Shown: piece after piece, positions 1 through 64,000 of the stretch
Layout of the letters: every line of letters begins with the position of its first letter
How positions within the stretch are numbered: the stretch's first letter is position 1
Assembly: GCF_002753895.1 (NCBI RefSeq)
Contig: NZ_NJER01000001.1
Location: 310,001-374,000 of the forward strand
Source of the DNA: Halobacteriovorax sp. JY17
GTDB taxonomy: Bacteria > Bdellovibrionota > Bacteriovoracia > Bacteriovoracales > Bacteriovoracaceae
DNA length: 64,000 nt
Direction: 5' to 3'
The notes under the pieces: model-generated
Told to the model about the DNA's origin: nothing
Seen by the model: the letters and a program-made list of their open reading frames with translations, nothing else
Databases searched by the model: none
Program-made: the position numbers and the translations under genes

Positions 1-102
1 CCCGAGGTCAAAACTCTCATATTTCTTATACTCAACAATGACATTCTTTCCTTGAGCAAGTGTTGAGATACTTATTAAAAAAATCATTAGATATTTCATC
101 AT
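1..102 (-). CDS. Exported protein, N-terminal fragment (cut by window edge)
   Basis: Only the first 34 codons are in the window; the frame stays open to base 1. The start ATG at 102 overlaps the TAA of the upstream TPR gene (TAATG), and AGAGG lies directly before it. The peptide begins MMKYLMIFLISIS and reads as a signal peptide, probably cut near Ala16-Gln, followed by a charged stretch with KKYESFDLG. It is the fourth gene of the vWA/beta-barrel/TPR operon, so it probably acts in the same envelope complex. The family cannot be named from this fragment. Confidence 0.75.
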   Translation of the reverse strand, partial: MMKYLMIFLISISTLAQGKNVIVEYKKYESFDLG

Positions 103-1538
103 TACCTCTTGCTCACTTTCTTATTTATTTTAACCGCTGCGCAGTTTGACTTAAGACCATAAGAGTAATCACCTAATTCATCGGCCCAGAATGCACCGTC
201 AAAGTTCCAGAAGTCATCATCGATTGTTCTTTTTACATTTTCTAAACTTCCTCGACTTCTATTTGAGATAAGAGTTTTATTACTATAAAGTAGGTCTCTT
301 TTCTTCGACATGATTTCAAGCTTGATATTGAACATCTCGTAGCTATACTTATGAATATCATTTATGAAAGTGAACATTTCTTTTTTTACATAGTGATTTA
401 AGTGTTGAGTTCTCCAGCTAATTGATCTTTCTACTTGCTGAATAAGGTACTTTGTAAATTCACTCTGTTTTCTCTTGTTAAGGTATCTAAGTTCATTCTT
501 AGCTTTCTTGAAACTTACTAAATCAACACTGAATTTTACTTTCTTTCTTATTTGGGTAACAAGATTTCTAATATATGGATTCAGGTTTTCAGTTTCTTTT
601 AAAGAGCTAAATACAAGGTTAATAAAGTAAGTGTGAGAGTTCTTATTTGGAAGAACAATATTCTTTAGTTCATCACTCTTAGATTTATAAACTTTATAAT
701 ATTGATCAATTGTCGCAAGACTATCGTCATAGAGACAAAGTCTGAAATAATTTAATGAATTCAAGACTTCTGACTCTGGAAAGAAGTAACTTGATAGAAG
801 AGGTGATCTATACGTGACAACAAGCCCAAGAGATCTATTGAAGTCTTCTAAATAGTAGTTTGCCCAAGCTTTTTCGATTAATGTGTAAGGCCATCTATAT
901 GATGTCTTTGGAATTTCATTGTAAGTTGCTATGGCCTTGGCAAATTGTTTTTGCTTATAGTAGAGTCTTGCAATATGCATAGTACAAGACTCACTTAATA
1001 CAGTGTAGTATCTCTTGAGCTTTTCTTTATCTGCTCGCCCCATGAAATCTTTAGAGACTTTAATACACTTATCAAATCTATCCTTTGCTCTCGATATGTC
1101 TCCAAGAATTTCTCTCGAAGTTCCTGCAACATAGAGAGCTTCAGGAGAAAATCTATTATTTAGAGGAATTCTCTCCGCTACTGTCATTGCATTTTTATAG
1201 TGCTGCATTCTAAACATTTTTAGAGCATAGATAAGTTGCAAAGTCGGTGAGTTATGCTTAATTAGGTCTTTATTTGAAAGACCTGCTAGCGAGTTCGTAC
1301 CAGACTTTAGAACAAGAATTTCCAATTTCTCTTCAAAATCTTTATCAAGTTTGTCGGCCTCAATAATATGTTCCGCCGCAAATGGAAGAGAAGAGAAATA
1401 ATACTTAGATTTAAATAGTTCATTAAAAATAGTAATATTTCTATCTTTTCCTTTTGAAAAGTAAACTTTTTCAGCTACTCCGAAGTGAGCTTTAGCTGAA
1501 AATGTAAATAGTATAACTAGTGCTATAATTATTTTCAT
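102..1538 (-). CDS. Periplasmic TPR-repeat protein of a Glt-like outer-membrane operon
   Basis: A 478-residue exported protein. The N-terminus is a signal peptide (MKIIIALVILFTFSAKA-HF). The body is helical; residues about 95-290 contain tetratricopeptide-like units (for example LYVAGTSREILGDISRAKDRF, ARLYYKQKQFAKAIATY and ANYYLEDFNRSLGL, each with the spaced small and aromatic residues of TPRs). The C-terminal 150 residues are basic and predicted helical, without a family I recognise. AAGGA precedes the ATG by six bases. It lies nine bases after the beta-barrel gene. A periplasmic TPR scaffold beside beta-barrel and vWA lipoprotein genes recalls the GltC/GltE proteins of myxobacterial gliding, which is a role inferred from context. 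Confidence 0.7.
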   Translation of the reverse strand: MKIIIALVILFTFSAKAHFGVAEKVYFSKGKDRNITIFNELFKSKYYFSSLPFAAEHIIEADKLDKDFEEKLEILVLKSGTNSLAGLSNKDLIKHNSPTLQLIYALKMFRMQHYKNAMTVAERIPLNNRFSPEALYVAGTSREILGDISRAKDRFDKCIKVSKDFMGRADKEKLKRYYTVLSESCTMHIARLYYKQKQFAKAIATYNEIPKTSYRWPYTLIEKAWANYYLEDFNRSLGLVVTYRSPLLSSYFFPESEVLNSLNYFRLCLYDDSLATIDQYYKVYKSKSDELKNIVLPNKNSHTYFINLVFSSLKETENLNPYIRNLVTQIRKKVKFSVDLVSFKKAKNELRYLNKRKQSEFTKYLIQQVERSISWRTQHLNHYVKKEMFTFINDIHKYSYEMFNIKLEIMSKKRDLLYSNKTLISNRSRGSLENVKRTIDDDFWNFDGAFWADELGDYSYGLKSNCAAVKINKKVSKR

Positions 1539-1547
1539 TTTATTTCC

Positions 1548-2273
1548 TTAGAAGCTAAAACCAACCGAGAGTATTGCGTCTGTTGTTCCTCTTAATTTCG
1601 TAGTCGAGGCTTCTCCATTTATAACTGGACCTGGGGCTTTATACATTGATCTTTGAAGATCAATTCCAATAAACCATCTCTTAGAAGCATGAATTCTAAG
1701 TCCTGTCTTTGCTACTGCACCAGTGTAAGATTCAGCTTGAAACGTAGAAGATAGATTAGGATCAGATACTGTATCTTTATTTGATTCTGTATCAATTTTT
1801 GCTACACCTAAACCAAAGCTCCAGTCGAAGTAAATGATTTTGTTAAATGTATTGATCTTTCCATAGAATGGAGACCAGATACCCATCAATCCATATGAAG
1901 AAGTTAATCTTCTTATGAATGGAACACTTTGATTAATTCTTTGTAAGTTATCATAAGCATCATTATTCTTATTAGAGTAGCTATTGTAGAAACCTTCAAT
2001 GGCCCACTCTTCATTAAGATAGTAACCAGATCTGAAGTTGATACCAGTTGTATCCTGATATTCACCACTAAGATTTGAAACATATCCAAGTTGAGCATAG
2101 ATAGTCTTACTTTTCTTATAAAGCTTATTCTGTAATACATAGACTTTTTTATCGGGATCAAGCCAAAGGAATTTATAGAGATCGCTCTCGTCAGCCATGG
2201 CCTTAAGAGATGACGCTCCCATAGAAAGCGCCATCATTGTATATAGTAAAGTCCTACCCCTAGAAGAATACAT
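1548..2273 (-). CDS. Outer-membrane beta-barrel protein
   Basis: A 241-residue protein with an N-terminal signal sequence ending near SLKAMA. The mature part alternates polar and hydrophobic residues (IYAQLGYVSNLSGEY, GINFRSGYYLNEEWAIEGFY, GLRIHASKRWFIGIDLQRS) and ends in SVGFSF, a terminal aromatic typical of BAM-inserted barrels. It resembles the roughly 8-strand outer-membrane beta-barrel family common in myxobacteria and Bdellovibrio, to which gliding proteins such as GltA/B/H belong in outline. Its ATG overlaps the TAA of the vWA lipoprotein gene (TAATG at 2271-2275), so the two are translationally coupled. Family membership is from memory, not a search. Confidence 0.75.
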   Translation of the reverse strand: MYSSRGRTLLYTMMALSMGASSLKAMADESDLYKFLWLDPDKKVYVLQNKLYKKSKTIYAQLGYVSNLSGEYQDTTGINFRSGYYLNEEWAIEGFYNSYSNKNNDAYDNLQRINQSVPFIRRLTSSYGLMGIWSPFYGKINTFNKIIYFDWSFGLGVAKIDTESNKDTVSDPNLSSTFQAESYTGAVAKTGLRIHASKRWFIGIDLQRSMYKAPGPVINGEASTTKLRGTTDAILSVGFSF

Positions 2274-3535
2274 TAATTGAACTCCTGTGTTTGAACAGCG
2301 TAGCTTATTTCAATCTTAGAACCTTCGTTTGGAATATTTCCCTCAACGAACTTAATAGATCTTGATTGATTGTCATAAGTGTAGCCTGAGCTTATTGCCG
2401 AACCATTTACTTTTACTTCTACTTTGTCATCAAAAGGCTTGTTGGAAAGTGCAAAACTATCAATTAGATTTACAATTTTTCCACCCATTTCTCTTAGTAC
2501 TTGATAGAAGTCATTCTTGATATGAGCAGTTAAGCCACCTGTCTTGTCACTTGCTTCAAGATATCGATACCCAATAGTTTCCCACTGTGTACTTGTCTTC
2601 TTGCTTGTAACGATAGAGTAGAGTTTAATAAGTCCAGATGACTTCTTGAGTTCTTTGAAGTTATCTACATAAGACTGAACAGTACTATCTGACTGATCCT
2701 CTTCATCTGAAACATAGACAACTACAAGGTAAGCATCATTTCTCATCCAATTTTCTACGTAACGATTAACAAATGATTTAGAAGTCTTCAATCCTTGCTC
2801 TCTACCTGAACCACGGGTTCCAACTTTAATACAACTTGCAAAGTCTTTAACAAATTGACTTTCATTACTATTGGCGGCAGTAGCATCAAGTATTCTGAAA
2901 TCACAAACAGAACGTCCGTTCTTGTTTGATGAACCATCAGTTGTTGTAATCGCCATTTTGAAATCTATATTCTTTTCTAGAAATTCATGAATAAAGACAT
3001 CGAAATTGTAGGCAAGAGCTTTTTGCTCATCTCCCATTGAACCAGAGTCATCAATAACCCAAAGGATATCAACTTTTCCTTCTTTTGCTTGGGCCTGAGT
3101 AAAGTTTTCGACAACAGACTTTAGAGAAATTACAGGATCTGTTGGCTCAACAGGAACTTCTGGTTCCACAGGTACTTCTGGAACTACAACAACTGGATCA
3201 GTAGGATCTGTTGGGTCAGTAACTACAGGATCAGTTGGTTCTGCTGGATCAGTTACAACAGGATCAGTTGGTTCCGTAGGTTCCGTAGGTTCTGTAGGAG
3301 TTGTAACTACAGGATCTATCGGCTCTTCAACTTCTGGTGCAGTTGGAATATCTACAACAGGTTTATCTGGATTTGATGTAGGTATTTCAATCTCTGTAGG
3401 GATATCGTTATCAGCAACACCAGCTCCATTTAAAAATTTCTTTTCATAGAACTCTTGTTCATTACAAGAGGTGAGATTAATTAAAAGCGTTAGTAATAGA
3501 AAGGTATCTCGTATCCTTGAAGTTTTTAAAACCAT
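2273..3535 (-). CDS. vWA-domain lipoprotein with Pro-Thr-rich stalk (CglB-like)
   Basis: About 420 residues. The start chosen is the ATG at 3535, since GGAG lies eight bases upstream; an in-frame ATG at 3547 lacks a site. A lipobox LTSC puts the lipidated Cys at residue 24. Residues about 45-135 are a stalk of PTEP/PTDP/VVTDP repeats. A von Willebrand A domain follows with MIDAS residues D162-x-S164-x-S166 (IDDSGS), then TTTDGSS and a VVVYVSDEED strand. A small Ig-like domain closes the protein. vWA lipoproteins bind ligands at the cell surface through a metal; the myxobacterial gliding adhesin CglB has this make-up. It is the first gene of an operon with a beta-barrel and a TPR protein, which supports an adhesin role. 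Confidence 0.8.
   Translation of the reverse strand: MVLKTSRIRDTFLLLTLLINLTSCNEQEFYEKKFLNGAGVADNDIPTEIEIPTSNPDKPVVDIPTAPEVEEPIDPVVTTPTEPTEPTEPTDPVVTDPAEPTDPVVTDPTDPTDPVVVVPEVPVEPEVPVEPTDPVISLKSVVENFTQAQAKEGKVDILWVIDDSGSMGDEQKALAYNFDVFIHEFLEKNIDFKMAITTTDGSSNKNGRSVCDFRILDATAANSNESQFVKDFASCIKVGTRGSGREQGLKTSKSFVNRYVENWMRNDAYLVVVYVSDEEDQSDSTVQSYVDNFKELKKSSGLIKLYSIVTSKKTSTQWETIGYRYLEASDKTGGLTAHIKNDFYQVLREMGGKIVNLIDSFALSNKPFDDKVEVKVNGSAISSGYTYDNQSRSIKFVEGNIPNEGSKIEISYAVQTQEFN
3160..3330 (-). repeat. Coding tandem repeat, Pro-Thr-Glu/Asp stalk
   Basis: Imperfect copies of a 9- to 21-base unit (plus-strand GGATCAGTTGGTTC and variants) encode PTEPTEPTDP and PVVTDP repeats inside the vWA lipoprotein. 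The repeat forms an extended linker between the lipid anchor and the vWA domain, and its copy number may vary between strains. Confidence 0.8.
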
Positions 3536-3858
3536 TACCGTCTCCATAACGGTAGCAAGATCTATCTCTTAGAAATAATGATCTAGCAATTCCGGCTTTT
3601 CTGAGATTTTGTGACGGCTTACATACTTTTTTAGCGGACGTACAACAAACAAAATCGAAGAAGTTTTTGTTCCCTTTTCTTAGGGTTAGATTAACAAAAT
3701 GGGAAATGGAGTAAATTTGTGAATGTATAATTTTATTCTTTTTTCTTTATAATCAATACTTTAGATAGGCAAAAATGGCAAAAAATGTGAAATTTTATTG
3801 ATCTCGTTTTATTCTGAAATTCGCCACATATTATTGCTAGAGATAGGAAACTTATTGT
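3536..3858. other. Intergenic promoter region of the vWA operon
   Basis: About 320 bases of very AT-rich DNA without an open frame of note. It must hold the promoter of the minus-strand vWA operon. One weak candidate reading leftwards is TTGATT, then TAAAAT 15 bases later (around 3735-3765); the spacing is short, so it is only tentative. No terminator is visible for the esterase gene that ends at 3859. Confidence 0.4.
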
Positions 3859-4497
3859 TTATAGTAGATTTATAGCTTTCTCAACAAAGGAGTTCGTTAA
3901 TTCATGAGTTTCATTTTGAAGTGAAATATAATTACTTTGAGCTTTTGCTCTCTCTTTTAAAATATCGAAATGTTCCCTAGAGTTCTTGTAATCAACCATT
4001 TCATCGGAGGTTCCATGGATTGCGTAAATATTAAAAGGTATTTTTTCGGGAAGATATTGCCATTTGAAAGTACAAGAAAGGCCTATGATAGATTCAACTT
4101 CTCTTAGTTCAAGAGCGGCAAAGGGACTAAGGTATCCGCCCTGAGAATAGCCTAGGATTGTTTTAGGAGTGCTCTCATAGCCGAGTTCCGTAACCATTTT
4201 ACTAATCATTTGCGCGGGAAAATTATAGTCAATATCATAGGTGTTAGTGTGACGATCAAAGAAGTACCATGCATATCTTCTTTCAATATAATCTTTCCTG
4301 ATCTTTGGAATCGGAAATGGTCCATTAGGAGCGAAAATGTCATATTCATCACTAACTGCATCTTTAAATTTCTCTAGAACGGCTTGATTACTCTGAGCGA
4401 ATCCGTGCAATAAAATAAGTAATTTCTTCGATTTTCTCTTTATTAATTGATAGTTTGCAGGAAACTCTATTTCTAATTTCATTGTTTCGTTTTTCAT
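3859..4497 (-). CDS. Alpha/beta-hydrolase, carboxylesterase-like (YpfH/phospholipase type)
   Basis: 212 residues with the alpha/beta-hydrolase signatures: HG at 31-32 (oxyanion loop), nucleophile elbow GYSQGG with Ser118, an acid Asp in HGTSDEMVD (Asp165 or Asp169), and His198 in ETHEL. The size and the order of motifs fit the small cytosolic carboxylesterase family (YpfH, lysophospholipase-like), which hydrolyses esters of broad range. No signal peptide is seen. No clear ribosome binding site precedes the ATG at 4497; a TAATAT box ends seven bases upstream, so a leaderless start is possible. It diverges from a small helix-turn-helix-like gene 43 bases away. The substrate is unknown. Confidence 0.8.
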   Translation of the reverse strand: MKNETMKLEIEFPANYQLIKRKSKKLLILLHGFAQSNQAVLEKFKDAVSDEYDIFAPNGPFPIPKIRKDYIERRYAWYFFDRHTNTYDIDYNFPAQMISKMVTELGYESTPKTILGYSQGGYLSPFAALELREVESIIGLSCTFKWQYLPEKIPFNIYAIHGTSDEMVDYKNSREHFDILKERAKAQSNYISLQNETHELTNSFVEKAINLL

Positions 4498-4540
4498 GGG
4501 ACAATATTAGTTCAAGAGTAACTAGATGAGTAGGTATTAA

Positions 4541-4795
4541 TTGAGTTTAGAAGAAAAAGTCTTAGAAACATTATCTTTTTTTAATGCTATGACATTGGAG
4601 CAAATCTACTTAGACTTTGATGAAGACTTTCTTCTTGAGCATAAGAAATATACCTATGATGATCTCATGGAGTGTCTAAGAAATCTTGAAGATCAAAAGA
4701 AAATAAAGTCTTCAGGTGTAGAGAAGTCAAAGACATGGATACGAATTTACCCAAAGAAAAGTCTTCTCTCTAAACTATTGGGATTCCTAAAATAG
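4541..4795 (+). CDS. Small winged-helix-like protein
   Basis: 84 residues, starting at a TTG (4541) with AGTAGG six bases upstream. The sequence is acidic in the first half and basic at the end (SLLSKLLGFLK). The pattern LETLSFFNAMTLEQIYLDF, then YDDLMECLRNLEDQKKIK, then WIRIYPKK looks like a winged helix: helix, turn, recognition-like helix and a two-stranded wing. It could be a small DNA-binding or protein-binding regulator. It overlaps the convergent kinase-like gene by 26 bases. No named family is recognised. Confidence 0.6.
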   Translation: MSLEEKVLETLSFFNAMTLEQIYLDFDEDFLLEHKKYTYDDLMECLRNLEDQKKIKSSGVEKSKTWIRIYPKKSLLSKLLGFLK

Positions 4796-5471
4796 TTACA
4801 AATAGCCAAGTAATAAGTCCCGTTGCAATAGGAATGGTGAGGTTATCATCAATTCTAAGTGGAATTAATTCTAATCCTGTCATTACAATCGAAACAATTA
4901 AACCTAGAACGGCCACCATGAAGAAATCATGTAGATAGAGCGTGTTAAAAACAAATACTATGATACAAAATGTAGAGATAAAGAATGCTGCTGAACCTTC
5001 AAGACTTTTACGCTTAAATATTTTATTCTTCCCGAAGCGAATTCCTATAATTGCAGACATTGGATCAGCGATTGCTAGAGTGAAGATTGCACAAAGGGCA
5101 ACAACTTTTGGAAAACTTAGAAGAGTCAATAGAAGACCCATCACAAAAGGCATTCCTGCTGATTCTTTCAGTTGCTCTTCGGCCCGAAGTAAGTACTTAT
5201 TTACAATTTTAAATGTCGCAGCATACTCTGGATAATTTATTCTGATTTGTTCGACAATATAAACAATACAGGCTGCAGTTCCTAGAATAGATACCGCAAG
5301 CTGATGACTTAAGAAGCTATAGTAAATAATCCCAGCAGCAGTTCCCATGGTCATATGGAAGAAGCGTCTTGGAAATTGTAGATCATGTCTGGTGGAAGTA
5401 GGGGCCTCTTGTTGCTTTTGTTCACTAGCTTCTTGTACTTCTTCTAGAGATGTTGTCTTTTCTTTACTCAC
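4770..5471 (-). CDS. Dolichol kinase/phytol kinase/CTP-dependent diacylglycerol kinase family membrane protein
   Basis: 233 residues, GTG start at 5471 with AAAGGA seven bases upstream. A charged cytosolic N-terminus (1-35) is followed by about six membrane segments. The motifs ADPMSAIIGIRFGK, KSLEGSAAFF and IDDNLTIPI match the SEC59/Dgk1 family (COG0170), whose members phosphorylate lipid alcohols such as dolichol, phytol or diacylglycerol, often with CTP. The likely role is lipid phosphate recycling in the inner membrane. The substrate cannot be chosen from the sequence alone. It follows the Kef antiporter gene on the same strand after 60 bases. Confidence 0.8.
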   Translation of the reverse strand: MSKEKTTSLEEVQEASEQKQQEAPTSTRHDLQFPRRFFHMTMGTAAGIIYYSFLSHQLAVSILGTAACIVYIVEQIRINYPEYAATFKIVNKYLLRAEEQLKESAGMPFVMGLLLTLLSFPKVVALCAIFTLAIADPMSAIIGIRFGKNKIFKRKSLEGSAAFFISTFCIIVFVFNTLYLHDFFMVAVLGLIVSIVMTGLELIPLRIDDNLTIPIATGLITWLFVTILGIPIV

Positions 5472-5531
5472 AATTAATTCCTTTCATTATTTATCGGAAT
5501 TTCCATATAGAATTTTAATGGAATTGAGTTT

Positions 5532-7274
5532 TTACTCTATTATTGATTTAGGGCGCTCTTCTGTAATTAATTGCATAATATCTTTCTGACTAATAGACCC
5601 GAGGAGCTTTCCACTAGATGAGTGGGTGACTGGAAGGGTATGGTATTTGCTATTTTCAAATATTGCGACAATTTCTTCGATTCTCGACTCATTTGAAATA
5701 GTCGGGTATTGAGCTATTATCGATTTTGCAGTGATAAAGCTGTTCTCATCTTCTTTAGAAAGTTCCATTAATTGAGTAAGATCAATCACTCCTAGAAATT
5801 CCTGTTCTTTATTTATAACAGGGTAGTAGGGATAACTATGTTGATAAATAAATTTTTGAACGTTCACTATGCTGGCATTTTCTTTAACAGAGATAATATC
5901 TGTTTTTATATAATGTTTTATATCTCTTTTAATATCTTCGCTTACTTCTTTTTTAATATTTAAATTTTCCTGTAGGTTATCCATCAACTGGCCAACACTC
6001 ACTGATGTTTTCTTGGTGAAATTCTTATCATCTCCTTTTCCACCTTTAACTTCCCCAGAAGCAAAGAGGCTATACTTTAAAAGAAGAGGACCTAGGATTT
6101 CAAAAACAAAAATTGAACTCATAATAATTGTGACGAGTAGGTTAGAGCTCTCTGTGTCGATTGGCATGATCTTACTTACTATCGCGAGAGCAATACCTGC
6201 ATGTGAGAGAGTTGAGAGACCAAAGTAGTTAGACTTATCAGCAAAGGAAGTAATAATTTTCCCTGTCAGAATCGAGCCAAAATAGAAAGCAAATGTTCTA
6301 CTGATGACATAGACGATTGCCATTAGGAAAACGGCGGGAGTAAACTCTCTAAGGTTTATATGGGCCCCGGCCAGGACAAAGAAAATAGCATAGATAGATA
6401 GGCCCATCTCGTTAATGCCTTTATGAATCTCTTTTCCTGAATTGGTTGAATTCACAACAGTAAAGCCTATGACGGTAGATATTATAAGTGGATCTGTTTT
6501 TAAAAAGTAGGAAAGAGTTTGTCCAAAGAGAATTGTTGAACCCACGAGCATGAGAAATTCTGAAGACTTCTTTTCTTTCTGTTCCCAGTAGGAGAGAAAG
6601 AATCCTAGTATAAATCCTAGAATAACGGAGCCAACTAGTGACCACACAAGAAGACCAAGTTGCATAAGTGGAGTGATTCCAGCATCTGTTGGCCAAATAT
6701 TTAAAATCTTTAAAATCACTTCTATCACTTGAGTTCCAACTAATGCTACTACTGTTGCAAGAGCGAGGTAGGTTAGAATAGATCTTTGAAGTGGGCCATT
6801 TGCATTATACTCTTTCATTACTAGAAGTGTTGTAGGAGGAGCACATTCGAGGGCCACAAAGGAGAGAAAACTTGCAACAATTAAAGCGAGCTTTATATCT
6901 CCTGTTATTTTTGAATAAGCTAGAAATGTTAGTGTAAAGACAATCAGGAGATTGAAGAGACCCGCGACACCAACTTCTTTGAAATTCTTCCACCCAATTT
7001 TTTGGATAAGGTTTCTATCAAAGTCTCCTCCAATATTAAAAAGAATTAATCCCATGGCAATATCTGAGAGAAAGTGAACACTATGGGCAATCTCTGTGGT
7101 CATTAGGTTGAAGCCAGTTGGACCAATAATAATACCAGCAAAGATAAAGCCTGTAACTTTCGGTATTTTTATTTTCTTGGAGAATTTCCCAAGAACTAGA
7201 GCAGAGATGAGCGCTAAACCTAGAATAGGAATTTTACTTTCGACAATGGCCGCGGCGACTTCAGTTGTTTGCAT
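5532..7274 (-). CDS. Kef-type cation/proton antiporter with C-terminal CBS pair
   Basis: 580 residues, ATG at 7274 with AGGA seven bases upstream. Residues about 10-400 form 11-13 membrane helices of the CPA2 sodium/proton exchanger fold, with IPKVTGFIFAGIIIGP near the N-terminus and GLILFNIGGDFD in the core. After a charged linker (about 405-455), two CBS domains occupy about 460-575 (VIDLTQLMEL, ITEERPKS end). In place of the usual RCK/TrkA-N domain of KefB/C, the CBS pair probably senses adenine nucleotides and gates K+ or Na+/H+ exchange. Transported ion not determined. Confidence 0.88.
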   Translation of the reverse strand: MQTTEVAAAIVESKIPILGLALISALVLGKFSKKIKIPKVTGFIFAGIIIGPTGFNLMTTEIAHSVHFLSDIAMGLILFNIGGDFDRNLIQKIGWKNFKEVGVAGLFNLLIVFTLTFLAYSKITGDIKLALIVASFLSFVALECAPPTTLLVMKEYNANGPLQRSILTYLALATVVALVGTQVIEVILKILNIWPTDAGITPLMQLGLLVWSLVGSVILGFILGFFLSYWEQKEKKSSEFLMLVGSTILFGQTLSYFLKTDPLIISTVIGFTVVNSTNSGKEIHKGINEMGLSIYAIFFVLAGAHINLREFTPAVFLMAIVYVISRTFAFYFGSILTGKIITSFADKSNYFGLSTLSHAGIALAIVSKIMPIDTESSNLLVTIIMSSIFVFEILGPLLLKYSLFASGEVKGGKGDDKNFTKKTSVSVGQLMDNLQENLNIKKEVSEDIKRDIKHYIKTDIISVKENASIVNVQKFIYQHSYPYYPVINKEQEFLGVIDLTQLMELSKEDENSFITAKSIIAQYPTISNESRIEEIVAIFENSKYHTLPVTHSSSGKLLGSISQKDIMQLITEERPKSIIE

Positions 7275-7372
7275 TTCGAATTCCTATTGGCTGTAAATAA
7301 TGCTTAATTATATAAGTACTTTCTAATAACAGCAAATTTTGAGGAGTTATTATTACGTAATTTAAGTAGCTT

Positions 7373-7421
7373 AGTGCTTTTGTCTAGCACTCTTTCGCAA
7401 GGAATATTATTTAAATAATAT
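7373..7421. promoter_or_regulatory. Two dyads in the Kef / membrane-protein divergent region
   Basis: The 218-base divergent spacer (7275-7492) holds an inverted repeat AGTGCT-N7-AGCACT at 7373-7391 and a perfect 18-base AT-only palindrome, ATATTATTT/AAATAATAT, at 7404-7421. Either could be an operator for the divergent genes; the first could also be a weak hairpin. No function is shown. Confidence 0.35.
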
Positions 7422-7492
7422 GTAAGGGATCTATTTACCATGAGTTTTTAATTGCTTAGTATAGTAGAGCTACATTTTAAATTTGAGGAAAT

Positions 7493-7960
7493 ATGAAGAA
7501 GAAAATCTTTCTAGTTGTAACAGTAATTGTATTAGTTTTAGCGGGAATTAGCTGGGGATTATTAAGCTACAATTATTCAACAGGTTTTAGATCAGGAGTT
7601 CTGGTTAAGATCACTAAGAAAGGTGCCTTTTTAAAAACATACGAAGGAACAATTGACTTAGGTTCTGGAGATCAGCTAACTTGGGACTTTTCAATTCATA
7701 ATAAAGAAATTGGTGAACAGCTAGAAAAGCAAGCAGGACAATTTGTTAAACTCGAATATAGAGAACTACTTTATAAAGTGATCTATGGAACGAAGTATGA
7801 TGTAACCGCGTGGTCTATTGTTAGAAAGTCTGGAAGTGAAAACTTTTGCCGTCTCGTCAATATTATGAGAAAGAGCCGCTTCGTTGTAGAAAAGGTTAAG
7901 TCTCTTATCTCTGAAAATGATGCTTCATTACTTGAAGAAATTAGGAAGTGTCAAAATTAA
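7493..7960 (+). CDS. Conserved membrane-anchored protein of unknown function
   Basis: 155 residues. One N-terminal transmembrane helix (IFLVVTVIVLVLAGISWGLL, residues 5-24) anchors a 130-residue soluble domain. The stretch TGFRSGVLVKITKKGAFLKTYEG resembles a widespread short protein in Bacteroidetes and Proteobacteria that is sometimes mislabelled 6-phosphogluconate dehydrogenase; it has no dehydrogenase motifs. GAGGA precedes the ATG closely. The domain probably lies in the periplasm. Function unknown. An imperfect GGCAGT/ACTGCC hairpin follows the stop codon (7962-7985) but lacks a T tract. Confidence 0.75.
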   Translation: MKKKIFLVVTVIVLVLAGISWGLLSYNYSTGFRSGVLVKITKKGAFLKTYEGTIDLGSGDQLTWDFSIHNKEIGEQLEKQAGQFVKLEYRELLYKVIYGTKYDVTAWSIVRKSGSENFCRLVNIMRKSRFVVEKVKSLISENDASLLEEIRKCQN

Positions 7961-8033
7961 ATGGCAGTAGATTTAATATCACTGCCTCATATCCTAGACG
8001 TATTTCCTTTAAAACCCCTATCAAATAATAGTC

Positions 8034-8061
8034 TTGAGCCCATCTCCTAAGTTGTCATAAT
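8034..8061 (+). promoter_or_regulatory. Candidate sigma-70 promoter
   Basis: TTGAGC (8034-8039) and CATAAT (8056-8061), 16 bases apart, stand before the gene at 8082. The inferred transcript would begin near 8068, giving a very short leader that still contains the GGTGGGGG ribosome binding site. Confidence 0.5.
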
Positions 8062-8081
8062 AGGCTTAGGTGGGGGATTCT

Positions 8082-8714
8082 ATGCGTGAAAATTCAGTGA
8101 ATAAATTCTATACAGAAAATATTGGAAAGTACTTTGGTTTCATTCCAAAGTCCGACTTTAATAAGTTCGACTCTATTCTTGAAAGCTCTATCTCACACAA
8201 GTGGAAGAATATTCATCCGAGCTACTTAAGCTCTAGAGAGGCCCTCGTTCTTGGTATTAAAATTATGAATAGTCATGATGAGGTTTGTGGTTTTAAGGAT
8301 CACGATGCTCACGAGATGTTTGATCTAGCGCTTAAAAACTTTAAGGAAGCAGGAGAAGATAGAAAGCACTATAGTCTTGCTATGGGAATCTTCTACTTTC
8401 GAAATTCTCTACAAATAACTGATAGGTCTAAGCAAGTAAAAGTCATTCGACTGGCCAAGCACTATATCGATGAAGCTATTTCCGTAAAGGAAGATTGCTT
8501 ACTTACTAGATTACACTTAGTACTCATACACGTTGCTATGGATAATATGTCAATGGCGGTAAGTGAATTAGTAAAACTTGGAAGAGAGATGAACGATAGA
8601 AATATTTATAATGTTCTCTTTCATATTTATGAAAAACTTGGACATGAGAATATTGCGCTCTTTTATAATTTAAAGGCCTCTAAACTTAATACTGAGTTCC
8701 ACTTGGCAGCTTAA
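8082..8714 (+). CDS. Helical TPR-like cytosolic protein
   Basis: 210 residues from the ATG at 8082; an in-frame GTG at 8070 lies inside the purine-rich ribosome binding site (GGTGGGGG), so the ATG is preferred. No signal peptide or membrane segment. The protein is predicted all-helical, and residues about 75-205 look like degenerate TPR units (HEMFDLALKNFKEAG, KVIRLAKHYIDEAISVKEDCLL, IYNVLFHIYEKLGHENIALF). It is probably a protein-protein interaction module. It overlaps the convergent NAD-binding gene by 29 bases. Confidence 0.7.
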   Translation: MRENSVNKFYTENIGKYFGFIPKSDFNKFDSILESSISHKWKNIHPSYLSSREALVLGIKIMNSHDEVCGFKDHDAHEMFDLALKNFKEAGEDRKHYSLAMGIFYFRNSLQITDRSKQVKVIRLAKHYIDEAISVKEDCLLTRLHLVLIHVAMDNMSMAVSELVKLGREMNDRNIYNVLFHIYEKLGHENIALFYNLKASKLNTEFHLAA

Positions 8715-9324
8715 TCAAGAACTCGATCTTAGCTTGAGTTCTTCCTGTTAAGCTTAGATCAATCATACTCTTGGCCACTGTGCTTGCTTCAATAGGAGCA
8801 TACTTTCCTAAAATAAACTTCAGGGGCTTTGAGAAAGGTCTGGTGAGAGCAATGGATAGCCCCTCTAAAGGTCTTGATTCACTTCTATCTCCTAAGAGGA
8901 GTGAAGGTCGAACGATGATGACCTTTTGATTTCCTATTAGAGAATCTTCCATCTCTCCCTTTATGCGATTGTAAAATACTCTAGACTTACTATTGGCCCC
9001 TAGAGCACTAATGACACAGAAGAAATTGGCTTTTGTTTTTATACTGTATTGAAAACATAAATTCACAAACTCTAAGTCTACTTTCTTAAAGTTCTCTTTG
9101 GAACCGGCCTTTGCGATTGTAGTTCCAAGACAACAATAGACTCCGTCGTATTCTTGTAGGTTAAAGCTTTCAAAGTCATTAAAGTTAATTACTCTAATAT
9201 TAAAGTTATCGGCCTTTATTCTTGATGAGTCTCTAACGGCAATGGTGACTTCGTGAGCAGTCTTTAATTGTTCTAATAGTGAGCCGCCGACAAGGCCTGT
9301 GGCCCCAAAAATAAGAAGCTTCAT
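8686..9324 (-). CDS. NAD(P)-binding SDR-like oxidoreductase (HTATIP2/NmrA-like)
   Basis: 212 residues with an N-terminal Rossmann motif GATGLVGGS (residues 7-15) and the atypical SDR pair Tyr-x3-Lys in FYNRIKGEME, followed by VRPSLLLGDR. This matches the short atypical-SDR family of HTATIP2/YbjT type (COG0702), often NADPH sensors or quinone or sugar-nucleotide-like reductases. Its ATG overlaps the thioredoxin gene's TAA (TAATG at 9322-9326), so it forms a coupled pair with it, downstream of the aldo/keto reductase. A redox role for all three is inferred. Confidence 0.8.
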   Translation of the reverse strand: MKLLIFGATGLVGGSLLEQLKTAHEVTIAVRDSSRIKADNFNIRVINFNDFESFNLQEYDGVYCCLGTTIAKAGSKENFKKVDLEFVNLCFQYSIKTKANFFCVISALGANSKSRVFYNRIKGEMEDSLIGNQKVIIVRPSLLLGDRSESRPLEGLSIALTRPFSKPLKFILGKYAPIEASTVAKSMIDLSLTGRTQAKIEFLIKLPSGTQY

Positions 9325-9746
9325 TAGATAAGAATTAGAAGTAGAACGAAGACAATAATACCTAAGATAAGAAAGGGGATGAAGTTATCCTTCTTCTTAT
9401 CTACTTTAAATTCTCCATACTCTCTTAAGTGAGGATCATTAATATTATCTATAATATATTGTAGATCTTTATATGGAGTGAGACCATTTAGATCCATAAT
9501 CACTTGTCTATCTTCACAGAAGAACATAGTCGGGACAGAGCGAATATTAAAATGTTCAGCTAGTTCGGGAGATTCATGTGTGTCGATATCATAGATAGGA
9601 AAGTCTGGATTTTCCGCCGCAAGTTTTTCAAGGACTGGAATCATCATTTGGCAAGGTCCGCAAGTGGTTGAGCCAAACTTTAATAAGTATGGCCCCCTTG
9701 TCGTATTAACAATTGTATCGAAATTTTCGCTATCTACTTTCTTCAT
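9324..9746 (-). CDS. Membrane-anchored thioredoxin-like protein
   Basis: 140 residues from the ATG at 9746, preferred over an ATG at 9764 because GGAAGAAG lies upstream and this start leaves a two-base gap after the aldo/keto reductase. A thioredoxin fold occupies 1-100 with active site C29-G-P-C32, followed by SVPTMFF (cis-Pro loop). A single C-terminal transmembrane helix (FIPFLILGIIVFVLLLILI) anchors it, and with no signal peptide the thioredoxin domain would face the cytosol. It may reduce membrane-proximal disulfides. Confidence 0.85.
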   Translation of the reverse strand: MKKVDSENFDTIVNTTRGPYLLKFGSTTCGPCQMMIPVLEKLAAENPDFPIYDIDTHESPELAEHFNIRSVPTMFFCEDRQVIMDLNGLTPYKDLQYIIDNINDPHLREYGEFKVDKKKDNFIPFLILGIIVFVLLLILI

Positions 9747-9748
9747 AT

Positions 9749-10756
9749 TTAGTGCTTCTTCCAATCAATATGTGGCTCAGGTCTATTATTTGTGATGACC
9801 TCAATTTCTTCCATCAATTCTGTATCTAATAGATGTAAAACATCTAAAGATTTTAAATTATCTTCAAGTTGCTCAAGTCTAGATGCTCCTAGAATAACAG
9901 AACTAACATTAGGGTTCTTTAAACACCAAGCGAGAGAGAGTTGCGCTAGAGAAATACCTCTCTTTACAGCGAGATCTTGTAGTTCATTAGCAATCTTAAG
10001 CTTCATCTTTCCTTCAGGAGTTTCGTACATTTCCTTTAGCCATGAAAACTTATCGAGAGAGAGTCTTGAGCCCTCTGGAATTCCGTTGCCATACTTCCCT
10101 GTGAGTATTCCTGAACTTAATGGAGACCAAGTGGTTGTACCCATTCCATATTTCTCATAGAGCCCGCTATATTCTTTTTCCACTCTTTCACGGTGAAGAA
10201 GATTATATTGAGGTTGCTCTACTGTCGGTGGAGTGAGGTGATATCTCTCCGCGAGAGTGTAGGCCTCAGTAATTTGTTCTGCTGACCATTCACTCGTTCC
10301 CCAGTAAAGAATCTTTCCTTGCATGATAAGGGTATGCATCGCTCGAAGAGTTTCAATAATTGGAGTATCTACATCAGGTCGGTGACAATAGTAGAGGTCT
10401 AGGTAATCTAGCTTAAACCTCTTAAGGGCGTTGTCGCATCCTTCAATAACGTGTTTTCTAGAAAGTCCTCTCTGGGTTGGCTTTTCTCCTCCCCAAAATA
10501 CTTTTGAAGATACGAGGTAGCTGTCGCGAGACCAATTCATTTTCTTTAAAGCGTCACCCATTATTTCTTCTGATTCTCCGTCCGCGTATATTTCGGCGTT
10601 GTCAAAGAAGTTGACCCCTTGATCATAGGCATAGGACATCATTTCAATTGCTGATTTTACATTTACTTGATTTTTAAAAGTTACCCAAGAGCCTAGCGAG
10701 AAGCTACTTAGGAAGAGACCTGAGTTTCCAAGTCTTCGATACGTCATTTCAGTCAT
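9749..10756 (-). CDS. Aldo/keto reductase, potassium-channel beta-subunit type
   Basis: 335 residues, full length. The catalytic tetrad of the family is visible: Asp and Tyr in FDNAEIYADGESEE, Lys in VSSKVFWG, and His in LYYCHRPD. The sequence around WGTSEWSAEQI and QPQYNLLHRERVE resembles the YghZ/KCNAB branch, which reduces aldehydes such as methylglyoxal with NADPH. GTGAG precedes the ATG. It heads a three-gene redox operon with thioredoxin and an NAD-binding protein. A short imperfect hairpin (10758-10778) lies just upstream of the start. Confidence 0.88.
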   Translation of the reverse strand: MTEMTYRRLGNSGLFLSSFSLGSWVTFKNQVNVKSAIEMMSYAYDQGVNFFDNAEIYADGESEEIMGDALKKMNWSRDSYLVSSKVFWGGEKPTQRGLSRKHVIEGCDNALKRFKLDYLDLYYCHRPDVDTPIIETLRAMHTLIMQGKILYWGTSEWSAEQITEAYTLAERYHLTPPTVEQPQYNLLHRERVEKEYSGLYEKYGMGTTTWSPLSSGILTGKYGNGIPEGSRLSLDKFSWLKEMYETPEGKMKLKIANELQDLAVKRGISLAQLSLAWCLKNPNVSSVILGASRLEQLEDNLKSLDVLHLLDTELMEEIEVITNNRPEPHIDWKKH

Positions 10757-10792
10757 AATTACTCACTTGTGAGAGTAAATAGTACTGCTAAA

Positions 10793-10915
10793 TCACTTAT
10801 ATGAGAAGTAGAGTGTTAGGCCTGCGCTTAACAAAGGTAGAACTGCGAGAAAAGTCCAGAAGACTATATCAAACATTCTTTCTTCAAAGCTTAATTTCTT
10901 CTTTATTTTATTCAT
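10793..10915 (-). CDS. Small single-span membrane protein at end of cco operon
   Basis: 40 residues. AGGAA stands seven to eight bases before the ATG at 10915, and the gene follows the SafE-like gene by only eight bases. A basic N-terminus (MNKIKKKLSFEERMFD) is followed by one membrane helix (IVFWTFLAVLPLLSAGLTLYF). It sits in the cytochrome oxidase operon where ccoH or another small subunit may occur, but it is far shorter than CcoH and shows no similarity I can recognise. The same frame is open further upstream (to 11182) but overlaps the SafE-like gene fully, so only this part is called. Confidence 0.55.
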   Translation of the reverse strand: MNKIKKKLSFEERMFDIVFWTFLAVLPLLSAGLTLYFSYK

Positions 10916-10923
10916 ATACGTTC

Positions 10924-11628
10924 CTAATGACAGTGCGCGGCGGATGTGGAATAGAACATCCATAGGCGATAACTTACAGTTGATGTTCCTAGGCAGATGA
11001 GAAAGAAGCCACTGGCCTTGGGGGCAAAGTTTTGAATTGGTCCTAAGACTTTCATCATCAAGCCCGGAGCAAAGACCATTGCTGGAAGTGTTCCGAGCCA
11101 AAAACCTATGACTCCTAAAAATCCAACAAGTGGAGATTGGAAAGTCATGAGAGTGATTAGAACTCCATAGAGAAATCCACATGGAAGCATGAGTGAGAGG
11201 GCACCAATGGAAAAGCCGCGAAGAGTTTGCGATCTATCCTTAGTGTTAAATTTACTAAAGAGTATCTGATAGAATTTAGTAATAAAGAGGGGAAGTTTAA
11301 CTTCAAATTTCTTTCCCCTAATACTTTGTGCTCCCCAGAAAACAAAGAGAAGGCCTAGAAATACTCCTCCTAAAAGAGGGATGTAGTGAGTGATTCCAGT
11401 TTTTTGAATAAGGGTTGAAGTGAGCATTGCTATAAAGGCCATAAAGAGGTAGGCGCTTAGTCTTCCAAATTGGTAGGCAGCATTGCTCTTAGCTCCTTTG
11501 CCAACTGTCATTACAAGTCCACCACACATTCCTATGCAGTGGATACTTCCTGTGAGTCCAATCATGAAGGCAAGCATAGGAGCAAAGACCGGTAGGGCCG
11601 ACTGAATTTTAGTTAATTGGTCCAACAA
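10924..11628 (-). CDS. TauE/SafE-family membrane protein of cbb3 oxidase assembly (copper handling)
   Basis: 234 residues with about six membrane helices. It begins at TTG 11628 with a strong GGAGG six bases upstream, overlapping the end of ccoG by 20 bases. The motif SIHCIGMCGGLV near residue 30 and the later LMLPCGFLYG are typical of the COG2836 family (sulfite exporter-like, DsbD-like), found in cbb3 operons and linked to copper delivery or cytochrome oxidase maturation. Cys and His in these motifs could bind copper. A role in CcoN copper loading is inferred from position. Confidence 0.85.
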   Translation of the reverse strand: MLDQLTKIQSALPVFAPMLAFMIGLTGSIHCIGMCGGLVMTVGKGAKSNAAYQFGRLSAYLFMAFIAMLTSTLIQKTGITHYIPLLGGVFLGLLFVFWGAQSIRGKKFEVKLPLFITKFYQILFSKFNTKDRSQTLRGFSIGALSLMLPCGFLYGVLITLMTFQSPLVGFLGVIGFWLGTLPAMVFAPGLMMKVLGPIQNFAPKASGFFLICLGTSTVSYRLWMFYSTSAAHCH

Positions 11629-13012
11629 GTTGAACCTCCACAGCTTTTATCAATTTATTATTCTTAGGATTTATAAAATTTAAATTTACTTTCTTCGTTC
11701 CATTTTCAAGAATTGAAGGAGGAAATCTAAAAAAGATATTTGTGTGACTCATTACTTCTTTAAGTTCGACAGGGTTTCTAGGAACGATGAGTTTAATATC
11801 TTTATTGTCCTGCTTTAGAAGAACACTCTCTAGGCCACTGCCTTTATAGGAGAGATTTATTTTAAAGTGATTGGCCACCAATTTATCATTTCCTGTATTT
11901 AGAATTGTAAAGGGAGTCTTGCTTCCACGTAGCATTACTATATCAAGTTCTTTAGTTCCCTCTATTTGAATGAAGAAACCAAGAAAGAGAAGGACAACTA
12001 CAGCGAGGTAGGAAATATTTCTGAGTGAAAATCTCTTAGTAGGAAGTCCCTTTAATCCTTGTTCAGTTTCAAAGCGAATAAGACCCTCAGGCTTTCCAAC
12101 TTTAAGCATGATTTCATCACAGGCATCAATACAATTTGTACAAGCGATACATTCGAGCTGAGTTCCCCGTCTAATATCAATTCCTGTAGGACAAGCTTTT
12201 ACACAGGCGTAGCAATCAACGCAGTCTGCGTGTTCGTCTTTATTTTGTCCTTTCTCTCTTCTAGGTTCACCGCGGTTATAGTCATAGGCAATGACAAGGG
12301 AGTTCTCATCCATCATGACTGATTGAAATCTTCCATACGGGCAAGCAATGAGACAGAATTGTTCTTTAAACCAAGCGAAGTCAAAGAGGATAATTCCAAC
12401 GGCGGTCCAGGTGGCTCCAAAGAGAGCAATATTGTCAAAAGGTGAATTCAAAGTAATTTGAACAAGAGATCTTACTCCGACAAAGTAGCCGATAAAGGAG
12501 TGGGCGATATGCATGGAAGCAAATATAAATAGAGACCACTTAATAAGTTTTTTAATCGCTTTGCCTACACTAAGTGGGGAATCGTCGAGCTTCTTTCTTT
12601 TTCTGGCATTACCTTCAACTAGTAATTCAATCTTATTAAAAATAGCATCGATGAAGACTGTTTGCGGACAGGCCCAGCCACACCATACTCTTCCCCAAAT
12701 GCTAGTCACAAAACCAATGAGGAAGACAAATGCTAGTAGTACGAATAAAAGTAGAGGAGCGTTGTGACCTAATAGAGTCATACCAAAGAAAGTAAATTCT
12801 CTTTTTGAAATATCTAAGAGAATTGACTGCTTCCCATCAATATTTATCCAAGGAAGAAAGAGGTAGAGAAAAATCAAGGAGTAGTATACCCAGGTTCTTC
12901 TCGTTCTCCATTTCCCTTTTACATCTTCGGGATAGAGATAGACTCTATGCCCATCTGCATCGGTAGTTGCTAGTCTCTCTTCATGTAGTTCATTTGGGTT
13001 ATTATTTCCCAT
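11609..13012 (-). CDS. ccoG: Cytochrome oxidase accessory protein CcoG (FixG/RdxA)
   Basis: 467 residues, the family length. Membrane helices at about 40-60, 85-110, 160-180, 195-215 and 335-350. The NapH-like motif WGRVWCGWACPQTVF is followed by two ferredoxin clusters, CVDCYACVKACP and CIACTNCIDACDE, each carrying four Cys for 4Fe-4S. The C-terminal 110 residues form the Ig-like periplasmic domain normal for CcoG. CcoG takes part in cbb3 oxidase assembly, with cupric reductase activity described for the family. AAAGG lies seven bases before the ATG. It follows ccoP by 13 bases. Confidence 0.95.
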   Translation of the reverse strand: MGNNNPNELHEERLATTDADGHRVYLYPEDVKGKWRTRRTWVYYSLIFLYLFLPWINIDGKQSILLDISKREFTFFGMTLLGHNAPLLLFVLLAFVFLIGFVTSIWGRVWCGWACPQTVFIDAIFNKIELLVEGNARKRKKLDDSPLSVGKAIKKLIKWSLFIFASMHIAHSFIGYFVGVRSLVQITLNSPFDNIALFGATWTAVGIILFDFAWFKEQFCLIACPYGRFQSVMMDENSLVIAYDYNRGEPRREKGQNKDEHADCVDCYACVKACPTGIDIRRGTQLECIACTNCIDACDEIMLKVGKPEGLIRFETEQGLKGLPTKRFSLRNISYLAVVVLLFLGFFIQIEGTKELDIVMLRGSKTPFTILNTGNDKLVANHFKINLSYKGSGLESVLLKQDNKDIKLIVPRNPVELKEVMSHTNIFFRFPPSILENGTKKVNLNFINPKNNKLIKAVEVQLVGPIN

Positions 13013-13025
13013 GTCCTAACCTTTA

Positions 13026-13640
13026 TTACTCTTCTACTTTTTCACCTTGTGGCTCTTTTGACTTAGGTGGTGTTGTCCCTTTTAACTCCATAATATGGTT
13101 GATGGCCGCGTAGATTTCTTCTTTACTTAGAATTTCTCCCCATGCAGGCATTCCCTTATCTTCAAATCCATCTCTAATAAATGGAAAGAGCTCTTCTGGA
13201 GTTCTACTCTTCAAGTGAATCCAATACCCATCTGTTAAGTTAGGACCAATGTCTCCACCACCACCAGTTGCGTGACAACTAAAGCAATTAGTCTCATAGA
13301 CTTCATTGCCGATCTTGGTGGCATCGTTCTTAGTCTTCCATTCGTTATAGTGAGCAATATCAAAGTTTGATACATCAGCAGCGGCAATGGCCTTTTGCTC
13401 ATTGATCTTAACCATATCTCTTGCTAGCTCTTCCGATGAACTAGGTCCCCCTGCAAAGTGGTAGAACATCACATAGGCGATACTGAAAACAATTGTTAGG
13501 GCCCACGTTTTCATCCACCAGCTTGGAAGAGGGTAGTTGAGCTCATGGATACCATCGTAGTTATGATCTAGGAGAAGTTCTCTCTCTCCTTCTAGTACTT
13601 GTAATTCTTCAGATGAGTGATCTTTATTATTTTCTTTCAC
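13026..13640 (-). CDS. ccoP: cbb3 oxidase subunit CcoP, mono-haem form
   Basis: About 204 residues from a GTG at 13640, chosen because AAGGAG lies six bases upstream; a TTG at 13658 has no site. One membrane helix (TWALTIVFSIAYVMFYHFA) is followed by a periplasmic cytochrome c domain with CFSCH and an axial Met in KGMPAWGE. Classical CcoP has two CXXCH motifs; this protein has a single one, as in Bacteroidetes-type oxidases. It carries electrons to CcoO/CcoN. It overlaps ccoQ by 14 bases, so translation is coupled. Confidence 0.92.
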   Translation of the reverse strand: MKENNKDHSSEELQVLEGERELLLDHNYDGIHELNYPLPSWWMKTWALTIVFSIAYVMFYHFAGGPSSSEELARDMVKINEQKAIAAADVSNFDIAHYNEWKTKNDATKIGNEVYETNCFSCHATGGGGDIGPNLTDGYWIHLKSRTPEELFPFIRDGFEDKGMPAWGEILSKEEIYAAINHIMELKGTTPPKSKEPQGEKVEE

Positions 13641-13806
13641 TTTTAACTCCTTCTTCAAGAGCTAGGTTCTGTGCTTTTTCATAGTAACGATCAGAACCTT
13701 TTCTATTAATCCAAATTAGCATTCCTACAAAGAGTGTTACAAATAGAATTGTTACAATCGTTTGTGCCAGAGAATAATCAAAATTCATTAATGTTTCTTT
13801 AATCAT
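13627..13806 (-). CDS. ccoQ: cbb3 oxidase small subunit CcoQ
   Basis: 59 residues; AGGAG stands seven bases before the ATG at 13806, inside the end of ccoNO (eight-base overlap). The protein has one membrane helix (IVTILFVTLFVGMLIWI) followed by the short basic and polar tail typical of CcoQ/FixQ (NRKGSDRYYEKAQNLALEEG). It stabilises the oxidase complex, in particular CcoP docking. Position between ccoNO and ccoP confirms the call. Confidence 0.88.
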   Translation of the reverse strand: MIKETLMNFDYSLAQTIVTILFVTLFVGMLIWINRKGSDRYYEKAQNLALEEGVKSERK

Positions 13807-15958
13807 TTTCTTTCTCCTCTGCTTCTTTCTTAAGTTTTAAACTTCTAGCTCCGTCAACACCTAGTCTCTGTAGATAGGCGATGAGTGGAATAATTTCTTT
13901 AGACTGCATACTCATATCGACACCGTCAACGCTTAACCCTTTGGTAATATCAAAAGCCTGCTTACTGGCATGATCTATTGATGAAGCTATTTGCTCATCA
14001 GAGTATGGCACTCCAAGTGCTTTCATGACTTTTAACTTCTTTGGAAGTGACTTTAGGTCATACTTCTTTTTAAAGAGCCATGGATAGACAGGCATGATTG
14101 ACTTAGGAGTCACTTCTCGTGGGTTAAGCATATGTCTATAGTGCCACATATCGTTGTACTTACCGCCAACTCTTGCGATATCAGGTCCAATCCTTCTAGA
14201 ACCCCACTGGAATGGTCTATCGTAAACTGACTCAGATGCTCGTGATGGAGGACCATAGCGGAGAACTTCATCGGCCATTGGTCTTACTTGTTGTGAGTGA
14301 CAAGTGTAACAACCTTCTTTGATAAAAATGTCTCTACCAATTAATTCTAGTGGAGAGTAAGGTTTTATTTCGGCGTCTCTCTCTACAAATTTATCGCTTA
14401 TTAGAGACGGAATAATTTCAACTGCACCACCAACGGAAACTGCAACAATTGAAAGCACTGTAAAGAGAGTAGGTAATCCCTCTAACTTTCTGTGAGGAGC
14501 CGCTCCCTCTTCTTCATGATCATTTGCAATGGACGGTGCTAAGAACTCTTGCTCTTGAATTCCTTTAGATTTTTTAATTGTCATCCATAGGTTGTAGATC
14601 ATGAGAATGAACCCACCTAGAACGAGTACGCCTCCAATTGCCCTTACCCAATACATAGGAACGATTCTTACTACTGTTTCAATAAAGTTTGGATAAACTA
14701 GTTTTCCAGTACTATCAATTGCACTCCACATAAGTGATTGAGTAATACCTGCTGTCCACATAGACATCATATAAAGAAGTAGTCCAACTGCTGCGAGCCA
14801 GAACTGAGCGTTTGCTAGTTTTACTGAATGAAGTTTAGTGTCGTACATCTTTGGAACGAGGTAGTAGAGGATCCCTGAGATCATCATATAGTTCCAACCA
14901 ATTGTTCCAGAGTGAACGTGTCCTACGATCCAGTCTGTATAATGGGCCATGGCACTTACAGATTTAATTGCAAGTAGTGGCCCTTCAAATGTGGCCATCC
15001 CGTAGAACGTTAGAGAAGTGGCAAGAAATTTTAAAACAGGATCAATTCTTACTTGATCCCACGCCCCTCTAAGCGTGAGAAGTCCATTGATCATTCCACC
15101 CCAACTAGGCATCCATAGCATAATAGAGAAGACCATTCCCGTTGTTTGTACCCAGTCTGGCACTGATGTGTTTAAGAGGTGATGAGGTCCCGCCCAAATG
15201 TAAATGAATACTAATGACCAGTAATGAATAATAGAAAGTCTATATGAATAGACAGGTCTATTAACTGCTTTTGGTATAAAGTAGTACATGAGTCCAAGAA
15301 ATGGTGTTGTTAGGAAGAAGGCAACAGCATTATGTCCGTACCACCACTGGACGAGGGCATCTTGAACACCTGCGTAGACAGGATAGGATTTCATCAAATC
15401 TACTGGTAGAGAAATCGCATTTACAATGTGAAGAAGTGCAACAGTTACAATTGTTGCAATATAAAACCAAAGCGAAACGTAGATATGTCTCTCTCTTCTT
15501 CTATAAAGTGTTCCAAAGAAGTTTACAGCAAAGATAACCCACACAACGGCAATGGCTATATCAATAGGCCATTCTAGCTCAGCGTATTCTTTCGCCTGAG
15601 AAATTCCAAGGGGAAGTGTGATGGCCGCAGCAACAATAATTAATTGCCAGCCCCAGAAGTGAACCCTTCCTAGGAAGTCGCTAAAGAGTCTCGCTTTTAC
15701 CAGTCTTTGTGTCGAGTAGTAAATCCCCGCAAACATGGCATTTCCAACAAAAGCGAAAATAGCAGCATTTGTATGAAGGGGGCGCAGTCTACCAAAAGTA
15801 GTCCACTCCATTCCCATATTTACTTTCCAGCTTGCAAGCTGAAAGGCCACTGTTACTCCAAGTAGTAGTGCTACAAAACCCCATAAGAGTGTAGCAAAGA
15901 CAAAGAGCTTTGGGAGCACATCATCATAAGTGAACTTCTCCATTTTTACTTCATTCAT
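13799..15958 (-). CDS. ccoNO: Fused cbb3 cytochrome oxidase subunits I and II (CcoN-CcoO)
   Basis: 719 residues from the ATG at 15958 (AGGAAGG upstream; an in-frame ATG at 15982 lacks a site). Residues 1 to about 490 are CcoN with twelve helices and the haem/copper ligands: His in RPLHTN, WWYGHNAV, GPHHLLN and GHVHSG. A charged linker (about 490-515) leads into CcoO: a membrane anchor then CYTCHSQQVRP haem c and RIGPDIARVGGKY. In most proteobacteria the two are separate genes; the fusion is known from Bacteroidetes and Bdellovibrio. This is the catalytic core that reduces oxygen with high affinity and pumps protons. Confidence 0.96.
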   Translation of the reverse strand: MNEVKMEKFTYDDVLPKLFVFATLLWGFVALLLGVTVAFQLASWKVNMGMEWTTFGRLRPLHTNAAIFAFVGNAMFAGIYYSTQRLVKARLFSDFLGRVHFWGWQLIIVAAAITLPLGISQAKEYAELEWPIDIAIAVVWVIFAVNFFGTLYRRRERHIYVSLWFYIATIVTVALLHIVNAISLPVDLMKSYPVYAGVQDALVQWWYGHNAVAFFLTTPFLGLMYYFIPKAVNRPVYSYRLSIIHYWSLVFIYIWAGPHHLLNTSVPDWVQTTGMVFSIMLWMPSWGGMINGLLTLRGAWDQVRIDPVLKFLATSLTFYGMATFEGPLLAIKSVSAMAHYTDWIVGHVHSGTIGWNYMMISGILYYLVPKMYDTKLHSVKLANAQFWLAAVGLLLYMMSMWTAGITQSLMWSAIDSTGKLVYPNFIETVVRIVPMYWVRAIGGVLVLGGFILMIYNLWMTIKKSKGIQEQEFLAPSIANDHEEEGAAPHRKLEGLPTLFTVLSIVAVSVGGAVEIIPSLISDKFVERDAEIKPYSPLELIGRDIFIKEGCYTCHSQQVRPMADEVLRYGPPSRASESVYDRPFQWGSRRIGPDIARVGGKYNDMWHYRHMLNPREVTPKSIMPVYPWLFKKKYDLKSLPKKLKVMKALGVPYSDEQIASSIDHASKQAFDITKGLSVDGVDMSMQSKEIIPLIAYLQRLGVDGARSLKLKKEAEEKEND

Positions 15959-16130
15959 TCTTCTTTCCTTCCTGTTTATCATTTATTCTATATTCATCAT
16001 CTAAAACTATTCTGGCGGCAGGTGTATCTAGATCGTCAAATTGACCCTTCTTCGTTGCCCAGATAAAAGCGACTACAAAGAAAATTCCAAGTAGAAGTGC
16101 TAAGGGAATAAGTACGTAGAGTATATTCAC
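15951..16130 (-). CDS. ccoS: cbb3 oxidase maturation protein CcoS
   Basis: 59 residues from GTG 16130, which overlaps the TGA of ccoI (GTGA). MNILYVLIPLALLLGIFFVVAF forms one membrane helix, followed by the family signature IWATKKGQFDDLDTPA. The tail overlaps the ccoN start by eight bases. CcoS is needed for haem and copper cofactor insertion into CcoN. Identified from the GQFDDL motif and the operon position. Confidence 0.92.
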   Translation of the reverse strand: MNILYVLIPLALLLGIFFVVAFIWATKKGQFDDLDTPAARIVLDDEYRINDKQEGKKNE

Positions 16131-18517
16131 GCTCTTTCTAATCCTTTTATCTTCACTAAAGTTGCAATTACCACACTAAGAGAGCTAAGGGGCATTAAGA
16201 TTGCTGCGCCCAATGGACTTATAAATCCTAGTATGGAAAGTGTTACACCAATTAAATTATATATAAGAGATATTATAAGATTAATCTTGATAGAAGTATT
16301 GGTTAATTTTGCTAGTTTCATGAGAAAAATCATATTCTTTAGAGGATCTTGAGTTAAGTAAATGTCTGAGGCCCTTAGTCCGATATCCATGGCCCCTGAA
16401 ACAGCAATTGAGACAGTGGCCTTCTTCATGGCTATCGCATCGTTAGCTCCATCGCCAACCATGATACTTTGTTTATGTTGAGAAATGAGATCAGCTTTTG
16501 ATTCAGGTGTTTGATTAGAGTAGCTATTAGCTTCTTCGATATTAAGTGCGCTCGCTACTTGCTTAACTGTTTGGGAGTTATCGCCAGAAAGTATATGTGA
16601 CTTATGAGCAGTATTACTTAAATAAGAAATAAGGGGTAAGGAATCTTTTTTCAAACTATCACTTAAGTGAATTGTTGAAATGATTTCTTCGTCAATAAGA
16701 AAGTCGACCGCAGTATTCCCCTCTCTAATATTAGAACTCTTTAAGAGGGAGTAGGTCATGTCATTTATCTTTCCTGAAACTCCTCTTCCAGGAATCTCCT
16801 GAAAGTCTAAGAAGTCTACCAAGGAGCTTTTCTTAGTCCATTTCTGAATTGCGTGAGCAATAGGGTGATTTGATCTCTCCTCTAGAGAGTAGATAATCTC
16901 TAGAAAAGGGGATAAGGCCGCTTCATTAGTCACGGCAACAACACTAAAATTTCCATCGGTGAGAGTACCTGTCTTATCAAAGAAGACATCTTTAATTCTA
17001 GCAATATCCTCTAGACTCGAATCATTCTTTATAATAATCCCTTTTTCTCTGGCCTTATTCATTGCTCTTGCAATGGCGAGAGGTGCCGCTAATCCTAGGG
17101 CGCAAGGGCAGGACACTATAATAATTGCCAATGTTCTTTCAATGGCGGGGTCTACTCCTAGAGTGTAGAGAAAGTAGAAGAAGGCCATAAATGACGTTGA
17201 AAAAACAGCAGCTATAAAGTAGCGACTAATCTTATCTGTGACAGATTGTATCCTTTGTTTTGTTTCAGGGCCTTGTTCAACCTCACTAATTATTTTCCCA
17301 AGAGTTGAGTCTTCAAAGAGCTTTTCAACTCTCATCTCAATCTTATCTCCAAGATTGACGGAGCCTGCAAAGAGATTTTCATCTTTAGACACTTTTGCAG
17401 GACGACTCTCTCCTGTGATGAGTGAATTATTTAAGTAAGAGAGCTCACTTAGATTTATTCCATCAGAGGGAATTGTCTTTGCTTCTTCAATGAGAAGCTG
17501 ATCTCCAAGTTGAATGAATTTAGTGTGAATTGATTCATACTCTTTCTTTATACTATTCCATCTCTTTACAGAACTTTGTTCAAAGAGAGTGGCAAGGCCG
17601 TCGGAATTCAATCCTTTTTGAATTGATTTTTGAACAAGTAATCTCGAAGATAGTAAGAGAAAAACCAGAATGGAAAGAGAGTCAAAGTAGTAGTGAGAAC
17701 TTCCAATTAGAAGATTGTAGAAACCAAAGACCGTTCCAATAATAATGGCAAAAGAGATAGGTATATCTATATTGAGCGTTCTAGATTTTAGTGCTGCTAA
17801 TGAATTTTCGTAGAATGGTGTTGCGCTATAAATAATCACAGGGAGTGTTAAAATAAAGCTAACCCAACCGAAGAGAGCTGAGAACTCAACACCAGCTCCG
17901 GCGTAAATTGCAATAGAGTAGAGCATAATATTTGCACTACAGGCTCCTGCTACACCTATTTTAATTAATTTACTATGCTCTTCTGATTGCTGTAGCTTCT
18001 GAGCCTCACTATTACTTTTAATAACGTGTGGTCTATAGCCTAGGTCTGAAATTTGATTTCCTACAGTTTCTAAATTACAATTTTTTTTAATTGTTAAGTC
18101 GAGAATGGAATTACTAAAATTAATTCTAGCACTAATCACTTCGCCATTTATACTGGGAAGCTTTTCTAATAACCAGATACAGGCCAAACAGTGAATACCT
18201 TCAATATAGAATTTAATATGATTTGAACTCTCTCCAGAAGTAATGAACTCATTCTTAAATTGAGGCTCATTCATGTAACTAAAGTCCACTTTGGCCTTAG
18301 TCGTAGGAGTTAGGTTTTTAGAGATCCCTAGTCTTTCTCTTACTTGATAATACTCTAGCAGACCACCGGCCTGTAGAGCGAAGTGAATTGTTTGACAGCC
18401 GTGACAACAGAAGACTTTGCCTTCACTATAGATTGGAAAATCTGTTTTCTCATTACAGTGAAGACATTGAACGGATTCGCTAGGGGAAATACTTGTGTTT
18501 AGAGAACCCGCTTCCAT
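16127..18517 (-). CDS. ccoI: Copper-exporting P-type ATPase CcoI (FixI)
   Basis: 796 residues. The N-terminus has a Cys-rich domain (CLHCNEK ... FCCHGCQTIH) and an HMA domain with HCLACIWLLE. Eight membrane helices carry the copper motif CPC (VSCPCALGLAAP). The catalytic parts are TGESRPAK (actuator), DKTGTLTDG (phosphorylated Asp), a nucleotide domain with NHPIAHAI, and GDGANDAIAM. CcoI delivers copper from the cytosol for the CcoN binuclear centre. Its ATG follows the usp stop directly (TAAATG) and its stop overlaps ccoS. Confidence 0.95.
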   Translation of the reverse strand: MEAGSLNTSISPSESVQCLHCNEKTDFPIYSEGKVFCCHGCQTIHFALQAGGLLEYYQVRERLGISKNLTPTTKAKVDFSYMNEPQFKNEFITSGESSNHIKFYIEGIHCLACIWLLEKLPSINGEVISARINFSNSILDLTIKKNCNLETVGNQISDLGYRPHVIKSNSEAQKLQQSEEHSKLIKIGVAGACSANIMLYSIAIYAGAGVEFSALFGWVSFILTLPVIIYSATPFYENSLAALKSRTLNIDIPISFAIIIGTVFGFYNLLIGSSHYYFDSLSILVFLLLSSRLLVQKSIQKGLNSDGLATLFEQSSVKRWNSIKKEYESIHTKFIQLGDQLLIEEAKTIPSDGINLSELSYLNNSLITGESRPAKVSKDENLFAGSVNLGDKIEMRVEKLFEDSTLGKIISEVEQGPETKQRIQSVTDKISRYFIAAVFSTSFMAFFYFLYTLGVDPAIERTLAIIIVSCPCALGLAAPLAIARAMNKAREKGIIIKNDSSLEDIARIKDVFFDKTGTLTDGNFSVVAVTNEAALSPFLEIIYSLEERSNHPIAHAIQKWTKKSSLVDFLDFQEIPGRGVSGKINDMTYSLLKSSNIREGNTAVDFLIDEEIISTIHLSDSLKKDSLPLISYLSNTAHKSHILSGDNSQTVKQVASALNIEEANSYSNQTPESKADLISQHKQSIMVGDGANDAIAMKKATVSIAVSGAMDIGLRASDIYLTQDPLKNMIFLMKLAKLTNTSIKINLIISLIYNLIGVTLSILGFISPLGAAILMPLSSLSVVIATLVKIKGLERA

Positions 18518-18973
18518 TTACTTTTGATCTTCTTTTGCTCTTAGAATATGTACATCACATGGAGAGTACTTTACTAAGTGTTCAGTGAAAGAGCTTGAGA
18601 AGAGTCCTTCAATTCCATGCTTTTGCTTTGAAGCGACAATAACTAGATCGGCATTTACATCTTGCAGATACTCAGTGATTTTCTGTTTTGGACTATAAGC
18701 AAAGTAGCACTCAATTTGAGACTTCTCTAGCTCTGATGGAGTGCAAACATTCTCCGCAACAGTTCTCATAACTTTCTTAGATGCTTCTTCTATCTCTGGA
18801 TATTTATCCTCTGAAGGAAAAATATAAGGAGAGAAGTCTGAGGTGTAGACATGAATTTCAAAGATATGAACAAAGTGCAATGTAGCATCTTCTAGAGCTG
18901 ATTTACCTTTGAGGGCCTTTAGAAGTTCAATGTTTTCATCTTCTAGTGAACAACAAATTACGACGTTTTTCAT
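18518..18973 (-). CDS. Universal stress protein, first gene of the cco operon
   Basis: 151 residues, UspA fold. It starts with KNVVICCSLEDE, and the later LVIVASKQKHGIEGLFSSSFTEHLVKYSPCDVHIL contains a variant of the G-2x-G-9x-G(S/T) ATP-binding loop: KHGIEGLFSSSFTEHL. A consensus AGGAGG precedes the ATG, the strongest ribosome binding site in this region. USPs are often co-expressed with cbb3 oxidase and FNR under low oxygen, which fits this place. The USP gene leads the operon at its promoter side, next to a long dyad at 19000-19031. Confidence 0.9.
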   Translation of the reverse strand: MKNVVICCSLEDENIELLKALKGKSALEDATLHFVHIFEIHVYTSDFSPYIFPSEDKYPEIEEASKKVMRTVAENVCTPSELEKSQIECYFAYSPKQKITEYLQDVNADLVIVASKQKHGIEGLFSSSFTEHLVKYSPCDVHILRAKEDQK

Positions 18974-18999
18974 ATGATTCCTCCTGGAAACAGCTATTA

Positions 19000-19031
19000 T
19001 TTTACATAATATATACTAATATAATGTGAAA
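19000..19031. promoter_or_regulatory. Long imperfect dyad upstream of the usp-cco operon
   Basis: TTTTACATAATAT (19000-19012) and ATATAATGTGAAA (19019-19031) form an inverted repeat matching at 11 of 13 positions, with a six-base centre. It lies 27-58 bases before the usp start, where the operon promoter must be, so it is a good operator candidate. It is not an FNR or CRP consensus (half-sites are in the opposite orientation to CRP). Confidence 0.45.
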
Positions 19032-19072
19032 TAACTCGGACTAAGTCTAGTGTAAAATTAAATACTTAGTGT

Positions 19073-19456
19073 TTACCGAAGCGCAGTATCCACTCTAATC
19101 AAATTATTAACCAACTCTTTTAAAGGAGTTAACTTTTCTTGGGCCAAAATTCCTAGAATTGTACTTCTATCTATGAAACAGACCTCTGTTCCTGGCTGTA
19201 TTTGAGCATCTACACCTATTGGCTTATTAGTCATTAATTCCTTGAGTCCAATAATATTTCCGCGGGTAAATGTATTTGTTACTTTTCCATCTTCTGTAAA
19301 GTGTACAAGGCCACCTAGAAGAAGATAAGCAACAATAGGAATTTGGCCTGCGTAGAAGAGATTAGAAGAACTTGAATATTTAAGGGGCCTACTGATGGTT
19401 GAGATCACATCGATCAGCGGCTCCGGAATTTTTAAAAGTTCATTTTTCTTATTCAT
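19073..19456 (-). CDS. Stand-alone FNR/CRP-type sensor domain without DNA-binding domain
   Basis: 127 residues that correspond to the cyclic-nucleotide-binding-like beta-roll and part of the dimer helix only. The stretch TEVCFIDRSTIL matches SEVCFIDKNFIL in the FNR protein encoded next to it, so the two are paralogues. The N-terminal Cys cluster of FNR is absent and there is no helix-turn-helix; the frame ends right after the dimer helix region (NNLIRVDTALR). It follows the fnr gene by 62 bases on the same strand and precedes the cco operon. It could form heterodimers with FNR and dampen it; this is inference. Confidence 0.75.
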   Translation of the reverse strand: MNKKNELLKIPEPLIDVISTISRPLKYSSSSNLFYAGQIPIVAYLLLGGLVHFTEDGKVTNTFTRGNIIGLKELMTNKPIGVDAQIQPGTEVCFIDRSTILGILAQEKLTPLKELVNNLIRVDTALR

Positions 19457-19518
19457 GAGTAGACTCTATTCTAGTTTAGCTTATAAGAATATGTTCTGGG
19501 TCATACTTTTTCCTAGTA

Positions 19519-20226
19519 TTAATAAGGAAGTTTTGCCCATTCGGTGAGCTTTTCTTCATCTAGTATAATGATATTTTTTCCATCTTGTTCGATGAGATTC
19601 TCTTCTTTGAACTCAGAAATAAATCTAATTAACGTCTCATTGGCCGTACCAATCATCGTCGCCATTTCCTCTCTAGTAAGCTTTAAGTTTAATCGAATGC
19701 TACCATTGCTCATTTTCTCTCCATGGGAGTTCGAAAGGACGAGTAGGAGTTCAGCCAGTCTCTCTCTGACATTCTTTTGATGAAGTGAGCTTAGCTTTGA
19801 TTCCGCTTTCCCCATATCTGTGGAGAGCTTATTAATAATACTTAAAGAAACTGATGGTTTTTCATTAATCATCTTTAAAATGAAATTCTTATCAATAAAA
19901 CAAACTTCAGAGTCCTCAATGGCCGTAGCTGTTGCAGTGTAGTGCTCTTCTGTAAAAAGTGATCTATGTCCTAAGATATCGCCACCATGACAAAGTCGAA
20001 CGATAGATTCTTTTCCATCAGCACCGACTTTGGTTACTTTTATATTTCCTTTTGAAATGCAAAAGATACCAAATGGATGATTGCCTTGAACAAAGAGAGT
20101 TTGTCCTTTCTTATACTTATTTATGACTTTATGCTTATCAACATCTTCGTGCTCAAGACTGCTTAGTTCACAGAAAATTCCATTAGAATTTGAAGGGCAG
20201 TTTTCACACTTTGTTGGCGTTTTCAT
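19519..20226 (-). CDS. fnr: FNR-type oxygen-sensing transcription regulator
   Basis: 235 residues from the ATG at 20226 (GAGGA upstream; the in-frame ATG at 20241 lacks a site). Cys7, Cys10 and Cys19 plus Cys109 (SEVCFID) match the four 4Fe-4S ligands of E. coli FNR, though the Cys10-Cys19 spacing is longer. A beta-roll (about 35-120), dimer helix and a helix-turn-helix with TREEMATMIGTANETLIRFISEF follow; the E-x3-R of the recognition helix is the FNR type. It likely switches on the cbb3 oxidase at low oxygen. An FNR-box-like site lies 63-76 bases before its start. Confidence 0.88.
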   Translation of the reverse strand: MKTPTKCENCPSNSNGIFCELSSLEHEDVDKHKVINKYKKGQTLFVQGNHPFGIFCISKGNIKVTKVGADGKESIVRLCHGGDILGHRSLFTEEHYTATATAIEDSEVCFIDKNFILKMINEKPSVSLSIINKLSTDMGKAESKLSSLHQKNVRERLAELLLVLSNSHGEKMSNGSIRLNLKLTREEMATMIGTANETLIRFISEFKEENLIEQDGKNIIILDEEKLTEWAKLPY

Positions 20227-20288
20227 ACCAATTTTCCTCATTTAAATTAGAGCATAGGGTTAATCTAACATAGATTAGTTTATTAAGT

Positions 20289-20302
20289 ATGATCTGTATC
20301 AG
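20289..20302. promoter_or_regulatory. FNR-box-like site between fnr and moeA
   Basis: On the minus strand CTGAT-ACAG-ATCAT, which has a perfect TGAT-N4-ATCA core of the FNR consensus TTGAT-N4-ATCAA. A TAGATT -10-like box sits at 20267-20262 on the minus strand, which would place the site centre near -41.5, the standard position for activation. It suggests autoregulation of fnr; regulation of moeA is less likely by distance. Confidence 0.55.
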
Positions 20303-20386
20303 GTTTATTAGTTATAAATTCTAGTATTAGTCATTTTTTGAACGCTATTTCGGGAGTTTAAATAGCTTTTAGTGACTCTTGTGTTC

Positions 20387-20414
20387 TTGAAAGAGTGAGA
20401 TTATGGAGTAAGAT
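20387..20414 (+). promoter_or_regulatory. Weak candidate promoter of moeA
   Basis: TTGAAA (20387-20392) and TAAGAT (20409-20414) are 16 bases apart, 38 bases before the moeA ATG. The -10 box matches only four of six positions. Confidence 0.35.
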
Positions 20415-20451
20415 AGCTCTTTTGTTTGACTAAATTTCTTTCGGAGTAGAA

Positions 20452-21696
20452 ATGATCTCGGCACAAGAAGCTCATGAGCTTATTCAATCAACGAAAATTT
20501 CAAGTGAAGTCTTTGCTATTAGTGAAGTTAGTATTGAAGAAGCGACAGGACTTTTTCTGGCGGAAGATATTTTTGCTAATCGAAATCAACCTCCCTTTGA
20601 TAGATCAATGATGGATGGAATTGCCATCTCTCATTCATCTTTTTCTCAAAAGAAGTTTCAAAGAGAAAGTATCGCCAGGGCCGGCTTTGAAAGACTTACT
20701 TTAGAGAATAAAACTCATTGTATTGAGGTTATGACTGGAGCTCCTGTTCCTGTGGGCTGTGATTGTGTGATTCCCTACGAAGAGGTTGTAGGAAGTGGAG
20801 AGAGCTTTAGTTTTCTTTCAAAGGACTACACTCCAAAGCTCGGTCAATTTATTCACTGTGAAGGAATCGACTATCTAAAAGGAGATAAGCTTCTAGAGAA
20901 GGGAGCCTCTATAAATTCAACAATTATTTCTCTCTTAAGTTCTATTGGAAGAGAAACGGTAAAGATTCTCGAGTTAAAGAATATTGCAGTTATTAGTACT
21001 GGCGACGAATTGATTGATGGGGGAAAGGAAGTTCTTGATCATCAAATTTATAAATCAAATCCCCATGCCATTCGCGCAGAAATACTTTCTTTCTTTCCTA
21101 GAGCAACTGTGAATCTCTTTCATTTCAATGATGACGAAAAGGAAGTTCTAGAGGGACTTACAAGTATTCTCTCTTCGTATAAAATTATTATTATTTCGGG
21201 GGGAGTTTCAAAGGGGAAGTATGATTTTATTCCCGAAAGCTTAAAGTCTTTAGGAGTGAGAGAAGTCTTTCATCATGTAAGGCAGAGACCAGGAAAACCC
21301 CTATGGTTTGGCGTTGGTGAAAGTGAGCAAGTTATCTTTGGCCTTCCTGGAAATCCTGTCTCCTCACTTGTAAATACAAGAAGACATATTATTCCTTTAT
21401 TAGAGAAATTTGTTGATAAGAGACTCAAAACCTCCTTTGAAGTCAAGGCCTCTTCTGATTGGGAAATTGGATCGAATTTTACTCACTTTATTCCCGTTTC
21501 TTTAAATATTTGTGAGGGGATAATCTTCGCTACACCGTCTACCGGCAATAACTCAGGAGATTTCTCAAAACTTGTGTTTAGTAGTGGGTTTATAGAAATT
21601 CCTCCAAATGAGGGAAGAATCGTAGAAAATCAAATTTACCAATACTTTCCTTGGGGAAGTCTAGAAGGAAGGATAAGAACTCATGGCCATGGGTGA
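20452..21696 (+). CDS. moeA: Molybdopterin molybdenumtransferase MoeA
   Basis: 414 residues with the full domain order. Motifs: PPFDRSMMDGIAI (domain I-III junction), MTGAPVPVGCDCVIPYEE, VISTGDELIDGG (MoCF core), SGGVSKGKYDFIPESL and GLPGNPVSS, and a C-terminal beta domain. MoeA inserts molybdate into adenylylated molybdopterin in cofactor synthesis. GGAG lies before the ATG. It stands alone here, diverging from fnr; other moa/mog genes are not in the window. Its presence implies at least one molybdoenzyme elsewhere in the genome. Confidence 0.95.
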   Translation: MISAQEAHELIQSTKISSEVFAISEVSIEEATGLFLAEDIFANRNQPPFDRSMMDGIAISHSSFSQKKFQRESIARAGFERLTLENKTHCIEVMTGAPVPVGCDCVIPYEEVVGSGESFSFLSKDYTPKLGQFIHCEGIDYLKGDKLLEKGASINSTIISLLSSIGRETVKILELKNIAVISTGDELIDGGKEVLDHQIYKSNPHAIRAEILSFFPRATVNLFHFNDDEKEVLEGLTSILSSYKIIIISGGVSKGKYDFIPESLKSLGVREVFHHVRQRPGKPLWFGVGESEQVIFGLPGNPVSSLVNTRRHIIPLLEKFVDKRLKTSFEVKASSDWEIGSNFTHFIPVSLNICEGIIFATPSTGNNSGDFSKLVFSSGFIEIPPNEGRIVENQIYQYFPWGSLEGRIRTHGHG

Positions 21697-21742
21697 CAAT
21701 CTCTGTTATAAAACCGCCTAAATCTAATATGTTGGAGAATAA

Positions 21743-23449
21743 ATGAGTAAGAATGGTTCTAACCTAATTACAAATATTTTAAAAGAAGCTGAGTCTTATA
21801 CTTCTTTTGATATTATTGAAAGTTATATAGAAGCGGGGCAAGACCTCTCTAATCTTCCGGTTCAACCTTTATATGTTGCGATTAAATCACTACCAACTGA
21901 AACAGTGGCGAACGCTCTTGAGAAATTCAGTCCAAAGCAGAGACAAGTTTTCTTAGATTTAGATCTTTGGAGAAAGGATGATATTGATCCAGACTCTTTT
22001 TCTTTTTGGATTGATGTCTATTCAAAATGTACTGACGATACAATTAAAAGTGAATTTTTAAATAGTGCAGAATTCTCGCTCTTCTTAAAAGGAAGGATGA
22101 GTATGTGGACTTTCGATGTTGAAGATCCAGAGTATCCTGATCATGATTACTATTTCCTAACAGAAGATAATTTACTCCTCTTTGAGTTTGAGGAAGATTA
22201 TCCTTATATTCCTGAAGTCAGACAATTTATTGCAGATCTTTATACTGAACACGGAGTAGAGGGAGCTTATCAATTCTTATTTAAAGTTATTGCTGAAGGC
22301 TTCTTATCTATGCAGGAAGAAGAGTACCGCTTTAAAAAACATAGACTCAACGATCTTGGATTTGTGGATTACTATGATGCACTAGAACTTTGTAATCCTT
22401 TCCCAAGTCTTTCTCATATTAATTTATTTCTTAATAAGAAAGAGTCGACTACTCCTGAGTTAGATTTAGAGAGTCGCAATCAATGTCTTGATAAGAATGC
22501 TCTTATTGCTTTTAAAGATCAGGTTGATGACTTAAGCGAAGAGATTGCTAAAATTGATTCTAAGGAGAGATTATCCTATCTTCAATTTAACTTTACACGC
22601 TTAATTAATTCTAGCTTAACGATAGAAGATGCTCTTAAAGACGGCGCACTTGCCATGACAAGAATAGGTAAGAAGACTTTAAATAATCTTCAATTAGGTT
22701 TTAGTTACCTTAGAGAATTTACAAAGACTGAAGGGATTGAAAAGTTTAATGAGCAAGGTCTTTTTAATTCTTTTGATTTTGTAGAGGTTTTTAATATTGG
22801 TCATTCGCTTATTCTCTTTGAGCAAAAGAGAGTGAAGAAGGCCCTCGCCTCGACAGATTTTAATTCTGAAAATGAAACTTTCTTAGGGGAGGTGTTAGGG
22901 AATATTTTGGATGAAATCTTCAGCGAGCCTCCAATGTTTATTTCTAATAAAGTAGATAATAAGAAAGTTAATGTGAATTCATTTGAGAATCTCCTATCAG
23001 TTCAGGGAGATATCTCTTTAATGGTCGGTCTTCTTCCATTTGCAAAAGGATTTTTTACAACTTTTAAGGAATTAGAAAATTCTGGAAAGATAATGGATGA
23101 TTACTATTTAAACTTTGGAGTTTCCGATATTGACTTTGAAGCCCTCCTATTAAGTACCTTTATCAATTTCGCTAACGGGGTTGTCTTAGACGGAGAGTCT
23201 GGAAAAATTGGTCTAAGCGTTACTGAACTTAAGAACTTCTCTAAAAATGTGATGGCAAGCCCTTTAGAGCTTACTACTAAGATTGATGAATTCACTTCTT
23301 CATTTGGTCTAAATCAAGTTCATCAAATCAATGAGTACTTCAAAGCACTCATTACATATCATTTAAGCGGTTATGATATAAATAATTTATCAGATGAAGA
23401 GTTTCGCCATGTTGGTGGGCCACTCCTTCTAAATAACAGGGACAATTAG
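21743..23449 (+). CDS. Large cytosolic protein, DUF6178-like
   Basis: 568 residues without signal peptide or membrane segment; GGAG lies five bases before the ATG. The N-terminal third has PVQPLYVAIKSLP, KFSPKQRQVFLDLDLWRKDDIDPDSFSFWI and KGRMSMWTFDVEDPEYPDHDYYFLTEDNLLLFEF, which resemble the delta-proteobacterial DUF6178 family as I recall it. The rest is acidic and mostly helical. No catalytic motif is evident. It follows moeA by 46 bases and may be co-transcribed, but no functional link is visible. Function unknown. Confidence 0.65.
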   Translation: MSKNGSNLITNILKEAESYTSFDIIESYIEAGQDLSNLPVQPLYVAIKSLPTETVANALEKFSPKQRQVFLDLDLWRKDDIDPDSFSFWIDVYSKCTDDTIKSEFLNSAEFSLFLKGRMSMWTFDVEDPEYPDHDYYFLTEDNLLLFEFEEDYPYIPEVRQFIADLYTEHGVEGAYQFLFKVIAEGFLSMQEEEYRFKKHRLNDLGFVDYYDALELCNPFPSLSHINLFLNKKESTTPELDLESRNQCLDKNALIAFKDQVDDLSEEIAKIDSKERLSYLQFNFTRLINSSLTIEDALKDGALAMTRIGKKTLNNLQLGFSYLREFTKTEGIEKFNEQGLFNSFDFVEVFNIGHSLILFEQKRVKKALASTDFNSENETFLGEVLGNILDEIFSEPPMFISNKVDNKKVNVNSFENLLSVQGDISLMVGLLPFAKGFFTTFKELENSGKIMDDYYLNFGVSDIDFEALLLSTFINFANGVVLDGESGKIGLSVTELKNFSKNVMASPLELTTKIDEFTSSFGLNQVHQINEYFKALITYHLSGYDINNLSDEEFRHVGGPLLLNNRDN

Positions 23450-23459
23450 GACCTTTCTT

Positions 23460-23516
23460 TTGCGTCGCAAGGTGCTTAATGACATTCTAACCAAGTAAAA
23501 GTGTCAGTTAAGCACC
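23460..23516. repeat. Two adjacent inverted repeats in an intergenic region
   Basis: A perfect dyad TTGCG-T-CGCAA (23460-23470) is directly followed by a longer one: GGTGCTTAATGACA (23471-23484) pairs with TGTCAGTTAAGCACC (23502-23516) with one bulge and a 17-base loop. There is no T tract on either side, so it is not an ordinary terminator. It could be a structured RNA or a binding site. The 247-base gap 23450-23696 holds nothing else apart from this and the hairpin at 23648. Confidence 0.5.
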
Positions 23517-23647
23517 AAAATCTCTTCTAATTCTTGGCATGTTAAATGCAATATCAATTTTAAATGAAAAATTTTCAATGAATGAAAATCAATCTTAACA
23601 TCTAGCGACATGCTGGGTACAAGACTAAATAAAAAAAAGTAAGTTTA

Positions 23648-23672
23648 ATTGCTTTGGAATTAACAAAGCAAT
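23648..23672 (+). promoter_or_regulatory. 5' leader hairpin of the poly-Gly lipoprotein gene
   Basis: ATTGCTTTG (23648-23656) and CAAAGCAAT (23664-23672) form a perfect nine-pair stem with a seven-base loop, ending 12 bases before the AGGGAG ribosome binding site. It may stabilise the mRNA or bind a regulator. Confidence 0.5.
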
Positions 23673-23696
23673 ATTTATAAAGAAGAGGGAGAAATA

Positions 23697-24596
23697 ATGA
23701 AGCGTACACTATTAGAATCAACGAAGAAATCACTATTAGCACTTACAGCTCTTACTGTTCTCGCCAGCTGTGGCGGAGGAGGAGGCGGTGGCGGTGGCGG
23801 CGGAGGTGGCGGAAGCACTTCTACTTACGGTGCAAAGAATAGTCCTTATATTTCAGCACAAAGCTTTGTTAACTCTTTAAATGATGTTGATGGTTATAAC
23901 GACAATGAATTAGTAAAAGATGAGTGGGATACAGTTAGAAGCTCTCATGATGGTGAAGATTGGTTTGTTATTTACGATGCTGAATATGGTGAGTATGTAG
24001 CTGTTTCTCTACAATATATTAGAACAATTACTTATTATGATTACTACTCTTCAAACTATAGTCTAGCGGATGAGTTTAGAGATATTGAAAGTGATCATGA
24101 TTTTTATAATGGCCTAATCGGTGATGGTTACGGTGATGATTATGAAATCGTTGATTATGAGTATACTGATGCATGGGGTGAAGACTACTACCGTGGATTT
24201 GATTCAGATTACCTTTATGAAGATGCAGAAGAGACAACAGATGTTTCTCTAATGGCATCTGACAAAGAAGGAGAAGCATTCTTCAAAAAAGCAGCAGATG
24301 TATCTTTTGCTTACTCAATTGATATGAAAACTTCACTTTCTCTTGTAACTCTTGGAAGTAAGGTTGAGAAAATGATCGATAGATCAAATGGCGAAAAATT
24401 AACTCAAGAAGACGAGTTAGCACTAGTAAGTGATATTGAGAAAGTAACAGGTGCAAGTTTTGCTAAGTTTAACGAAGCGGCTAATAACCCAGAAGTTAAA
24501 GAAGTTCTTATCGAAGATATCGCTAAGAAGCTAGGAACAACAGCTGACAACCTAGAGAATAGATTACTTCCAGAAGTCTTTGGAATTGACCTTTAA
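23697..24596 (+). CDS. Poly-glycine lipoprotein, Asp/Tyr-rich
   Basis: 299 residues. A signal sequence ends in lipobox LASC; the lipidated Cys (about residue 25) is followed by 14 consecutive glycines encoded by mixed GGN codons, a flexible tether. Residues about 50-180 are very rich in Asp, Glu and Tyr (for example DEFRDIESDHDFYN, DYEIVDYEYTDAWGEDYYRGFD), and the C-terminal 100 are helical with KKAADVSFAYSIDMK. AGGGAG precedes the ATG. A strong terminator follows. High codon regularity and the leader hairpin suggest it is well expressed. The acidic part could bind calcium. No family recognised. Confidence 0.8.
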   Translation: MKRTLLESTKKSLLALTALTVLASCGGGGGGGGGGGGGGSTSTYGAKNSPYISAQSFVNSLNDVDGYNDNELVKDEWDTVRSSHDGEDWFVIYDAEYGEYVAVSLQYIRTITYYDYYSSNYSLADEFRDIESDHDFYNGLIGDGYGDDYEIVDYEYTDAWGEDYYRGFDSDYLYEDAEETTDVSLMASDKEGEAFFKKAADVSFAYSIDMKTSLSLVTLGSKVEKMIDRSNGEKLTQEDELALVSDIEKVTGASFAKFNEAANNPEVKEVLIEDIAKKLGTTADNLENRLLPEVFGIDL

Positions 24597-24611
24597 TTAA
24601 GAAAATGATCG

Positions 24612-24639
24612 ACAGGGCCTTTTGGGGCCCTGTTTTTTT
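24612..24639 (+). terminator. Rho-independent terminator
   Basis: ACAGGGCC pairs with GGCCCTGT around a six-base loop, followed by seven T (24633-24639). It ends the poly-Gly lipoprotein transcript. Confidence 0.9.
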
Positions 24640-24745
24640 AAGTACTTACCTTCTGACACACCCATTACATTTTACATACTTGCTACAATCTGATGACTTG
24701 GCGTGTTATTACTTGTAAATCATTTTACTTGAAGGAATTTATCAA

Positions 24746-27700
24746 ATGTCGGATTTATTAAAAGTCATTCTATTTACTGCATTTCTAAGTGTGAGTACTT
24801 TCGCCGCAACAGAGCTGATTCCACTGGATAGTTCAAGAATTCCAAGTAACGATTTAATTCATCCTGAGCTTGGTAAAATTTCTTCTGAGACAGCTTGGCA
24901 GTTGCAAAATGATTCTTATAATCCACTTGATTTATCTAAATTAGACCCAGAAGAGAGTGCTGTTTGGAAACATAAAGAAGATTTTATTTTAAATACAGAG
25001 ATAGATAATTTTCCTGTGACTCAAGATGGATTAGTTTTTCTAGGAACGATTGCCTCTCAATCGGGAACTCTTAGATTCAGTGTTTTAGATGAAGGAACTG
25101 GGAATGTTCTCACTATTGCAATCGATAAGAACCTTCATACTTTCTTTCTTAGAAGAAATTTACTTAGAAAGCTAGGCTTTATCATTCCTTCGATGAAGTA
25201 TGAAAAGAAATTAAATATCAGATTTAATTCTAATGAAGAAAAAGAAAATTTTCTAAATAGGGTTGTCCCAGAAAATACTTTTGGAGCTCCTTCTAGGTGG
25301 CTCGTTGCGGACACCGAATTCTCAATAGATCTCCAGGATGTAATGGTTATGCTTCCTACATTTAATGATCATTACAATTTAGCCTTTGGAGTACCACCTA
25401 AAACATTAAGAACTAGAACTCTTAGATCTCTAGTTGTTCCATACGCTCTTTTAAATTTAGATGAGAGTGTTAATGTACTAAGCTGGAAAGCGGGAAGAAT
25501 AGAAGAAAATGCAGTAGAGTTAAAACACTTTACTCTCGCTGATATGAATCCAACTATTGATGATGCTAAGTGGATATTAAATAAAATAAAACTATTTGAA
25601 AGAAAAGACTTTGAGGAGATTGTTCAAAAATCTCACTACCCTAAAGTTGTAGGGGACTTACTAATTGAAAAATTAATTTCTAGAAGAAATAGTTTAATGA
25701 AGGTCTTCGCAATTGATATTGATGATATTGCATTTAATTCTAAAATTAGCTCAGGAGAAAATCTTAAAGAAGGAAGATTACTTCAAGAGAAGTTTGAAGG
25801 TTATGGTTCACGCTTTGCTTACGGTGATCCAGAGTCTCCTTTTAAGGAGTTTAAGTACTCTCTTCTAAGTAAACTTCAATCTGATGTTATTGAAAACTTA
25901 GTTGGAAGAGTAAATACTGAACTTCAGGCCTTTGATATTAATGATGCTCGTCTTGATTACTATAAAGAAGAATTTCAAGAAGGTCTTGATCACTATGTTG
26001 AAACGGGAGAGTTTCTAGAGCAGCAAGTAGGAGCTTGGGTCTCTCCAATTGTTAACGGAAGCCTTATTCTTTCTCGTGATGTTGTTGTTGGAAATCACCA
26101 GGGAAGTGATCACCTTGTTCAAACTGCTGACACTTTTGGATTTGCTGTCTCACTTGGTGCAAATATTGGTTTTGAAGGATTACCTGTTGGCTACTCCGCT
26201 GCTATGAGAGGTCAAGTTAGTTACGTTAAGACTTATACACATTTAAAACCAGTAAGTTCTCTAAAAGCATCTCTTAAGGAGCCTTACAAGAATATGGTAG
26301 TTTCTCTTTTTAAGAGAGATGTTGAAGCAGAGCTTAGAAATCTTACGAATTTAGAAAGTGTCACTGATGAAGAGATTAGAGAAGAGAAAGCGAAAATAAT
26401 TGTAGATAGTTTAAGTAAGAAGATTGGAGTTGGAGAGTCATTGGTTATGACTGACAGATTAACTCCGAGCTTTATGGGCAGAGGTGGTTACTCATGGGCG
26501 AACACAAAAATTTCTCTTACACTCAATTCAAACTCTATTCTTGTTAAGAGAATTCATATCTATAGAAGTACTGCTGATACTATTCAAGTTTATATCGATA
26601 ATGGAGAGCTTGGAGAGCTAGGATTTATACTTGGTGTTGACAATCATATACCAATTACTCGTATTGATTTCAGCCGCGCTAAGGGGAAGTACAATATTGA
26701 AATGTATAATGTAAATATTAATCCTGATCTAGTTGAGAATCCAAACCTATTTAAGGGAGCAACAGCTTTAAATGCACTCTTGCAAAAAGGTGAAAAAGAG
26801 CTTCTGGAAAATTATCAGTCTCCTTATAGAGTCGAGAATGACTTTAGAGACACAAGTACTAAGTACTCTTTTTTAAATTGGAGACTTAAGAAATTAAAAA
26901 AGAGAGGAAAGATAAGTGTCCTTACTCCTGATAAGTTTGAAGCAAACTTCTATAAGTATACACATGAAAAACAAATAGGTGCTAATAACTGGGCATTTGG
27001 TCGTGATGTCGTTAATTACTATTTAAATCAAATTACTGAACATATTACTCTTAGGAATGAGCCGTGGAAGAATCCTGCTAGAACTTTTACTGGTGTGAGT
27101 TCAACTGAAGGCTTTAGATTTGAATCTAGATTTTCTGAAGAGACTAGTGGAACTAAGAAGTATAAAGACGCTTTTCTCGCGATGGAAGTGAGAAAAGAAG
27201 GTTGGAAAATTAAAGAAAAGAAACTCAAAAAGGTAATTAAAGAATTGAATGATCAATTTGGTGCAGATATTTTTTCTGATGATGATGCCAACGATGCAAC
27301 TACTCTTAAGCTTTATTCAATTTTTGTTAACTTAAACATCTATGAAAAAGGTGTATGGAATATTTTAAATTATAGTGAAAAACAAATCACAGAACTTGGT
27401 CGGAAGTATAGACGTTTGAATTACGACAGAAGACATTGTTCAACAACTCGATTAAATGGAGCTCCTATTGCCACGAAAATTAAATGTGGAAACTTTCAAG
27501 TCTTCATTGATAAGAGAGCTAAGTGTGAAGATAAGTTTAAAAATAATAAAGACTCTGCTGTTTCATGCTTAGTGGATCTTGCTATTCTCTATGAGAGTTA
27601 CCTTGAATTTAAAGACTTTAAAGAAATCATAGGTAAAGACAATATCTATATTTATGGGAAAATCACTGGTTTTAGAGAAGAGAGTGATATTCTCACAAGC

Positions 27701-27829
27701 CCTATCAATGGTAACTCTATTGGAAAGGTTAGCGGTAAGTACTGGAACGGACCAGTAGAAGAAGTTAGGTCAAGTATGGAGATGCAGTCAAATGAGTTCG
27801 ACGGCTCATGGTTAAGGGAGAGTATCTAG
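24746..27829 (+). CDS. Giant secreted protein of unknown function, coupled to a subtilase
   Basis: 1027 residues with a signal peptide (MSDLLKVILFTAFLSVSTFA-A). No family is recognised. The middle (about 430-500) has beta-like glycine-rich stretches (GAWVSPIVNGSLILSRDVVVGNHQG, FGFAVSLGANIGFEGLPVGYSAAMRGQVSYVKTY), which could be membrane-barrel or adhesive strands; other parts are charged. A few Cys occur only near the C-terminus (CSTT, IKCGNF, KCEDKF, SCLVDL), probably disulfides. AAGGA precedes the ATG. The stop overlaps the GTG of the subtilase gene (TAGTG), so both are made together. It may be the substrate, inhibitor or partner of that protease. It shares loose features with the 705-residue product at 54953. 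Confidence 0.75.
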   Translation: MSDLLKVILFTAFLSVSTFAATELIPLDSSRIPSNDLIHPELGKISSETAWQLQNDSYNPLDLSKLDPEESAVWKHKEDFILNTEIDNFPVTQDGLVFLGTIASQSGTLRFSVLDEGTGNVLTIAIDKNLHTFFLRRNLLRKLGFIIPSMKYEKKLNIRFNSNEEKENFLNRVVPENTFGAPSRWLVADTEFSIDLQDVMVMLPTFNDHYNLAFGVPPKTLRTRTLRSLVVPYALLNLDESVNVLSWKAGRIEENAVELKHFTLADMNPTIDDAKWILNKIKLFERKDFEEIVQKSHYPKVVGDLLIEKLISRRNSLMKVFAIDIDDIAFNSKISSGENLKEGRLLQEKFEGYGSRFAYGDPESPFKEFKYSLLSKLQSDVIENLVGRVNTELQAFDINDARLDYYKEEFQEGLDHYVETGEFLEQQVGAWVSPIVNGSLILSRDVVVGNHQGSDHLVQTADTFGFAVSLGANIGFEGLPVGYSAAMRGQVSYVKTYTHLKPVSSLKASLKEPYKNMVVSLFKRDVEAELRNLTNLESVTDEEIREEKAKIIVDSLSKKIGVGESLVMTDRLTPSFMGRGGYSWANTKISLTLNSNSILVKRIHIYRSTADTIQVYIDNGELGELGFILGVDNHIPITRIDFSRAKGKYNIEMYNVNINPDLVENPNLFKGATALNALLQKGEKELLENYQSPYRVENDFRDTSTKYSFLNWRLKKLKKRGKISVLTPDKFEANFYKYTHEKQIGANNWAFGRDVVNYYLNQITEHITLRNEPWKNPARTFTGVSSTEGFRFESRFSEETSGTKKYKDAFLAMEVRKEGWKIKEKKLKKVIKELNDQFGADIFSDDDANDATTLKLYSIFVNLNIYEKGVWNILNYSEKQITELGRKYRRLNYDRRHCSTTRLNGAPIATKIKCGNFQVFIDKRAKCEDKFKNNKDSAVSCLVDLAILYESYLEFKDFKEIIGKDNIYIYGKITGFREESDILTSPINGNSIGKVSGKYWNGPVEEVRSSMEMQSNEFDGSWLRESI

Positions 27830-30648
27830 TGAATAAGTTAATACTATTTTCTCTCTTTTTATCTTTAAACTCATTTGCTAATGATCCTCTCTCGAGTATG
27901 CAGTGGGGAATTAAGAATATTGGGCAACCTATTTTTCGTGCAACAGGTGAACTTACTAGAGAGCTTGTAAGAGGAGTTCCAGGGCAGGATATTGGACTAC
28001 CTGAAAATTATGTAGCATCTAAGAAGAAAGTTGTTGTGGCCGTCATTGATTCAGGTGTGGATATTTTCCATCCTGATTTAAAAGAGAATATCTGGCTAAA
28101 TCCTAAGTGCAAAGGTATGAGCGAAGAAGAAATGGCCAAGGAAGATTGTCACGGTTGGAATTTCCTAGATGGAAATCCTGATGTGACAGATGATATTGGT
28201 CACGGAACACACGTTGCTGGAATTATTGCAGCAGCTGAGAATAATGGAATTGGTATTAAGGGAATAGCTTCAAAGAATGTTGAAATTATGCCTCTTAAAA
28301 TCTTAAACTCAAAAGTGAAGACCTTTGTTTATGGGAAGCAGGTCATTACTAATATTATCGCAGATGCAATTGCCTACGCGGTAACAAATGGAGCTTCAGT
28401 CATTAATCTAAGTCTTGGTTGGCCAGCTCTCATTCATACGAAGAAAGTTCGCTATGCTATTGATACTGCAATCAAGAGAAACGTTGCGATTATTGTTGCT
28501 GCAGGAAATAATAATAAGAAGTTACCAGTCTACCCTTGTTCATACGATGAAGTCATTTGTGTTGGAGCTATGGACAATAAAGGGGAGATTCCTGAATTTT
28601 CTAATTTTGGAGGAAAAGTTGACCTAACAGCTCCAGGAGAGAGTATTCTCAGTACTTATCCGAGAAATTTAGAGTCTAGAATCTTAAGAATTCCAGGTTA
28701 TGAAATTAAGCAAGGTTCATCACAGGCAGCTCCTTTTGTTTCGGGTCTTGTGGCCTTACTTAAGTCAAATAATTTAGAAATGAGTTTTGATGAGATTAAA
28801 TATAGACTTTTTAAGAGCGCTACAATTAGTGACTCTAATAAGCGTGTGAAGTACGGAAAAGTTAACTTTAGTAAAATTCTCGATACAGATATTACTAATG
28901 GATACCCACTTTTTAAATTTAAAGCTCTCTCGGAAGTTAGAGTTCTAGAAGATGGAACTTTTGATTTTAATCTTTCATTTAGATCTCTTGGGAAAGATAT
29001 TTCAAAATTAGATTTTGAAGTAATTATCAGAGATGGGCAGAGAGTTATTTTAAGTAAGAAATTTTCTAAAGAAGAAGTTTCTCAAACTGAAAATTCTAGT
29101 GTTCTTGTGAAGGCCAATATTTCTGACTTTAGAACTTCGTCTCATTTAAGTTTAGATGTTAAGTGGAATGGAATTACTTTTGGCCATGAGATCGCTCTGG
29201 TTAGAGATATGCTCAAGGTTGCTGATAAGAAAACTAAGAAATTACCTTTTAAAGACTCTGAAGTTCTCTCAATTGAAAATGGAAGAATGTCGTCAGGACT
29301 TAGAAAAGTTGTATCAAATAAATTTGACAGTCATAGTCTTGATTACTTTGTTCAAAGAAAGGCAACGACAGCTGGAACATCGCTTGTGGAGTTGGCAAAA
29401 ATTCATACGGATAGCATTAAGAGAATTAGGATCGAAATTGCTGAGATTGGAAAACTCATTAATATCATCAAAAATGATTTTAACAATGATGGTGCTGAAG
29501 ATTATATGATTTACTCTCTTTCTAAAGAAGAGAGGCACCTCGTTTTAAGTTTTGTAAACTTTGAAGGAAAGCCTTTATACGGGGATCATTCTCAGTGGTT
29601 CTTAGAGATTTCAACTTTTGAAGGACTACCATTCTTTAATGGTGAAATTCGTTTTGAATTCTTAAATGTCGATTTTCTAACATTTGGAAAAGTTAAAGTT
29701 CCTGTTTTTATGAAGAGTTGGCTCATGCCAGAAGCGGATAATACAAGAGACCCGATAGATCGTATTCCTGATGGAGTTGCTTCAAATAAACCATACTTTT
29801 TAAATCCTATTATTTTAAACGGTGAAGTAAGTTTGGAAGTTAGAACTTTAGCATCGCTTTCATTTTTAAATGATTTTAGAGAGAAGTTTTCAATTGGAGC
29901 TAGAGAGAGCTTGGCCTTTGACCACCTCTTTGATCAAGATAAATTATCGAACTCTCTTGAAGCAATTATTATTTCAGGGAATGAGTTCTCAAAGAGGTAC
30001 TTCCATATTAATTACTTGGAAAAGGGGACTTATTCAGTAGATGAGATATTCTTCTATGGTTTAAGCCTAGATTCCAATAGAACTCTTATCTCAAGAAAGG
30101 ACTCTACTCAGTATAATGCTTCGTTTGCGCTTAACTCTAGACAAGAACTTCGAACAGTTTTTTGGGATTTGAGTGGTGAAAGATCAGTTCAAAACTTTAA
30201 AACTGAGAGTTGGGGGGATTTGATTATAGATATTTTTGACTTCAAAAAAAGTGGTAATGAAAGCCTTGTTTTGCTTGAGTCTAGATACTATATCCATGCA
30301 ATTGACAACGATGGCCCGTCCCAGAAGCTTCCAATTAACCGAGAAAGTAGCTTTCCGGGAGTGAGTTTTTCTGAAACCTTTAAGAAGGTAAATATTGAAA
30401 CGAGAGACTCTAAAGCGAGAGGTATTCTAGTTGATTCTTCTCTTATTTACGGAGATCGCCTTTATTCAATGGTCTTTAATGATGGAGAGTTCGCATCGCC
30501 TATCTATTCTAGTTTTACTATTCCTTCGAATTGTAAGTATCTAGATGTAAGTGAGTTCGAGAAGGGGAGTTATATTGTACTTGCCTGCCAAGATAAGTTT
30601 CTAAGATCGACTCTTGAGTTAGTACCTTTAAAAGAGAGAGTTGAATAA
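27829..30648 (+). CDS. Secreted subtilisin-like serine protease (S8) with large C-terminal extension
   Basis: 939 residues from GTG 27829 (AAGGGAG six bases upstream; an ATG at 27808 lies inside that site region). Signal peptide ends near NSFA. The S8 catalytic domain spans about 65-345: Asp74 (VIDSGVD), His125 (GHGTHVAG), Asn227 (AAGNNN) and Ser298 (GSSQAAP, where GTSMAAP is usual). Two Cys pairs (Cys94, Cys107 and Cys237, Cys244) could bridge. The 600-residue C-terminal part has beta-rich, FG-GAP-like or jelly-roll segments (NDFNNDGAEDYMIYSL) and no named domain. A secreted protease fits predation or envelope processing. It overlaps the convergent gene by 21 bases. Confidence 0.9.
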   Translation: MNKLILFSLFLSLNSFANDPLSSMQWGIKNIGQPIFRATGELTRELVRGVPGQDIGLPENYVASKKKVVVAVIDSGVDIFHPDLKENIWLNPKCKGMSEEEMAKEDCHGWNFLDGNPDVTDDIGHGTHVAGIIAAAENNGIGIKGIASKNVEIMPLKILNSKVKTFVYGKQVITNIIADAIAYAVTNGASVINLSLGWPALIHTKKVRYAIDTAIKRNVAIIVAAGNNNKKLPVYPCSYDEVICVGAMDNKGEIPEFSNFGGKVDLTAPGESILSTYPRNLESRILRIPGYEIKQGSSQAAPFVSGLVALLKSNNLEMSFDEIKYRLFKSATISDSNKRVKYGKVNFSKILDTDITNGYPLFKFKALSEVRVLEDGTFDFNLSFRSLGKDISKLDFEVIIRDGQRVILSKKFSKEEVSQTENSSVLVKANISDFRTSSHLSLDVKWNGITFGHEIALVRDMLKVADKKTKKLPFKDSEVLSIENGRMSSGLRKVVSNKFDSHSLDYFVQRKATTAGTSLVELAKIHTDSIKRIRIEIAEIGKLINIIKNDFNNDGAEDYMIYSLSKEERHLVLSFVNFEGKPLYGDHSQWFLEISTFEGLPFFNGEIRFEFLNVDFLTFGKVKVPVFMKSWLMPEADNTRDPIDRIPDGVASNKPYFLNPIILNGEVSLEVRTLASLSFLNDFREKFSIGARESLAFDHLFDQDKLSNSLEAIIISGNEFSKRYFHINYLEKGTYSVDEIFFYGLSLDSNRTLISRKDSTQYNASFALNSRQELRTVFWDLSGERSVQNFKTESWGDLIIDIFDFKKSGNESLVLLESRYYIHAIDNDGPSQKLPINRESSFPGVSFSETFKKVNIETRDSKARGILVDSSLIYGDRLYSMVFNDGEFASPIYSSFTIPSNCKYLDVSEFEKGSYIVLACQDKFLRSTLELVPLKERVE

Positions 30649-30996
30649 TTTTCCAAGCTGAATATTTAGTGGACTATTTTTTTTCATTTCATATTCAGCG
30701 AGATCACTCTTAGTGAGAGTCTTTTGTTGGCTTTGCTTTTTTAGAATATGCTTTGTTTGATTGAAATTTTTGAAATTATTAATCTTTGTCCCAAAGAACT
30801 TTGATAGCTTCTCTAATCTAGAGGCTTCATCCTCAAGAAAATTATACAAGTGATAGGAGTCGTTGATTTTATCTGACTCTCTTTGTTTTTTTTCGACTTC
30901 TATTTTCTCATGCTCATTGACTACGAGATCCATAATCTCTTCAAAGCCCTTCATTTCATCAAGTTTTTCTTTTGTAATTATTTTCTTCTTTACCAT
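30628..30996 (-). CDS. Small charged protein of unknown function
   Basis: 122 residues, rich in Lys and Glu, predicted helical with a likely coiled coil (EKIEVEKKQRESDKINDSYHLYNFLEDEASRLEKL). No signal peptide or membrane segment. It lies two bases after the gene at 30999 and its end overlaps the subtilase gene on the other strand by 21 bases. No family recognised. Confidence 0.6.
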   Translation of the reverse strand: MVKKKIITKEKLDEMKGFEEIMDLVVNEHEKIEVEKKQRESDKINDSYHLYNFLEDEASRLEKLSKFFGTKINNFKNFNQTKHILKKQSQQKTLTKSDLAEYEMKKNSPLNIQLGKLFNSLF

Positions 30997-30998
30997 AT

Positions 30999-31493
30999 CT
31001 AATTCTCGTTCTCTTGAATTAAGTAAGCAATTTCTTCATAGAAATTTAGCTCTTTTGTTTGTTTGTATAAGCTTCGTTGATCAACTGCAGATTCTTGAAT
31101 AATTTTCTGGTTCTCGTAGAGGTTCATATTAATAACTTTCTCATTTAGAACACCAACTTTATTTAAAAGCATCAATTCTTTATTCTTTAGCCTCTTTGAT
31201 TTCTTAAAATAATGACTAGGGAGCTCATCCACAGATTGAAAAACGCTCATGAGAGTTCCTTTAATCGGAGTCTCACTAACAATATAGTAGGGATAAGGAA
31301 AGAGTGGGTTCTTATGCAACTCTTTTAGAGCTTGTTCAATATTAGAGACAACATTGGCCCTTTCAGCTTCAGAAACATTATGTAGACTCGTATACATGGG
31401 AAGAGAGCCTACTTTTGAAGCCTTTATCTTTTCTTTAAGATAATCTGTTGAAAAATGATCAAGTACTAGTTCTTCATAAATTGGAATTCTCAT
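30999..31493 (-). CDS. Cytosolic protein of unknown function, operon with 30628
   Basis: 164 residues; GAGG stands four bases before the ATG. No signal or membrane segment. Residues 35-100 (MYTSLHNVSEAERANVV, FPYPYYIVSETPIKGTLMSVFQSVDELPSHYF) look globular alpha/beta; the C-terminal 60 are helical. No catalytic motif seen. It forms a two-gene operon with the charged protein at 30628, and diverges from the CpaF operon. Confidence 0.65.
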   Translation of the reverse strand: MRIPIYEELVLDHFSTDYLKEKIKASKVGSLPMYTSLHNVSEAERANVVSNIEQALKELHKNPLFPYPYYIVSETPIKGTLMSVFQSVDELPSHYFKKSKRLKNKELMLLNKVGVLNEKVINMNLYENQKIIQESAVDQRSLYKQTKELNFYEEIAYLIQENEN

Positions 31494-31542
31494 AAGACCT
31501 CAATTAATTATAGCACTTTTAACAGGGAAACAAAGTCGTCAC

Positions 31543-31571
31543 TTGTTGCCCAAATTTTAACGAGTTAGAAT
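31543..31571 (+). promoter_or_regulatory. Candidate promoter of the CpaF operon
   Basis: TTGTTG (31543-31548) and TAGAAT (31566-31571) are 17 bases apart, in the 105-base divergent spacer, 28 bases before the TTG start at 31599. Confidence 0.45.
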
Positions 31572-31598
31572 ATAAGAAAAGTTTATAAGAGGTAATCA

Positions 31599-32282
31599 TT
31601 GGAATATTTTTTCGCAAATTTACCAGATGACTTTACTCATCTACTTAAAGTAAATATGCAAAGTTCTGGCAAGAACTTTTCGGAACTTTCAGGTCATATT
31701 ATTGAACGTAGAGGAATGTATCTTCTGTTTAGGCAAATTTTTAAAGATGTTGATACATCTGGAAATGTAGAAAAGGTATTAAAGTCAGCAGGCTGGCATG
31801 GAATACGTGACCGCTTCTCTTGTCTCTATATAGAAAACTTAATTAATGGAGAGTACCCAAGTTCGGTGAAGACTGGAAATTGCTATGGTATTCTAGGATT
31901 CGAAGATCTCTTAAAGCCTTTTGCTATTGGAGGTTATTCTAGGGGGTTCCTGCTAGGCTTCTATTTAAAGATGTCTTCTATTGAACAAAACCTTCTGGGT
32001 AAATCGACATCTTCTAGTAACTTTTATATTGATGATGTTTTAGAAATTCTTAGACTCTCTTCTGCTCGTACAGTAAAAATTGATTTATTAGTTATTCTAA
32101 TTAAGCACTTAATTTATTTTCTCGGACTAGATGTTCTTAAAGGACATATTGCCAATGGGGAGAAGTACGAACAAATTTACGAGAAGTTGAGCGAAGAGCA
32201 AAAACTTTTGATGGTAAATAACTTCTTAGCTTATGGTAGCTCAATAAATGAAAAAGAAATTTTTGTAATGGATCACGTATAG
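31599..32282 (+). CDS. Unknown protein co-encoded with CpaF-type ATPase
   Basis: 227 residues, TTG start at 31599 with AGAGG six to seven bases upstream. No signal peptide. Residues 1-150 read as mostly helical (LLKVNMQSSGKNFSELSGHIIERRGMYLLFRQIF, SAGWHGIRDRFSCLYIENLI); residues 158-185 contain a hydrophobic stretch (IDLLVILIKHLIYFLGLDVL), amphipathic or buried. It ends seven bases before the CpaF-like ATPase and is presumably its partner. No family recognised. Confidence 0.65.
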   Translation: MEYFFANLPDDFTHLLKVNMQSSGKNFSELSGHIIERRGMYLLFRQIFKDVDTSGNVEKVLKSAGWHGIRDRFSCLYIENLINGEYPSSVKTGNCYGILGFEDLLKPFAIGGYSRGFLLGFYLKMSSIEQNLLGKSTSSSNFYIDDVLEILRLSSARTVKIDLLVILIKHLIYFLGLDVLKGHIANGEKYEQIYEKLSEEQKLLMVNNFLAYGSSINEKEIFVMDHV

Positions 32283-32289
32283 GATATTT

Positions 32290-33321
32290 ATGACAAATGA
32301 AAACTCAGTTTGGAAATTAATCAATGATTTAAATACTAAGAAAGGTATCACTGAAATTGTTATTAATGGTCCTAAAAATGTCTTTGTTGAAAGGGCGGGG
32401 CAATTTATTCAGTTAAATGTTTCTTTAACAAAGCAGGATATTTATAAATTCATCGAAGAAATTGCTGACTACAATAAGAAAGTATGTAATCAACAGAGTC
32501 CAATCATGGATGGAAGCCTCCCTGATGGATCAAGAATAAATGTGATAGTGGAGCCTTTTGTCAGTGGCTTTCCATCTATTTCGATTAGAAAGTATATAAG
32601 AACAATTACAGACTTTGATAGTTCACCCGGAATATTTAGTGTCGATCCAAAATGGGTTGAGTTTATAAAGGCCGCAGTGTCGGCGCGAATGAATATCATT
32701 ATCTCTGGAGGGACGGGAGTAGGTAAGACAACTTTTATGAATCTCTTACTTAAAGAGGTGAGTCCTGCTGAAAGAATAATTACCATTGAAGATACACTGG
32801 AGCTAAATCTTTCGACACCAAATCTTGTAAGATTAGAAGCGGGAAGTAAGGTTGAAGCGAGTGATATTTCAGTTAGAGATCTTGTGAAAAATACTTTAAG
32901 AATGAGGCCTGATAGAATTATTCTTGGAGAAATTAGAGGAGGAGAACTCTTTGATCTTCTCCAGGCGATGAATACTGGTCACGACGGTAGTATGACTTCT
33001 CTTCACGCTAATTCAGCCGCAGAGTGTATCAATAGAATGGAAACTCTATTTCTCATGTCTGGATACGATGTTCCCTACCATGTAGTGAGAAGACAGATGA
33101 GTACGGCAGTGGATTTAATTTTTCAACTCTCAAGAGATAGAGAGGGGAATCGTATTTTAAAAACTATTCAAGAAATTACAGGAATGGAAGGAAGTAATAT
33201 TCTCTCTCAAACCATTGCTACTCATGAAGATGGAAAACTTGTGAGTACTGGAATTACTCCAAAGAATATGGATAAGCTCCATCATATGGGAGCTCTTCCA
33301 ATAGACTTTGCTAATCAGTGA
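32290..33321 (+). CDS. CpaF/TadA-type secretion ATPase, orphan
   Basis: 343 residues. The N-terminal domain (1-115) has KGITEIVINGPKNVFVERAGQ and DGSLPDGSRINVI, typical of CpaF. The ATPase core has Walker A GGTGVGKTT (140-148), an Asp box (TIEDTLEL), the Walker B region RPDRIILGEIRGGE and a His box (GSMTSLHANSA). These hexameric ATPases power Tad pilus or related secretion systems. It lacks the N-terminal extension of many CpaF proteins and no tadB/C, cpaE or pilin genes are near. It could serve a pilus locus elsewhere, or work with the unknown protein before it. Confidence 0.9.
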   Translation: MTNENSVWKLINDLNTKKGITEIVINGPKNVFVERAGQFIQLNVSLTKQDIYKFIEEIADYNKKVCNQQSPIMDGSLPDGSRINVIVEPFVSGFPSISIRKYIRTITDFDSSPGIFSVDPKWVEFIKAAVSARMNIIISGGTGVGKTTFMNLLLKEVSPAERIITIEDTLELNLSTPNLVRLEAGSKVEASDISVRDLVKNTLRMRPDRIILGEIRGGELFDLLQAMNTGHDGSMTSLHANSAAECINRMETLFLMSGYDVPYHVVRRQMSTAVDLIFQLSRDREGNRILKTIQEITGMEGSNILSQTIATHEDGKLVSTGITPKNMDKLHHMGALPIDFANQ

Positions 33322-33325
33322 TAAG

Positions 33326-34096
33326 CTAAGCAGGGTTTTTACTTTCGATATATAAACAATCTAGAGAAAACTTCTTTTGCACGCTTTCCATGAGCTGCTG
33401 AACACCAAATTGTTCTGTGGCATTATGTCCTCCTGCGAACATCGTCACTCCTGCTTCTGCACTTTCATGCCAATCGTGCTCACTCATTTCTCCCGTTAAG
33501 TAAGCGTCAACACCTTCACGCATGGCCTGGGACCATTCACTATTAGCGCCTCCAGTAATAATGGCAAGGGAGTTGATAGTCTCTTGATCTTCTGGTGTGG
33601 AGAAAATAACTTGATGATTTAGAATACCTTCTAAAGTTTTAGCTAATTCTTCTCTCTTTAACTTCCTTGGAAGCTTTCCTTTTAGTCCAGTAGGTGAGCC
33701 TTTGTAGTCACCAAAAGGTTTAATATCAGTGAGTTCTAATTGCTTAGAGATTCCGGCGGCATTTCCAACTTCTAGATGAGCATCTAGTGGCAGGTGATAA
33801 CCAAAGAGGCTGATATCATTTTTTATAAGTGGAAAGACTCTCTTTGCAAATGGACCTTTTAGGGGTCTTGTTCCATGAAACTTCCAAAAGAGTCCATGGT
33901 GAACAATGAGAGCGTCAGCTCCTGCTTTAACCGCTTCATTTACTGAGTGTTTTGTGGCAGACACGGCAAAGGCGACTTTCCTTATCTCTTCGGCACCTTC
34001 GATCTGAAGACCATTCGGTCCATAGTCCTGGAATTCATAAATATTTAGGAGATTATTGAGAAATTTTTCGAGATCTTTTCTTTTAACTACTGACAT
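33326..34096 (-). CDS. Nif3-like dinuclear metal centre protein
   Basis: 256 residues, full length for the bacterial short form. Metal ligands visible: VHHGLFW (His-His), YHLPLDAH (His, Asp, His), and GHNATEQFG (His, Glu). Motif EGVDAYLTGEMSEHDWH is also conserved. The family (COG0327, YbgI/GTP cyclohydrolase-like) forms hexameric rings with a di-metal site; the reaction is not settled. AAAGG precedes the ATG. It follows the TPR gene by 42 bases on the same strand and converges with cpaF with a four-base gap. Confidence 0.92.
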   Translation of the reverse strand: MSVVKRKDLEKFLNNLLNIYEFQDYGPNGLQIEGAEEIRKVAFAVSATKHSVNEAVKAGADALIVHHGLFWKFHGTRPLKGPFAKRVFPLIKNDISLFGYHLPLDAHLEVGNAAGISKQLELTDIKPFGDYKGSPTGLKGKLPRKLKREELAKTLEGILNHQVIFSTPEDQETINSLAIITGGANSEWSQAMREGVDAYLTGEMSEHDWHESAEAGVTMFAGGHNATEQFGVQQLMESVQKKFSLDCLYIESKNPA

Positions 34097-34138
34097 ATTT
34101 AACCTTTTAAAAAATTAATTATGTCAGTAATTGTAGCA

Positions 34139-35446
34139 CTAATTAAGTGGAGAGTCGTCTGTTTCTGTAGTTTCTATTTCCGATGAACTCTGCCAATTTA
34201 CTTTGAAGTCATCTACATTAGAACTTGAATGGATCGATTTTTTGAGCCTCTCAACAGTAGCGTGTAATTCTTCATGATACGGAGCTAGAGTTAGTGCTTT
34301 AGAGAACTCTTCTAGGGCCTTAGGAAGGTTCTTAATAGTCATATAAGCTCTTCCAGAGTTGATATAAGGATATTCTCTATTTTGATAGTTTATGGCCTTC
34401 TTTGCCATTTCAAACCACTTGAAACTCTCTTCAACTTGGCCTTCACTGAGAAGGTATGTTCCTAGATCGTTGTATGGAGGTCCGTAATCGGCATCATTTT
34501 GAATGGCCTTAAGACAGTATGATTTTGCTTTATCTAAACGACCTTCGAGAGAGTGTACCCAACCAATTAAAGTTAGTACCTCTGCGGTTTCTTTATAGTT
34601 TAAAGCTTTGCTAAATTTGTCGAGTGCAAGAGCGAAGTCTTTATCGAAAACGGCCTCATGACCTTCATGAAGAAGTTTATCGTACTTCTTATCTCTCTGC
34701 CATTCAAGGCTTCCTATTGAGCCAAGTCCAGCACCTTGGAAGCGAATAATATTTTCCTTATCTAATTTAAAGAGAGGAATAATTCTATCTTCTTGGGCCT
34801 CTTCGTCTTCCTCTTCATCGTCAAAGTCTTCTTCATCCATAAATTCAACATCGAGCTGCGCTCCTCCATCGATAATGGAAAAGCCGCTACTATGAAGTCT
34901 TGGTTCTGAATCAATGAGGAGATCTTCAGTTTCTTCCTTTAGTGAGTTATTAATATCTTCTTCTAATTTAAGAAGGTGCTTAGGTGATGAGACAATGGCC
35001 TCTACTAAGTTTACTCTTGGAAGTTGAATACTTAATTCTGTGAAGTCGGAAACGAGGTGGTGCCATTCATAGGCATATTCGTAGAGAAGATTGATAAAGC
35101 TGACTGTCGTCTCAAGAGTTTGTTCGCTATTTAATTCTAGACGTATCATTCTCTCTATAAGTTCAGTCGTATCTTTACATTTATATTTCAATTCTCTCAG
35201 TGAGATATTTCGAACACTTTCACTGATGAATTCTTTTGAAAAAACGTGAACTTCAAGAAGCTCAACGATATCAAAATTCATTTTCTGAGTGAGATCTTTA
35301 GACTCTGGTAGTTGAGCAATCTTTGAAAGATCGGTAATTGCGTGAGTTAGTCTTTCAAAATAAGACCAAGCGCAGTGCAATTCACTGGTTAATAGGTTTC
35401 TAATATTTTCTTCCATCAAAATGGCCGTTCCTTTATTGTCTTTCAA
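34139..35446 (-). CDS. Cytosolic TPR-domain protein with acidic linker
   Basis: 435 residues if translation starts at TTG 35446 (AGGA seven bases upstream); an ATG at 35416 is the alternative. Residues 1-180 are helical without a known family; about 205-240 are strongly acidic (MDEEDFDDEEEDEEAQ); residues about 260-400 contain four to five TPRs (EAVFDKDFALALDKFSKAL, IGWVHSLEGRLDKAKSYCLKAI, GTYLLSEGQVEESFKWFEMA, GRAYMTIKNLPKALEEFSKAL). It likely binds partner proteins. It precedes the Nif3-like gene and may share its transcript. Confidence 0.75.
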   Translation of the reverse strand: MKDNKGTAILMEENIRNLLTSELHCAWSYFERLTHAITDLSKIAQLPESKDLTQKMNFDIVELLEVHVFSKEFISESVRNISLRELKYKCKDTTELIERMIRLELNSEQTLETTVSFINLLYEYAYEWHHLVSDFTELSIQLPRVNLVEAIVSSPKHLLKLEEDINNSLKEETEDLLIDSEPRLHSSGFSIIDGGAQLDVEFMDEEDFDDEEEDEEAQEDRIIPLFKLDKENIIRFQGAGLGSIGSLEWQRDKKYDKLLHEGHEAVFDKDFALALDKFSKALNYKETAEVLTLIGWVHSLEGRLDKAKSYCLKAIQNDADYGPPYNDLGTYLLSEGQVEESFKWFEMAKKAINYQNREYPYINSGRAYMTIKNLPKALEEFSKALTLAPYHEELHATVERLKKSIHSSSNVDDFKVNWQSSSEIETTETDDSPLN

Positions 35447-35509
35447 GTGTCATTCCTTTGACTATGCTATACGTTTTGGGGTGACATTGGCAACCTTAGT
35501 CAAACATCT

Positions 35510-35644
35510 CTAGCTTATTTTCATGAGCCAGTCTCCCATGACGAGGGCCCAGTAAGTAAATAATTTTAAAGAGATTACTGCCGCAGGAAGCTTCGAGTTG
35601 ATGATATTTGCCTTGGTCTTAATTCTGTAGTTACTCTGTCTCAT
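35510..35644 (-). CDS. Possible small basic protein (44 residues)
   Basis: A short frame with an excellent ribosome binding site, AAAGGAGT, six bases before the ATG at 35644. The peptide begins MRQSNYRIKTKANIIN and ends in a hydrophobic tail (AVISLKLFTYWALVMGDWLM). It lies in the gap between the TPR gene and the secreted protein at 35775. No homologue is known to me; only the translation start and the isolation of the frame support it. The rest of the gap 35447-35749 holds nothing obvious. Confidence 0.5.
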   Translation of the reverse strand: MRQSNYRIKTKANIINSKLPAAVISLKLFTYWALVMGDWLMKIS

Positions 35645-35749
35645 TGTTTTACTCCTTTAAACAATGGGTGATAGGGCTTTTACTACAAGACTTGTGCCAA
35701 TAAATAAGAATGTAAGTTACTGAAATAGTGATGGCCGATTGGCACCATG

Positions 35750-35776
35750 AAAAAAAGAAGGGCCTTAACTGGCCCT
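35750..35776 (-). terminator. Rho-independent terminator
   Basis: Read on the minus strand: AGGGCC, six-base loop, GGCCCT, TC and seven T (35756-35750). It closes the transcript of the gene ending at 35775 and overlaps its stop codon. Confidence 0.85.
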
Positions 35777-36719
35777 AGTCTTCTTGTGAATTTAAGGCCT
35801 GATGACCTTCATAGTTTATAATTTGTATTGGTAAGTCCTTGTATTTCTCTCCCGCAGCTTCAAGGGCTTCACGGTTTAGAGGGCATCCAAGGTTTTGTCC
35901 TGTTCTTTCGTTATATTCAGCAATTCTTTCTTTTACTTTCTTGAGCAAACTCTCTGTTCTTAGCCAAGAACAGTTGATTCCTTCATCCCATGCGCTGTCA
36001 ACGAAGACTCCAAAGTCGATTTCTTTAACTTGCTGCCACTTTTGATCTTCGTCGCATGTAATATATGGCGAGACTTCTTCTTGAGTGAGGACATCTTTAT
36101 GTTGACCAAGCATTGTATTCCAAAAACGCATTCCATTAAAGTTTGCAACCATATCACCAAAGCTCATGACACCTGTCATAGTCGCTCCCATAATTCCGGT
36201 CTCTGCTCTGTAGCCGATATTCATTGCGTCCTCTAGGGATTTTCCTTTTAAGTAATACTTCTTAAAGTAGTTAAAGCCTGAGCCTGAGAAGTGCTCGAAC
36301 TTATCTGTACCAACGTGAACTCCACCTACATTCATAATTTGTCCTGCAGGGTCGCTAAATTTAGCAAGGAGTCCAGGGATAATGGCCTGGTACCATTTGA
36401 ATTCTTGGTATATTGAATCACTTGTCTTAGTGGTGACTTTATCTAATTCATCAGTATCTACAACCCACTTCCCAAACTCTGAAGTGTATTGATTCTTGAA
36501 TTTCTTTCGAAGCGCTTTGTAGAGTTTTTTCTCAGAGCAGGCGTGATCTTTCTTATTTAACTTTGTGAGGGCGTCTTCCATCATAAAATTTGCTTTGTCA
36601 TTTAAAGCGGGAAGAGAGTCTTTCAATGGTTGTGACCTATTATTAAAAGGATCTATCTCTGAGGAGTAGACATTAGTCATCGAAATGATTGTGGCAAGAA
36701 TTAGGGCCTTTTTCTTCAT
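35775..36719 (-). CDS. Exported protein of unknown function
   Basis: 314 residues with a signal peptide (MKKKALILATIISMTNVYS-S). The central part contains GGVHVGTDKFEHFSGSGFNYFKKYY and GYRAETGIMGATMTGVMSFGDMVANFNGMRFW; the DKFEHF-then-aromatic pattern recalls the DKxxHF motif of DUF2279/YfiM-like proteins, and the acidic and His residues might bind metal. Three Cys in the C-terminal part and one in the N-terminal part may form disulfides. The ribosome binding site AGGA lies within a hairpin arm (36727-36762). The protein follows the 710-residue secreted gene by 87 bases. Confidence 0.7.
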   Translation of the reverse strand: MKKKALILATIISMTNVYSSEIDPFNNRSQPLKDSLPALNDKANFMMEDALTKLNKKDHACSEKKLYKALRKKFKNQYTSEFGKWVVDTDELDKVTTKTSDSIYQEFKWYQAIIPGLLAKFSDPAGQIMNVGGVHVGTDKFEHFSGSGFNYFKKYYLKGKSLEDAMNIGYRAETGIMGATMTGVMSFGDMVANFNGMRFWNTMLGQHKDVLTQEEVSPYITCDEDQKWQQVKEIDFGVFVDSAWDEGINCSWLRTESLLKKVKERIAEYNERTGQNLGCPLNREALEAAGEKYKDLPIQIINYEGHQALNSQED

Positions 36720-36726
36720 TTTATAA

Positions 36727-36762
36727 TCCTGTGATATTTTTTTTCTTATTTATACCACAGGA
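36727..36762 (-). promoter_or_regulatory. Leader hairpin that covers the ribosome binding site of the 35775 gene
   Basis: An 11-pair stem (arms 36752-36762 and 36727-36737, one G-U pair, 14-base loop). The promoter-distal arm includes the AGGA ribosome binding site of the minus-strand gene starting at 36719. Opening of this stem would be needed for translation. Confidence 0.5.
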
Positions 36763-36806
36763 CTTTTTACGCATGGCGCACTTTGTAGAAATTACATCGT
36801 AACAAT

Positions 36807-38939
36807 TTATTTATTCACTTTTTGGTACTCTTCAAGTCTCTTATCTTTGCTAACTGCTGAATATCTTTTAGAAATCATCTGAAAGATTGATCCATTCTTT
36901 GAGCCAACATCTGAAGCGACACCTCTAAAGTTTAGAACACCATTCTTATTTGCACCCTTCTTTCCAAATAGACTTGAGAAAGGGTTTTCAGCTTTTTCTT
37001 TCTTAGCAACTCTTCTAGCGCCTGAGCTAAAGCTTAGTCCGGAACCACCAGAGTATTTAACTTTCTTTGAGCTTCCTACATATGGTTTATTGGCACCTTG
37101 ACCACCAGTTCTGGCCGAACCATTGGCCGGAGCTGAAGCACCACCACCGGCGGCTCCGCCTCCGCCACCACCGGCACCTAGACCGTTAGCCCCTGTTGAA
37201 GAAACTGAAGCAGCTCCAAGTGGAGAGTCCGCTAATCCACTGCCTTTATCAACAGCATCAATAGTGGCACCAATTCCACCTATAGTATTTGTTCTATTTG
37301 TATTATCTCCAGCGGCTTCCGTATTCCTCGTGGTCTCATCGATTGGAAGAGTTGAGTCAGAAGTTGCAAATTGTAATCCGCTAACACTGATACCATCATT
37401 ATGGTAACCAACACCTCTTTCATACTTGGCATTCACACAATTTTCAGAACCAGGATTAATCTGACATTCTGTTGCTAAAATATCTTGTGAGTCATAGGCG
37501 AGGGATTCTGGATCGTGATCATTAACTAATTTAATGGCGTCGCCAACTCGTCCAGCCTGCTTATCTAAAATCTCTGCAGTCCCAAGCATTGTGGCGATAT
37601 TTACACCAGCATCAATTAGGGCCTGTTGAATAATTTCTCGCGCGTCCCCATTTTGAATGAGAGCGTGGCTCGCAGTTTGTCCAACATTTATTACATAGGT
37701 AGAACATGCTCCATCTATATTACTTTTAATCTCTTCTGCTATTCCTGGGTCATTAAAGGGGCCAATTTTATCATTCACAGCATTTTTATAAAGTGCAGAT
37801 AAGTTTGTACTAAAATCTTGTAGATTGTTGGCACTTTCTATTTTGTTTTGGCACTCTTCTCCTATTTGTTCTATAGAAGGTATCTTTTGCATTGAATGCC
37901 ATAGAGCTCCAACAGCAGCTGTTTCTGTTGCAGCTCTTGTTCTTGCCATCTCTGCTTTTTGTTGAATATCTTGCTTCTGCGCTTTTAAGCCTGCAGCTGC
38001 ATCTGTTTGAGCATTCTTGGCCATCTCTGTTTGGATGTCCATGGACTTATCCATATATTGAAATTGTTGAACAGTCTCTACCGCTTTTCTTCCAATGAAA
38101 ACTGCATCGTAATAAGTTGCAGCTTCAGCACACGCTTTATAATCTTGAGTTTCGTAGCCAAGACTTTCACATTTTAATTTTCCATCGTAAGTTTTTGAAC
38201 TTTGACTTCTATTGTTTTCAGATAGATCCATTCCCCTTACTGCTTTACCATTAGAAATAACAGCATAAAGGGCCGAGCATTTTGCAACATTTTCAATTAT
38301 AGTATGATACGTCTTCTTATAACTTCCAATAATTGTGTTTAAGTTTTTTAAAAGTTTAGAAACTTCTTTTTCGGAGATATATTTATTTATTTTTGCCAAC
38401 TCTTGAAATTTCCCAGGTAGCGTTGCTGAACAACTTAATCCAAAATTATTGTCATTACATCTAGTTTCTACGGAATTTTGTTGATCGACAAAAAATTGTC
38501 TACTGTCTCGTGCGCCTCTTGGCATAATAAAATATCCTGCTCCCATTGAGTTAGTTTGATCAGGATCTTGTATTAATACATATGAATCGCTTTTAATCTT
38601 ATAGGTATCTAGATCTATAAAGTCAGAAATTTTCTTATCTTCTAAGAAAGTGGCAAGGCTAGGTGAAACCTGTGTGATGTTTTTATTAAACTCAATGGTG
38701 GCTTCTTTAATTTCTCTTTTAGCGTATTCACTATAGTCTGGCTTGCTCGTTTTCCAGCCTTCTCCAGCTCTCTCTTGGCATGAAGAAATTTCTGGACCAT
38801 ACAACTCATTCTTAATAGTTTTCGGAGCACTCTCAACATTTGGAGGGATGTCCAGAATATCTGCATAGGTTTGACTAAAGAGACTCGTAAATACAAAGAG
38901 TACAAGAGTAGGAAAGTGTTTTTGAGTTTGTTTTTTCAT
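36807..38939 (-). CDS. Large secreted Ala/Gly-rich protein of unknown function
   Basis: 710 residues with a signal peptide ending near QTYA. Residues about 30-290 hold about ten Cys (SSCQERAG, ETRCNDNNFGLSCSA, KCSALY, LKCESLGYETQDYKACAEA) and are probably a disulfide-bonded domain. Residues about 290-345 are a long helix rich in Ala, Gln and Lys (QTDAAAGLKAQKQDIQQKAEMARTRAA). Residues about 570-650 are low-complexity Gly/Ala/Ser (GAGGGGGGAAGGGASAP), locally GC-rich. The end is basic. No family recognised. A TATAAT box sits 34 bases before the ATG. It may be co-transcribed with the exported protein at 35775. Confidence 0.75.
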   Translation of the reverse strand: MKKQTQKHFPTLVLFVFTSLFSQTYADILDIPPNVESAPKTIKNELYGPEISSCQERAGEGWKTSKPDYSEYAKREIKEATIEFNKNITQVSPSLATFLEDKKISDFIDLDTYKIKSDSYVLIQDPDQTNSMGAGYFIMPRGARDSRQFFVDQQNSVETRCNDNNFGLSCSATLPGKFQELAKINKYISEKEVSKLLKNLNTIIGSYKKTYHTIIENVAKCSALYAVISNGKAVRGMDLSENNRSQSSKTYDGKLKCESLGYETQDYKACAEAATYYDAVFIGRKAVETVQQFQYMDKSMDIQTEMAKNAQTDAAAGLKAQKQDIQQKAEMARTRAATETAAVGALWHSMQKIPSIEQIGEECQNKIESANNLQDFSTNLSALYKNAVNDKIGPFNDPGIAEEIKSNIDGACSTYVINVGQTASHALIQNGDAREIIQQALIDAGVNIATMLGTAEILDKQAGRVGDAIKLVNDHDPESLAYDSQDILATECQINPGSENCVNAKYERGVGYHNDGISVSGLQFATSDSTLPIDETTRNTEAAGDNTNRTNTIGGIGATIDAVDKGSGLADSPLGAASVSSTGANGLGAGGGGGGAAGGGASAPANGSARTGGQGANKPYVGSSKKVKYSGGSGLSFSSGARRVAKKEKAENPFSSLFGKKGANKNGVLNFRGVASDVGSKNGSIFQMISKRYSAVSKDKRLEEYQKVNK

Positions 38940-38972
38940 AAGTTTTAACCAGTTAAGTTGATACCTAGGTTT

Positions 38973-38978
38973 ATTATA
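38973..38978 (-). promoter_or_regulatory. -10 box of the 710-residue secreted protein gene
   Basis: A perfect TATAAT on the minus strand, 34 bases before the ATG at 38939; no good -35 box. The dyad TTAAC-CA-GTTAA (38943-38954) lies just downstream in the leader. Confidence 0.45.
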
Positions 38979-39114
38979 CGAAACTTGTCGGTTATTTCTT
39001 AGATTATCTTGAATAGAAGGGTTAAATAATAAGCTATGTGATGGACAAATAGCTGAAATAATTTACTTTGAGCGACTTTTAAAAGATGATGGAAAGTATA
39101 TAAAGACAATAGCG

Positions 39115-39136
39115 AATGGCAATTATAGTTGCCATT
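39115..39136 (+). promoter_or_regulatory. Perfect dyad upstream of the thioesterase gene
   Basis: AATGGCAA (39115-39122) and TTGCCATT (39129-39136) form an eight-pair dyad with a six-base centre, 11 bases before the GAGGA ribosome binding site of the gene at 39160. It is a candidate operator or leader hairpin. Confidence 0.45.
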
Positions 39137-39159
39137 ATTGAAAAATGAGGACTAAACGT

Positions 39160-39567
39160 ATGACTTCTTTTGAGTACCCTGTAACGATCTTAGAAAAGCA
39201 TCTCGATACCTTTGGACATGTGAATAATGCGATCTATCTCTCTCTATATGAAGAGGCTAGGTGGGACTTTATCACTAAAGGTGGTTTTGGATTAAATGAA
39301 ATCCAAGAAAAGAAAATAGGCCCAGTAGTCTTGGAGCTAAATATTAAATTTACTTCTGAACTAAAAAATAGAGAAGACATCATTATCAAGTCAAAGAATC
39401 TTGGAATGAAAAACTCTCTGGTAATGGATATGGAACAATCCATGATTAAAGCTGATGGAACAGTTGCTTCCACAATGATTATTTCTTTTGGCCTCTTTGA
39501 TTTAAAGAAAAGAAAGTTAATACCGCCAACAAGTGAGTGGAAGAGAGCAATTGGAGAAGAAAGTTAA
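39160..39567 (+). CDS. Acyl-CoA thioesterase, 4-hydroxybenzoyl-CoA thioesterase/YbgC type
   Basis: 135 residues from the ATG at 39160 (GAGGA eight bases upstream; an ATG at 39145 lies before that site). Hotdog fold with the catalytic motif D-T-F-G-H-V-N-N-A-x-Y-L near residue 18; Asp is the expected nucleophile or base. NIKFTSELKNREDIIIKS fits the central strands. The family hydrolyses acyl-CoA or acyl-ACP thioesters. The gene is alone; its own dyad upstream suggests specific control. Confidence 0.88.
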   Translation: MTSFEYPVTILEKHLDTFGHVNNAIYLSLYEEARWDFITKGGFGLNEIQEKKIGPVVLELNIKFTSELKNREDIIIKSKNLGMKNSLVMDMEQSMIKADGTVASTMIISFGLFDLKKRKLIPPTSEWKRAIGEES

Positions 39568-39642
39568 GAAAGTAAAAATTCTCAATTAAATTCAGCTAGA
39601 AAAGTAAATTTAGTTAACCATAACTTCACTTGAGCAAAGGCG

Positions 39643-39659
39643 TATTTAACCGTTAAATA
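39643..39659 (+). promoter_or_regulatory. Perfect 17-base dyad overlapping a possible -10 region
   Basis: TATTTAAC-C-GTTAAATA at 39643-39659, immediately before the AAGGGG ribosome binding site of the gene at 39676. A TTGAGC box 17 bases before TTAAAT (inside the dyad) could be the promoter. The core resembles the dyad at 38943-38954. Confidence 0.4.
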
Positions 39660-39675
39660 GCTTAAGGGGAAAATT

Positions 39676-39951
39676 ATGGTGGACTCAAATAGCAATCTCT
39701 CTCTTGAAGAAGAGCAGATTTATTCTAAGTGGAATGAACAGGCACAGCTCTTCCTTGCTGCTGAAATAGAAAGAGAGGAGAGAGCACTTATAGAATTAAA
39801 TATAAGTAGAAAGTTCAAGTTTGGCGCAAGCTTCTTCTATGTTGTTATTATGATTTTTTGTTTACTACAAATTGCTTTTGGAGCGCTACTCCTACTTTGT
39901 CAGTTACCGCAAATGCATTGGCTTAGAGGTATTTTTTCAGCATATCTTTAA
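39676..39951 (+). CDS. Small membrane protein of unknown function
   Basis: 91 residues; AAGGGG precedes the ATG. Residues 1-50 are charged and acidic, predicted helical (LEEEQIYSKWNEQAQLFLAAEIEREERALIELN); residues 53-76 form one membrane helix (ASFFYVVIMIFCLLQIAFGALLLL). The N-terminus is probably cytosolic. It ends eight bases before the convergent subtilase-like gene. A weak hairpin ATCTT/AAGAT with four T overlaps the stop. No family recognised. Confidence 0.65.
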   Translation: MVDSNSNLSLEEEQIYSKWNEQAQLFLAAEIEREERALIELNISRKFKFGASFFYVVIMIFCLLQIAFGALLLLCQLPQMHWLRGIFSAYL

Positions 39952-39959
39952 GAAGATTT

Positions 39960-40787
39960 TTAAAGAGTAAGGATTTTTATTTTTTCTTTGTCATTAAAAA
40001 TTTCAACTTCTTTTGAATTCTCTTTTAAACAAGTTTGAATTCCATTCTTTTTTAAGAATTTACTATAGCAGAGGTTAATGGCCCTTGCTGCAGCCGTCGC
40101 CGTGGCCCTACTTGTTCCCTTGAAAAAATCACTATCTCCACCACCACTAAAAAAATACTTCATCTGAGTAGAATTAATAAGTGTGTAATCAGGCCTTGCC
40201 GGTAGATCTTTATTTGCTTTAGAAAAGTTTCCGACAGTAAAGACGTTGGGATTCTTATATTGATTTTGTGGCCAAAGAAGAGTCTTATAGCCAATTCCTC
40301 TACCAATTGTTGCTCCTGCTACAAAGAGAGGTGTTTTAATCTCTATAGACGCAAGCTCTTTAGTTCTTCTCATTCCCGCAGCGATGATGTAGAGGTGATA
40401 ATTTTCTTGGTTAGTGAAGGCCTTCTTCCACGAGTCTATTTGTTGATGAGCATTTCGATCAAAAATAATGAGAGGGAAAACTTCAACTTCCTCTTTAACT
40501 TTTAAAGTACTTAGAAATTGTTTAAGAACCCAATTCCCGTGAAGTCTTCTATCTGTTTCTTTTAAGTCATTACATTTAAAGTTATTACTTCTTGTTAAGT
40601 CTACAGAGGGATGAATTTTAATATTCTTTGGAAAACTTAAACTCTCACTACAGAAACCTGTATCTAAAATCGCAATTTTTAAAGGAGCACTATGAGTGAG
40701 GGGTGAGAGAAAGAGGAGGGACAGAAGTCCCCCCTGTATTTTTAATTTTAAATTAATCTCTTTCTTCGGCCATGGCAAAAGGTGCAT
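39960..40787 (-). CDS. Degenerate subtilase-like exported protein
   Basis: 275 residues from the ATG at 40787 (AAAGG five bases upstream), overlapping the preceding gene by 35 bases. A signal peptide precedes SAPLKIAILDTG. Asp42 (ILDTG), His83 (RRLHGNW) and Ser226 (FFKGTSRATATAAARAI) occupy the S8 triad positions, but the oxyanion-hole Asn of AAGN is Met139 (IIAAGMRR). It is small for a subtilase and lacks extra domains. It may be a weak protease, a dead enzyme or a specialised processing factor for the giant protein encoded just before it. Confidence 0.78.
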   Translation of the reverse strand: MHLLPWPKKEINLKLKIQGGLLSLLFLSPLTHSAPLKIAILDTGFCSESLSFPKNIKIHPSVDLTRSNNFKCNDLKETDRRLHGNWVLKQFLSTLKVKEEVEVFPLIIFDRNAHQQIDSWKKAFTNQENYHLYIIAAGMRRTKELASIEIKTPLFVAGATIGRGIGYKTLLWPQNQYKNPNVFTVGNFSKANKDLPARPDYTLINSTQMKYFFSGGGDSDFFKGTSRATATAAARAINLCYSKFLKKNGIQTCLKENSKEVEIFNDKEKIKILTL

Positions 40788-43700
40788 GAAGACCTTTATT
40801 AGCTGAAACTTTCTTATAGAGATTCTTGTCATACTTCTTAAGATCCTTGTAACTCTTATCAACATCTTTTAGTGCTGCTGAAATAAAGAGTGCTCCAAAC
40901 ATTCTATTTTGTATTGCAAACTTAACACGATCTTCAATTGGATCATAGAACTTAAGAGCATTTCTCATAGTATAGTAGAAATCGTGAGCAAAGAGAAATA
41001 GTGAAACATTTTTATCTCTAGTTTTTCCGTCAACTAATTTTCCAAGTCTATTATGAAAGAGAGAATCATCTTCCTTTAATAAATTTGCAATCTCTTTTTC
41101 TCGTCCAAGCCCACTTCCACTTAAGTCGTAGTGCTTGTTAATTCTCATTGTCTCATCAATTCCTCTAATCATTCCCATTTGAAGAAGTTGCTTATCCGCT
41201 GTACTTGAAGCAAAGAATGAATTCTTAGAAACAGATGATTCAATCTTCTTAAGAATTTGGTCATTAGATAGTTTCATTAATTCAGCAAGTGCTAAATACT
41301 TCTTATAAGATTTAATATCAGAAGAAAGAACTGGAACAGCAGTCTTTAGTCCTGAAGCTCTCATTGGGTTTGCAAAGATTACTTTCGTACTTGTACTAAC
41401 TCCTGAAACATTGAAGTCGAAGTCTTCTGCATCTTTGAAAGTAGAGATGGACTTAATTCCATTGAAACCATTTTGAAGTTCGTCAATTAAGACAACGGAT
41501 GTGCTTGAAGATTTCTTAAGCATTCCATCTATATCTTTAACGGCACCTTTTTCTAAGAGAAGAAGAGTTTTCCCGTTAACACCTTTTGAAAGAGGACTGT
41601 TGTTAAGAGTTCTTAGAGAAGTATCAAGAACACTTGCACCCTGTAATCCACCCATTGTTGCAAGTAAGTCTACTAGATCTCTAGCTGATTGATCAGAGTT
41701 TGCTACAACTACTGGCTTTCCTGATTTTTCAACATAAGGAGCCTTCGCCATTGTCACGAGATTTCTATCTAGCACACCAAGAGTCACTCCATTCTTTGTT
41801 ACTTTTGCTTTAAAAGTAATTGGAGAGTAGATATCTGCTTCATTTGAAACATTTACCACAGAGTCCTTTAATGCAACTGAAGTATTAAGTGCCGATACCG
41901 AGTTAAATTCTTTCGTAATAATTTTTGATTTTGCATCTGTACCAACTTCAATTTTAATTTCACCAGTGTAATTTCTCTTAGAGTTATTTAAGAGATTAAC
42001 GCTCATTGTATTACTCTTTCCAATGATTAGTGTTCCATTAGTTGATAGGCCTGTAAGAGCAAGAGGATAGGCAACTCTATGAGACTTAGTATCTCCTGAG
42101 TTTACTTTCCCTTGAGCGATATTGGCGTAGTGTCTTCCTTGGATTGCCGCCTCTGCAGTCACAGGAGAGTAAACGCTAAGAATTTTAGTATCTGCCGAAG
42201 CTAGTCCACCTGAAACCTTTGACTTTGAAGCTCCCTTCACAGTTGTTGTTGATTTTGCTGGAATAGAAGCAATCGTTGATTTCTCCCCATTTTCCATAAT
42301 AACAACAACGTTCTTAGCTTCTTTGTCTCCAAAGTTTTGAATAACAAGGTTGTGAAAAGTCGTCTCACCTGGTTGGAAGACACCATCTTTCGCTGCTACT
42401 CCATTTATACCACCATCAACAATTGAAGATGAGATATACTTTAAAACAGAATTCTCTGCGTAGACTTTTGATACCGCTGCATGTCTCTTAGCTCTAAAGA
42501 TTTCTGTTTGAGCTGCGATATTTGTGTTGAATGTATTTGCTTCAACTCTTCTGAATTCAGCACTTCTAATACTTTCGTACTGTGACTGATATACAGAAGA
42601 TTCAACATTTCTATAAGTTGTTTGATACTCATTAGAAGATGTATTTGGCCTTAAGCTAAACTCTGTTCTGTAGTGGTTATAAGCACTATCGTAGTGAACT
42701 CCGTAGTCTCTATTGTAAGCATCTGATTCACCTTGGTCGTATCCGGCTTGTCTGTCATTTGGGTAGGATCTTCCATAAGAGTCATCATAGTTATTTTGGT
42801 AGCTTGCAGTATATGAATCATTATAGATTCTTGGAACAACAGTTTCGTAAGTTGATCTAAGTCTATTTCTATATCTATTCTTATATCCATCTTTGAAAGC
42901 AAGCTCAACGATCTTTCTAGCGAAACCACCTTCAGGGTTGAAGTTTCTCCCCCTGTGATCTACTGGAAAGCTTGGAATCACTCTGGAGAATGATCCTGCA
43001 AATGAGCCTTGAACACTCTTTGTCTCTAGTGATCTGCTTTCAAATTTCTTAATGGCCTCTTGTTCACCATTCTTTGTTCCAATTTGGTTACCTGTTTGAA
43101 TTGCTCTTTGTATTCCCGCTTGTGAGCCTTGGTCTGCTCCTACACTTGCTGCATCAGATGAGTTTGCTCTATTTGTTCCGTCAACTGTTGCAACTCTCTT
43201 GGCGGCATCAATATTTCCAGCGTAAGTACCTTCTCTTGTTCCGGCCTCTGTTCCCGCTTGAAGAGCTCTCGCTGCTCCGTCGTGCTGTCCTTCTTGATAA
43301 CCAATATCTCTTTGGCGTTCTCTACCGTCTCTTGTTCCATCGATTAGGCCATCACTTTCACCGTCTCTAGAACCGTAGTGAGTTCCAAGACGATTTGAAA
43401 GAAATCTTCCATCTGATTCACCGTCTAGGGAACCTTCATTTCCACCTTTTGAATTTGCATCTAAGACTCTTGCAATTATTCTCTCTCTAAACTTTTGACG
43501 ATCTAGTTGAGCGATATCAAGAGCTGCCGCTAAGTTCTTTGTTTCTCTTTTTAGTGTATTTAACTGATTACTTGCAACGTTTAACTGATTCGTTGACGCT
43601 GCCAATTCTTTCTTACTTTCAACAACTTTCTTATTCTTGTTAGTTATCTGTGTATCGAGAGCATTGATTTCTTTTTTAAGGCCAGCTATTTTATTTTCAG

Positions 43701-44346
43701 TTGCAGTTAAGTTCTTTTGAATATTTGCGACTTTCTCTGTGAGATTACCTGCTTGTTTTTTTAGTTGAGCAATTTGTGACTCATAGACTGCAATATCTTG
43801 CTTTAATTCTTCAATCTTCTTCGTACAGGCCGGAGCTGGTGTTGCCACACAGGCTGCTTCTTGTTTTTCTAGCTTCTGTTTCTTATTTGAAAGAGTTCCA
43901 TTGGCCTGAGTTAGCTCTAGTTCTTTCTTTGCAAGCTTGTCTTTAGCATTAGTGAGGTTTGATTGAATACTTTGAATTTGATTCTTATTCTTTTTTAACT
44001 CATCTTCACTTTTAGATTTCTCAGTGATGGCCTTGGAAATATCTGTTGTTAGTTTAGATATTTCTTGCGCTAGTCCTTGTTTCTTCTTTTGAAGATTATT
44101 AACTTGCGTTTGTTGTCTATTGAGCTTTGCTTGCGATTGCTCGAAGGCAGCCTTTGTCACTTCAACTTTTCTAATTCTATCTTGTAAGTCTGGATCATCA
44201 TTAATTTTAAAGCTTGGGTTTCCAATATAACCTCTGGCCCAGTTTGGATCATCCGCTAGGATGGTAGGAGAAATCGAAAATAAAAGGGCAAGTGTTAGTG
44301 AAGTGGTGGCCTTAGTGTTGCTTCTTAGCTTCATTAATAATTTCAT
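40753..44346 (-). CDS. Giant secreted coiled-coil protein with Gly and Tyr tetrad repeats
   Basis: 1197 residues from the ATG at 44346 (GAGGAG ten bases upstream; the frame is open further up without a site). Signal peptide ends at PTILA-DD. Residues about 55-285 are a long coiled coil of Lys/Gln/Leu repeats interrupted by one CVATPAPAC pair. About 300-427 has Gly at nearly every fourth residue (GESDGLIDGTRDG). About 487-606 has Tyr or Phe at every fourth residue (YNDSYTASYQNNYDDSY). The remaining 590 residues include beta-rich, Ig-like segments (FHNLVIQNFGDKEAKNVVVIMENG) and a helical end. No family named. It looks like a large cell-surface or periplasm-spanning fibre. Translation runs into the subtilase-like gene. 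Confidence 0.8.
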   Translation of the reverse strand: MKLLMKLRSNTKATTSLTLALLFSISPTILADDPNWARGYIGNPSFKINDDPDLQDRIRKVEVTKAAFEQSQAKLNRQQTQVNNLQKKKQGLAQEISKLTTDISKAITEKSKSEDELKKNKNQIQSIQSNLTNAKDKLAKKELELTQANGTLSNKKQKLEKQEAACVATPAPACTKKIEELKQDIAVYESQIAQLKKQAGNLTEKVANIQKNLTATENKIAGLKKEINALDTQITNKNKKVVESKKELAASTNQLNVASNQLNTLKRETKNLAAALDIAQLDRQKFRERIIARVLDANSKGGNEGSLDGESDGRFLSNRLGTHYGSRDGESDGLIDGTRDGRERQRDIGYQEGQHDGAARALQAGTEAGTREGTYAGNIDAAKRVATVDGTNRANSSDAASVGADQGSQAGIQRAIQTGNQIGTKNGEQEAIKKFESRSLETKSVQGSFAGSFSRVIPSFPVDHRGRNFNPEGGFARKIVELAFKDGYKNRYRNRLRSTYETVVPRIYNDSYTASYQNNYDDSYGRSYPNDRQAGYDQGESDAYNRDYGVHYDSAYNHYRTEFSLRPNTSSNEYQTTYRNVESSVYQSQYESIRSAEFRRVEANTFNTNIAAQTEIFRAKRHAAVSKVYAENSVLKYISSSIVDGGINGVAAKDGVFQPGETTFHNLVIQNFGDKEAKNVVVIMENGEKSTIASIPAKSTTTVKGASKSKVSGGLASADTKILSVYSPVTAEAAIQGRHYANIAQGKVNSGDTKSHRVAYPLALTGLSTNGTLIIGKSNTMSVNLLNNSKRNYTGEIKIEVGTDAKSKIITKEFNSVSALNTSVALKDSVVNVSNEADIYSPITFKAKVTKNGVTLGVLDRNLVTMAKAPYVEKSGKPVVVANSDQSARDLVDLLATMGGLQGASVLDTSLRTLNNSPLSKGVNGKTLLLLEKGAVKDIDGMLKKSSSTSVVLIDELQNGFNGIKSISTFKDAEDFDFNVSGVSTSTKVIFANPMRASGLKTAVPVLSSDIKSYKKYLALAELMKLSNDQILKKIESSVSKNSFFASSTADKQLLQMGMIRGIDETMRINKHYDLSGSGLGREKEIANLLKEDDSLFHNRLGKLVDGKTRDKNVSLFLFAHDFYYTMRNALKFYDPIEDRVKFAIQNRMFGALFISAALKDVDKSYKDLKKYDKNLYKKVSANKGLHAPFAMAEERD
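42531..42899 (-). repeat. Coding repeat: Tyr/Phe every fourth residue
   Basis: In the giant coiled-coil protein, Tyr (or Phe/Leu) falls in one phase of four for over 70 residues (18 of 19 phase positions from the first Phe to YDSAY are aromatic, Leu or small breaks), then shifts phase and continues as YxxxY and FxxxxxxxF. Such spacing would give an aromatic stripe on a helix. Confidence 0.75.
43066..43446 (-). repeat. Coding repeat: Gly every fourth residue
   Basis: About 25 glycines spaced by multiples of four, many as DGxxxG/EGxxxG, over 127 residues of the giant coiled-coil protein, with a phase change in the middle. It resembles the GxxxG tetrad pattern of Yae1-type domains, a helix-packing motif. 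Confidence 0.75.
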
Positions 44347-44561
44347 TACAAGCATTCTCCTCAAAATTTTAGGTGTCACTATGGCCTTGTAAAGACTATT
44401 TAGTTGCAAGCAGACACCAGTTAGTTCCATTCTGTCCCTAAAAAGATGTCCATTTCTTCTTTTGATGGGTGATGGTTAAATAGATAGCAATGACTATGCC
44501 ATCTTTTTCTTTGCAATTAAATTCATTGTTGCGCACAGTGTAGAAACAACATGATTTCTTC

Positions 44562-44570
44562 TGCTATAAT
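44562..44570 (+). promoter_or_regulatory. Extended -10 promoter of the methyltransferase gene
   Basis: TGCTATAAT, a perfect extended -10 element (TGn-TATAAT). The first base of the ATG at 44577 is seven bases past it, at the expected transcription start, and no ribosome binding site lies between. The mRNA is probably leaderless. Confidence 0.6.
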
Positions 44571-44576
44571 TTCTAA

Positions 44577-45242
44577 ATGCAAATTTATGAAGAAAAGTTT
44601 AGAAATGAATTATCAGATAGTTATGTCTTTACACCCCATCTCTCACTACTTGAGCTACTGGAGATCTATAAGTCTCTACCAAATAAAGATATTCCTAACA
44701 CTTCTTTGGAATTAGGCTGTGGTGGAGGCCTTCATCTAAATAGAAATACTTGTTTTCGGGAAGTTGAGGGGCTAGAAGTAAGTAAGACCGCTGCCGATTT
44801 TCTCACTCATAAGTATCAAATAAAAGTCTATCACTGTGATTTCCTAGATTTTGAACCGTTAAAAAAATGGGATTTACTCTTTGATGCTCATCTCCTTCAT
44901 TGTCTCATTGGAGTTAACGCTTTTAAAGAATACTTTAAGAAAGTTTTTGATCTGCTAAACCCCCACGGCCACTTAGTATTAGAGGTTATGTGCGAAGGGA
45001 GAGGAATGAGTTTCGATGCAAATCAAAATTATGACATCCAATCTAAGGTTCTCTTTGAGGGCGATATTCCCATTCGGACGATTCTTTCGTCTAGAGAAAT
45101 AGAGCAAATAATTTGCGAATCTGGCCTTAAAATAGTTTACTTACGTGTAGATGAAAATATAAAATTTATACCTAACTCACATCGAAGTGAAAGTCGTCCA
45201 AGTGATCCAGATAGAATGAGGATTATTTGTCTAAAGGAATAG
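44577..45242 (+). CDS. Class I SAM-dependent methyltransferase
   Basis: 221 residues. Motif I SLELGCGGGLHL (about 43-54) binds S-adenosylmethionine; GLEVSK gives the acidic end of strand 2, WDLLFDAHLLHC motif IV, and LLNPHGHLVLEVM motif V/VI. The family resembles tellurite/thiol or small-molecule methyltransferases. The substrate is unknown. It starts directly downstream of an extended -10 box without a ribosome binding site. It ends two bases before the MscS gene, in the same operon as the channel, the RND permease and the propeller-like protein. Confidence 0.85.
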   Translation: MQIYEEKFRNELSDSYVFTPHLSLLELLEIYKSLPNKDIPNTSLELGCGGGLHLNRNTCFREVEGLEVSKTAADFLTHKYQIKVYHCDFLDFEPLKKWDLLFDAHLLHCLIGVNAFKEYFKKVFDLLNPHGHLVLEVMCEGRGMSFDANQNYDIQSKVLFEGDIPIRTILSSREIEQIICESGLKIVYLRVDENIKFIPNSHRSESRPSDPDRMRIICLKE

Positions 45243-45244
45243 AA

Positions 45245-46087
45245 ATGACGTGGTTAAAGACAACTTTTAAGTATATCTCTATGCCCTTATTTGAAATAAG
45301 CGGTAATAAAATCTCCCTTATCTCCATTCTCCTAGCAGTTGGTGTTTTCTTCTTAACGACTACTCTTGCAAAGATGTCTGAGAAATTTATGGATAGGTTC
45401 TTAGCAGATAAGGGCCTAGACACAGGAGTTAGAGGCTCTATCGTTAGAATCACAAGATATATCGTTTTATTTGTGGGGTTAATGATCACTCTAGATACTG
45501 TGGGTATTTCTCTCTCTTCATTGGCCGCTCTAGGTGCTGTTCTTATGGTGGGGATAGGTTTTGGTCTTCAAAATATTACACAGAATTTTATTTCAGGCCT
45601 TATTATATTATTTGAAAGGCCGGTGAAAGTGGGGGACTTTGTCTCTGTAAAAGACATCTCAGGTAGGGTTGTGGAAATAGGTGCTAGGTCTACCCTCATT
45701 CATACTCGTGATGATGTGGCGATCATAGTTCCAAATAGTCAGTTTATCTCTGAGCAAGTTATTAATCAGAGTTTTACTGGTGAAACGATGAGAATGACTG
45801 TCGATGTAGGTGTTGCCTACGGTAGTGATACAGCTAATGTAAAGAAAGTGCTTTTAGAAGTTGCCGGAGAAACAGCAGGCATATTAATTGATCCGCCACC
45901 TAAAGTGTTTTTTGAAAATTTTGGAGACTCTGCTCTTCAATTTAGTTTGGCCGTATGGATAAATGATATTTGGGATAATAGAGAAACTCTCTCCAATGTA
46001 AGACTAGCAATAGATAAGAGATTTAGAGAAGAGAAGATTAGTATTCCTTTTCCGCAAAGAGATATTCACATTATAAAAGAAGCTTAA
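45245..46087 (+). CDS. Small-conductance mechanosensitive channel, MscS family
   Basis: 281 residues from the ATG at 45245 (AAAGGA six bases upstream, within the end of the methyltransferase gene). Three membrane helices; the third pore-lining segment and following beta domain show LSSLAALGAVLMVGIGFGLQNITQNFISGLIILFERPVKVGDFV, the core MscS signature. The C-terminal alpha/beta cage domain is complete (to FPQRDIHII). It opens under membrane tension to release osmolytes. Confidence 0.93.
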   Translation: MTWLKTTFKYISMPLFEISGNKISLISILLAVGVFFLTTTLAKMSEKFMDRFLADKGLDTGVRGSIVRITRYIVLFVGLMITLDTVGISLSSLAALGAVLMVGIGFGLQNITQNFISGLIILFERPVKVGDFVSVKDISGRVVEIGARSTLIHTRDDVAIIVPNSQFISEQVINQSFTGETMRMTVDVGVAYGSDTANVKKVLLEVAGETAGILIDPPPKVFFENFGDSALQFSLAVWINDIWDNRETLSNVRLAIDKRFREEKISIPFPQRDIHIIKEA

Positions 46088-49000
46088 ATGAAATCAGTCA
46101 TAACTTACTTTACAAAGAATCACCTTGTTTCAAATATTCTCTTCGTTGGAGTTTTTATGATGGCAATCTTTGCTTGGCAAAAGATTGGTAAAGAGGAGAT
46201 GCCTGAGTTTGAAAGTAATTGGATTAGAATTTCTGCTTCTTATCCAGGAGCCGCCGCAGAGGATGTAGAGCTCTTTGTGACTAAGCCCATTGAGGATGAA
46301 TTAAAAGAGGTCTCTGGGATTGAGGAAATTACAACAACTTCATCGACGGGCTCTTCTTCATTTCGAATTGTAATTGATGAAGACGCTGCAAATTATAGTG
46401 AAGTGATTCAAGATATTAAAGATGCAGCACTTAGAGCAAATCTTCCAAGAGAAGTAAAAACTCCAAACTTTAGACAATTTAAATCTACTGAAAAAGCTAT
46501 TTTAGATGTGGGTTTTTATCTTGAAGGAGCGAGAGCGCTAGACTACGAGTCTAGAAAGAAACTACAAAGTATGGTTTTAAACTTTGAAAACCAAATTAAA
46601 ACTCTTGGCGATGTAAGCGGTATTGATAAGAAAGGTTATGATGAACCCGAACTACACATTCTCATTGATCCTGCGAAAATTGATCGCTATGACCTCTCTA
46701 TCGACCGCTTGGTATCAACTATTCAAAACAATCATATAAGAGTTCCTCTAGGGACTCTGGAAGATAAAGAACAATCAAAAGTCACAGCAATTCATGAACT
46801 AGAAGATAAGGAGAGCTTGGATGCTCTCTATATTCTTGGAAATTACGGTGGAAAGGGAATTAAGCTTGGAGAGGTTGCCGACGTTGAAGCTCAGTTTGCA
46901 AAATCTACAACAATTAGAAAATTACAAGGGCACGAGGGAATTGTTATCAATGTTAAGAAGAAATTCTCTACAGATATTTTAACTGCCCAGAAGAATGTCG
47001 TAAAATTTGTAGATGAGTTTAGAAAGACTCATTCTAAGAGTGGGCTTCGTGTTATTTTAATGGATGATGAGTCTTATGATGTTAAGAATAGGCTCTCTAT
47101 TGTTGCTTCAAATGGATTAATTGGTTTCGCCCTTATCTTTATTGTCCTCTTTGTCTTCTTAGATTTTAAATCTGGACTTTGGGTAGGGATGGGAATTCCT
47201 TTTACTCTCGCCTTTACAATAATAAGTATGACTATAGTTGGTTATACAATTAATAATATGACTCTTGCTGCAGTTATTATTGTTATGGGAATTGTAGTTG
47301 ATGATGCCATTGTGGTGGCCGAAAATATTTCGAGAAAGAGATATCTGGGAGAGTCTCCAATGGAGGCCGCAGTCGGTGGAACCCGTGAAATTCTCTCACC
47401 AGTTTTTGGAAGTATTTTAACAACTTGCGTGGCATTTGTTCCACTGCTCTTTTTTGAAGGATTTTTTGGGAAATTTGTTGAATATATTCCCTTTGTTGTG
47501 ATCTCTATGCTTGTGGCCTCTTTAATTGAGTCTACAACGATACTTCCTTCTCACTTATTAGAGAGAAAAGGCTTCTTTTCGAAATTTAAAATCAAGGGAT
47601 TTAATTCTGCTTGGTTCTTTAAGTATGAAGAGAAGTTCGCAGTTTTACTTGAGAAGCTTTTAAAGCTCAGGCTCTTAGTCATTCTTGTTGCTGTAGTCCT
47701 GGCCTCAGTTTCTGGATACCTATTTAAGTCAAAAATGAAATTTGTAATGTTCCCAAGAGAAGAGGGGAAGGAAATTAATATTAAGGCCTTTGGTCCTAAA
47801 GGGGCGAACCGCTTTGAAATGGCCAAGCTTATCGAGCCCTTAGAGGATATGATCCTATTAGATAAGAAAAATGGTGTTGTCGCGGTTCAATCAAATATTG
47901 GAGAAAGTCGAAGAGGATCTGGAGTTCTTGAGAATCAGGCCAGTATTAATGTTGAGGTTGTCAGTAAGGACGACCGAGAAATGGGACTGAACGACTTTAT
48001 TGCAAAATGGGATAAGAATGCCAGAGAGATCAAAGGACTTCAAAAAGTTGATTTCTTGAAGTCTCGTTGGGGGAGAAGTAGTGGTTCCTCTTTAGAAATT
48101 CAAGTTCAAGAAAATAACGATAAGAAAAGAGATGCTATTACAAAATTGATTGCAAAGTATATGAATGAAGATACTTCGCTTAAAGATATTGAGATTGAAA
48201 AGCCTCTTGTTAGAAGGGAGTATAACTTTAAAATTAATCAAGAGAAGCTTGTTCAATTTAACTTATCTCCTAGTCATATCACAACTTCTCTTAGGTCCTT
48301 CGTTGAAGGAGCGATTCTCTATACAATTAGTAAAGGAGATGAGGATGTAGAAGTAAGACTTACTGTTGATGCTAAGAATAAATTTGATCTCGTTAACCTT
48401 AGAAAATTAAAGATTGAAAATAACTCTGGTGGCTTTATTACTCTAGATAAAGTTGTCTCTATCGAAGAGTTCATGAAGCCGGCAAATATTCAGAGAAAAG
48501 ATTATAAGAGAACTGCTATCGTCTATGGAAATATTAAGGACGGGGTGAGAATTACTCCTGTTGAAGTTGCTGAGAGGTATGAAGCTGAAATCTTTCCAAA
48601 GATTATTAAAGAATATCCAAGCTCTGTGATTACATTTATTGGGGAAGTTGAAGACACTAGAGAGTCAGGAGGGGATTTCATTATTTCACTTATTATGGTG
48701 ATTGGTGTTATCTATATTATTTTAGTAATTATGTTTAACTCTCTAGGGGCACCTCTTCTTATTATGGCCATTGTTCCCTTTGGTCTCGCAGGAGTTATCT
48801 ACGCGCTCCTTGCCCACGGAATGTATGTTTATGGATTCTTTGCGGCAGTGGGGGCCCTTGGAATGATTGGTGTTGTTGTTAATGATGCTATTATCCTCAT
48901 CTCAAAATTAGAAGATGATATCTCCTATGAAGATGAAAATTTTATTTCAAGAATTGCTATTGTCTCTTCAACAAGACTTAGACCAATTGTTGTAACGACT

Positions 49001-49207
49001 CTTACTACTGTGGCGGGGGTCCTTCCTACCGCCTACGGTATTGCTGGTTATGATTCAATGCTGGCCGAGATGATGCTCTCTCTTGGATGGGGTCTTCTTT
49101 TGGCGACAGTTGTTACATTATTTTTAATTCCTTGTATGTACTCATACTTCTTTAGTATGAGGTCTTATATTTTAAAGAAAACAAATATCCATTTGGAGCA
49201 TGAATGA
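46088..49207 (+). CDS. RND-family efflux permease (HAE-1 type)
   Basis: 1039 residues, full length, twelve membrane helices with two large periplasmic loops. IRISASYPGAAAEDVELFVTKPIEDEL and SGIEEITTTS match AcrB-type proteins; the proton relay pair is in GIVVDDAIVVAENI (TM4), and GMIGVVVNDAIILISKLED marks TM10. It begins right after the MscS stop (TAAATG). No periplasmic adaptor (AcrA) or TolC gene is adjacent, so it must use partners encoded elsewhere, or act in transport of lipids or folded substrates rather than classic efflux. Overlaps the next gene by ATGA. Confidence 0.93.
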   Translation: MKSVITYFTKNHLVSNILFVGVFMMAIFAWQKIGKEEMPEFESNWIRISASYPGAAAEDVELFVTKPIEDELKEVSGIEEITTTSSTGSSSFRIVIDEDAANYSEVIQDIKDAALRANLPREVKTPNFRQFKSTEKAILDVGFYLEGARALDYESRKKLQSMVLNFENQIKTLGDVSGIDKKGYDEPELHILIDPAKIDRYDLSIDRLVSTIQNNHIRVPLGTLEDKEQSKVTAIHELEDKESLDALYILGNYGGKGIKLGEVADVEAQFAKSTTIRKLQGHEGIVINVKKKFSTDILTAQKNVVKFVDEFRKTHSKSGLRVILMDDESYDVKNRLSIVASNGLIGFALIFIVLFVFLDFKSGLWVGMGIPFTLAFTIISMTIVGYTINNMTLAAVIIVMGIVVDDAIVVAENISRKRYLGESPMEAAVGGTREILSPVFGSILTTCVAFVPLLFFEGFFGKFVEYIPFVVISMLVASLIESTTILPSHLLERKGFFSKFKIKGFNSAWFFKYEEKFAVLLEKLLKLRLLVILVAVVLASVSGYLFKSKMKFVMFPREEGKEINIKAFGPKGANRFEMAKLIEPLEDMILLDKKNGVVAVQSNIGESRRGSGVLENQASINVEVVSKDDREMGLNDFIAKWDKNAREIKGLQKVDFLKSRWGRSSGSSLEIQVQENNDKKRDAITKLIAKYMNEDTSLKDIEIEKPLVRREYNFKINQEKLVQFNLSPSHITTSLRSFVEGAILYTISKGDEDVEVRLTVDAKNKFDLVNLRKLKIENNSGGFITLDKVVSIEEFMKPANIQRKDYKRTAIVYGNIKDGVRITPVEVAERYEAEIFPKIIKEYPSSVITFIGEVEDTRESGGDFIISLIMVIGVIYIILVIMFNSLGAPLLIMAIVPFGLAGVIYALLAHGMYVYGFFAAVGALGMIGVVVNDAIILISKLEDDISYEDENFISRIAIVSSTRLRPIVVTTLTTVAGVLPTAYGIAGYDSMLAEMMLSLGWGLLLATVVTLFLIPCMYSYFFSMRSYILKKTNIHLEHE

Positions 49208-50367
49208 AATTTTTTAAGGTACTCTTACTCTCTCTTCTTTCTTTAAATATTTTCGGGGTTGAAGTTGAATTGGTTGCAAGAGCGAATAGCTACGGTTCAT
49301 ATAACTTACCTGATACTAGTTATATTTCTAATTCGACAATTAAAAATAATGGTAAGAATTCGATTGCCTTTAGCTTTGTTACGATTGTTGAAGAGGAAGT
49401 TCATATGGGACTTTGGCTTAGAAATGATCACTATCCAAAAGGTGAGACTCTTCATATTGCGGCTGTTGGAAATTATGTGAGTGACCCTTCTATTAATGAA
49501 AAAGGGGATATGGTTTTTTCTGTCTATAATGAACTTGAGCTAGTTGGACTCTACTTCTATGATTTTAAAGATAATAAGTTAGAGAAAATTCTTGACTCTA
49601 ACGGTGGTGAGTATGTCTCTCTTCGCGATCCTCTACTGAATAATTCTGGAACAATTCTCTTTGGGCTTACTTTTAAATCTGGAGAAAAAACAGTAGCTAC
49701 ACTTAGAAATGGAAAAATGAGTACTATTGCTAGCAATAAGGAAGAAGACATCGCCTACTTATTTGGAGCGGCCTTCTATAATGGTAATCAAATTGCTTTA
49801 AAAGTGAGAGAGGGAAGTAGCCTAGCTGACTCTCAACCTGACACGATCAGAATCTATAAGAGTAGTGGACGCTTTTCGAGAATTAATTCTGATGTAGACT
49901 TTGATAGTAATTCTATCTTCTCAGAATTTAATAACTCTCTTGGAACTCACTTCTCTTCTAAGTATGTGGCCTTCGTAGCGAAGCTAACAAATGGTAAGAG
50001 AGTTTTAGTAAGACAGCTTGGGGATAAAGTCGAAATTATTGCAACAGAAGGTGAGGGAGGGATTTCAACTCTTGAGTACTTCGCTCCTTCCATTAATGAA
50101 GATGGCAATATTGCTTTTCGAGCAATGAATGCTCAGCAAAAGAGAGCAATCTTCTTCTTTGATGGTTTTGTTGTAAGAGAAGTTCTAACAGAGGGAAATC
50201 TTGTTTTTAGTGATCAGTCTACTGCTGTTATTCACGCTTCAAATGGTCCTGCATTTGGGGGAAGTATTACTATTAATAAGAGTAATGAAATCGTTCTTCA
50301 GGCAAGAATATTTACGAAGTACTTAGAGACGGCCCTTGGAACTGCCGTTTTGAAAATTACCCCTTAA
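49204..50367 (+). CDS. Exported beta-propeller-like protein
   Basis: 387 residues, signal peptide MKFFKVLLLSLLSLNIFG. The body repeats a unit of about 50 residues with signature (D/A)PSINEKGDMVF, LLNNSGTILFGL, APSINEDGNIAFRA and ITINKSNEIVLQA, the pattern of choice-of-anchor or DUF7453-like propeller proteins. Each unit alternates strands, suggesting a six- to seven-bladed propeller. Its start overlaps the RND stop, so it is probably a periplasmic partner or is simply co-expressed. No catalytic residue is evident. Confidence 0.75.
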   Translation: MKFFKVLLLSLLSLNIFGVEVELVARANSYGSYNLPDTSYISNSTIKNNGKNSIAFSFVTIVEEEVHMGLWLRNDHYPKGETLHIAAVGNYVSDPSINEKGDMVFSVYNELELVGLYFYDFKDNKLEKILDSNGGEYVSLRDPLLNNSGTILFGLTFKSGEKTVATLRNGKMSTIASNKEEDIAYLFGAAFYNGNQIALKVREGSSLADSQPDTIRIYKSSGRFSRINSDVDFDSNSIFSEFNNSLGTHFSSKYVAFVAKLTNGKRVLVRQLGDKVEIIATEGEGGISTLEYFAPSINEDGNIAFRAMNAQQKRAIFFFDGFVVREVLTEGNLVFSDQSTAVIHASNGPAFGGSITINKSNEIVLQARIFTKYLETALGTAVLKITP

Positions 50368-50479
50368 AAATGTAAGGGAGCAGAGTGTTAAAAGACCATA
50401 AAACTCTTTGTGGTCATGGTTTTTATGTACTAATTTTGGTAGTGTTGTGGCCTTGTAATAGTAATGGATAGGGTCACAA

Positions 50480-51895
50480 ATGTTACTTAAAAAGAAAGAT
50501 CAAATCACTAAAGATTATGACGTTATTGTTGTGGGCTCAGGCCTTGCAGGAATGACTGCGGCTAATAAGCTTGCGCGAAATGGAAGAAGTGTTCTTCTAC
50601 TAGAGTCTCACAATAAACTAGGCGGATTCGCCACATGGTTTAAGCGTCAAACGGGAGATCATATCTTTGATGTCTCCCTCCATGGTTTCCCAGTTGGCAT
50701 GATTAAAACTTGTAGAAAGTATTGGTCTAAAGAAATTGCAGAGAGAATTGTTCAAGTTAAGAGCGTTAAATTTTCTAATCCACAATTTAATATTGAAACA
50801 GACTTCACGAAAGAGCACTACATTGAAGTTCTAACAGAGAAGTTTCATCTAGAAAGAGAAAAAGTTATTGGATTCTTTGATCACTTAGCGGCAATGAACT
50901 TCTACGATGATAGTGGTATGAATAATGGAGAGCTTTTTGAAAATTTCTTTCCAGGAAGAAATGATGTTCACCGCTTTTTAATGGAGCCAATTGTCTATGC
51001 CAATGGATCGACTCTTGAAGATCCTGCCATTACTTACGGGATTGTCTTCTCTAATTTTATGAGTAAGGGAGTTTACATATTTCAAGGCGGAACAGATAAG
51101 CTTATCTCGATGATGAAAGATGAACTGATTGCAAATGGAGTGGATATTAAACTTCATTCTAAGGTTGATGAAATCATTGTTGAAAATAGAAAAGTCGAAG
51201 GAGTTAAATTAGGTGGACAAGTCGTTAGGGCGAAATCGGTTCTATCTAATTCGAATCTTCTAAGCACAGTTTTTAAACTCGCAGGAGCGGAAAACTTCGA
51301 TGAAGACTTCATTGAGAAAGCAAAGAAGGTGAGACTCAATACTTCTAGCTGCCAAGTCTTTATGGGAATAAGAAAAGGTGAGAGTATCCCAGATATTGGA
51401 GAACTTGTTTTTTATTCAGATGATGATACTTTTAATACAAATCTCATTCTCTCTCCAAAAGTTGGTAGTCAGACCTTCTCTGTTTACTATCCTGAAATGA
51501 GAGAAGAGAGAGACGGGCGATATGCTGTTGTCTCTTCTAGCAACGCTCGCTATGAGGACTGGGTTGATCTCTCAAAAGAAGAATACTTAGAGAAGAAGAA
51601 TTTTACAATCGAGAGAGCTCTACTGACTTTAGAGAAGATCATTCCTGGAGTCAGAGAGAAAATTGACTATATTGATTGCTCAACACCTCTTACTGTTGAG
51701 AAGTATACTCATCATAATAAAGGTGCGAGCTTTGGAACAAAATTTGAGGGGCTTCCAGTAAGTATGGAAATGCATAAGCAGATTGCAGGGCTATTTCACT
51801 CTGGCTCTGTTGGTATTATAATGTCGGGGTGGCTTGGGGCCGCCAATTATGGGGTTATTCAGTCCCATGAAGTTGAAACATATCTTTCTAAATAG
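50480..51895 (+). CDS. FAD-dependent oxidoreductase, CrtI/retinol saturase type
   Basis: 471 residues. The N-terminal dinucleotide fold is complete: VIVVGSGLAGMTAANKLARNG, then LLLESHNKLGGFATW. FQGGTDKLISMMKDELIANGVDIKLHSKVDEI is the second FAD-binding part, and GLFHSGSVGIIMSGWLGAANYGV the C-terminal FAD motif. The family includes phytoene desaturases, carotene isomerases and saturases, which act on lipid double bonds. It opens an operon with FabG-, FabZ- and FabI-like enzymes, so it likely acts on acyl chains or isoprenoids. AGGG precedes the ATG. Confidence 0.9.
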   Translation: MLLKKKDQITKDYDVIVVGSGLAGMTAANKLARNGRSVLLLESHNKLGGFATWFKRQTGDHIFDVSLHGFPVGMIKTCRKYWSKEIAERIVQVKSVKFSNPQFNIETDFTKEHYIEVLTEKFHLEREKVIGFFDHLAAMNFYDDSGMNNGELFENFFPGRNDVHRFLMEPIVYANGSTLEDPAITYGIVFSNFMSKGVYIFQGGTDKLISMMKDELIANGVDIKLHSKVDEIIVENRKVEGVKLGGQVVRAKSVLSNSNLLSTVFKLAGAENFDEDFIEKAKKVRLNTSSCQVFMGIRKGESIPDIGELVFYSDDDTFNTNLILSPKVGSQTFSVYYPEMREERDGRYAVVSSSNARYEDWVDLSKEEYLEKKNFTIERALLTLEKIIPGVREKIDYIDCSTPLTVEKYTHHNKGASFGTKFEGLPVSMEMHKQIAGLFHSGSVGIIMSGWLGAANYGVIQSHEVETYLSK

Positions 51896-51904
51896 GTGAC
51901 TAAA

Positions 51905-52651
51905 ATGATGAATTTTAATTTTGAAAATAAAGTTGTAATTGTAACAGGTGGAACAAGAGGGATTGGTAAAGGAGTTACTACTACTTTCCTTGAACACGGT
52001 GCCAGTGTTATTGCTACTTATACATCTAATGATCAGGCTGCTAATGAGTTTAAAGAATCTCTAGGAGAGATGGCCAAGAGAATTGATCTTAGAAAGTTTG
52101 ATGTCTCTAAAGAAGATCAAGTTCAAGAATTCTATCACTATATTGATTCAGAGTATGAAAGGGTTGATATTCTCGTAAATAATTCTGGAATTAGAAAAGA
52201 CAATGTTCTCGCTCTTATGCCATCGGAAGACTGGGATAGCGTCATGGATGTAAATCTTAAGGGAACATTTCTAATGACCAAGGCTGCAGTTCCTTTGATG
52301 ATGAAAAACCGTTTTGGTAGAATTATAAATATGAGCTCTGTTGGAGGATCTCTCGGTTTATCTGGTCAGGCAAACTACGCAGCTTCAAAGGCGGGCCAGG
52401 TAGCTCTTTCTAAATCACTCTCTAAAGAAGTGGGAAAGAAAGGAATTACGATTAATAATATCTGCCCTGGATTTATTGAGACAGAATTAATTGCTGATCT
52501 TCCTGCCGATCAAGTGAAAGAGTACAAGAAACAAGTTCCTCTTAAGAGATTTGGAAAAGTTGAAGAAGTTGCAAATGCTGTACTCTTTCTAAGTAGTGAA
52601 TATGCTGGTTATATCACTGGAACTTCTCTTGAAATTACAGGTGGCCTCTAA
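51905..52651 (+). CDS. 3-oxoacyl-ACP reductase, FabG-like SDR
   Basis: 248 residues from the ATG at 51905 (AGGTGA upstream; the GTG at 51896 lies in that site). TGGTRGIGKG binds NADPH; NNSGI, the Ser in NMSSVGG and Tyr-x3-Lys in ANYAASKAG form the catalytic set; ITGTSLEITGG is the typical FabG end. Reduces 3-ketoacyl thioesters. Second in the FAD-FabG-FabZ-FabI operon, coupled to the next gene by TAATG. Confidence 0.9.
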   Translation: MMNFNFENKVVIVTGGTRGIGKGVTTTFLEHGASVIATYTSNDQAANEFKESLGEMAKRIDLRKFDVSKEDQVQEFYHYIDSEYERVDILVNNSGIRKDNVLALMPSEDWDSVMDVNLKGTFLMTKAAVPLMMKNRFGRIINMSSVGGSLGLSGQANYAASKAGQVALSKSLSKEVGKKGITINNICPGFIETELIADLPADQVKEYKKQVPLKRFGKVEEVANAVLFLSSEYAGYITGTSLEITGGL

Positions 52652-53073
52652 TGTTAAAATTTTCAAATGAAGTCTTAGAGTTATTGCCACAGAAACCCCC
52701 ATTTCTCTTTGTTGATAAAGTTATGGAAAGGGGAGAAGGAACTATAAAAACTTCTTTAACTCTAACGGGAGAGGAAGATTTCTTTAAAGGTCACTTTCCT
52801 GGAAATCCCATTATGCCGGGAGTTTTATTACAAGAAGCCTCCTTTCAGTCGGGAGCACTTCTCATGGCAACAATGTCTGGTAAAGGTCTCGGGGTTGTAA
52901 CTAAAGTTTCAAACGCTAAGTTTAAGAACTTTGTGAAACCAGGTGATGAATTAATAATGGAAGTAACTCTTATTGATCAAGTGTCAAATGCCTATTACAT
53001 GAAAGGTCGCTCAAGTGTTAATGGCAAAGTTGTAATGGCCATTGAGTTTAGCTGCGCTTTAATAGAGGAATAG
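52651..53073 (+). CDS. 3-hydroxyacyl-ACP dehydratase, FabZ-like hotdog protein
   Basis: 140 residues. LLPQKPPFLFVDKV opens the domain; the active site GHFPGNPIMPGVLLQEASFQSG carries the catalytic His and Glu of FabZ (FabA has Asp). Length and order fit FabZ. It dehydrates 3-hydroxyacyl thioesters. Its ATG overlaps the FabG stop and its stop abuts the next start. Likely a pathway-specific copy, since it is not beside lpxA/lpxD as the housekeeping fabZ commonly is. Confidence 0.9.
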   Translation: MLKFSNEVLELLPQKPPFLFVDKVMERGEGTIKTSLTLTGEEDFFKGHFPGNPIMPGVLLQEASFQSGALLMATMSGKGLGVVTKVSNAKFKNFVKPGDELIMEVTLIDQVSNAYYMKGRSSVNGKVVMAIEFSCALIEE

Positions 53074-53075
53074 TG

Positions 53076-53870
53076 ATGAATTTTGGTTTTAAAGATAAGA
53101 CATATGTTATTTCTGGAGTGGCCAATAAGAAGAGTGTTGCCTACTTTAGTGCTAAGATTCTTAGTGATGAGGGAGCGAAGCTCATTTTAACTGTACAGTC
53201 AGAAGAGCATAAAGAAAAAGTGAAGAAACTCTTTCCTGAGTCTCAAATCCTTATTCTTGATGTTGAAAACGCTGCGGCTATTTTAGAGTTTGGAAAGAAA
53301 ATTGAAGAGCTAGGTGTGAAAATTCATGGCTTCTTACACTCTATTGCTTTTGCAAATTATTCTGAGGGGATTAAACCTTTCCATGAAACAAAACTTGAGG
53401 ACTATCTTCAGGCCACAAATATTTCTTCTTTTTCACTTGTGAGTCTATCTAATGCTCTAAAGACTTCTTTTGATAATAACGCTTCTATTGTAACAATTTC
53501 TATTTCTGATACGAGAGCGACTAGCTACGGCTATATGGGGCCGATTAAGGCAACTCTTGATGCAACAGTGGCCTATCTTGCAAAATCATTAAGTTTAGAT
53601 TCTAGAGTTCGCTGTAACGCTGTTTGCGCTGGGCCTTTGAAGACTTCAGCATCTGCGGGAATCCCTGGTTATATCAACAATTATCTCTTTGCTGAAAAGC
53701 TCACTCTTAGAAGAGAGAATTTAAAAACACTTGAGGTGGCCAATACGATAGCATTTCTCTTAAGTGAGCTCTCTAGTGGTATTAATGCGACAGGGATTAA
53801 GGTCGATGCAGGAATGAGCTGTAATCACTTTGATAATGATGTGGTGAGTATCGTAGCCAATAACTTATAA
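53076..53870 (+). CDS. Enoyl-ACP reductase, FabI-like
   Basis: 264 residues from the ATG at 53076 (AGAGGA upstream; GTG 53073 is the alternative). SGVANKKSVAY (FabI N-terminal loop), LHSIAFAN, and the Tyr-x6-Lys pair in SYGYMGPIKAT (equivalent to E. coli Tyr156/Lys163) identify FabI. The C-terminal part VAGAGP-like CAGPLKTSASAGIPGY and the end VDAGMSC fit. It reduces trans-2-enoyl thioesters with NAD(P)H. Probably a second copy for a special acyl chain, as no FabF/H or ACP gene is close. A strong bidirectional terminator follows. Confidence 0.87.
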   Translation: MNFGFKDKTYVISGVANKKSVAYFSAKILSDEGAKLILTVQSEEHKEKVKKLFPESQILILDVENAAAILEFGKKIEELGVKIHGFLHSIAFANYSEGIKPFHETKLEDYLQATNISSFSLVSLSNALKTSFDNNASIVTISISDTRATSYGYMGPIKATLDATVAYLAKSLSLDSRVRCNAVCAGPLKTSASAGIPGYINNYLFAEKLTLRRENLKTLEVANTIAFLLSELSSGINATGIKVDAGMSCNHFDNDVVSIVANNL

Positions 53871-53873
53871 AAG

Positions 53874-53896
53874 CTCGCCCTCTTTTAGAGGGCGAG
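53874..53896. terminator. Bidirectional hairpin terminator
   Basis: CTCGCCCTC (53874-53882) pairs perfectly with GAGGGCGAG (53888-53896) around TTTTA, between two convergent genes. The minus strand reads CTTTTAT after the stem, the plus strand a weaker T-rich stretch. Confidence 0.8.
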
Positions 53897-53903
53897 AGAA
53901 TTC

Positions 53904-54635
53904 TTATTTAAAATATTTTTCTAAATCATCACTTCCACCAATTCTCTTTCCATCGATGAAAATTTGAGGAACTGTTCCCGCTCCTGTTAGTGCTGCAAGA
54001 GAAACACTCGTAGCATCTCTTCCAAGAACAACTTCTTCAAAATCTAGCTCTTTACTAGCAAGCAGCTCTTTTGCTTTCTTACAAAAAGGACAACCTGGCT
54101 TTGAGATTACTGTGATTGCCTTTGGAAGTTCAGCATTTTTATTAATATAATTGAGCATTGTATCTGCATCACTTACTTCAAAGGGATCTCCTGGCTTTTC
54201 TGGTTCAATGAACATCTTCTCAATGACACCATTATTTACTAGCATTGAGTATCTCCATGACCTCTTACCAAATCCTAAATCAGTCTTATCTACTAAAAGA
54301 CCCATCTTTTCTGTAAATTCTCCGTTACCATCGGCGAGTAGAGTCACTTTGTCAGCTTCTTGGCTTTCGCCCCAAGACTTCATCACAAAGGCATCATTTA
54401 CTGAAAGGCAAATAATTTCGTCAACGCCTTCTTTTGCAAATGTCTTTGCAAGTTGATTATATCTTGGAAGGTGAGTAGACGAGCAAGTTGGGGTAAAGGC
54501 CCCTGGTAGAGAAAAGAGGACAACTTTTCTATTGCTGAATAATTTTTCTGAATCTACATTCACTAATCCATTTTCATTTATGATTTTGAGTGCTGTATTT
54601 GGAACTTTTTGTCCCTCTCTGTTTTCAAAACTCAT
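53904..54635 (-). CDS. Hybrid peroxiredoxin-glutaredoxin (Prx5 type)
   Basis: 243 residues. Residues 1-165 are a Prx5 peroxiredoxin with PGAFTPTCSSTHLP (peroxidatic Cys51) and GFGKRSWRYSMLV. Residues 170-243 are a glutaredoxin: KPGCPFCKKA (Cys182, Cys185), GTVPQIFIDGKRIGGSDDL. Such fusions reduce peroxides with glutathione. A strong AGGAGG precedes the ATG. An OxyR-like site and a TATAAT box stand 64-103 bases upstream, so peroxide induction is likely. Confidence 0.94.
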   Translation of the reverse strand: MSFENREGQKVPNTALKIINENGLVNVDSEKLFSNRKVVLFSLPGAFTPTCSSTHLPRYNQLAKTFAKEGVDEIICLSVNDAFVMKSWGESQEADKVTLLADGNGEFTEKMGLLVDKTDLGFGKRSWRYSMLVNNGVIEKMFIEPEKPGDPFEVSDADTMLNYINKNAELPKAITVISKPGCPFCKKAKELLASKELDFEEVVLGRDATSVSLAALTGAGTVPQIFIDGKRIGGSDDLEKYFK

Positions 54636-54705
54636 TTTACGCCTCCTATAGTTTGCGTTTGTTTCTATTAATAGATTACAAGAATTGGCAGTATAGTTAA
54701 AATCA

Positions 54706-54738
54706 ATTATATCTAACTCGCGATAGCAGTGGTCTATC
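54706..54738 (-). promoter_or_regulatory. Promoter with OxyR-like operator before the peroxiredoxin gene
   Basis: GATAG-N7-CTATC (54722-54738) is a perfect half of the OxyR four-part consensus (ATAG-N7-CTAT). A perfect TATAAT on the minus strand (54711-54706) follows 10 bases later; the -35 region is poor and falls in the operator, as expected for an activator-dependent promoter. The rest of the 317-base spacer 54636-54952 is AT-rich and must also hold the promoter of the divergent gene at 54953. Confidence 0.55.
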
Positions 54739-54952
54739 AGGCAACCTATTGATTTTACTATTTTAATAATAACAGAGAAGACGCTAAATAGGTTAAAATG
54801 TGGGAATTTTCAATTATAAGAATCATATTGTTTAAGTCAACAATTGAGGTGTCCGAATAGTCTATGTTAGAATTCCAAAATTGCTGATTATTATACTGCA
54901 CGTTTAATCACTAATCATCAGTCTCCACGAATTCTTTAGTAAGGTAGTTGAG

Positions 54953-57070
54953 ATGAAATTAGTGCAGTACATTCTTATCAGTGTCATTTTATATCTTTCG
55001 ACTAAGGTCTTAGCGGCAGAGAAGTTTGATCACTTTGAAATTGTCGACGAACAAAAACTTCATTCTCTCTACGGTGATGTCTCAGTGGGACTAAAGAGTG
55101 CTAATTATGAACTTGCCAACGATAATGCTCTCTATCGCAGTATTCTAAATGAATTGGGTACAACTTATGACAGCATTGGACAGAGGCAGGCCGCCAATGT
55201 TCTACATAATCAAAATACAACAGTCTTTGGAGGTCTCAATAATATTGGGATTAAGTATACCAAAGACTTCTTAGATTTCTCTATTATAGCTGGTCGTACT
55301 GTTGCTCCCGATCTCTTTAGCGATGATAAGTGGATTGTCTCAGATGAATTTACCATTGATATTAATGCTTCGAAGTTACTCTCAAATCTTAAAGATCAAG
55401 GAGTAGTTGATTTCTCTGAAAAGCAGTATGGCGCTTTTGCAGGAGTAAGTTTTAGAAGAACTTTTAGATCCGTACACTTTGCGAATAGCTATATGGAAGG
55501 TTTAACTCTTCACTTTGATAAGTTATTTTTGGCCTTTACTAAATTTATGAATAAAGATTACCTCAATCTAGGAGAGTATGAGTTCTTACAAAAAGAAGAC
55601 TCTCTATCCTTGAAGGCGGGGGCGATTGCCGGAGCACCTATCTATGGGCCAATCTTTGGGAGCGCTGGCGTACTTGCTAGTTATGAAAGCTTATCGAGAG
55701 TTGATATTCAATCAGTGCATGAACAAGAGAAGTCTAGTGAGAATGAAAAACTAAGAATCACAATGGAGAAAGTAAAATCTGCAAGTGTTGGAGTTTCGGC
55801 AAGCATTAGTGTTGAGTTTTTAAAACTCCTACAGATGACTCTCTTAAAGTACGATTTCAATTATAAATTAGAGGATGCTCAAAAGACATACCTCACTTTC
55901 TATGATCAGGATTTTGAAAAATTAAAGAAAGACTCATACTACTCTCAACAAGTTGAGAGGATTCTAAAAGGGCAGAAGTCAGATCTCTATGCTCTTAGAA
56001 ATAATGTGGTCTCTCTTGAACAAAGAAAAACTGAACAGAAAGAATCAAAGTATAGTTTACTCTTTTGGGGTGGGCAAAAAGAAGCGAGTACACAGCAAAT
56101 TGAAATTGTAAAAGATGGAGTCGTTCATAGATTCTTTAAGCACTACTATGAAAAGATTAAGTATAAGCAAAATATTTTTTCAAGGCTTGTTGCTGTTCTT
56201 GTTAAATCTCTTTTAAAACTAGATTCAATTATTAATAAAGATAGTAGTGATTCGAAGAAGGTTATCGTCGAGTATTCGGCTGACGAGAACCTAATTGATG
56301 CTAAGAAAGATATTAACATGAAAGAAGAGGAAACTGTCTCCATTGGTTTTTCTCATTATTTCTTTACAGCAAATACTCGTGGAGTCACGAAGAGGGGACA
56401 TAAGAAAACTGCCCTTGAAACCTTGAACAATTACTCTGGTGTCGACCCTCTTGCTATTAAACTCTTTGAGAGAGATCAACTTATTGGTCCAGTAAAAATT
56501 AACGGTGAATATAAAATAAATAGAGATGGTCTCTATCACTTACTCGGTTTTAGCCAGGCCGAGATGAAGTCTCGTTATGAAGCAATGTGTGGTGGAAAGA
56601 GTAAAGGTATATTTAAATGGTTTAGAAACCTATTTAATAATTGCCTCCATAAAATGAATTCATCTTCTAAGAAGTTTTATGCAGAATGGGCCTATAATGA
56701 CTTTAGTGCAGGAATATATACATACTGTGATAGTAGAACCAAGAAATATAGTTGGTTTAAAAGAAGCCGCAAGAGACGTAAGTGTATGGAGGAATATTCA
56801 AAAAGGAATGTTCCTCAAAATATTGCAGAAGTACCACTTTGGAGATTAAAAGATATAATTCAGACTATTTATCTAGAACATAAGAATAAGACTCAAATCC
56901 TTTCTTTCTTCGGTTACGACAATGTTTTCTACTATGGAAATTTTCAGGCCCATACTTCTGAGGGACAGTCATTTATTAGCTACTTCAACGAAGGACGCTT
57001 TGATGGCCTAGGAGTAGTTGATAACTTTCGTAGAGAAAACAATCTAAGAAGCCCTGCATCTTTAGATTAA
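54953..57070 (+). CDS. Large secreted protein of unknown function
   Basis: 705 residues with a signal peptide (MKLVQYILISVILYLSTKVLA-A). The first 330 residues alternate strands and glycine-rich turns (VFGGLNNIGIKYTKDFLDFSIIAGR, LSLKAGAIAGAPIYGPIFGSAGVLASYES), suggesting a barrel-like or lipid-binding fold; the rest is basic and helical (FKWFRNLFNNC, KYSWFKRSRKRRKC). The last 120 residues include DNVFYYGNFQAHTSEGQSF, similar in layout to DNIYIYGKITGF near the end of the 1027-residue protein at 24746. Four Cys occur, all in the last quarter. AAGG precedes the ATG. No family recognised. Confidence 0.72.
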   Translation: MKLVQYILISVILYLSTKVLAAEKFDHFEIVDEQKLHSLYGDVSVGLKSANYELANDNALYRSILNELGTTYDSIGQRQAANVLHNQNTTVFGGLNNIGIKYTKDFLDFSIIAGRTVAPDLFSDDKWIVSDEFTIDINASKLLSNLKDQGVVDFSEKQYGAFAGVSFRRTFRSVHFANSYMEGLTLHFDKLFLAFTKFMNKDYLNLGEYEFLQKEDSLSLKAGAIAGAPIYGPIFGSAGVLASYESLSRVDIQSVHEQEKSSENEKLRITMEKVKSASVGVSASISVEFLKLLQMTLLKYDFNYKLEDAQKTYLTFYDQDFEKLKKDSYYSQQVERILKGQKSDLYALRNNVVSLEQRKTEQKESKYSLLFWGGQKEASTQQIEIVKDGVVHRFFKHYYEKIKYKQNIFSRLVAVLVKSLLKLDSIINKDSSDSKKVIVEYSADENLIDAKKDINMKEEETVSIGFSHYFFTANTRGVTKRGHKKTALETLNNYSGVDPLAIKLFERDQLIGPVKINGEYKINRDGLYHLLGFSQAEMKSRYEAMCGGKSKGIFKWFRNLFNNCLHKMNSSSKKFYAEWAYNDFSAGIYTYCDSRTKKYSWFKRSRKRRKCMEEYSKRNVPQNIAEVPLWRLKDIIQTIYLEHKNKTQILSFFGYDNVFYYGNFQAHTSEGQSFISYFNEGRFDGLGVVDNFRRENNLRSPASLD

Positions 57071-57134
57071 ATTGAAGTTTCTACTCTAATATTCGTATTA
57101 TATTTCCCGAAAAGAGTTCTTTATAGGGAAGTTA

Positions 57135-58565
57135 ATGGCGCTGAGTTCAAAAATCATTTTAATTAGTAAGAAGTCTACCTTTTCAGACCTTGTCACTTTT
57201 GGTCTTCAGAGTAACTTTAACTTTGAAGTTGAGCTATTATCCTCTAAAGAGGAGTTCATTGACTCAATTGAGTCTAAGAATCAATACTCACTGATTGTAT
57301 GTGATGGATCAATTCCTATAGGAGAGAGCGAGGATATATTTACTTCATTTTGTGATAAGAGGTTAAATATTCCATACTTCGTTGTAGGAAGTTACGAATA
57401 TATCAATACTTTTAAGGGGCGTGGGCCAGAAGTCTTTCACCGAGATAATTGTTTAAAAGAAATTGATATTTCACTGAAGAAATACTTCATGGAGAATCCT
57501 CTCGTCACTCATGCTAATTACTGTCCAATAGATTTCTCAATTCTTGTTTCGTTTGAAGGTCTTAAATGTGATGTTTATATAAAACTTAGCAGTGGAAGGC
57601 ATCTGAAGATTTACCGCGAAAGTGATAATATTGAAGATGCAGATGTTTCAAAGTACGAAAGAAAGGGAGTTACAAAACTCTTTTTAAAAAAGAAGACAGC
57701 TCATTGGATTTTAAAGCAAATGAATTTGAATTTTAAGAAAGTCTTGGAGGCCCTTGAAAAAGGTGAAAAGGTTGAGCTTGAAAAAATAGAGGAAGCCGAA
57801 GTTGAAGAAGAGAAAGAAAATGCCCCTAAAGAGCAAAGCTTTGCTGAACTTCTTGCCGAAATAAAGAATGAGAAAGAGGCTAAGAAGGAAAAGAAAATTC
57901 AAGAAAGTGTAGATGGAGCTTTCAAATTAAGCGATGATTTTAAAAAAGATATAGATAAAAAAATAAGTAAAGCCGTTAAGGTCATGTCAAATTCTAGTAA
58001 TTTAAAGAAGCTCTTTAATAAACTAAGCGTTGATCGTAATCCAGATCAATATATAAAAATTCATATTAATCTTCTCTGTAAAATTACTTGCGCCATTGCT
58101 GATGTGATGGAGTGGAATCATGAATCAACATTAGAGAAACTGATTTATGTGAGTTACATGCATGATATAACAATGGTCGATATGCCTCATGTGGCAAGAA
58201 TTGAAAATCTAGAGGCCTTCGAAGAAATTAAAGAGACGCTATCTGAAAATGAACAAAAAATGTACCTCAATCATCCTCAGATTATTGCTGACATGGTTTT
58301 AGATACAGATGATTATCCTGTGGATGCTGAGAAAATAATACTTCAACATCATGAGCTTCCTGATCAAAAAGGCTTTCCTTTAAAAATTCAAACGACTAGA
58401 TTTATACCTCTCGCTGCACTTTTTATTATTGCTCATGATTTGGTAGATTATATAATTGATAATCCTGAATGGACTCTAGAAGACTATCTTCCAATCTGCA
58501 AAGAAAAGTTTAAAGGGCCAGGGTTTACCAAAATTATCCGAAAGTTGCCTGAACTTAAGGCCTAA
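57135..58565 (+). CDS. Degenerate receiver plus HD-GYP-like domain protein
   Basis: 476 residues. Residues 1-120 resemble a response-regulator receiver (KIILISKKSTFSDLV; SLIVCDGSI in place of the phospho-Asp strand), followed by an unknown domain (125-200) and a charged coiled coil (205-265, KVELEKIEEAEVEEEKENAP). Residues 290-470 form an HD domain with YMHDI (HD pair) and HHELPDQKGFP, close to HHExxDGxGYP of HD-GYP c-di-GMP phosphodiesterases. The altered motif makes the enzyme activity uncertain. AGGGAAG precedes the ATG. It overlaps oleD's end by 11 bases. Confidence 0.75.
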   Translation: MALSSKIILISKKSTFSDLVTFGLQSNFNFEVELLSSKEEFIDSIESKNQYSLIVCDGSIPIGESEDIFTSFCDKRLNIPYFVVGSYEYINTFKGRGPEVFHRDNCLKEIDISLKKYFMENPLVTHANYCPIDFSILVSFEGLKCDVYIKLSSGRHLKIYRESDNIEDADVSKYERKGVTKLFLKKKTAHWILKQMNLNFKKVLEALEKGEKVELEKIEEAEVEEEKENAPKEQSFAELLAEIKNEKEAKKEKKIQESVDGAFKLSDDFKKDIDKKISKAVKVMSNSSNLKKLFNKLSVDRNPDQYIKIHINLLCKITCAIADVMEWNHESTLEKLIYVSYMHDITMVDMPHVARIENLEAFEEIKETLSENEQKMYLNHPQIIADMVLDTDDYPVDAEKIILQHHELPDQKGFPLKIQTTRFIPLAALFIIAHDLVDYIIDNPEWTLEDYLPICKEKFKGPGFTKIIRKLPELKA

Positions 58566-59532
58566 TCTTCTCTATGGCCTCTTCAATTGAAATGCTTGGA
58601 GAGTAGTTAAAGTCCGCCTGGGCCTTCTTATGAGAGAAGTAGTGACTCTTTCCTAGTTGGAGTGCTACAAATCTCGTCATCGGTGGATGAATATTCCAAA
58701 CCCTAAAAAGTTTTAAAAAGAATTCAATGATGGCCCCAATTCGATAGGCCGTATTTGTAGGGATTTTCTTCGTAATAGGAGACTGGCCATTGATTTGGAG
58801 AATTTGATTTATGAAATCCCAAAGTTTTACAGGTCTCTCTTGAGCAATGAAGTAAGAGGAGCCTGCAACTTTTGAGTTAACTGTTAATTTCTCAAAGGCC
58901 TGAATATGTGCTTTGGCAGCATTTTCGACGTAGATAATATCCACTAGATTTTCGCCGTCACCAACTATTTTAAGTTTATTCTTCTTGGAGGCCTCAATTA
59001 GACGCGGGATTATATTCTTATCTCTTGGTCCAAAAATTAAGTGAGGTCTTAGAGAGCAGGTTAGAAAGCTCTCAGAGTTTTGATCTAGAACATATTTTTC
59101 CGCGAGCATTTTAGATTTTGCATAAAGGCTAAGATATTTTTTAGGATAGTTTAAAGTTTCATCTTGGCCAAGGAGATCACCTTCTCCAAAAACAACACTT
59201 GGCGTAGAAGTGTAAATAAGTTTCTTAATACCTTTCTTCTTGCAGGCCTCAACTAAGTTCTTCGTTCCAATGGTATTTGTCTGGTAGAAGTCATCCCACT
59301 TCCCCCACATCGCCACTTTTCCTGCAACATGAAAGACCGCATCTATATCTTCTAGTGCATTTTCAATACTTTTAGGATTATTTAAATTACCTATTCGTGT
59401 GGTAATTTCTAATTGATCTAGGTCTCTATGGTGACTTCTAGAGAAGTTATAGACTCTATGACCAAGCTCTTTTAAGTCTCTGGCAATATAGAAGCCTAGA
59501 AAACCTCCAGCTCCTGTCACTAAGATATTCAC
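58555..59532 (-). CDS. oleD: OleD: NAD(P)H-dependent 2-alkyl-3-ketoacid reductase (SDR)
   Basis: 325 residues, GTG start overlapping the oleC stop (GTGA), with AAGGA eight bases upstream. TGAGGFLG binds the nucleotide; the catalytic Ser/Thr in STPSVVFGEG and Tyr-x3-Lys in LYAKSK follow; the extended SDR pattern (3-beta-HSD-like) is the OleD type. It reduces the 2-alkyl-3-ketoacid from OleA to the 3-hydroxy acid. Last gene of the ole operon. Confidence 0.88.
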   Translation of the reverse strand: MNILVTGAGGFLGFYIARDLKELGHRVYNFSRSHHRDLDQLEITTRIGNLNNPKSIENALEDIDAVFHVAGKVAMWGKWDDFYQTNTIGTKNLVEACKKKGIKKLIYTSTPSVVFGEGDLLGQDETLNYPKKYLSLYAKSKMLAEKYVLDQNSESFLTCSLRPHLIFGPRDKNIIPRLIEASKKNKLKIVGDGENLVDIIYVENAAKAHIQAFEKLTVNSKVAGSSYFIAQERPVKLWDFINQILQINGQSPITKKIPTNTAYRIGAIIEFFLKLFRVWNIHPPMTRFVALQLGKSHYFSHKKAQADFNYSPSISIEEAIEKIRP

Positions 59533-61160
59533 TCTAGTTTTCCTTCTTCTGCTAAGTCTCTAAGTTTTAGTCGATCGATTTTTATATTATGACGGACATC
59601 AACGGGGAATTCATTATGAAACCAAACCGTCTTTATATTCTTTGTGTGTTCGTGAAGACTCGCCATTTGTAGTAGATCATCTTTCATTTCTTTTGTTTTC
59701 TTGGCCGGGTTTTTAAGTTGAACAACAAGTTCCGGAGTTTGGAAAGCTTGTCCTTTGTAAACTCCAACAAGAGCTGATTTTTCAACTTCACTATGTTCAT
59801 TGAAAATTGCTTCGCAGGGAATAGTACTCATTAAAGCGTCTTGTGTTTGAACTCTATGAGTCTTTCTTCCACAAAACCATAAGTAGCCTTCATTATCAAT
59901 ATAGCCTAGGTCTCCAATTCTATGCCAGAACTCATCTCCGTCATAAATCTTTGCTTCAGCTGTTTTTATGGGCATTTCAAAGTAGCGCTTAGTTACTGTT
60001 TCTCCTTTGACTATGATTTCTCCAATTTCGCCACAAGGAAGAGTTGTCATCTCACTTGTTGTTTGGATCACATCATCAGTGATGGAGATAATTTTTATTT
60101 CCATAGAGGGAGCAGGTTTACCGACACAGGTCCCTAATCCTCTAGATGACTTATCAACAGTATTTTCTAAGAGATACTTTCCTGAAATATTTGCGACAGG
60201 TAGAGATTCTGTCGCTCCATAAGGAGTGTAAGTCGTTCCATTGGGGAGAACCTTAGAGAAATCTTGATGAATTTTCTTACTAACAGGAGCCCCAAACATG
60301 ACGAGATACTTCACACTAGGTAGTTGGATATTTCGTTGTACACAGTAGACGGCTACTTTATCCCAAATCGCAGGGGAGCCGGCCACAAAAGTCGCTTCAT
60401 TATCAAGGATTCCCTGAACGAGTTTTTCAGGAGAGGCCTGACCTGGTTTAGATGGGTCCATATCTGGAATACAGCTCGTCATTCCCATGGCGATCGTAAA
60501 GAGAGCGAAGAGAGGGAAGCCTGGTACATCAGTATCTTTTGAACTCAGAGAGAATATCTCCTGCAGTAGCTCTGTTTGTTTTGAGAAAATTCTATGAGTA
60601 TATTCTACTCCTTTAGGAACTCCTGTTCCGCCGGAAGTGAAGAGTATGGCCGCCAAGTCATTTTCATCAATTGTTGTATGGACTTCACTTGGAGGAAGTT
60701 TCTTAAGACTTTTTAACGACTTCATTGACCCCCATGTAAGAGATCCTGTTGTGATAAAGTGTTCGACAGTTTTAAATGCATCTCTTTTAAAGAGTCTTAG
60801 AAAATGAACGATTGGAACGGCAATAAGCGCTTTAGGTCTGACCTGTTTTATTGCTCTTAGTAAATTCTCTTTTCCCATTCCTGGGTCAATGAACACGGGG
60901 ACAATTCCAAGCGAGAAGAGGGCGAAGGTCACAGCGGGAAAGTCTAGCCCGGGTCTTATAAAAACAACGGCCTTGTCTCCACTCTTTAATCCCTTTGCTG
61001 TAAGTCCATTTGCAATAGATCTCGTTGTATCTAGGAGTTCTTTGAAAGTTCTACTCTCGTAGTTATAATTCCCATAAGAATTTCTGCCAAGAGGAACTTT
61101 TATCGCAATCTTTGAGGGATGTTCCTGTGCTCTCTTTATTAATAGATCTGCAATATTCAT
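59529..61160 (-). CDS. oleC: OleC: beta-lactone synthetase (acyl-AMP ligase family)
   Basis: 543 residues of the ANL superfamily. ATP loop LFTSGGTGVPKG, TPYGATE (aromatic-Gly-Ala-Thr-Glu), and GEFWHRIGDLGYIDNEGYLWFCGRK-like region (DEFWHRIGDLGYID). These match the AMP-ligase group, and within the ole operon the enzyme converts 2-alkyl-3-hydroxy acids to beta-lactones with ATP. It follows oleB by two bases. Confidence 0.9.
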   Translation of the reverse strand: MNIADLLIKRAQEHPSKIAIKVPLGRNSYGNYNYESRTFKELLDTTRSIANGLTAKGLKSGDKAVVFIRPGLDFPAVTFALFSLGIVPVFIDPGMGKENLLRAIKQVRPKALIAVPIVHFLRLFKRDAFKTVEHFITTGSLTWGSMKSLKSLKKLPPSEVHTTIDENDLAAILFTSGGTGVPKGVEYTHRIFSKQTELLQEIFSLSSKDTDVPGFPLFALFTIAMGMTSCIPDMDPSKPGQASPEKLVQGILDNEATFVAGSPAIWDKVAVYCVQRNIQLPSVKYLVMFGAPVSKKIHQDFSKVLPNGTTYTPYGATESLPVANISGKYLLENTVDKSSRGLGTCVGKPAPSMEIKIISITDDVIQTTSEMTTLPCGEIGEIIVKGETVTKRYFEMPIKTAEAKIYDGDEFWHRIGDLGYIDNEGYLWFCGRKTHRVQTQDALMSTIPCEAIFNEHSEVEKSALVGVYKGQAFQTPELVVQLKNPAKKTKEMKDDLLQMASLHEHTKNIKTVWFHNEFPVDVRHNIKIDRLKLRDLAEEGKLE

Positions 61161-61162
61161 AC

Positions 61163-62041
61163 TTACTCACTTAGGAATTTAAAAATATCTTTATTAATCT
61201 CTTCCTTTGCGTCCTCAAGGACATAGTGACCAGCATCTTTAAAAACCTTCTTCGATGCTTTTGGGAAAATATCTACCCAGCGATTATAGAAATTCATATT
61301 GAAACAGAAGTCTTTTTCTCCCCATAGAATGAGCTTTGGACATTCAAGAGCGGAGAGTTTATTTTCAATTTCTTTTAAAGTATTCCACGACGGGTGAGAA
61401 TCATTCATTGGAATATCTTTTACAAATCTTGCTGTGGCTATTCTATTTTCATAATTATTATAAGGAAGAAGGTAGCCTTCTTTTGCGGTCTTACTTAGAC
61501 CAATATTTGTCGCCATAAAAGTCGCTGGCCACGCAAAGGCATTAAACTTTCTAACGAGCCATTCTCCAAAGATAGGATTCTTACAAATTCCAATTGTCTT
61601 TGGAATAAGTTTTGAGGTGAAGGCGGCAGTATTTAGAATGACCGCTTTCTTTAAGCTATCAGGTCTTCTTGTGGCGAGTCCCATTCCAATGGCCCCGCCC
61701 CAGTCGTGAACAATGAGGTTGAAATCTTCTATTTTTAGAGATTCAATTAATTCTTCTAAATTATCAATATGATTTTTTAAAGTATAGTCATAGTCTTGGG
61801 GCTTATCCGAAAGTCCACATCCAATATGATCAGGAACTATGACTCTAAAATTCCCCTGAAGACTCTTGATGACATCTCTATAATAGAAAGACCAAGTCGG
61901 GTTTCCGTGGGCCATTATCACAACTGGTCCTGTTCCCTCGTCAACATAAGAGAGAGTATGTCCCGACTTTAATTTAATTTTCTTTGGAGTGAATGGATAT
62001 TCTTCTCTTAAAGATGTAGGTATTGTTATCGCTCTCACCAT
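61163..62041 (-). CDS. oleB: OleB: beta-lactone decarboxylase (alpha/beta-hydrolase)
   Basis: 292 residues of the haloalkane-dehalogenase-like branch. HGNPTWSFYYRD is the oxyanion/aromatic loop, VHDWGGAIG carries nucleophile Asp113, and His is about residue 272 (DAGHYVLED). In the ole pathway it decarboxylates beta-lactones to cis-olefins. GGAG four bases before the ATG; the start overlaps the oleA stop by seven bases. Confidence 0.9.
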   Translation of the reverse strand: MVRAITIPTSLREEYPFTPKKIKLKSGHTLSYVDEGTGPVVIMAHGNPTWSFYYRDVIKSLQGNFRVIVPDHIGCGLSDKPQDYDYTLKNHIDNLEELIESLKIEDFNLIVHDWGGAIGMGLATRRPDSLKKAVILNTAAFTSKLIPKTIGICKNPIFGEWLVRKFNAFAWPATFMATNIGLSKTAKEGYLLPYNNYENRIATARFVKDIPMNDSHPSWNTLKEIENKLSALECPKLILWGEKDFCFNMNFYNRWVDIFPKASKKVFKDAGHYVLEDAKEEINKDIFKFLSE

Positions 62042-63066
62042 TCTACTCCTAGCATGATAGACGTAAGTCCACTACCGATGCCTAATAGGGCCACTTTTTC
62101 GCCCTTTTTTAATTTATTTGTTTCTACTAATTTTGCAAGAGTTATTGGTAGGGCCGCAGAGCCTGTATTTCCAAGAGTCTCATAAGTTGTATAGGTCTTA
62201 TGTTCACTTAATTCCATGGCCTCCATGGTTAGTCTCTCGTGGGCCGTCCCAACTTGATGACCAATTACCCAATCTACATCAGAGTTCTTCCAATTAAGAA
62301 CTTCCTTTGTCTTATTCCAATTCTTCTTCGCTAGCTCTAGTCCGTGTTTTAACAACTCTTCTGAATCTGTCTCCATCATTAGGGATGTTGTATCACCATC
62401 GCCCTGACAGAGAATATTCGCACTAGAGTCTGTGCAGACTGCACCTCCAATAATTCTTGGAGCTGTGGGCGCAAGGTCTTTGTGTGAGAGTAGGTAGGCG
62501 ACAGAGGCGGAGCCTATTGTAAGGTTTGCAATATATTTCTTAATAGATTTTCTGGTTAGGGTTAAGTCACCATTTAGATAATCAAGAGTTTGACTTAGAA
62601 GTGGTCCTCCATTTTCCCCTGATACGATAAGGGCGTATTTAATTTGCCCTAACTCAATCATATTGGCGGCCATGGCCATTGCATTGACAACACCAAGACA
62701 GGCATTTGATAAATCATAAATCATTGCATCTTCATTTAATTCAAGATTGTGATGAACTACAGATGCGGTTGATGGCTCTAGAAAGTCTCTACAAACACTC
62801 GCGTGAATGAGCAGTCCTATGTCGGACTTATCGATTCCAGACTTTGCTAATAATTTCTTTGCCGATCTAGTAGAGAGATCACTTGGTCTAGTTCCATTTG
62901 GCCAAATTCCTCTTGATTGAATTCCTGTCATGAGTTCAAGTCTTCCTGCTGGAAGATTTAATCTCTGATAGAGAGGTGAGAGCTTTTCTTCTATATCTTC
63001 TGATGTGAGAAATTCTTCAGGCTCAAGGTAGTCAAAGCTGTGTAGAGCAACATTTTGATATTTCAT
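62035..63066 (-). CDS. oleA: OleA: head-to-head acyl-CoA condensing thiolase
   Basis: 343 residues, thiolase fold. Active Cys123 in DLSNACLGVV, His270 in VIGHQVGTAH, Asn300 in LGNTGSAALP, and Glu97 in VCRDFLEPSTAS, a motif that marks OleA (Glu in the alkyl channel) rather than FabH. OleA joins two fatty acyl-CoA by non-decarboxylative Claisen condensation. It lies three bases after the FAD oxidoreductase. Confidence 0.92.
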   Translation of the reverse strand: MKYQNVALHSFDYLEPEEFLTSEDIEEKLSPLYQRLNLPAGRLELMTGIQSRGIWPNGTRPSDLSTRSAKKLLAKSGIDKSDIGLLIHASVCRDFLEPSTASVVHHNLELNEDAMIYDLSNACLGVVNAMAMAANMIELGQIKYALIVSGENGGPLLSQTLDYLNGDLTLTRKSIKKYIANLTIGSASVAYLLSHKDLAPTAPRIIGGAVCTDSSANILCQGDGDTTSLMMETDSEELLKHGLELAKKNWNKTKEVLNWKNSDVDWVIGHQVGTAHERLTMEAMELSEHKTYTTYETLGNTGSAALPITLAKLVETNKLKKGEKVALLGIGSGLTSIMLGVEW

Positions 63067-63069
63067 AAT

Positions 63070-64000
63070 TTAATCCATTAATCCGTAGAGATTTGCCATT
63101 GATATACCAGATAGCATTGATCCAACGATTCCAAGAAATCCTTGATCAGTACCGCAGAGATAGAGCCCATAAATTTCTGTTGAACCATCTCGACTCTTGT
63201 CAGTTGATCCGTAGACGGTTCCACCAAAGTGTCCAGTATATTTCTTAATAGTTGTTGGAGAAAAGATATCCTTAAAGAGGACTTCACCGTTCCAAGAAGG
63301 CATAAGCTTCTTTGTTAGTTGACAGGCATCATTAAAAACTAATTCTTTTTGCGCTTTATATTCGGGGCGCTCTAATTCATTCCAAAGCTTAAAATTCGCC
63401 ATATTTGTAATGCGAACCCAGCCTTCTTCAAAGTCGTCATGAGTGAAATTATTTGGAAAGCAAATGACTGCAGAACTTGGGTCATAGAGTTCTGTAGGCT
63501 CTCTATAGAGATACTTCGGTCTATTATTATAGAAGACAATAGTGCTATCAAAACCAAGGTCTTTGGGTTTCTTGTCGAGAACAAGAATACTTTCACAGAA
63601 AGTCATTTTTCCGATGGCGGGTTGTGTTTTTGGAGTTACACCACTTACAACACTCAGTGTTTCTGGATAACCCATGCTAGAGATGACTTTCTCTGTTTGT
63701 AGAAAGTCTCCATTCTTGAGTTTCACTCCGACGACTTTACCATTATTTGTTTCAATACTTTCTACTTCGCTTTTAAAACGAATAACTTGTCCTAGGTCTT
63801 CTAGTTTCTTAAGTAGAATGTTTATTATTGTTCTAACGCCACCTTCCGGTCTTGAAAAACCTTCCATGTAAATACTTTTAAACATGATGGCAAATTGAGA
63901 GAAGTCCATATCATTTTCCCATGCCGACCCATAAATCAGAAGGGGACAGAAGATCATTTCTAAAAGTTCTTCGTTTGTTATATATTGTCGCACAACTTCT
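63070..64000 (-). CDS. FAD oxidoreductase, CrtI type, C-terminal part (cut by window edge)
   Basis: The frame is open to base 64000, so the N-terminal FAD fold is outside; about 310 residues remain. MFKSIYMEGFSRPEGGVRTIINILLKKLEDLGQVIRFKSEVESIETNNGKVVGVKLKNG is the CrtI/carotene isomerase second FAD part, and YGLYLCGTDQGFLGIVGSMLSGISMANLYGL the C-terminal FAD motif. It heads the ole operon on the visible strand. It is of the same superfamily as the enzyme at 50480. A role in processing an olefin or its acyl precursor is inferred. Confidence 0.88.
   Translation of the reverse strand, partial: EVVRQYITNEELLEMIFCPLLIYGSAWENDMDFSQFAIMFKSIYMEGFSRPEGGVRTIINILLKKLEDLGQVIRFKSEVESIETNNGKVVGVKLKNGDFLQTEKVISSMGYPETLSVVSGVTPKTQPAIGKMTFCESILVLDKKPKDLGFDSTIVFYNNRPKYLYREPTELYDPSSAVICFPNNFTHDDFEEGWVRITNMANFKLWNELERPEYKAQKELVFNDACQLTKKLMPSWNGEVLFKDIFSPTTIKKYTGHFGGTVYGSTDKSRDGSTEIYGLYLCGTDQGFLGIVGSMLSGISMANLYGLMD

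Follow-up and report, generated by a model that had tools for sequence, protein, structure and literature searches.

The rod gene, its partner and its relatives

The window, that is, the whole stretch of 64,000 nucleotides analysed here, comes from a member of a group known for predatory bacteria, and carries on its minus strand the gene for what we call the rod protein (open reading frame 40753-44430, 1225 amino acids), present as a single copy in this genome. Residue numbers count from 44430, along the 1225-residue frame. Comparison with orthologue starts indicates that translation most likely begins at residue 29 (44346), the same start as in the original prediction, and a signal peptide follows it by eye, so that the protein looks exported, as had been proposed. 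The combination of parts had been called unfamiliar, and indeed no Pfam family reaches its cut-off in a scan of the whole window protein. The features of the locus are as follows.

44254..44346, minus strand: start and signal peptide, residues 29-59 (by eye; orthologue starts agree)
43471..44193, minus strand: coiled-coil hairpin, residues about 80-320 (AlphaFold2 helices 80-196 and 200-422; match to an SMC hairpin)
43825..43851, minus strand: Cys194-Cys202, at the hairpin tip (both at least 90% conserved in 15 aligned orthologues)
43042..43446, minus strand: Gly-tetrad helix, residues 329-463, with slips at 410 and 427 (stripe statistics and predicted helix)
42916..43038, minus strand: conserved linker, residues 465-505 (length and invariant residues)
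42454..42915, minus strand: Tyr-tetrad helices, residues 506-659, stripe at 512-584 and 602-634 (stripe statistics and AlphaFold2)
41737..42450, minus strand: two Ig-like beta domains, residues about 661-898 (structure match, fold only)
40756..41736, minus strand: alpha/beta domain and helical C-terminus, residues about 899-1225 (AlphaFold2 secondary structure)
39960..40865 (frame as listed), minus strand: divergent subtilase-like exported protein, directly downstream of the rod gene

A disulphide between Cys194 and Cys202 is possible. The linker has 41 residues in the window protein and 40-42 in 41 of 80 members, and its residues G475, F477 and F481 are invariant in 15 orthologues.

The subtilase-like gene, whose true start is probably nearer 40787, is a frequent companion of the rod gene. 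Among 49 loci (47 orthologue loci and two from another family) it immediately follows the rod gene, on the same strand, in 39 and is elsewhere in the locus in five; in the remaining five it was not found in the fetched DNA, some of these loci ending at a contig edge. The D/H/S triad motifs were recognised by pattern in 41 of 45 partner genes; one of the other four is cut at a contig end and three have, by eye, a variant Ser motif. The window copy scores below the Pfam cut-off for PF00082 (E 0.0055, 16.5 bits vs 21.8). Methyltransferase-like and channel-like genes, both recognised by eye, are flanking genes less often, in 13 and 12 loci, respectively. Beside members without the coiled coil (L124, L128, L133, L154 and others), 11 loci have a small conserved gene for a lipoprotein-like product of about 180 amino acids. 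The window encodes another, far larger subtilase-like exported protein (27808-30648, plus strand, 946 amino acids, by eye) at a position unrelated to the rod gene, and a CpaF/TadA-like secretion ATPase (32290-33321, plus strand, by eye), with no other recognised pilus genes in the part read. Two more exported-looking proteins lie downstream of the rod gene (35775-38939, minus strand), with relatives in three and five same-genus loci.

The original prediction had suggested a search for the same periodicity in related genomes, and it is widespread there: with a threshold of E<=1e-14, a profile of the Gly and Tyr module matched 82 of 368 genomes of the phylum, of which 32 belong to ten other families. 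A protein search found the rod protein in 15 of 59 genomes, counting the window's own, and a profile of the C-terminal half found orthologues in 49 of 129 Bacteriovoracaceae genomes; one relative, in a Bacteriovoracaceae metagenome-assembled genome, is 69% identical. Members consist of a coiled coil (absent to more than 1,000 residues), a Gly helix, a linker and a Tyr helix, followed by an Ig-like stretch in those read that far. The runs comprise about 40 Gly and 37 Tyr tetrads in one subfamily, 29-37 and 33-36 in members without the coiled coil and 17-25 and 14-19 in a short group; the Tyr-run caller halted at the slip in many orthologues, giving 17-22 Tyr tetrads there. The segment layout reads as mirrored in the subfamilies, with Gly segments long then short and Tyr segments short then long.

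The short group (L022:5389-9291, L023:5693-9538 and L134-L136) combines its 17-25 Gly and 14-19 Tyr tetrads with a much longer coiled coil and a different beta domain; when such a short-repeat paralogue was sought in the window genome, the sole match was the rod gene itself. Near another rod gene, an 801-residue exported-looking protein (L097:8866-11271, minus strand) has 11 Gly and 23 aromatic tetrads. Several family genomes (G074, G021, G115, G026 and others) give many short Gly-stripe matches of about 55-130 residues in frames of 300-500 amino acids, some of which may be FliH. Among plasmid records, the window module gave one short weak match and a distant member none, and searches of open-access papers brought up nothing describing this family, to judge by titles and abstract openings.

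Period-four stripes on predicted helices

The recurrence of Gly and then of aromatic residues at every fourth position is real, and clearly exceeds that of shuffled sequence. In residues 329-455, 17 of 25 glycines share one phase of four, a number reached in 0 of 5,000 shuffles (mean 8.6), and among the other periods tried enrichment appeared at eight only, a multiple of four. In residues 502-661, 14 of 20 tyrosines share a phase (0 of 5,000 shuffles as high, mean 7.2), as do 15 of 26 when Tyr and Phe are taken together (1 of 5,000). The periodicity had been called strict; period four stands, but both stripes slip in register. The Gly phase moves by +1 at 410 and by +1 again at 427, and the aromatic phase, constant over 512-584, is shifted by two over 602-634. 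The stripes are the best-conserved feature of the rod protein: in 15 orthologues, 24-71% identical to the window protein, 19 of the 21 stripe positions in 329-409 are 93-100% Gly or Ala (the exceptions being 345 and 373), and the stripe glycines are the majority of the invariant columns in their region.

Structure prediction places the tetrads on long, confident helices, in agreement with the original prediction. AlphaFold2, run on the mature protein with 35 sequences (mean pLDDT 86, pTM 0.48), gave helices at 80-196, a tip, 200-422 and 427-464, then a short strand and the Tyr helices at 506-552, 557-593 and 600-659, with beta and alpha/beta domains after them and helix at the C-terminal end. 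The 230-residue coiled coil that had been placed before the Gly stripe is thus a coiled coil, but a hairpin (about 80-196 and 200-320) with the Cys pair at its tip, and its second strand runs unbroken, as helix 200-422, into the Gly stripe. Among solved structures, the coiled-coil hairpin of an SMC protein is a match to it (5nnv_B, Z 13.8, rmsd 5.1, 228 aligned). Residues 661-898 match tandem Ig-like barrels, as in FXIII (5mhl_A, Z 10.9, 189 aligned, rmsd 3.9), a match of fold only in which many Ig-like proteins tie.

The module modelled alone with 50 sequences (pLDDT 87.5, pTM 0.63) reached pLDDT 95-98 in ten-residue blocks over 366-445 and 546-635, and its two confidence profiles are alike at a lag of ~180 residues, as parallel pairing would give, a likeness that is only suggestive. 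Foldseek against the PDB found no match to the module alone at E<=0.001, which is no proof of a new fold; VIA-align against 38 chains gave at best Z 4.5 (84 aligned, rmsd 10.8), and a search of the PDB by sequence gave four weak matches, whose alignments show repetitive stretches of low complexity in every case.

Co-variation and a proposed arrangement of subunits

Co-variation between the two stripes was sought in an alignment of 80 modules, taken from 85 matched stretches after five were dropped (coverage <=75%, or a second stretch of the same protein). Gap-free, background-corrected mutual information was computed for pairs of one residue from the Gly helix (326-464) and one from the Tyr helices (508-660), and bands eight offsets wide were tested against 1,000 column permutations, which ignore phylogeny. 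An earlier mean-field analysis had given couplings 365-551 and 401/405-588; these were driven by gaps, from one or two sequences with deletions, and gaps were therefore handled as missing in the later mutual information.

Among the strong pairs are nine at offset 188/189, distributed along the helices (421-610, 386-575, 338-526, 442-630, 376-564, 336-524, 434-622, 458-646 and 438-626); other pairs of the top 25 fall at different offsets. In the orthologues, which amount to about 28 effective sequences, the band held 9 of the top 30 pairs with seven residue classes, vs 1.6 expected (3 of 1,000 permutations as strong), and 15 of the top 60 vs 3.1 (0); with 20 letters it held 10 (2 of 1,000) and 12 (16), vs the same expectations. 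With all 80 sequences and 20 letters the counts were 11 of the top 30 vs 1.6 (0 of 1,000) and 14 of the top 60 vs 3.1 (3), and with seven classes the band was not significant (599 and 175 of 1,000 permutations as strong). Among the distant members by themselves it is weak or absent. The band appeared again in a full-length alignment made separately from 35 orthologues (11 of the top 30 pairs vs 1.6).

Two of the pairs swap charge. At 421-610, 33 of 48 orthologues have RE and 14 of 32 distant members have ER; at 442-630, 36 of 48 orthologues have RE, and of the 32 distant members eight have RD or RE and six have ER or EK. By our reading, most strong pairs join the residue immediately before a stripe Gly to a stripe position on the Tyr side. 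The association of a basic residue before Gly with an acidic stripe residue peaks at offset 188 (z 5.7, the next being 2.8), and two companion residue-code tests peak at 180 and 183. A Tyr-acid hydrogen-bond code was rejected, its best offset being 180 instead of 188, and a charge-covariance scan over all offsets gave no clear peak at 188.

The band method is noisy. For the coiled-coil hairpin, used as a positive control with an expected sum of 396, it returned 386 in one setting (8 vs 1.9) and 334 or 451-455 in others; among the negative controls, helix pairs went up to 3.3 and one beta-Gly window to 4.6. In one setting of the 35-orthologue alignment an antiparallel Gly-Tyr window reached 5.8 (6 vs 0.8).

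Two further observations bear on the pairing. Since both stripes shift by two, the spacing between them is unchanged modulo four, and in L031 a complete tetrad is missing from both helices, at 364 and at 549. Over the 80 sequences (two rows with large C-terminal deletions kept), the net change in length of one helix has a correlation of 0.01 with that of the other, and therefore there is no general length compensation within this alignment. Because of the co-variation, the shared register shift and the matched four-residue deletion, the stripes appear to form the two sides of a single parallel interface, residue i facing about i+188, a pairing drawn from modest sequence numbers. The original prediction had seen a Gly face and an aromatic face as separate surfaces; they seem instead to be two halves of one zipper, and the finding is both real and somewhat more interesting than first stated.

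Separate faces would go with homotypic packing, Gly on Gly and Tyr on Tyr between copies. Known GxxxG helices and the YG helices of SMN do self-pair, as far as the available text of PMC8287954 covers them. However, the Gly-Gly and Tyr-Tyr bands, which might also mark an antiparallel dimer, are nowhere strong or clear and are weaker than the Gly-Tyr band, and in several subfamilies the Gly run is about as long as the Tyr run (40/37 and 17/14-19 tetrads, for example); we regard homotypic packing as decidedly unlikely.

A parallel i+188 pairing within one chain would ask the 41-residue linker of the window protein to span about 206 A, its maximum reach being 156 A, and such a shortfall is seen in 62 of 80 members. 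Therefore the partner helix is probably in another subunit, and the Gly and Tyr helices would pair between subunits. The chain might instead simply fold back, its Gly and Tyr helices forming an antiparallel hairpin and the i+188 signal being an artefact of shared ancestry. This was our first inference, from the segment lengths and helix breaks, and was demoted after the co-variation: the mirrored segment lengths, the compact and conserved linker and the few effective sequences speak for it, but the antiparallel band at the required sum of about 976 is not significant and the charge swaps fall at one parallel offset. We consider it quite unlikely.

Our proposal, tentative and somewhat short of an even chance as a whole, is an exported rod or scaffold built on a parallel Gly-Tyr zipper, most simply as an antiparallel dimer of hairpins. 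The Tyr helix would pack parallel and in register on a Gly helix, Tyr and Phe filling the groove left by the glycines. The paired helices would come from different subunits, each chain running Gly up and Tyr down; in such a two-fold antiparallel dimer of hairpins the parallel offset arises by itself, and the mirrored segment order suits a hairpin. The dimer would form a rod of four helices, about 20 nm long, each end of which would bear coiled-coil arms and Ig-like heads.

A fibre or sheet at the cell surface had been suggested originally. The sheet is without support; the fibre is possible, and the antiparallel hairpin dimer fits at least as well. In a head-to-tail fibre each Tyr helix would lie on the next subunit's Gly helix through the same parallel interface, giving an open filament whose steps would measure around 20 nm. 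Both the parallel offset and the short linker would be satisfied, but the mirrored segment order is left unexplained and the coiled-coil arm and Ig-like heads need room at each step; we rate the fibre as unlikely.

For a four-residue repeat simple geometry gives a superhelix pitch of 46-59 A and a crossing of 41-63 degrees. General coiled-coil theory makes such a superhelix right-handed, and a right-handed crossing at the Gly face is expected from the repeat geometry. The Gly-Tyr pairing might represent a new coiled-coil class, a Gly/Tyr superhelix that is parallel and right-handed and repeats every four residues, in effect carrying a GASright contact over about 34 tetrads, or roughly 20 nm, and forming the rod of a phylum-wide exported family; we hold this to be possible rather than probable. 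Most conjecturally, the rod may serve as a spacer or adhesion scaffold at the cell surface, and the downstream subtilase may process the rod protein or be displayed with it; a biological role beyond that of an exported rod can only be inferred.

Comparison with known systems

As in a glycine zipper or GxxxG helix pair, a Gly or small residue occupies each fourth position on a predicted helix. GASright dimers consist of transmembrane helices that are parallel and cross with a right hand, with Gly at each fourth residue of a contact lasting a few turns. The rod, in contrast, would be soluble, a hetero-pairing of Gly on Tyr, and about 20 nm long. Tetrabrachion resembles the rod as an exported coiled-coil rod accompanied by a subtilisin-like protease; it is archaeal, and its coiled coil has four strands, is right-handed and is built from hydrophobic residues.

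Yae1 and Lto1 share with the rod, in their deca-GX3 motif, a run of Gly at each fourth residue, and are described in the available text of PMC4523923 as cytosolic Fe-S assembly adaptors. At E<=0.01, Yae1_N (PF09811) has matches in 11 of the 50 module members, the best at 1e-9, and none in the window module; the whole protein of L125 scored 26.2 bits vs 27.5.

The YG box of SMN is like the rod in carrying Tyr and Gly at each fourth position on helices of a soluble protein, and the Tyr and Gly of one short motif interdigitate in its YG zipper (both from the part of PMC8287954 available). The SMN box is short, with both stripes on one helix in a homodimer, whereas the rod has two separate helices of about 135-155 residues each in an exported protein. 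The SMN family is absent from the Pfam matches of 50 module members; what would argue for an SMN-like packing of Tyr on partner-helix Gly in the rod is the co-variation.

FliH/YscL, which is with the SMN YG zipper the nearest analogue, has a GxxxG repeat that is long, soluble and polar and lies on a predicted helix. In the available text of PMC2674601, the GxxxG runs of FliH reach m = 12, none of 85,770 PDB helices goes beyond GxxxGxxxGxxxG (four Gly in register), and long soluble repeats were called, in 2009, nearly unique to FliH, a structure being lacking. FliH models match the Gly run in up to 42 of 50 module members at E<=0.01. The window module scored 26.5 bits against the FliH model NF009925, vs a curated cut-off of 192, with only 59-105 of the module matched, and searches of the whole protein with Pfam and NCBIfam gave no FliH match in the C-terminal half, where the FliI-binding domain of FliH would be sought. 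FliH is a cytoplasmic flagellar stator, and the rod protein, with its signal peptide recognised by eye, is not of that kind. By our reading, the FliH and Yae1_N matches probably reflect a shared repeat character and not membership.

Unlike FliH, the rod has about 34 tetrads, is exported and has a Tyr partner helix, the rest of FliH being unmatched. Its Gly run is about three times FliH's longest, the same chain has a second helix able to supply an aromatic partner, and the natural variation in the family lets the Gly-Tyr pairing be read. If true, the proposal would provide a testable rule for how Gly and Tyr helices pair; the rod would be of a new kind, and the exported scaffold, with its partner protease, would extend across the phylum.

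Follow-up and report, generated by a model that had tools for sequence, protein, structure and literature searches.

Gene content of the locus

The window, meaning the whole 64,000-nucleotide stretch of Halobacteriovorax sp. JY17 DNA analyzed here (contig positions 310001-374000), contains most of two gene modules that lie on opposite strands (Table 1). On the minus strand, oleA, oleB, oleC, and oleD are all intact open reading frames and, in agreement with the first-pass annotation of this DNA, they follow one another in order, either overlapping or at most three bases apart. Three bases separate FAD1 from oleA, oleA and oleB overlap by 7 bases, 2 bases separate oleB from oleC, and oleC and oleD overlap by 4 bases. 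The same annotation had placed the FAD gene at the head of this operon, a position that it does not hold. FAD1 crosses the window end and encodes a protein of 466 residues (459 if translated from the ATG used in relatives). Just outside the window, genes for an acyl carrier protein (ACP), a ketoacyl-ACP synthase (KAS), and a regulator stand upstream of it on the same strand, giving the operon order regulator-KAS-ACP-FAD1-oleABCD. A palindrome, TATTACANATTTGTAATA, is found upstream of the regulator in four members of the genus. This palindrome has no match in the window and is thus absent at FAD2, the first gene of the second module; a shared operator for both modules was rejected. The second module, FAD2-fabG-fabZ-fabI, is a gapless run on the plus strand (50480-53870), approximately 5 kb from oleD. 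The assignment of this DNA to a probably predatory host, made earlier from the letters alone, is supported by the genome scans, which identify the host, a bacterium of marine origin, as Halobacteriovorax-type.

Table 1 Genes of the ole operon and of the second module, with positions in the window.
Gene	Position	Strand	Product	Length	Basis or remark
regulator	just beyond window end, first in operon	-	HTH regulator	219 aa	overlaps KAS by 4 bases
KAS	just beyond window end, in operon	-	FabF-like	409 aa	Cys161, His299, His335
ACP	just beyond window end, upstream of FAD1	-	ACP	84 aa	
FAD1	63070..64000, crosses window end, runs to contig position 374470	-	CrtISO/CrtI-fold flavoprotein		
oleA	62035..63066	-	head-to-head Claisen condensing thiolase	343 aa	PRK09258, alignment with XcOleA (3row), tree
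oleB	61163..62041	-	haloalkane-dehalogenase-like beta-lactone decarboxylase	292 aa	Abhydrolase/haloalkane dehalogenase matches
oleC	59529..61160	-	AMP-dependent beta-lactone synthetase	543 aa	PRK09274
oleD	58555..59532	-	NAD(P)H-dependent 2-alkyl-3-oxoalkanoate reductase	325 aa	OleD models best, below cut-offs
FAD2	50480..51895	+	CrtISO/CrtI-fold flavoprotein	471 aa	first gene of second fatty acid synthase module
fabG	51896..52651	+	dedicated ketoacyl-ACP reductase	251 aa	TIGR01830
fabZ	52651..53073	+	dedicated hydroxyacyl-ACP dehydratase	140 aa	FabZ type, His48/Glu62, not FabA
fabI	53073..53870	+	dedicated FabI-like enoyl-ACP reductase	265 aa	FabI models below cut-offs

The ole genes

Judged by its sequences, the operon carries a genuine OleABCD set. 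OleA and OleC both pass the cut-offs of their NCBIfam models (423 bits against 285 for PRK09258, and 602 bits against 478 for PRK09274), and the next models for OleC are those of olefin beta-lactone synthetase. For OleD, the OleD models score by far the best, at 343 and 332 bits against a cut-off of 580. The alignment of OleA with the crystallized Xanthomonas enzyme spans the full length (3row, E 9e-71). The catalytic residues named in the first-pass annotation, Glu97, Cys123, His270, and Asn300 of OleA and Asp113 of OleB, are present and are at least 97% conserved among 72-85 homologues from several phyla; His272 of OleB and Tyr137 and Lys141 of OleD are likewise conserved in the homologue alignments. 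In a maximum-likelihood tree that included two FabH-like proteins from the same genome, OleA joins the Xanthomonas OleA and splits from the FabH-like proteins with support of 100/98, so that the clustering with FabH named in the first-pass annotation as grounds for refutation did not arise. In an in vivo assay with p-nitrophenyl esters, the OleA of Halobacteriovorax marinus showed activity (PMC7064751).

A second, dedicated set of fatty acid synthase genes

The KAS and ACP genes of the operon and the fabGZI genes of the second module are distinct from the housekeeping genes of the same genome. Sequence identity of the cluster KAS is 34% with the one other FabF that the genome encodes and 55-71% with the KAS of clusters in other phyla; for the cluster FabI it is 34% with the housekeeping FabI and about 70% with the FabI of the Smithella cluster. 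The only other protein of the FabA/FabZ fold in the genome is the housekeeping FabZ, encoded between lpxD and lpxA. Both proteins of this fold are of the FabZ type, and no FabA was found in the genome or the cluster. A FabZ-type dehydratase normally lacks isomerase activity. The active sites of the two reductases are conserved (Tyr161 and Lys165 in FabG, Tyr152 and Lys159 in FabI), with FabG scoring 291 bits against the TIGR01830 cut-off of 297.75 and FabI reaching up to 175 bits with FabI models, below their cut-offs. PDB searches made to see whether the cluster ACP and FabZ are close kin of solved anammox proteins returned ordinary-looking ACP and FabZ matches. Because separate housekeeping FabF, FabI, and FabZ proteins are present, the cluster genes constitute a second set, and seven genes are dedicated to it: KAS, ACP, FAD1, FAD2, FabG, FabZ, and FabI. 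The earlier suggestion that the FAD enzyme tailors the acyl chain or product very probably holds for the acyl chain and is incomplete, FAD1 being one of these seven.

The two flavoproteins

FAD1 and FAD2 are related to each other (25% identity in a profile comparison), and their structure models (pLDDT 88 and 82) have the same best fold match, the carotenoid desaturase 4rep (Z 30.9 and 31.2). The models also match 2b9w, a fatty acid isomerase that forms conjugated linoleic acid, with Z of 23.4 and 22.1; this match is common to many amine oxidases, and the fold alone proves no isomerase activity. For both proteins, the best family profile is CrtISO, although the scores fall below its cut-off: FAD1 reaches 124 bits with the CrtISO model (cut-off 586.9) and 58 bits with the CrtI model (cut-off 238.1), and FAD2 reaches 114 and 71 bits, respectively. 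CrtISO is a non-redox flavin isomerase of double bonds (PMC3382138). The description of FAD1 as CrtI-type is thus right in fold and wrong in family, given scores this far below the cut-offs and a genome that lacks phytoene synthase.

Several known sources of an unusual acyl chain or of a role for the FAD genes were searched for. PfaD (TIGR02814) exceeds its cut-off in none of 59 genomes, that of the window included, and phytoene/squalene synthase (PF00494, SQS_PSY) is absent from the window's genome, which is listed as 100% complete. A feed from Pfa synthase, a carotenoid role of the FAD genes, and, as the genome has no FabA, a FabA route to unsaturation were therefore rejected as inapplicable. 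A hopanoid route was also set aside, since no SQHop cyclase C-terminal domain was found in the two genomes searched.

Conservation and linkage across phyla

About 25 genomes of the same family retain KAS-ACP-FAD1-oleABCD in this order, in many cases preceded by the regulator, and the ole arrangement is therefore far beyond chance. In same-family relatives, FAD2-fabGZI is found close by on the opposite strand or, as in L042, follows oleD immediately on the same strand, and both modules are contiguous on one strand in loci L042, L084, L086, L091, L093, L106, and L131. Across 37 genomes of the family, strong matches to FAD1 and OleA occur together in 28, both are missing from 8, FAD1 stands alone (as a fragment) in 1, and OleA never does so (Fisher p 2e-7, only a guide because the genomes are related). 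In other groups, OleA is found in 21 of the 23 tested genomes with FAD1. Of the 112 loci that could be tested (some counted twice), 108 have FAD1 next to oleA or FAD2; the contig scan kept the best 80 of 542 relatives, and the frequencies are not unbiased.

A scan of named genomes found FAD1 in Halobacteriovorax, Bacteriovorax, Smithella/Syntrophaceae, Nitrospina, Dehalococcoidia/Chloroflexota, and Planctomycetota, and FAD2 adjoins FAD1 or oleD in other phyla as well. Smithella carries the full set of 11 genes as one contiguous run, KAS-ACP-FAD1-oleABCD-FAD2-fabGZI, and the same 11 genes are arranged as KAS-ACP-FAD1-FAD2-fabGZI-oleABCD in four loci (L214-L217) assigned to Desulfobacterota from a Smithella-centered search. 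Nitrospina has KAS-ACP-FAD1-FAD2-fabGZI, and its oleAB and oleC are encoded at other sites in the genome. In Chloroflexota, the order oleA-KAS-ACP-FAD1-FAD2-fabGZI places oleA within the fatty acid synthase module. These Chloroflexota relatives have OleA and no OleC at E 1e-80, which indicates that the module does not lead to a hydrocarbon in every host; from their gene content, the product may stop at the ketone. That the same genes stay together in distant phyla although their order has changed argues strongly that the 11 genes form one pathway.

This linkage weighs on the simplest reading of the locus, in which an ordinary OleABCD is fed by the housekeeping fatty acid synthase and the FAD gene is a carotenoid enzyme or a chance neighbor. 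Such a reading would account for the CrtI/CrtISO-like domain matches of FAD1 and FAD2 and for the occurrence of OleABCD without FAD1 or KAS in loci L060 and L062. It is nearly excluded by the lack of a phytoene or squalene synthase in the genome, by a linkage of FAD1 and KAS-ACP that holds across phyla, and by the precedent of the CrtI-like genes in the fatty acid synthase (FASII) clusters of anammox bacteria (Kuenenia), which have no CrtI activity (PMC4790861).

Proposed pathway

Taken together, the locus probably encodes a dedicated, dissociated fatty acid synthase in which two flavin isomerases help to build a polyunsaturated acyl-ACP, which OleABCD then converts to a polyunsaturated hydrocarbon. 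From the observed gene content, the intact active sites, the 11-gene linkage across phyla, the absences described above, and the separate housekeeping genes, we infer a polyunsaturated chain, an isomerase function for FAD1 and FAD2, a division of labor between them, and the product. KAS, ACP, FabG, and FabZ would elongate the acyl-ACP, with a trans-2-enoyl-ACP formed in each round that FabI would reduce in some rounds only. In the other rounds, FAD1 and FAD2 would create a cis double bond that is kept, one by trans-2 to cis-3 and one by trans-2 to cis-2 isomerization, a role likened to that thought to be played by the FabA-like domains of Pfa synthase. OleA would then take this acyl-ACP, by analogy one with a polyunsaturated 16:4 n-3 chain, and join two chains head to head, and reduction by OleD, lactonization by OleC, and decarboxylation by OleB would yield a polyunsaturated membrane hydrocarbon of the C31:8/C31:9 type.

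This scheme is modeled on Pfa synthesis, in which each trans-2-enoyl intermediate is either reduced or isomerized to cis-2 or cis-3 (PMC4882568). C31:9 is predicted to arise from two 16:4 n-3 chains (PMC6463001, PMC4882568). The 16:4 chain is believed to reach OleA from the ACP of Pfa synthase (PMC6463001), and a feed from an ACP is thereby plausible here. By derivation, 4,7,10,13-16:4 would be built from acetate with cis-3 isomerization at C6 and C12, cis-2 isomerization at C8 and C14, and a reduction step at C10 and C16. This calls for two isomerases and a single enoyl reductase, to set beside the two flavoproteins and one FabI of the cluster.

The same system could operate with one or both FAD enzymes as desaturases or dehydrogenases, through FabX-like back-tracking or CrtI-like acyl-ACP oxidation, rather than as redox-neutral isomerases. 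This variant appears unlikely. In its favor, the closest folds of both proteins are carotenoid desaturases, desaturation was proposed by Rattray et al. (PMC2649909), and dehydrogenase/isomerase chemistry in type II fatty acid synthesis is described for FabX (PMC8626469). Against it, the best profile of both proteins is that of an isomerase, albeit below the cut-off, and the 16:4 n-3 chain requires just two isomerizations and one enoyl reduction. Furthermore, the hosts include Smithella and Dehalococcoidia, groups generally known as anaerobes, in which a desaturase would need another electron acceptor.

A second variant retains the dedicated synthase and changes its product to another special chain (monounsaturated, conjugated, or branched), from which OleA would lead to an ordinary or new olefin and no methylene-interrupted polyene. 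The acyl chain is not fixed by sequence, and OleA of other groups accepts saturated, monounsaturated, and branched chains (PMC6463001). A single double bond, on the other hand, would need less than two distinct flavoproteins and a full duplicate fatty acid synthase. Desulfotalea psychrophila, which makes C31:8 and C31:9 without Pfa (PMC2649909), also provides a precedent for a polyene, and this variant is judged slightly more improbable than desaturation. Under the preferred reading of a polyunsaturated chain made with two isomerases, the phrase long-chain internal olefins used in the first-pass annotation is probably too modest, as the gene set points to polyunsaturated hydrocarbons.

Implications

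More broadly, the seven stand-alone proteins could amount to a type II polyunsaturated fatty acid (PUFA) synthase that feeds OleA, with neither a Pfa megasynthase nor desaturases that depend on oxygen, in Bdellovibrionota, Desulfobacterota, Nitrospinota, Chloroflexota, and Planctomycetota. Such a synthase could furthermore supply the chain that has been proposed as the anammox ladderane precursor. The chance of this wider proposal is put just short of even. The dedicated front end sets the ole pathway here apart, and its route to polyunsaturated acyl chains may be new. A literature search of incomplete coverage found no paper that joins the FAD-fatty acid synthase module with oleABCD, which leaves novelty unproven. 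If correct, the proposal would give bacteria another means of making polyunsaturated chains, one used by marine nitrifiers, syntrophs, and predators. How bacteria that lack Pfa synthase come by their polyunsaturated hydrocarbons has been an open question since 2009, and the locus supplies a defined set of candidate genes for them. For the CrtI-like genes whose part in anammox ladderane synthesis was proposed and never demonstrated, it suggests a function that can be tested, and its seven-gene synthase is a small unit suited to engineering.

Comparison with known systems

FAD1 and FAD2 share their fold, FAD-binding motif, and best family profiles with plant CrtISO and the phytoene desaturase CrtI. 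In contrast to those enzymes, they score far under the family cut-offs and reside in a genome without the carotenoid precursor enzyme. A likeness is also seen to the FASII clusters of D. psychrophila and Kuenenia stuttgartiensis, in which FASII genes likewise stand beside CrtI-like flavoproteins and Pfa is absent. In D. psychrophila, the CrtI-like FAD genes DP2405 and DP2406 (consecutive numbers) and DP1860 occur among FASII genes, and a new anaerobic PUFA route was proposed in 2009 by Rattray et al., who did not mention ole genes (PMC2649909). By published description, those clusters differ from both modules here, which lack genes for a radical SAM protein, a SAM methyltransferase, and a phenylacetyl-CoA ligase (OleC aside). 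The pfaABCDE and oleABCD genes of Shewanella, Photobacterium, and Geobacter bemidjiensis, which are often neighbors, have the same OleABCD end and an inferred feed of polyunsaturated acyl-ACP. Here, that feed would come from stand-alone KAS, ACP, FabG, FabZ, and FabI with two flavoproteins instead of a multidomain Pfa. Finally, the oleABCD operons of Xanthomonas and Stenotrophomonas likewise encode the four enzymes together; they draw on the general fatty acid pool (PMC6463001), whereas the cluster described here carries a dedicated fatty acid synthase.

Probable regulatory palindrome and neighbouring genes

A promoter-like stretch (TTGACG...TAATCT) is followed immediately by the palindrome TATTACATATTTGTAATA and then by the regulator gene of the operon. 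Conserved without mismatch in four members of the genus, this palindrome is probably an autoregulatory operator.

Features around the operon and the FAD2-fabGZI module (L005, locus of the same genome read past the window end; G000:C1, contig NZ_NJER01000001.1; other positions, window)
Feature	Position	Strand	Remark
Palindrome TATTACATATTTGTAATA	L005:10669-10686 = G000:C1:376669-376686		5' of operon's regulator gene
Hotdog-fold thioesterase-like protein, 140 aa	39145-39567	+	Sequence judged by eye
PaaZ-like aldehyde dehydrogenase/hydratase, 679 aa	L005:13906-15945		Upstream of operon
Peroxiredoxin-glutaredoxin fusion	53904-54635	-	Tail to tail with fabI
705-aa protein	54953-57070	+	Between the two modules; start resembles a signal peptide

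Among the loci read, the PaaZ-like gene precedes the operon in the same genus only. Several relatives (L036, L037, L038, L040) likewise have the peroxiredoxin-glutaredoxin fusion close to the modules, and this protein may guard peroxidisable lipids. A Pfam scan of the 705-aa protein returned zero matches. Pfa systems employ a thioesterase of the hotdog-fold type, PfaT.

Variants in other bacteria

Within the FAS module, KAS copies occur in tandem in some Chloroflexota and Planctomycetota loci (L117, L118, L120), in two of which the oleA-KAS pair is likewise in tandem. Two loci from another family of the same phylum (L060, L062) carry OleABCD without FAD1 or KAS, which shows that an ordinary, minimal ole operon exists nearby as well.
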